DNA of 15,134 bases from the NCBI GenBank assembly GCA_017631215.1, contig JAGBTR010000114.1, positions 1 through 15,134 of the forward strand, in the 5' to 3' direction. Shown here in pieces: positions 1 through 15,134 of this stretch. The notes under the pieces were generated by a model. It had not been told where the DNA came from. It searched no databases and saw nothing but the letters and a program-made list of their open reading frames with translations. The stretch is from Clostridia bacterium. Its GTDB lineage: Bacteria > Bacillota > Clostridia > Oscillospirales > CAG-272. How positions within the stretch are numbered: the stretch's first letter is position 1; each line of letters opens with the position of its first letter. The position numbers were made by a program, and so were the translations under genes.

Positions 1-1
1 G

Positions 2-496
2 AACGAATACAAGGTCAACAAGGCGTTGGTTATGTCTTGGGCAAAGGAATACGTGCTGGTCGGCGCAAGAAGCTATATCAGCCTTGTGATCCTGTCCCTT
101 GTTTTGCTGTGCGGCGTGTTGATGATCGTCCTTTTGAGCTTTATCGATGCTCCGTGGTACTATTGGGCGATCGCGATCGTCTATCTGTCGATTGCCATCT
201 ACAAGCTCTTCTTTGCTCATTTAGTGCTTTTTTCCAAGTGGTACAAGACGTATGCCAGATCCTACGGCATGAGCGAGTGGACGCGCACGATCGAGCTTTT
301 TGAGCATGAGATCGTGATGAATGATGCGACCTCGCGCTCGGTGATCCGCTATGAGAATATCAGAAAGATCGTAGAAAAGGGCAATACGGTGATCCTGCTC
401 CTCAACGACGGTATGGGGCTGCGGCTCTACAAGGACGCCTTCGTCGAGGGCGATTGGGAGAGCTGCCATCAGCTGCTCAAGGCGCGAATGAAATAA
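2..496 (+). CDS. YcxB-like membrane protein, 5' end outside window
   Basis: The frame is open to the first base of the window, so the true start probably lies upstream; internal TTG (26) and ATG (32) codons exist but no ribosome site precedes them. Two hydrophobic segments follow (around SYISLVILSLVLLCGVLMIV and YYWAIAIVYLSIAIYKLFF), then a soluble C-terminal half containing the pattern IELFEHEIVMND...SVIRYENIRKIVEKGNTVILLL. Two close transmembrane helices followed by a PH-like beta domain is the layout of the YcxB-like family, whose function is not established. The gene ends eight bases before a terminator shared with the convergent lipoprotein gene. Family assignment is from pattern recognition only. 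Confidence 0.7.
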   Translation, partial: NEYKVNKALVMSWAKEYVLVGARSYISLVILSLVLLCGVLMIVLLSFIDAPWYYWAIAIVYLSIAIYKLFFAHLVLFSKWYKTYARSYGMSEWTRTIELFEHEIVMNDATSRSVIRYENIRKIVEKGNTVILLLNDGMGLRLYKDAFVEGDWESCHQLLKARMK

Positions 497-503
497 CAAA
501 ACT

Positions 504-545
504 CCCCGACAGACGGTGTGTGCCGCTTGTCGGGGATGATTTTTT
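504..545 (+). terminator. Bidirectional intrinsic terminator
   Basis: Arms CCCCGACA (504-511) and TGTCGGGG (528-535) form an 8-bp perfect stem followed by ATGA and a six-T run (540-545). An A-rich stretch on the other side (495-501) gives a weaker U tract on the minus strand. It separates two convergent genes and can serve both. Confidence 0.85.
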
Positions 546-554
546 GCTCTTCCT

Positions 555-1010
555 TTAGTTGATCTTGGTGGAGTTCTCGTCGGTCAGCTCGACGCGATCA
601 AGCACCTGATCCTCGATCTTTTCCATCACGATGGTCGCGCCGTCCTCGGGCGAGTAGACGGTGATCTCGGTGCGATCCTTGTTGAACTTGTACGTCTCTT
701 GCACCTCGACCACGTTGGTCTCGCTGCGCTTGATGAGGCGGTTCAGCTTGCCGTTTTTGACGTTGTAGTCGAACATATACTGTGTCTCGCCGTCCGACAG
801 CGCCTCGCCGATGCCCGTCGAATAGAAGACCATATCCAGCTCGTGACCGTCGATGGGCGCCTCCAGACCGTCGTCCGTTACGTAAGAGACCATACGCCAG
901 CGACCGATGATGTCCTTGGCGTCGTTTTGATAGCAGGAGACCAGACACAGCGAGAGCGACAGCAGTAAGATCGCAAGCAGCAGTGTCGTGAGGTGAATGC
1001 GTTTTTTCAT
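555..1010 (-). CDS. Small lipocalin-like lipoprotein
   Basis: A 151-aa lipoprotein. The start ATG at 1010 is chosen over an upstream open stretch because an AAAGGA ribosome site (about 1020-1025) lies ten bases before it and the protein begins with a classical signal: MKKR, a hydrophobic core, and lipobox L-V-S-C with the lipidated cysteine at residue 26. After it comes DIIGRWRMVSYVTDDG, reminiscent of the opening of lipocalin-like domains, then a short mostly beta region with several strand-like segments (MVFYSTGIG, YMFDYNV, TYKFNKDRTEITVY). It is predicted to sit on the outer face of the cytoplasmic membrane. The ligand is unknown. It is monocistronic, with its own promoter and a shared terminator. 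Confidence 0.8.
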   Translation of the reverse strand: MKKRIHLTTLLLAILLLSLSLCLVSCYQNDAKDIIGRWRMVSYVTDDGLEAPIDGHELDMVFYSTGIGEALSDGETQYMFDYNVKNGKLNRLIKRSETNVVEVQETYKFNKDRTEITVYSPEDGATIVMEKIEDQVLDRVELTDENSTKIN

Positions 1011-1058
1011 ATCGGATACATCCTTTGGTTGTTTTGATCGGGCACACGGCCCGTATTC

Positions 1059-1067
1059 ATTATAGCA
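1059..1067 (-). promoter_or_regulatory. Extended -10 promoter of the lipoprotein gene
   Basis: On the minus strand the sequence reads TGCTATAAT, a perfect extended -10 element, about 50 bases upstream of the lipoprotein start. No good -35 hexamer is seen at 17 bp, consistent with an extended -10 promoter. Confidence 0.6.
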
Positions 1068-1169
1068 TAAAACGAGACAAAAGTACAGACCTTTTTTGAA
1101 AAATGCAAAAATGTCTTGCGATTTCAACACGACCAATTGCACAATGGCATCGGCGAAGGGGCTTGACCG

Positions 1170-1185
1170 TTTTGGAGCAAACAAA
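1170..1185 (+). repeat. Left copy of 16-bp direct repeat
   Basis: TTTTGGAGCAAACAAA, repeated exactly in the same orientation at 12147-12162. Similarity extends outward on both sides (CTTG[A]CC before, [G/A]CGC after), giving roughly 28 bp of near identity. The two copies bracket the recombinase, the switch and the secretion operon. It might be a cassette boundary or a dispersed intergenic repeat. Confidence 0.6.
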
Positions 1186-1218
1186 GCGCCCCTTGGATAG
1201 GTTGTAAAACAGAAAAAA

Positions 1219-1247
1219 GAGCTTTCCCTTTGGAATGCTCTTTTTTT
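1219..1247 (+). terminator. Intrinsic terminator hairpin
   Basis: GAGC-T-TTCC (1219-1227) pairs with GGAA-T-GCTC (1232-1240) around a CTTT loop with one symmetric T/T mismatch, followed by seven T (1241-1247). Six A (1213-1218) precede it, so it can also work leftward. It stands between two divergent promoters (the lipoprotein's at 1059, the recombinase's at 1294) rather than at a gene end, and insulates the recombinase block from the left. Confidence 0.75.
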
Positions 1248-1293
1248 GCTGTGCGACGGGAATTGGAAGTAGGGGGAAAAGCGGAGAAAAATG

Positions 1294-1302
1294 TGATATA
1301 AT
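1294..1302 (+). promoter_or_regulatory. Extended -10 promoter for small ORF and recombinase
   Basis: TGATATAAT is a perfect extended -10. The hexamer 17 bp upstream (GGGAAA) is not a -35 consensus. It lies about 40 bases before the small ORF at 1343 and is the best candidate promoter for the recombinase transcript. Confidence 0.55.
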
Positions 1303-1342
1303 GGTTGAGATCTCGGATCAAATATTATCTTTGGAGGTGTCT

Positions 1343-1450
1343 ATGAGCAAAAGGGCAATGGACGGTATCAGGGCCGAGAGAAGGAGCACAAGACGGATCT
1401 TGTGCGGCTTTGATTCGTTTGCGAAACGGCTATACTGCATCATGTGGTAG
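1343..1450 (+). CDS. Possible 35-aa arginine-rich small protein or leader peptide
   Basis: A 35-codon ORF starting at ATG 1343, preceded by TGGAGGTG (1332-1339) at ideal spacing and by an extended -10 promoter. The product is basic (several Arg, among them ERRSTRRI) with two cysteines and a C-terminal YCIMW. It ends 71 bases before the recombinase. I recognise no family. It could be a leader peptide that tunes recombinase expression, a small accessory factor, or a chance ORF. The strong ribosome site is the main support. Confidence 0.4.
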   Translation: MSKRAMDGIRAERRSTRRILCGFDSFAKRLYCIMW

Positions 1451-1521
1451 GATACGGTGGGCGCGGACCAACAAAATTTGCAAGAGCGGACGTGACGTGA
1501 TAAAAAAATCAGGAGGCAATT

Positions 1522-2361
1522 GTGAAAAGAAAAATCAAGGCAGAGATGCTTCAAGCGTTTGAGCTTGCGCTTCTGGACGAGGAACGAAGCGCAGCCACGG
1601 TAGAGAAATATATGCGCGACGTGCGCGGCTTTGCGGCGTACGTGCAAAACGATACGGTCGATCGGCAGGGAGTACTGAACTATAAGAGCGAGCTGGGCAA
1701 GAGGTACGCTGTGAGCAGTGCCAACTCTATGCTTGCGGCCATCAATCGCTTTTTCCGGTTTTGCGGTTGGCACGATCTGTGTGTGAAGCGGTTTCATACG
1801 CAACGGGCGGCCTACTGCTCCGAGGACAAGGAGCTGACGCGTGCTGAATACGTGCGACTGCTCAATGCCGCCAATGCGCGGCACAACCGTCGGCTGAATC
1901 TTATTATTCAGACCATTTGCGGTACGGGAATCCGTGTCAGTGAGTTGTCCTATATCACGGTGGATGCGGTCAGACGCGGCGAGGCTGTCGTGGATTGTAA
2001 GGGAAAACGACGCCGCATTTTTATCGTCCCCGAGCTGAGAAAAAAGCTGCTCCGCTATGCCGAGGAGCAGGGAGTGCGTGGGGGAAGCGTGTTTGTAACG
2101 CGAAGCGGCAGACCTGTGAGCAGGACCCATATATGGAGGGAAATGAAGTCGCTGTGCGAGACGGCCAACGTTTCGCACACCAAGGTCTTTCCGCATAACC
2201 TTCGCCATCTGTTCGCACGCACCTTTTACGGCATCGAGAAGGACATCGCCAAGCTGGCTGATATTCTCGGACACGCAAGCATCGACACGACGCGCATTTA
2301 CATTACAACCACGGGGGCAGAGCACCGAAGAAAAATGGAGCTTTTGCGGCTGATCATTTGA
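1522..2361 (+). CDS. Tyrosine recombinase (XerC/XerD type), likely DNA invertase of the adjacent switch
   Basis: A 279-aa protein with GTG start, AGGAGG at 1511-1516 five bases before. An N-terminal SAM-like core-binding region (about 5-90) is followed by a catalytic domain with the full active-site set: Arg138 (GTGIRVSEL), Lys160 in the beta-hairpin (CKGKRRRIF), His225 and Arg228 (FPHNLRHLF), His251 (LGHASIDTT) and nucleophile Tyr260 (RIYITT). It is therefore predicted to be active. It is shorter than typical prophage or ICE integrases because it lacks an arm-binding domain, and resembles the stand-alone recombinases that invert phase-variable promoters. Its stop codon is about 40 bases from the left site of an inverted repeat pair, which strongly suggests that pair as its substrate. 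Xer-like or island-integrase roles remain possible. Confidence 0.9.
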   Translation: MKRKIKAEMLQAFELALLDEERSAATVEKYMRDVRGFAAYVQNDTVDRQGVLNYKSELGKRYAVSSANSMLAAINRFFRFCGWHDLCVKRFHTQRAAYCSEDKELTRAEYVRLLNAANARHNRRLNLIIQTICGTGIRVSELSYITVDAVRRGEAVVDCKGKRRRIFIVPELRKKLLRYAEEQGVRGGSVFVTRSGRPVSRTHIWREMKSLCETANVSHTKVFPHNLRHLFARTFYGIEKDIAKLADILGHASIDTTRIYITTTGAEHRRKMELLRLII

Positions 2362-2402
2362 ACCAATAAAAAAAGCCCGATGCGAAGCTCCGAGAATAAA
2401 AG

Positions 2403-2430
2403 GGGCAACGTAACGAGAGTTATGTCACAT
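2403..2430 (+). repeat. Left recombination-site-like inverted repeat of the switch
   Basis: Contains the 15-bp core TAACGAGAGTTATGT (2411-2425), the exact reverse complement of 2645-2659. Read as a recombinase site it has 12-bp arms (2403-2414 and 2419-2430) around the asymmetric centre GAGA (2415-2418). Its own arms are poorly matched to each other. GCAAC (2405-2409) and CAT (2428-2430) extend the match with the partner site, with three mismatches over about 26 bp. Confidence 0.85.
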
Positions 2431-2462
2431 TAAGCGTCGTGTCAAACGCCTATGCAAAGAAA

Positions 2463-2491
2463 ATTCTACCACATCTTTATAGAAAAATCAA
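2463..2491 (-). promoter_or_regulatory. Sigma-A promoter inside switch, facing left (OFF)
   Basis: On the minus strand: -35 TTGATT (complement of 2486-2491), 17-bp spacer ending in TGG, -10 TAGAAT (complement of 2463-2468). This is the best promoter in the gap between recombinase and sipW, and it points toward the 3' end of the recombinase gene. Inversion between the flanking repeats would move its -10 to about 2602-2607 pointing at sipW. An A run at 2368-2374 would give leftward transcripts a U tract just outside the switch, behind only a weak hairpin. Confidence 0.7.
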
Positions 2492-2514
2492 GACCTTTAT
2501 GAAAATTTGTTAAA

Positions 2515-2540
2515 CGCAACAAAAAATTTGCGCAACAAAA
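2515..2540 (+). repeat. Two short direct repeats CGCAACAAAA within the switch
   Basis: CGCAACAAAA occurs at 2515-2524 and 2531-2540, start to start 16 bp. The GCAAC element also occurs at 2571-2575 and in both flanking sites (2405-2409, 2642-2646), and inverted at 2591-2595 and 2661-2665. These may be protein-binding repeats or simple background in A-rich DNA. Confidence 0.4.
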
Positions 2541-2542
2541 TG

Positions 2543-2587
2543 ACCTTTCGTGTAGTTTTTATAGAAAAAAGCAACGAAAGGTTTTTT
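2543..2587 (+). terminator. Intrinsic terminator inside the switch, facing the operon
   Basis: ACCTTTCG (2543-2550) pairs with CGAAAGGT (2575-2582); the loop can form an inner TTTTT/AAAAA stem; T continues to 2587. In the assembled orientation it would stop read-through from the recombinase before sipW. It lies within the invertible segment, so it would face the other way after inversion. Confidence 0.7.
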
Positions 2588-2605
2588 GGGTTGCGCTTTT
2601 TTATT

Positions 2606-2624
2606 TATAATCGCCCTTGTCGAA
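2606..2624 (+). promoter_or_regulatory. TATAAT followed by a perfect Spo0A-box
   Basis: TATAAT at 2606-2611 points to sipW but has no recognisable -35 (TTTTTG at 17 bp). TTGTCGAA at 2617-2624 matches the Spo0A (0A) box consensus at all eight positions and would overlap the start of any transcript from this -10. Both lie within the invertible segment. Functional status is uncertain. Confidence 0.45.
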
Positions 2625-2639
2625 ATGTTTCTAAAAGCT

Positions 2640-2667
2640 ATGCAACATAACTCTCGTTATGTTGCAT
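2640..2667 (+). repeat. Right recombination-site-like inverted repeat, perfect palindrome
   Basis: ATGCAACATAAC (2640-2651), TCTC (2652-2655), GTTATGTTGCAT (2656-2667): perfect 12-bp inverted arms around an asymmetric 4-bp centre that is the reverse complement of the left site's GAGA. This is the architecture of a tyrosine recombinase core site. The shared 15-bp core with the left site is 2645-2659. It lies about 95 bp before the sipW start. Confidence 0.85.
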
Positions 2668-2760
2668 GGTTTTATATGATTTCGTAATATTATGTTTGCT
2701 GATACAGCGGTGAAACGACCGACGGTGTGAAAATAAAAGCAAATGCCAAGGAGTGTGTTT

Positions 2761-3507
2761 ATGGCGCGCAAAATTTGGGATATAGCGTCAAAGGTTATTG
2801 TGTGGACGTTGGTTGTGTTCAGCGTGTTTATGGCCGTTATTACGGTCAGCACCGTGGCGACCGCCGACAAAAACGAGCGTACCATCTTCGGACTTCGGTT
2901 TTACATCGTGCAAACGAACTCCATGAGCAAGTCGGAAAGCAACGCCCATCTGGACGTCCACTTCAATGCGGGTGATATCATCATTGCCAAAATCGCCAAG
3001 GATCCCGCGGCACTTCGGGAGGGTGAGATCATCTCCTTCATTTCTGCCAACAGCGAAAGCTACGGCGAGACGGTCACGCATATGATCCGCAGAGTTGAGA
3101 CAAACCGCGACGGAAGCACGCTCGGCTACGTGACCTACGGTACCAACACGGGCACGGACGACGAGACGCTGGTTGCGCCCGAATACGTTCTGGGTGTCTA
3201 CGTGGGCAAGATGCCCGCGATCGGTCAGTTGTTTGCCTACATCAAAACCACCCCCGGCTACATTGTCTGCATTCTCGTTCCGATGCTGCTGCTGTTGCTG
3301 TATAACGGCATCAACGTGGTTTCTCTGTTCCGTCGCTATAAAAAGGAGCAGACCGCCCAAATGGATGCCCAGCGCGCCGAGCTGGCGGCTGAGCGTCAGC
3401 GAACCGAGGAAATGCTGCGCGAGCTGATGGAGCTCAAGGCACAGCTGACCCAAAAATCCGACACGAGCGGAGAGGGCGACAAGCAAGGCGCGGACACCGA
3501 GGCGTGA
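2761..3507 (+). CDS. sipW: SipW-type signal peptidase I
   Basis: A 248-aa membrane protein. The start at ATG 2761 is preferred over ATG 2743 because AAGGAG (2748-2753) sits seven bases before it. An N-terminal membrane segment (about 13-35) leads into an S26 signal peptidase catalytic region: Ser54 in VQTNSM, GDIIIAKI (71-78), and His107 in VTHMIRRVE, i.e. the Ser/His dyad of SipW or ER-type enzymes instead of Ser/Lys. A second membrane segment (about 166-182) and a long charged, coiled-coil-like cytoplasmic tail (195-232, rich in Ala, Glu, Arg, Gln) follow. SipW enzymes process TasA-type fibre proteins whose signals end in an A-W-F or A-A-F pattern; three such proteins are encoded immediately downstream. 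The gene is the first of the operon behind the invertible promoter. The extended C-terminal coiled coil is longer than in Bacillus SipW. Confidence 0.88.
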   Translation: MARKIWDIASKVIVWTLVVFSVFMAVITVSTVATADKNERTIFGLRFYIVQTNSMSKSESNAHLDVHFNAGDIIIAKIAKDPAALREGEIISFISANSESYGETVTHMIRRVETNRDGSTLGYVTYGTNTGTDDETLVAPEYVLGVYVGKMPAIGQLFAYIKTTPGYIVCILVPMLLLLLYNGINVVSLFRRYKKEQTAQMDAQRAELAAERQRTEEMLRELMELKAQLTQKSDTSGEGDKQGADTEA

Positions 3508-3599
3508 TCCGTTCGCCGCAAAATTCCTACATTATGTTCTATACGCATCGGCGTTTAGATAAATTCGTCACAAATTTTTATGAGGAGGTATGAACCAAA

Positions 3600-5339
3600 A
3601 TGACGAAGTCTCGTTCCACTAAGAGCGCACTGCTGACCAGCGTCACCGCAATGATTCTGTGTTTCGCAATGTTGCTCAGCACCACCTACGCTTGGTTTAC
3701 TGACAGCGCATCCAGCACGGATAACAAGATTGTTTCCGGTAATCTGGACGTTGAGTTGTATCAGTGGACCGCTGCTGACGCAAGCACCAACATTTCCGAC
3801 AGCCACACCCCCGTTTTCACCGATGACATCCTTTGGGAGCCCGGTATGACGCAGGTCGTTTACCTGTCCATCAAGAATGCAGGCACGCTTGCACTCAAGT
3901 ACAAGGTCGCGCTTGACGTGACCAACGTCTCCACGGACGCTCTCACCGATGTGATGGAGTATGCCATTACGCCCGACGCGCACTTCGGTGGTGTCTCCGA
4001 ATGGAAGCAGGGCGAAGGCAAGAAGGCTGTGCCCGGCACCAATCCTACCGATGCCGTCGACGTTGAGCTGAAGGCAGGCGAGGAGCACTTCTTCGCTCTC
4101 TCCGTCCACATGCTGGAGGAGGCCGGCAACGAGTACATGAACGAGTCCATCACCTTTGATATCCGCGTGCTGGCAGGTCAGCTGTCGCACGAGGAGGATA
4201 GCTTTGGTAAGGACTACGACGTTCTGGCAGGCTATCCCGGCAAGGGCAGTGCCCCCGCCATCACGGGCAACAATACTGCCGCTGAGATCCAGATCGTTGA
4301 CGACAACGGCGCTAAGGTCGGTTCTGTCGTGATCCCCAAGGATGCTGCGGCTGATGACAAAACGCCCCTCGAGGCAGAGATCGCCGAGAGCTACTACAAC
4401 GGTAACTTCACCGTTGCCGCAGGTATGAGCGTCACCAAGTACGACGTTTCCGTTACCGGTCTGAAGGACGCCAACACGACGCCCGTTAAGGTTCAGCTCA
4501 GAATCGCTGCCGGCCTGAATCCCGCTACGGTTTCGGTCTATCACTATGATACGCTGATTCCCTCCACCTACAATCCTAACACGGGTTACGTGACCATCGA
4601 GAGCGCGACCTTCTCGCCCTTCTCGATCGTTTACGATGCAACTTCCGAGTATGTGCCCCCTGTAATCCCCGAGAATCCCACCGTGGAGTTCAAGGCGAAC
4701 GTAACCTATATGCCTGAGTACGTTGGTGAGGATAAGATCACCTGGGGTAACTACGGTCAGTGGGCGCCCACTGCCGGTCTGGATGCTAATCTTGAGGCTG
4801 CATTCCTCTTTGCTTGCCCGGACTATGCTACGGCAAGCGACGAGCTGAAGGCTCTCATCGATGCTTACAGATTCTGGTACTGCGATTTCTACGTGTCTCT
4901 TGACACGGATCTCGGCGCAAACGAGATCTTCCTTGGCGGTAACTACGGTGACTTCGGTTGGGTCGGCTTCCACAATGGCGATCTGACGCTGGGTGCCAAC
5001 GAGGAGATCCCGCTGCTGGGCTCTGTCACGTCCAATCCTTGGACCTACGATGACGTTGAGAGCTTTGTCAGTGAGTTCATCTGCGGTGTTGGCGACGTTG
5101 ACAATGCACTTGATGGTGCAAAGTTCACCGTTAAGCTGCGTCTGACCAATCCCGAGGATGAGGCTGATTACGTTGACGTGAACACTGTTACCTACACCTT
5201 CGGTGGCAACGCCGTTATCGACGGTGCTACGGTTGTTACCAGCGGTGCTGGTCTGCAGGAGGCTGTCGACAATGGTGCCGAGGAGATCGTTCTTGGCAAC
5301 GATATCGACCTGAACGAAGGTTTTGTTATCCCCCAGTAA
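3600..5339 (+). CDS. TasA-like SipW-dependent secreted fibre or surface protein
   Basis: A 579-aa protein with GAGGAGGT (3582-3589) upstream. The N-terminus is a SipW-dependent signal: basic start, hydrophobic core, then TTYAWFTDSASS (residues 28-39), followed by NKIVSGNLDVELYQW, the typical first strand of TasA/camelysin-like domains. Residues about 40-205 form the TasA-like domain (with EPGMTQVVYLSIKNAG and SVHMLEEAGNEYM). A threonine/valine-rich beta region runs to about 350, then a Pro hinge (PPVIPENPTVEFK), then an unrecognised domain (360-560) rich in aromatic residues and Asp. The protein ends abruptly in GLQEAVDNGAEEIVLGNDI, which looks like the first rung of a beta-helix repeat that is not continued. 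Likely the main exported substrate of SipW and perhaps an extracellular fibre subunit. Polymerisation is inferred from family, not seen. Confidence 0.82.
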   Translation: MTKSRSTKSALLTSVTAMILCFAMLLSTTYAWFTDSASSTDNKIVSGNLDVELYQWTAADASTNISDSHTPVFTDDILWEPGMTQVVYLSIKNAGTLALKYKVALDVTNVSTDALTDVMEYAITPDAHFGGVSEWKQGEGKKAVPGTNPTDAVDVELKAGEEHFFALSVHMLEEAGNEYMNESITFDIRVLAGQLSHEEDSFGKDYDVLAGYPGKGSAPAITGNNTAAEIQIVDDNGAKVGSVVIPKDAAADDKTPLEAEIAESYYNGNFTVAAGMSVTKYDVSVTGLKDANTTPVKVQLRIAAGLNPATVSVYHYDTLIPSTYNPNTGYVTIESATFSPFSIVYDATSEYVPPVIPENPTVEFKANVTYMPEYVGEDKITWGNYGQWAPTAGLDANLEAAFLFACPDYATASDELKALIDAYRFWYCDFYVSLDTDLGANEIFLGGNYGDFGWVGFHNGDLTLGANEEIPLLGSVTSNPWTYDDVESFVSEFICGVGDVDNALDGAKFTVKLRLTNPEDEADYVDVNTVTYTFGGNAVIDGATVVTSGAGLQEAVDNGAEEIVLGNDIDLNEGFVIPQ

Positions 5340-5353
5340 TTCTTTTTCAAGCT

Positions 5354-5419
5354 GCCACACCCCACGCGGGTGTGGCGGCGACAGAAGCGCACAAGATTTT
5401 CTTGTGCGTTTCTGTCGCC
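5354..5419 (+). other. Tandem intergenic RNA hairpins between fibre gene and giant gene
   Basis: Hairpin 1: GCCACACCC (5354-5362), loop CACGC, GGGTGTGGC (5368-5376), 9 bp perfect. Hairpin 2 begins at the next base: a 20-bp stem (5377-5396 with 5400-5419), loop TTT, with a single G.U pair. Neither is followed by a T run, so classical termination is unlikely. An RNA-stabilising, processing or partial attenuation element between two co-directional genes is plausible. Confidence 0.7.
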
Positions 5420-5463
5420 TGATAGAATAGACGAAAAACAAGAACAATGAAGGAGTTCATGGT

Positions 5464-8400
5464 ATGAAACAAACGAGAAAGGCGTTTTGGACCAGTGCGG
5501 TAGCGCTGTTGCTTTGCTTCTCTATGCTTCTTGGCAGTACGTTTGCCTGGTTTACCGATTCTGCCAACAGCAATGGCAACATCGTGCAGAGCGGTAATCT
5601 GGACGTTGAGATGTACTGGTCGGAGGAGCTGCTTGCCGTCGATGAAAGCGGATGGCAAAACGCAGAGAGCGGTCCGATCTTTACTTACGATAATTGGGAG
5701 CCGGGATATACCGATGTGAAGTATATCAAGGTCAAAAATAACGGCAATCTTTCGTTCAAGTGGCGCCTTGTCATCGAGGCTATGGGCGCGGTCAATGAGC
5801 TGGCCGACGTGATCGAGGTCTATTACGTCAATCCCGTCACGGCAGAGATCACCTCGCTGACCGACCGCACGAGCGTCGGTGTGCTGTCCTCCGTCATTGA
5901 GGATCACACCTACACCGAGGGCGTACTGTACCCTGCGGGCGAGACGGCAACCGACCACCCCGTGGGCGAGACCGTGCTTGCCGTTGCCCTCCATATGCAG
6001 GAGAAGGCTAACAATGACTATATGGGCAAATCGATCGGCGACGGCTTTACCGTTCGTCTGGTCGCAACTCAGTTCTCGCACGAGGAGGATTCCTTTGGCA
6101 AGGACTACGATAAGGACGCACTGTGGCCGAATAACGTAAGCGTGGGTACCAATTCTGCCAGCGCAAGCGTTCAGACAACGGCCGAGAACAAGGTGGAGAC
6201 GGCAGTTGCTCTGCAGAGCAACGACGGCACCATCTCGGCAAACGTTCCCGCCGGCGTTTCCGTTGAGCAGGGCACGGATAAGCTGACGCTTCGCGTCGAC
6301 GAGGTCAGCGAGAGCGAGGCTAATATTTCGCTGTCGCGCACCGAGGCAACGCTGTCCGTTGACGTTCATATCGACGGCGTGGCAGAGGATAACGACGTCG
6401 TTATGATGATCGGCATCAAGGAGCTGTTGCCCGTGGGTCTGAATATGGGTAACTACCGCTTCTACCACGTGGAGGACGGCGCAACCGTCGCGATGACGCT
6501 GCTGACCGATGGCGCGACCCCTGCACATAACTACTACGAGTATGACCCCGGCACGGGTGACGTCGTGCTCTACCTCAAGTCCTTCTCCGAGGTTGCGCTG
6601 GTCGCCGATACCGTCAATCCTTGGAACGGTGACTATGCAGAAGGGTTCGCAGGCGGTGTTGGCACGGAGGAGGCCCCCTACCTGATCGCCAATGCCGACC
6701 AGCTCGCTTACTTTGGCGATGTGATCTCCAATAACAATGGCGACTACGGTTCGGCACACTACAAGCTGCTTGCCGACATCAACCTTGGTGGTGGGACGCA
6801 TAACTTCTACCCCATCGGCTACCATAAGGCAGGCGGCGCGGTTGCACTGGCTGATTTCGATAGCGCGCCCGTCTTTGAGTTCGTCGAAGCGGCGGCAGAC
6901 GATAACGACTACGCCATCACCCCTGCCAGCACGCTCGCAGATGAGGCGACCGAGTGGTACACCTTTGGCGGCGCGTTCAGCGGTACGTTTGACGGCGACG
7001 GTCATACCGTCCGCAACATCTACCAGAACACCTGGCAGCTCAAGGGCAACTATAGCGGCAACTATTGGAACGCTGCGATGGGTCTGTTCGGTTACGTCAA
7101 CGGCGGTACGGTCAAGAACCTGACCGTGGATAACTTCTCCTCGGACGGTGAGTTCACCCCCACGGGCGTGATCGCCGCTTATGCGACGAACTCTACGTTT
7201 GAGAATATCGCCATCACCAACTGTAACCCCCGCGTCTATAACACGGGCAACGGCGGTATCGTCGGTATCGGCGGTAACTCGGACGATCCCGATACCTATA
7301 AGCTCACCTTTACCAATATTACGATCGACAATACCAATACGATCAGCGCCCTTTGGGGCTCGTGGGACGTTGCCTGCGGCGGTCTTGTCGGTATGTTCCG
7401 CGGTGCGGGTCACGTGAATATGACCAACTGCCATGTGGCGGCGCAGATCGACGTTTATAACGACGTCTGCGGCAACTACCAGTATTACTGGTATCGCTAC
7501 GCAGGAATGATGATCGGTACCAACAAGAATATGAAGACGGATGCCAACGGCTATACCGTCCCCGAGACCGATAAGTTCCACGCAGAGAACTGCACCGTCC
7601 ACTTCGGTGAGTGGAACGACTATTACTACTGCGAGCTGGTCGTCAACTCGCTGGCGTCCTACACGCACGACCACCAGTTCAGCCGACTGATGCAGGTCGA
7701 TAGCGTCGACGCGCAGAATATGACATACACTCTTGATGGTATTAAGTATCCCATCTCCTCGGCGGGCAGATATAACTACGTTGTGGTCAACGGCGAATCT
7801 GCGACCGAGAACGCCACGTGCTATCACTTTGTTGACGGCGCGGTTTGGAACCACGAGGACGCAGGCGAGGAGACCGTTGGCGGCGAGACCGTCCTCAAGG
7901 AGGATAAGCAGCACGTCTACCTCCCCTTCAACCAGCTCTTCACGGGCTACGGCTGGGGTGTCAAGCATATCCCCGTCTACAACGGCGAGAATTATGCGTT
8001 TGGGGGCATCACCATTCTCGATAGAGAGGTCGCGGATTCGGTGGTGAAGTTTGAATCGAAGTTCAAGGGAGACTATCTCTACCGTGTCGGTAACAAGAAT
8101 ACCGTTTCTCTCGGCTCGCTCTTTGCTGCCAAGGCAGATCAGACGATCAACAATTCCGGCGTTTGGGTAACGATTGAAAAGGTTGATGAAAACTCCAATG
8201 TCGGCGGAACATTTACTGCAAACGCCTCCGATTGGACAAAGGGAACGATCCAGTTCAGCGGTACCGGTGTTGTTAAGGTAACCATTCAGGACTATAATTT
8301 CTGTACTCCTACAACACTTGCCGTCGAGGTTATTGATGCTGTCAATGCAACGAGCGCTACCAGTGCGAAGAGCAACAACGTTGTCCTGCTGAACGATGTT

Positions 8401-10818
8401 GGCATGAGTACCATTGAGGTCTCGGGCGGCTACACGCTCTACGGCAACGGCTTCAAGATGACGGCGACAACTGACCCTATGTACGATACCATGAGAGCCG
8501 GATTTGTAACTTTGGATAACGGCATTCTTGATAACGTTCAAATCATTTGTCCTAACTTCTCCTACGCTATTATTTACAACAGCCAAATTAAAGATGTTGC
8601 AAACACCGCTACGCCTTCCGATAGTTCTAACGATGCACGTGGTAACGTAAGAAGTGCCGTAATGGTAACCGGTAATAGCAAAATCGTGAATTCCTATGTT
8701 CACGGCGGTCGTGCGGCAATCTTCCTGCGCTCCGGCAACCTCCTTGTGGATGGTTCCACCATCAGCGGCGGCGCGGCGGCTAACATCCACGCGCTTTCCG
8801 CGCAGAGCTTGACGCTTCGCAATGCTACTTTGATTCAAAAGCCTTTTGAGGATAACGTACATAAAACAGGGAACACTTTGATGGGCTTTAGTGTTCTTCT
8901 CGAGTGCGGTGAGGATGGTTACTCCACCCCGGTAATTCTTGAAGGAACGTTGATTCAGGATGCTTGGATCAATGAAAGCTATGTGAAATACACGCCGAGT
9001 GCGGCTTCGAGCATTGTTGAAAATGCGCTTGGTAAGACTGCATATCTCCACGACCTTGACGGCGATGGTAAAAATGAATCCTTGAACCTTGGATTTACCT
9101 ATATTCCTCAGGACACCAATGGAAAGGCACTTACTGACAATTTGACGGACAACAGAACTGACAAAGCCGCTGTTCCGTATGAGTCTGTTGACGTTGGAAC
9201 TGCGTTTGCAAGTGCAAAGGTATATTCCTACAAGAATACCAACGGTACGTCGAATGATTTCACCACGGGAGGTGAGTATGAATCCAGCACGCAGGGCTCG
9301 ACCGCTCCTACGGTTTCGTTTACCGACACCAACGCCGATCGCGTGTTTGAAACTAAGTTCGATGCAAACGACGGTCGTTGGGAATCTACGCTTGCGGTAA
9401 ATCTCGATAACGGTAATTATACGTTTAGCTGGGATAAGTTGTTGATGCAAAAGCATGGCGACAACCTTACTTATAGCATTAAGACTGTCGATGGGGAAGG
9501 CGTTGATTATTCTAATGCAATTGCTCTTACTGCTACCGGCATGACCGAGTATGTGCTGACTGTCGCTGATGGTGAAGCAACTCACACCGTTCACTTTATT
9601 ATTACCGCTTCCAAGACCAGTATTCCCGAGCCAGAGACTGCTGACACCACGGGCGGAACTCCCTTGCTTGTCGTAAAGAGTAAGAACAGCGATTGGAGCT
9701 GCGCAATTCCTGCACTGGAAGGCATCAAGATCAAGTATTATACTGCCGACGGCGAGGTGATTCTTGACCTTGCAACCCTTACGCCTACTTCTACTGGTAA
9801 GCAGAACGGCACGAACAATTACTGGGAGACCACCAAGGATGGATATAAGCTGAAGGTAACTTGTGGTGTCATTCATGATACCAAGAGTGTATACGGCATG
9901 CCCGTTGTGGTCAATAATAGTGGAAACAAGATGTATTTTACCATCTCCAGCACGAACGGCTACGTTTCGACGAGTACCTCCGGCAGAACGGTCACGCTCA
10001 CCTATGAGTTTACCGATCCGAACGGTAAGTCGCTGACCTTCTCCAAGACATGGCAATTCAACTATGCGGACTACAAGAGCGGTAAGCAGTATTCCTATAG
10101 CGACTTTGTCAATGGCACGCTGAAGGAGGCTTCGAGCTCCTGCGTCATCCCCGACACGCTGGTGACGCTGGCAGACGGCACGCAGAAGCGCATCGATCAG
10201 GTGAGTTATGCGGATCAGCTGCTGGTTTGGAATTTCTACACGGGCGAGTATGATATAGCACCTGCGTCGATCGTCATGAATCACGGCGCAAACACCGTAA
10301 CCGTAACCACGTTGACCTTCTCGGATGGAACAACTGTCAACACGATCAATGGACACGGCTTCTTTGACGTGGCGGCCAATGCCTTTGTTCTGATCGATGA
10401 ATTCAATGCGTCTGATTATATTGGTCACAGCTTTGTCAAGCAGGACGAAAACGGATATAACACCGTTGAGCTTGTTTCTTACAGTGTGGAAGAGCAATAT
10501 ACGGAGGTCTGGTCACTCCTTACCGCTGAGCATTATAATTGCGTGCTGGAAGGTATGTGGACTGTAACCGCGGCAGAGGTTGATAATAGCCCCGCGTGGC
10601 TGATGCCTTACGCGATTGGCGAGGATATGAAGTACGATGAAGCCAAGATGAAGGCAGATATCGAAACGTATGGTCTCTATATCTACGAGGATTTTGCCGA
10701 TTACTGCACATATGAGCAGTTCGTCGCCTTCAGATTTGAAAACTTCAAGGTTTCCGTTGCTAAGGGATATATCACGTGGGCGGACATTGAATATTTGCTC
10801 TCGATCCATATTAAGTAA
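5464..10818 (+). CDS. Giant SipW-dependent secreted protein with GLUG, beta-helix, Ig-like regions and C-terminal Hint domain
   Basis: A 1784-aa protein, start ATG 5464 with AAGGAG (5450-5455). Regions: SipW-dependent signal ending GSTFAWFTDS (24-33); TasA-like domain starting NIVQSGNLDVEMYW (to about 220); beta-rich region to about 385; GLUG-type region (about 387-660; GTEEAPYLIANADQLAYFG, FSGTFDGDGHTVRNIY, MGLFGYVNGGTVKNLTV, GGLVGMFRGAGHVNMTNC); an Ig-like segment (about 860-958); a right-handed beta-helix-like region (about 960-1230); another Ig-like segment (1280-1395); a beta domain; then a Hint domain from Cys1560 (CVIPDTLVTLADGTQKRI), with block-B His1631 (INGHGFFDV) and block-F-like VWSLLTAEHYNCVLEG (His1690). 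No C-terminal His-Asn pair is present, so N-terminal cleavage or acyl transfer rather than protein splicing is expected. A 75-residue acidic, aromatic-rich tail closes the protein. Likely a surface adhesin or fibre tip. Confidence 0.85.
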   Translation: MKQTRKAFWTSAVALLLCFSMLLGSTFAWFTDSANSNGNIVQSGNLDVEMYWSEELLAVDESGWQNAESGPIFTYDNWEPGYTDVKYIKVKNNGNLSFKWRLVIEAMGAVNELADVIEVYYVNPVTAEITSLTDRTSVGVLSSVIEDHTYTEGVLYPAGETATDHPVGETVLAVALHMQEKANNDYMGKSIGDGFTVRLVATQFSHEEDSFGKDYDKDALWPNNVSVGTNSASASVQTTAENKVETAVALQSNDGTISANVPAGVSVEQGTDKLTLRVDEVSESEANISLSRTEATLSVDVHIDGVAEDNDVVMMIGIKELLPVGLNMGNYRFYHVEDGATVAMTLLTDGATPAHNYYEYDPGTGDVVLYLKSFSEVALVADTVNPWNGDYAEGFAGGVGTEEAPYLIANADQLAYFGDVISNNNGDYGSAHYKLLADINLGGGTHNFYPIGYHKAGGAVALADFDSAPVFEFVEAAADDNDYAITPASTLADEATEWYTFGGAFSGTFDGDGHTVRNIYQNTWQLKGNYSGNYWNAAMGLFGYVNGGTVKNLTVDNFSSDGEFTPTGVIAAYATNSTFENIAITNCNPRVYNTGNGGIVGIGGNSDDPDTYKLTFTNITIDNTNTISALWGSWDVACGGLVGMFRGAGHVNMTNCHVAAQIDVYNDVCGNYQYYWYRYAGMMIGTNKNMKTDANGYTVPETDKFHAENCTVHFGEWNDYYYCELVVNSLASYTHDHQFSRLMQVDSVDAQNMTYTLDGIKYPISSAGRYNYVVVNGESATENATCYHFVDGAVWNHEDAGEETVGGETVLKEDKQHVYLPFNQLFTGYGWGVKHIPVYNGENYAFGGITILDREVADSVVKFESKFKGDYLYRVGNKNTVSLGSLFAAKADQTINNSGVWVTIEKVDENSNVGGTFTANASDWTKGTIQFSGTGVVKVTIQDYNFCTPTTLAVEVIDAVNATSATSAKSNNVVLLNDVGMSTIEVSGGYTLYGNGFKMTATTDPMYDTMRAGFVTLDNGILDNVQIICPNFSYAIIYNSQIKDVANTATPSDSSNDARGNVRSAVMVTGNSKIVNSYVHGGRAAIFLRSGNLLVDGSTISGGAAANIHALSAQSLTLRNATLIQKPFEDNVHKTGNTLMGFSVLLECGEDGYSTPVILEGTLIQDAWINESYVKYTPSAASSIVENALGKTAYLHDLDGDGKNESLNLGFTYIPQDTNGKALTDNLTDNRTDKAAVPYESVDVGTAFASAKVYSYKNTNGTSNDFTTGGEYESSTQGSTAPTVSFTDTNADRVFETKFDANDGRWESTLAVNLDNGNYTFSWDKLLMQKHGDNLTYSIKTVDGEGVDYSNAIALTATGMTEYVLTVADGEATHTVHFIITASKTSIPEPETADTTGGTPLLVVKSKNSDWSCAIPALEGIKIKYYTADGEVILDLATLTPTSTGKQNGTNNYWETTKDGYKLKVTCGVIHDTKSVYGMPVVVNNSGNKMYFTISSTNGYVSTSTSGRTVTLTYEFTDPNGKSLTFSKTWQFNYADYKSGKQYSYSDFVNGTLKEASSSCVIPDTLVTLADGTQKRIDQVSYADQLLVWNFYTGEYDIAPASIVMNHGANTVTVTTLTFSDGTTVNTINGHGFFDVAANAFVLIDEFNASDYIGHSFVKQDENGYNTVELVSYSVEEQYTEVWSLLTAEHYNCVLEGMWTVTAAEVDNSPAWLMPYAIGEDMKYDEAKMKADIETYGLYIYEDFADYCTYEQFVAFRFENFKVSVAKGYITWADIEYLLSIHIK
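10141..10590 (+). other. Hint (Hedgehog/intein-like) autoprocessing domain within the giant protein
   Basis: Residues 1560 to about 1708. Block A begins with the nucleophile Cys1560, preceded by Ser-Ser-Ser. Block B contains TFSDGTTVNTINGHGFF with the catalytic-type His1631. A conserved-looking stretch NASDYIGHSFVKQDENG follows. Block F is EVWSLLTAEHYNCVLEGMW. The usual C-terminal Asn and +1 nucleophile of inteins are missing, as in Hedgehog-type and B-type bacterial intein-like domains. Confidence 0.8.
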
Positions 10819-10832
10819 TTCCCCCAAAAAAC

Positions 10833-10903
10833 TGCCACCCAAGCCCTTCGTAGCTTGGGTGGCAATCGAAGGGCATCGAGTATTTCGATGTCTTTCGATT
10901 GCC
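10833..10903 (+). other. Tandem overlapping RNA hairpins downstream of the giant gene
   Basis: Hairpin 1: TGCCACCCAAGC (10833-10844) with GCTTGGGTGGCA (10853-10864), 12 bp perfect, eight-base loop. Hairpin 2: 10861-10879 with 10885-10903, 19 bp with two G.U pairs, loop GTATT. The two share GGCA (10861-10864), so they compete at their junction. No T run follows. The arrangement matches the gap at 5354-5419 in design though not in sequence. Confidence 0.7.
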
Positions 10904-10943
10904 GAATTTATCGCTTCGATATGATGTGAAAGGAGAAAACGCT

Positions 10944-11489
10944 TTGGACAATCACACCCACCAACAGTCGATGACGGACAAGGCGTTTTCTCGCTTGATT
11001 GCTGTTCCGATCATTGGTATGATTATTTGCATTGTCTCGCTGTGCTCCGTCACTTGGGCGTGGTTCAGCGGCGGTGCGGTGAGCAACAGCAACACGCTGG
11101 AGTCCGGCTACTTCGATTTGGACCTTTCCATTGTGCGGGAAGGTGCCGAGCCGAGCACGGTCACGCCCGTCAAGGACGACGCCAGTGGCTACTGGCAATG
11201 CACGCTGGGTGAGGCGGGTGACTATACGATCACGCTGTCAACGGCCAATGCGTCGACTGCGTCCAAGGGCTATTGCGTAATCACTGTCGTCGGTTCGCAA
11301 TATGTCACCCCGCCACTGTATAAGACAAGTGATGCTATGCAGCCGACAGACGCATTTACCCTCACGATCACCACAGATACAGCCGACACCAGGGTCTTCT
11401 TTGAGCCGCGATGGGGTATTTCCTCTGCGGAGACCATTCCGAGCGGTTATCGCATTACGATTGAGACGATTCAGCTTATGCCGGAATAA
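10944..11489 (+). CDS. Small SipW-type exported or membrane-anchored beta protein
   Basis: A 181-aa protein starting at TTG 10944, chosen because AGGAG (10931-10935) is eight bases upstream and the more distal ATG at 10899 lies within the hairpin 2 arm. A short hydrophilic head (MDNHTHQQSMTDKAF) precedes a hydrophobic segment (18-37) ending in VTWAWFSGGAVSNSNT, the SipW-type junction, followed by LESGYFDLDLSIV, equivalent to the first TasA-like strand. The rest is a single Thr-rich beta domain (EAGDYTITLSTANAS, SGYRITIETIQLMPE). The hydrophobic core is longer than in the two upstream proteins. It may be a minor pilin-like subunit, anchor or assembly factor comparable in position to TapA. The last exported product of the operon. 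Confidence 0.75.
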   Translation: MDNHTHQQSMTDKAFSRLIAVPIIGMIICIVSLCSVTWAWFSGGAVSNSNTLESGYFDLDLSIVREGAEPSTVTPVKDDASGYWQCTLGEAGDYTITLSTANASTASKGYCVITVVGSQYVTPPLYKTSDAMQPTDAFTLTITTDTADTRVFFEPRWGISSAETIPSGYRITIETIQLMPE

Positions 11490-11534
11490 GACAGCTATGG
11501 CGTACTTGAAATTTTCTCGAAAGGCGGTAGGCTT

Positions 11535-12038
11535 GTGAACGAATCAAAAAAAAACGTCGGCAGAGCGTCGCCGACAAGAGGTGACCTGAGCGGTCGCCGC
11601 TTTGGTAAGCTGGAGGTCATCTGTCGATCGGACAAGCGTGGCTCACGGGGCGCGAGAACGGTGCCGCTGTGGGAATGTCGCTGTGATTGCGGTAACACGG
11701 TCTACAAGGCGACGGATACGCTGAATCGTTCACCCAACAGTATGTGCAGTGCGTGCGCCGCTGATTATGCGAGCTCGCAGATGCGCGCGGCTGCCGGTTA
11801 CGTCGACGGCACTCAAATCAGCCGCATCAAAAGCGAGCATCTCATCGCGAGCAACACAAGCGGTGCGCGCGGCGTTTATAAGGATCGCGTCACGGGCAAG
11901 TGGCGGGCGCGTCTGAAATTCAAGGGCAAGCTGATGGATTTCGGCACCTATACCGATTTCGAGGATGCCGTGCGTGCCCGAAAGGAAGCCGAGCAGACCT
12001 ATTACGGTGAATTCTTGGACTCGTTGCCGAGCGAGTGA
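11535..12038 (+). CDS. Zinc-ribbon plus AP2/ERF-type DNA-binding protein
   Basis: A 167-aa basic protein with GTG start at 11535 and an AAGGCGG-like ribosome site about ten bases upstream, 45 bases after the preceding gene, so likely co-transcribed. The N-terminal part has the pattern DLSGRRFGKLEVICRS, then WECRCDCGNTVY (Cys48, 50, 52) and MCSACAAD (Cys71, 74), a zinc-ribbon-like motif. The C-terminal part (about 105-160; SGARGVYKDRVTGKWRARLK, GKLMDFGTYTDFEDAVRARK) is an AP2 domain: a three-stranded sheet and helix that bind DNA. Zinc-ribbon/AP2 proteins occur in phages and mobile elements of Bacillota, often beside HNH homing nucleases, but no HNH motif is present here. A role as operon regulator, or as accessory or directionality factor for the recombinase, is inference. 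Confidence 0.82.
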   Translation: MNESKKNVGRASPTRGDLSGRRFGKLEVICRSDKRGSRGARTVPLWECRCDCGNTVYKATDTLNRSPNSMCSACAADYASSQMRAAAGYVDGTQISRIKSEHLIASNTSGARGVYKDRVTGKWRARLKFKGKLMDFGTYTDFEDAVRARKEAEQTYYGEFLDSLPSE

Positions 12039-12085
12039 TCGCATGGCTTTGTATCCACGTTATTGAATAAGAATTTGCTTTAACT

Positions 12086-12126
12086 CAAGAACTCCATAGC
12101 GTCATTTTGACGCTATGGAGTTCTTG
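12086..12126 (+). terminator. Strong hairpin at the end of the operon
   Basis: A perfect 19-bp stem (12086-12104 with 12108-12126) with a three-T loop, beginning 47 bases after the AP2 gene stop. The following sequence CTGTTATTAC has only scattered T, so it is an atypical terminator; it probably ends or protects the operon transcript. Confidence 0.6.
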
Positions 12127-12146
12127 CTGTTATTACCCCCTTGCCT

Positions 12147-12162
12147 TTTTGGAGCAAACAAA
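12147..12162 (+). repeat. Right copy of 16-bp direct repeat
   Basis: TTTTGGAGCAAACAAA, identical to 1170-1185, 21 bases after the operon-end hairpin. See the left copy. Confidence 0.6.
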
Positions 12163-12258
12163 ACGCATTCTGCCCAAAAAAATCGACAAAAGCCATCGGT
12201 GTTCCGATCAGCGCGTCGACGGCACGAACCGAAGCCCCGATATCGGGAGAGCGTCATC

Positions 12259-12287
12259 TTGACAAACCTTGTCGGATATGGTAAAAT
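12259..12287 (+). promoter_or_regulatory. Strong sigma-A promoter with Spo0A-box-like sites
   Basis: TTGACA (12259-12264), 17-bp spacer ending TGG, TAAAAT (12282-12287): near-perfect with an extended -10. TTGTCGGA (12269-12276) in the spacer matches the 0A box at seven of eight positions, and the complement of 12182-12189 (TTGTCGAT) is another seven-of-eight match upstream. The transcript would cover the decayed fragment and the tandem Spo0A-effector gene, suggesting autoregulation. Confidence 0.7.
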
Positions 12288-12359
12288 GTGAATATAAATC
12301 TAAAAAACAAAAGGGCTTATCCAGCGTTTTATCGGAAACGAAGCACGGCTCGCAGAGCT

Positions 12360-12478
12360 TAAAACAGAAGTGCAAAATACTCATGCAGATAGGCGTTCCC
12401 TTATACATCAAGGGCTACCAATATCTCCTCAACTCCTATTTCGGATTTTCCATTCCGAAAAGCAAAATATACGGTTAA
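12360..12478 (+). pseudogene. Decayed Spo0A effector-domain fragment with internal deletion
   Basis: One open frame encodes MQIGVPLYIKGYQYL, equivalent to the first helix of a Spo0A C-terminal domain, joined directly to LLNSYFGFSI, equivalent to its end. The central part, including the recognition helix, is missing. The 30 bases 12425-12454 are identical to 13138-13167 in the intact gene downstream. It lies after the promoter with no ribosome site, so it is probably untranslated and now part of the leader of the intact gene. Confidence 0.65.
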
Positions 12479-12543
12479 TTGAAAGAATGACAGAGAATAA
12501 AAAGGAAGATTTTTTAACGCAAAGGAGAAACAAAATAAGTAAC

Positions 12544-13245
12544 ATGAACCAAAACACGAACGCAAATGAAATTACCAAAATTCTGGACGAGATGGGAATG
12601 CCTGCCGCGCTCAAGGGGTATGCATATTTACATAGGGCTATTTCACTCGCTGTGGACGACAGCATCGTCATTTTCGACATGGCAAAGCTTTATGACGATG
12701 TGGCGAATGAATTTGCAACGACGGCGGGAGGCGTGGCGGCTGCGATGCGTAAGGCCATCGGAATCGCATGGGACAGAGGCGATGTGGACGTCCTTATCTC
12801 CTATTTCAGCTACACGATCCAAAACAACCGAGGGAAGCCGACCAATACCGAGTTTATTGCGATGATTGCGGAGCGTGTGAGCTTGCAGCAAGAAAATGAT
12901 GCTCTGAAAACACGCCTTGCCAACGTCCTGCATCAGCTTGGCGTACCTGCAGATATCAAGGGCTACGGATACCTCCGTTCCGCGATCCTCCTCACCGTCG
13001 AGGATAGTGATATTATCCAATCGCCGACAAAAGTGCTTTATCCGACTGTTGCAAAGCAATACGGTACCACCGCAAGCCGCGTCGAGGGTGCCATCCGTAA
13101 AGCGATTGAAATCGCGTGGGACAGAGGAGACGTGGACCTCCTCAACTCCTATTTCGGATTTTCCATTCAAAACTGCGGCGGAATACCGTCCAACACCGAG
13201 TTTATCGCTATGATCGCAGACAATCTGCGGTTGCGATTTCGGTGA
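12544..13245 (+). CDS. Tandem Spo0A effector-domain DNA-binding protein without receiver
   Basis: A 233-aa protein made of two Spo0A C-terminal (HTH) domains. Repeat 1, residues 9-112: ITKILDEMGMPAALKGYAYL, AMRKAIGIAWDRGDVDVL, KPTNTEFIAMIAERV. Repeat 2, residues 125-230: VLHQLGVPADIKGYGYLRSA, TTASRVEGAIRKAIEIAWDR, SNTEFIAMIADNLRL. A short helix-like linker (QQENDALKTRLAN) joins them. No phospho-acceptor receiver domain is present, so activity would not depend on a phosphorelay in the usual way; the covalent tandem mimics a Spo0A dimer. Repeat 2 keeps the SRVE recognition-helix start, whereas repeat 1 has GGVA. Start choice is uncertain: AAGGAG (12522-12527) is 16 bases from ATG 12544, and ATG 12487 would add 19 basic residues. 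Likely a transcription regulator acting at 0A boxes. Confidence 0.8.
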   Translation: MNQNTNANEITKILDEMGMPAALKGYAYLHRAISLAVDDSIVIFDMAKLYDDVANEFATTAGGVAAAMRKAIGIAWDRGDVDVLISYFSYTIQNNRGKPTNTEFIAMIAERVSLQQENDALKTRLANVLHQLGVPADIKGYGYLRSAILLTVEDSDIIQSPTKVLYPTVAKQYGTTASRVEGAIRKAIEIAWDRGDVDLLNSYFGFSIQNCGGIPSNTEFIAMIADNLRLRFR

Positions 13246-13480
13246 CCTGTCGTATTCCATTCTGTCGGATGTGGACGATGACCGTATCACCGCCAAGATC
13301 GACGTTCCCACCCGCAAGGCGATCGAGCAGATCAACCTGCGCCTGCGTCATCCTGATGCGGCGACCATCAGCTCGGTAACGATCACCTCCGGTACCGGCA
13401 CGGCTACCATTGCCGAGGACGGTGAGACCGTCATCATTACCGGCGCCAAGGGACAGATCGGTATTGAGGTCTTGTACTGA
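13246..13480 (+). pseudogene. 3' remnant of a beta-rich (possibly glycoside hydrolase-associated) gene
   Basis: A frame open from 13214 overlaps the end of the tandem Spo0A gene and continues to TGA at 13478, encoding DLSYSILSDVDDDRITAKID and ending LRHPDAATISSVTITSGTG...IGIEVLY. It looks like the C-terminal domain of a larger enzyme (the RLRHP...ISSVTI pattern resembles C-terminal beta-sandwiches of some polysaccharide-degrading enzymes). No ribosome site or sensible start precedes it; a GTG at 13271 would give only 69 aa. Best read as a gene stub left when neighbouring DNA arrived. Confidence 0.5.
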
Positions 13481-13584
13481 TCGCAAGATAAGTGCGCGAC
13501 TAAATATGTTTTATCGGAAATGATCGATGGCCTCCTTAGGCGATACGATCACTCAAGCCCCCCGTCGCTTGCGGCGGGGGCGCG

Positions 13585-13633
13585 GGGGAACGACTTTTGG
13601 AACACCTTCAAAAAGTCGTTCCCCTTTGCTTTG
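13585..13633 (+). terminator. Intrinsic terminator-like hairpin
   Basis: GGGGAACGACTTTT (13585-13598) pairs perfectly with AAAAGTCGTTCCCC (13611-13624), loop 12 bases, followed by TTTGCTTTG. Directly preceded by the GC-rich hairpin. Probably ends the transcript of the tandem Spo0A gene and remnant. Confidence 0.7.
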
Positions 13634-13774
13634 TAGATGCTACCAATAAAAACAAGGCGATCCGCCGCACAGTGCGCATCCGCGAGGGAACCGCGCACGT
13701 GCAGCATCGACAATGTTCGATAGATTTTGCGTGGCGATCATGGCGATCTCAAGGCGGTCAAGCGTGCATACATA

Positions 13775-13802
13775 ACAAAAGGGCACCGCTCGGTGCCTTT
13801 TT
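13775..13802 (+). terminator. Second intrinsic terminator
   Basis: GGCACC (13782-13787), GCTC loop, GGTGCC (13792-13797), then five T; preceded by an A run, so it could act in both directions. It insulates the downstream lipoprotein gene. Confidence 0.75.
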
Positions 13803-13877
13803 GTATTTATGGAAAAGCCGCTGCCACCGCGTGAGGGTGATACAGTAAGAAAGCACGAGCGATCGGTAAAATTGGCA

Positions 13878-13906
13878 TTGACATTTTTCGCCCGATGGTG
13901 TATCAT
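13878..13906 (+). promoter_or_regulatory. Sigma-A promoter of the downstream lipoprotein
   Basis: TTGACA (13878-13883), 17-bp spacer, TATCAT (13901-13906). It gives a leader of about 70 nt before the start at 13985. Confidence 0.7.
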
Positions 13907-13984
13907 AAAAGCAGATAACAGCGCGGTGCTTTGCCGCGATTACGGACATGCCGCCACACAAAAGGGCACAGGAGGTACGAGAAG

Positions 13985-15134
13985 ATGAAGCCGATGCTGT
14001 CAAGAGCACTTTTAATGCTGCTTGCGCTGCTTCTCACGGTCACGCTTTGGGGCTGTGGAGGAGATTCGTCGGACAAGCCGACGGACGATGGCACTGGAGA
14101 TCCCGACAAGCAACCGGGCGAGGATGCCACCCCCGATGAGGAGGATCTGTCGCATCTGCCGAGCGTTCCCTCTGAGCGCGAGATGACGGTCACGCAAGGG
14201 CTTGCCATCCATGAAAACGCGGACGCGCTTGGCCGCATTCCTCAGGGACTGGCCGAGGTTGTCAATCAATATATGTCGAATTATGAGGGCATGAATCTGC
14301 AGGGGGCAAAAACCACCTTCCAGACCCATACCTATACCGAGCTGCAGCAGCTTCCGTCTGATGCGGTTATGGTCTATTATGCGCCTCGCTCCGGTGCCAT
14401 CGGTGCCATTCGCGAATGGGCGAAGCTGGACGACGAATATGAGCTTCATATGATGACCATCATCAATCGAACCGATGAGCAGACCTATCTCTCCGAGCAC
14501 GCAGATCAAATCATGACGGACGTCAATGGGGATTATCTGACGAACGGCAGCGAGCATTATATGATGCCGAACGACGAGTGGACGGATTATGTATGGAGCT
14601 TTCTTGAGCCGGCGCTCGAGGTGGCGGATATTCAAACCATCGTTTTTGAGGAGCCTGACCTTTATAAGGCCTCCGGTTATTCCGCCAGCTTTAAGCGTGA
14701 GTGGGAAAAGTATTACGGTGAGCCGTGGCAGGATCAGACAACCTCGCCTGAGGCTATGATCAAATCTCAGCAGCTGAAGGTTTATTTGCTCAACCGCATG
14801 ATGGAGATCATTACCGCACGTATCAGAGAGAAGTGTCCCAATATCAAAATTTACATTGCCACACACTCCACGCTGAGCTATAACGTCACCAAAAATTCCG
14901 GCAAATCGGACGTCCGCGGCCTGGCTAGCGGCATGAATACTTACCTCAATGCCGGCATCTATGACGGTATGATCGGACAGACGTGGACAGACACGGCCGG
15001 CGCACAGCTGACCAAGGATGGAAATCCCGTCAGCAGCCGATTCCTTGCCGGCTATCTCGGATATGCCTCGTATGTGGACGTTGTGGGGGATCTGGATCTG
15101 TTTACGCTGGCCGACCCCGTTGGTGACGGCATCA
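13985..15134 (+). CDS. Lipoprotein resembling a TIM-barrel glycoside hydrolase, 3' end outside window
   Basis: Starts at ATG 13985 with AGGAGG (13970-13975) nine bases upstream and runs open to the window end (383 codons seen). The lipoprotein signal ends TLWGC with Cys24, followed by an Asp/Pro/Gly-rich linker (to about 55). The body contains YYAPRSGAIGAIREWAKLDD, IVFEEPDLYKASGYSASFKR, EWEKYYGEPWQDQTTSP, IKIYIATHSTLSYN, YDGMIGQTWTDTAG and DLFTLADPVGDG. Alternating strand/helix order and strand-end acidic residues (EEPDL) suggest a glycoside hydrolase-like barrel from an uncharacterised family; Glu in EEPDL is a candidate acid/base. It would act on the outer face of the membrane on an unknown glycan. 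Family call is tentative. Confidence 0.6.
   Translation, partial: MKPMLSRALLMLLALLLTVTLWGCGGDSSDKPTDDGTGDPDKQPGEDATPDEEDLSHLPSVPSEREMTVTQGLAIHENADALGRIPQGLAEVVNQYMSNYEGMNLQGAKTTFQTHTYTELQQLPSDAVMVYYAPRSGAIGAIREWAKLDDEYELHMMTIINRTDEQTYLSEHADQIMTDVNGDYLTNGSEHYMMPNDEWTDYVWSFLEPALEVADIQTIVFEEPDLYKASGYSASFKREWEKYYGEPWQDQTTSPEAMIKSQQLKVYLLNRMMEIITARIREKCPNIKIYIATHSTLSYNVTKNSGKSDVRGLASGMNTYLNAGIYDGMIGQTWTDTAGAQLTKDGNPVSSRFLAGYLGYASYVDVVGDLDLFTLADPVGDGI

Follow-up and report, generated by a model that had tools for sequence, protein, structure and literature searches.

The stretch of DNA analysed here (hereafter the window) comprises 15,134 nucleotides and forms one contig (C107) of a Clostridia bacterium genome assembly of 1.89 Mb, 343 contigs and 73% completeness. 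Read from left to right, all on the plus strand, a gene for a tyrosine recombinase of 279 aa (1522-2361) is separated by 46 bp from the first of two 18-bp sites; 219 bp lie between the sites, and 98 bp separate the second of them from a sipW-like gene (2761-3507), which is followed by genes for three secreted-type proteins up to position 11489. The recombinase has a GTG start with AGGAGG upstream and a stop codon ending at 2361, and the sipW ATG at 2761 is preceded by AAGGAG. A preliminary description had reported a complete recombinase gene on the left, sipW on the right and, between them, a perfect 15-bp inverted repeat with imperfect extensions and opposed asymmetric centres (GAGA and TCTC). 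All of these were recovered: a repeat search returned the repeat at exactly 2411-2425/2645-2659, the extensions (2405-2430/2640-2665) are 88% complementary and the two centres are present as described. The full sites are 18 bp long and read ACGTAA-CGAGAG-TTATGT on the left (2408-2425, one mismatch to the family consensus described below) and ACATAA-CTCTCG-TTATGT on the right (2645-2662, a match to the family sites), so that inverted repeats flank a short segment of 219 bp (2426-2644). A 15-bp repeat arose in 3 of 3000 random sequences when these matched the 399-bp intergenic region in dinucleotide composition, and in 1 of 200 when they matched the whole window. Because random sequences can reach this length, the repeat alone is suggestive and not proof; we regard the comparison across relatives as far stronger evidence. 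In the host genome, which is incomplete, a scan for ACATAA-N6-TTATGT with at most one mismatch returned the two window sites and one unpaired site elsewhere, and no second paired set.

The recombinase carries integrase domains (PF00589, PF02899) and, by motif and alignment, the R-K-H-R-H-Y residues of an Xer-like tyrosine recombinase. We take its catalytic residues to be R138, K160 or K162, H225, R228, H251 and Y260, and the reading frame is intact. Its nearest solved relatives are XerA-type and XerD proteins. It scores far under the curated cut-offs for XerC/XerD proper (TIGR02225, 114 of 330 bits; TIGR02224, 107 of 335) and reaches only 28 bits against the tyrosine-type DNA invertase model PRK09870 (cut-off 221).

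The best 80 of 200 recombinase relatives (60-75% identity) were compared, which makes 81 loci once the window is included; the loci counted below also served to define the site consensus, the promoter thresholds and the hairpin structure. Paired ACATAA-N6-TTATGT sites lie directly behind the recombinase at 70 of the 81 loci, the first beginning 1 to 81 bp after the end of the gene. Seventy-two loci have at least two sites with no more than one mismatch, and the spacers of the outermost sites are exact reverse complements in 70 of these; at the two exceptions (L026, L036) the contig stops before a right arm. There are 49 distinct spacers among the 72 loci, none of them palindromic. Centres that are identical within a locus and free between loci are what strand exchange between two sites demands. 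Ten of the 11 loci lacking a pair have merely 0 to 234 bp of contig past the gene; the other, L064, has no paired sites despite 6 kb of downstream sequence. Loci that played no part in deriving this rule agree with it: a further 29 (L085-L113) comprised 17 copies of known loci and 12 new ones. A complete pair with matching spacers was found in 10 of the new loci, and L086 and L102 each show a single site close to the locus end. In 11 of the 70 paired loci (L004, L005, L007, L012, L016, L018, L023, L024, L030, L061 and L063) one or both arms are present in extra tandem copies, 29-77 bp apart and with the same spacer.

Of the 12 letters of the site core, 11 agree with E. coli dif (shared core CATAA-N6-TTATGT), and kinship to XerA/XerD further recalls Xer/dif dimer resolution (PMC3025954, in excerpt). 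The sites here differ in being paired and inverted, with locus-specific spacers and one linked recombinase that falls well short of the XerC/XerD models. The dif likeness raises the question of whether host XerC/XerD, rather than the linked enzyme, recombines these sites; the genome does hold another XerD-family match elsewhere (203 bits, under the family cut-off). We consider this improbable, as sites are almost confined to the DNA directly behind the linked gene: 161 (at most one mismatch) lie within 900 bp behind the recombinase compared to 5 across the remaining 767 kb of all 81 loci. Moreover, spacers vary freely across loci, unlike those of dif, which are thought to be conserved.

Relatives are also found on DNA labelled as mobile. 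Kin that are 47-48% identical and have the same sites occur on Subdoligranulum and Monoglobus records labelled as plasmids, pairs were found in 3 of 5 plasmid and phage loci, and both of the 2 (of 6) loci on contigs called viral that reach far enough contain a pair. The remaining plasmid and phage loci, L114 (a Pusillibacter plasmid recombinase, 49% identity) and L118 (a phage clone, 44%), are without such sites. In L114, from Pusillibacter faecalis, the recombinase kin precedes an S-layer-homology protein. These records could indicate that the recombinase belongs to a mobile element, with the repeats being attachment or dimer-resolution sites. However, the sites are inverted rather than direct and lie ~260 bp from each other, what they enclose is a promoter with a hairpin and no cargo, and the other window proteins that were scanned match no mobile-element family, making this a very improbable account of the locus. 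At a threshold of E<=1e-40 the recombinase was found in 110 of 395 genomes sampled within the window's family, covering 46 of 71 genera. Two recombinases from metagenome contigs (P0002 and P0003) are 90% and 89% identical to that of the window. Similar segments were found before different genes (L033/L035, L055/L069), which suggests that the cassette moves between operons.

The preliminary description had proposed a search of related genomes for the same locus with its segment reversed, and such loci were found. Both orientations exist, between relatives only, in the pairs L015/L020 and L017/L023. L015/L020, the better of the two, has a 253-bp segment that is 98.0% identical when reversed and lies between colinear flanks: the recombinase-to-arm DNA is 92.8% identical, the right flank matches at 215 of 215 positions and the kilobase to the left of the recombinase at 940 of 1001 columns. 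This pair adjoins a TasA-family/SipW operon, because the first gene downstream in L015 encodes a SipW-type signal peptide and a PF12389 domain scoring above cut-off, with a SipW homologue coming next; the L020 contig ends before its first downstream gene is readable in full. Reversal before a TasA-family/SipW operon is therefore seen directly, between species representatives and not within one population. In L017/L023 the 243-bp segment is 99.2% identical reversed, with flanks that are less alike (86% left, 80% right). A global alignment of their right flanks gives 47% over 150 bp, this low value arising because an extra arm in L023 shifts the alignment out of step; stepping over that arm gives 63 identities in 81 columns. 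The segment of this pair is 99% identical compared to just 86% for its recombinase-to-arm DNA, and it seems to have been exchanged or homogenised apart from its gene. Reversal is also seen in others, including L004/L005, whose segments are less identical and whose flanks are weaker. The window's own segment is at best ~62% identical to that of any relative, in either direction.

The right arm of the window is itself palindromic, forming an 18-pair hairpin that a scan flagged as terminator-like (2634-2673). After inversion this palindrome would sit in the sipW leader and could act by attenuation. Inverted repeats that are mere transcription terminators or attenuators, with no inversion at all, would also produce such a hairpin. 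They would not produce reversed segments in relatives, spacers that match exactly across arms ~260 bp apart or the tandem arm copies in 11 loci, and we find this explanation scarcely credible. A second alternative accepts that the family switch is invertible and holds that it is locked OFF in the source organism, through the mismatched left arm or lost activity. The left site does read ACGTAA and not ACATAA, a single orientation is known for the source organism, and a search of five other genomes from the genus gave no recombinase at E<=1e-40. Nevertheless, the recombinase frame is intact with its presumed catalytic residues, the window spacers match exactly and single mismatches also occur elsewhere (e.g. 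L017, L063, L080). One of these, L017, has a segment 99% identical in reverse to that of L023 despite its mismatch. A frozen switch in this organism is consequently unlikely, and we favour one in which the neighbouring recombinase is probably able to flip the segment.

The preliminary description had also placed a promoter between the repeats. The segment does contain a predicted, conserved sigma-A-like promoter by sequence. One correction concerns its direction: the better promoter (2491-2463, minus strand; TTGATT-17-TAGAAT with TG before the -10) faces the recombinase. Because it points away from sipW, the window is read as being in the OFF state. A consensus promoter scan of the window alone was uninformative, with one found against a mean of 1.2 in shuffles; conservation of type and position across the loci lends the predicted promoter its support. 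The typical family promoter is TTGATT or TTGTAA, 17 bp, TATAAT. The best promoter score per segment has a median of 12.5, compared to 8.2 for one random sequence per locus. One promoter stands out in most segments; by the rule applied, 63 of 70 have such a promoter, with the -10 ending 24-51 bp (median 43) from the arm that it faces. Twenty of the 70 loci have the promoter facing the downstream gene (ON), 43 have it facing the recombinase (OFF) and 7 are unclear; for the 21 SipW-linked loci the figures are 8, 11 (window included) and 2.

A terminator between the repeats had been claimed as well. What stands is a long hairpin (2530-2596, minus strand) behind the promoter; that it terminates transcription we infer. 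A hairpin is similarly placed in 62 of 70 segments, and the best hairpin energy (dG) in the segments has a median of -21.6, compared to -13.3 in random sequences. Covariation was counted on an alignment of 33 of the 62 position-filtered hairpins, with the window row supplying the structure. On the hairpin alignment RNAalifold gave no prediction, and named pairs were counted instead because helix registers differ between loci. Cells were paired in 79.7% of cases compared to 74.7% when shuffled, and the covariation score was 0.271 compared to 0.190, both above all 500 shuffles. Moreover, in 49 cells pairing was preserved although both partners had changed (28.5 shuffled, 0/500 as high). By contrast, among the same 33 hairpins neither the number of pairs changed on both sides (9 vs 7.9 shuffled, 157/500 as high) nor that of further pair types (22 vs 19.8, 62/500 as high) stood out. 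Sliding the hairpin partners lowered all five measures. The inner stem has an A-run before it and a T-run after it, suggesting termination in both directions, and we read the hairpin as a putative bidirectional terminator or insulator that would flip together with the promoter.

A separate leftward terminator, on the minus strand in the gap from the recombinase stop to the left arm, is predicted at 53 of the 67 loci where this gap is at least 15 bp. None of the 67 has a terminator on the plus strand in the same gap (shuffled control, 1/67). The window's own example (2365-2390, a terminator-like hairpin and T-run) is weak, at -3.6 kcal/mol.

The first gene past the switch encodes a SipW-like signal peptidase with S26B-type Ser and His residues, which are invariant in 22 of 22 aligned homologues. 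Its best family match is SipW, with both models below cut-off (NF046067, 75 bits, cut-off 190; TIGR02228, 46 bits, cut-off 52). The next gene (3600-5339) encodes a 579-aa secreted protein with a SipW-type signal peptide (TIGR04088 above cut-off) and a TasA-like N-terminal domain; PF12389 falls below cut-off on the protein itself and is precomputed on 65 of its 119 listed homologues. The fold of its predicted model matches 7ueg and 8aur. The top Foldseek matches were low-TM and uninformative, and a second structure look placed two ankyrin ZU5 chains first, on another part of the model, and TasA fifth. It is followed by a 1784-aa protein (5464-10818) with a SipW-type signal peptide (TIGR04088 above cut-off, PF12389 below) and by a small protein (10923-11489) whose N-terminus resembles a SipW-type signal peptide as judged by eye alone, and which had no match in family-model scans. 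The C-terminal part of the 1784-aa protein contains a presumably Hint/intein-like stretch starting CVIPDTLVTLADGTQ, and residues 1556-1634 match NF038136 weakly; a structure search with this C-terminus gave no solved relative. For the SipW/TasA-type operon that had been proposed, the TasA label comes from homologues and a moderate fold match, the operon's own proteins being below the Pfam cut-off.

SipW homologues were found downstream at 21 of the 63 loci with at least 2 kb of downstream sequence, and upstream at none. Among 56 loci scanned, SipW heads the downstream genes in only 4. The idea that the association is simply inherited with the recombinase was unsupported overall (13 tree changes, compared to a shuffled mean of 15.1; 86/500 as low). 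The window's own set of 23 rows is SipW-rich, with 13 SipW, 5 short contigs and 5 other. In open-licence literature, at the level of titles and the starts of abstracts, no inversion before a SipW/TasA operon was found; subscription papers and preprints lie outside this search.

The central proposal of the preliminary description, a recombinase-linked invertible promoter before a SipW/TasA-type operon, is thus supported by the L015/L020 reversal, by reverse-complementary spacers at 70 of 70 paired loci and by the SipW homologues downstream. With its anatomy, conserved parts and reversed segments between relatives directly observed, the switch is likely to be real and widespread. We are confident, on comparative sequence grounds, that the locus is a self-contained DNA-inversion switch, in which an Xer-like recombinase flips a segment carrying promoter and hairpin between dif-like sites. 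The recombinase (1522-2361) would recognise the two inverted sites through their ACATAA/TTATGT half-sites, which enclose a locus-private spacer, and flip the 219 bp (2426-2644) holding one promoter with the hairpin behind it. In the ON state the promoter would face right, sipW and the SipW-dependent secreted proteins would be transcribed, and the hairpin would stop read-through coming from the recombinase gene. In the OFF state, that of the window, the promoter would fire left into the terminator that separates the left arm from the recombinase gene, sparing the latter antisense transcription, whilst the hairpin would sit between the recombinase gene and sipW. In both states the operon would be shielded against recombinase transcription. 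We infer that the linked enzyme does the flipping and that the segment flips in the source organism; the hairpins would act as terminators and the product would be a TasA-like surface fibre or matrix. Operon expression may be phase-variable or bistable, as the preliminary description had proposed.

The principle is known. In the fimS/FimB system of E. coli, the promoter segment that a tyrosine recombinase inverts is 314 bp long and lies ahead of a surface-fibre operon (PMC9993118; PMC7446863, both in excerpt); the likeness is one of arrangement, and the window recombinase is weak on PRK09870. The RecV flagellar switch of C. difficile is likewise a tyrosine-recombinase inversion in the class Clostridia. 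However, its 154 bp lie in the leader and have no functional promoter, with control acting post-initiation and involving Rho (PMC7446863), whereas the present segment holds a promoter. Closer in distribution is inverton group 139/invertase group 35, with 33 invertons, 32 of them from the class Clostridia and nearly all near a tyrosine recombinase of one group (PMC11892184, in part). Two reported examples measure 255 and 257 bp between outer repeat ends, and reads show both orientations (PMC11892184). Group 139 may be the present family, being likewise Clostridial, recombinase-linked and of the same size. If so, read-level flipping has already been observed for kin. A word search of the main text of that paper returned no 'SPFH', 'signal peptidase', 'matrix' or 'bidirectional', and 'terminator' once, as future work.

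The operon resembles tapA-sipW-tasA of B. subtilis, which is under SinR (PMC9674648, in excerpt), and bsaA/sipW of C. perfringens, for which heterogeneous expression is reported (PMC7395162, in excerpt), in having a SipW-type peptidase with SipW-dependent secreted substrates that are at least partly TasA-like. The words 'recombinase', 'inversion' and 'phase variation' are absent from the main text of the C. perfringens paper as searched. The principle is therefore known from fimS and gut recombinase-linked invertons, the layout is distinct and the SipW/TasA cargo is unreported within the open-licence literature searched. We lean, somewhat, towards a broader reading: a portable cassette (leftward terminator, site, hairpin and promoter, site), with an Xer-derived recombinase and a dif-like pair, would have been placed repeatedly by gut Clostridia before SipW/TasA fibre operons, as well as surface or membrane operons of other kinds, so that matrix is decided by heritable inversion and not by SinR-type bistability. 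In B. subtilis, matrix production is a textbook example of bistability between cells arising from a regulatory circuit. Gut Clostridia appear to achieve a similar division by flipping DNA, which can be read from sequencing reads. A constant half-site, a private spacer and a linked recombinase make such switches findable, and their state callable, in metagenomes, and the family could supply recombinase/site pairs. The leftward terminator and the flipping hairpin offer a testable account of a tight OFF state and a spared recombinase gene.

Some further features of the window were observed. A small protein with a GRRFGKLEVI-like stretch (11535-12038), for which a family scan gave no clear family, has counterparts near other switches, ~2.7 kb behind the recombinase in L010 and ~0.36 kb in L019. 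Hairpins with 18-20 nt arms (89-100% complementary) and 3-5 nt loops lie at 5377-5419, 10861-10903, 12086-12126 and 13585-13624, chiefly between genes, and are possible terminators or processing sites. Shortly downstream of the matrix-like operon, a plus-strand gene (12370-13245) encodes two tandem Spo0A C-terminal DNA-binding domains (PF08769, 226 bits in two stretches).
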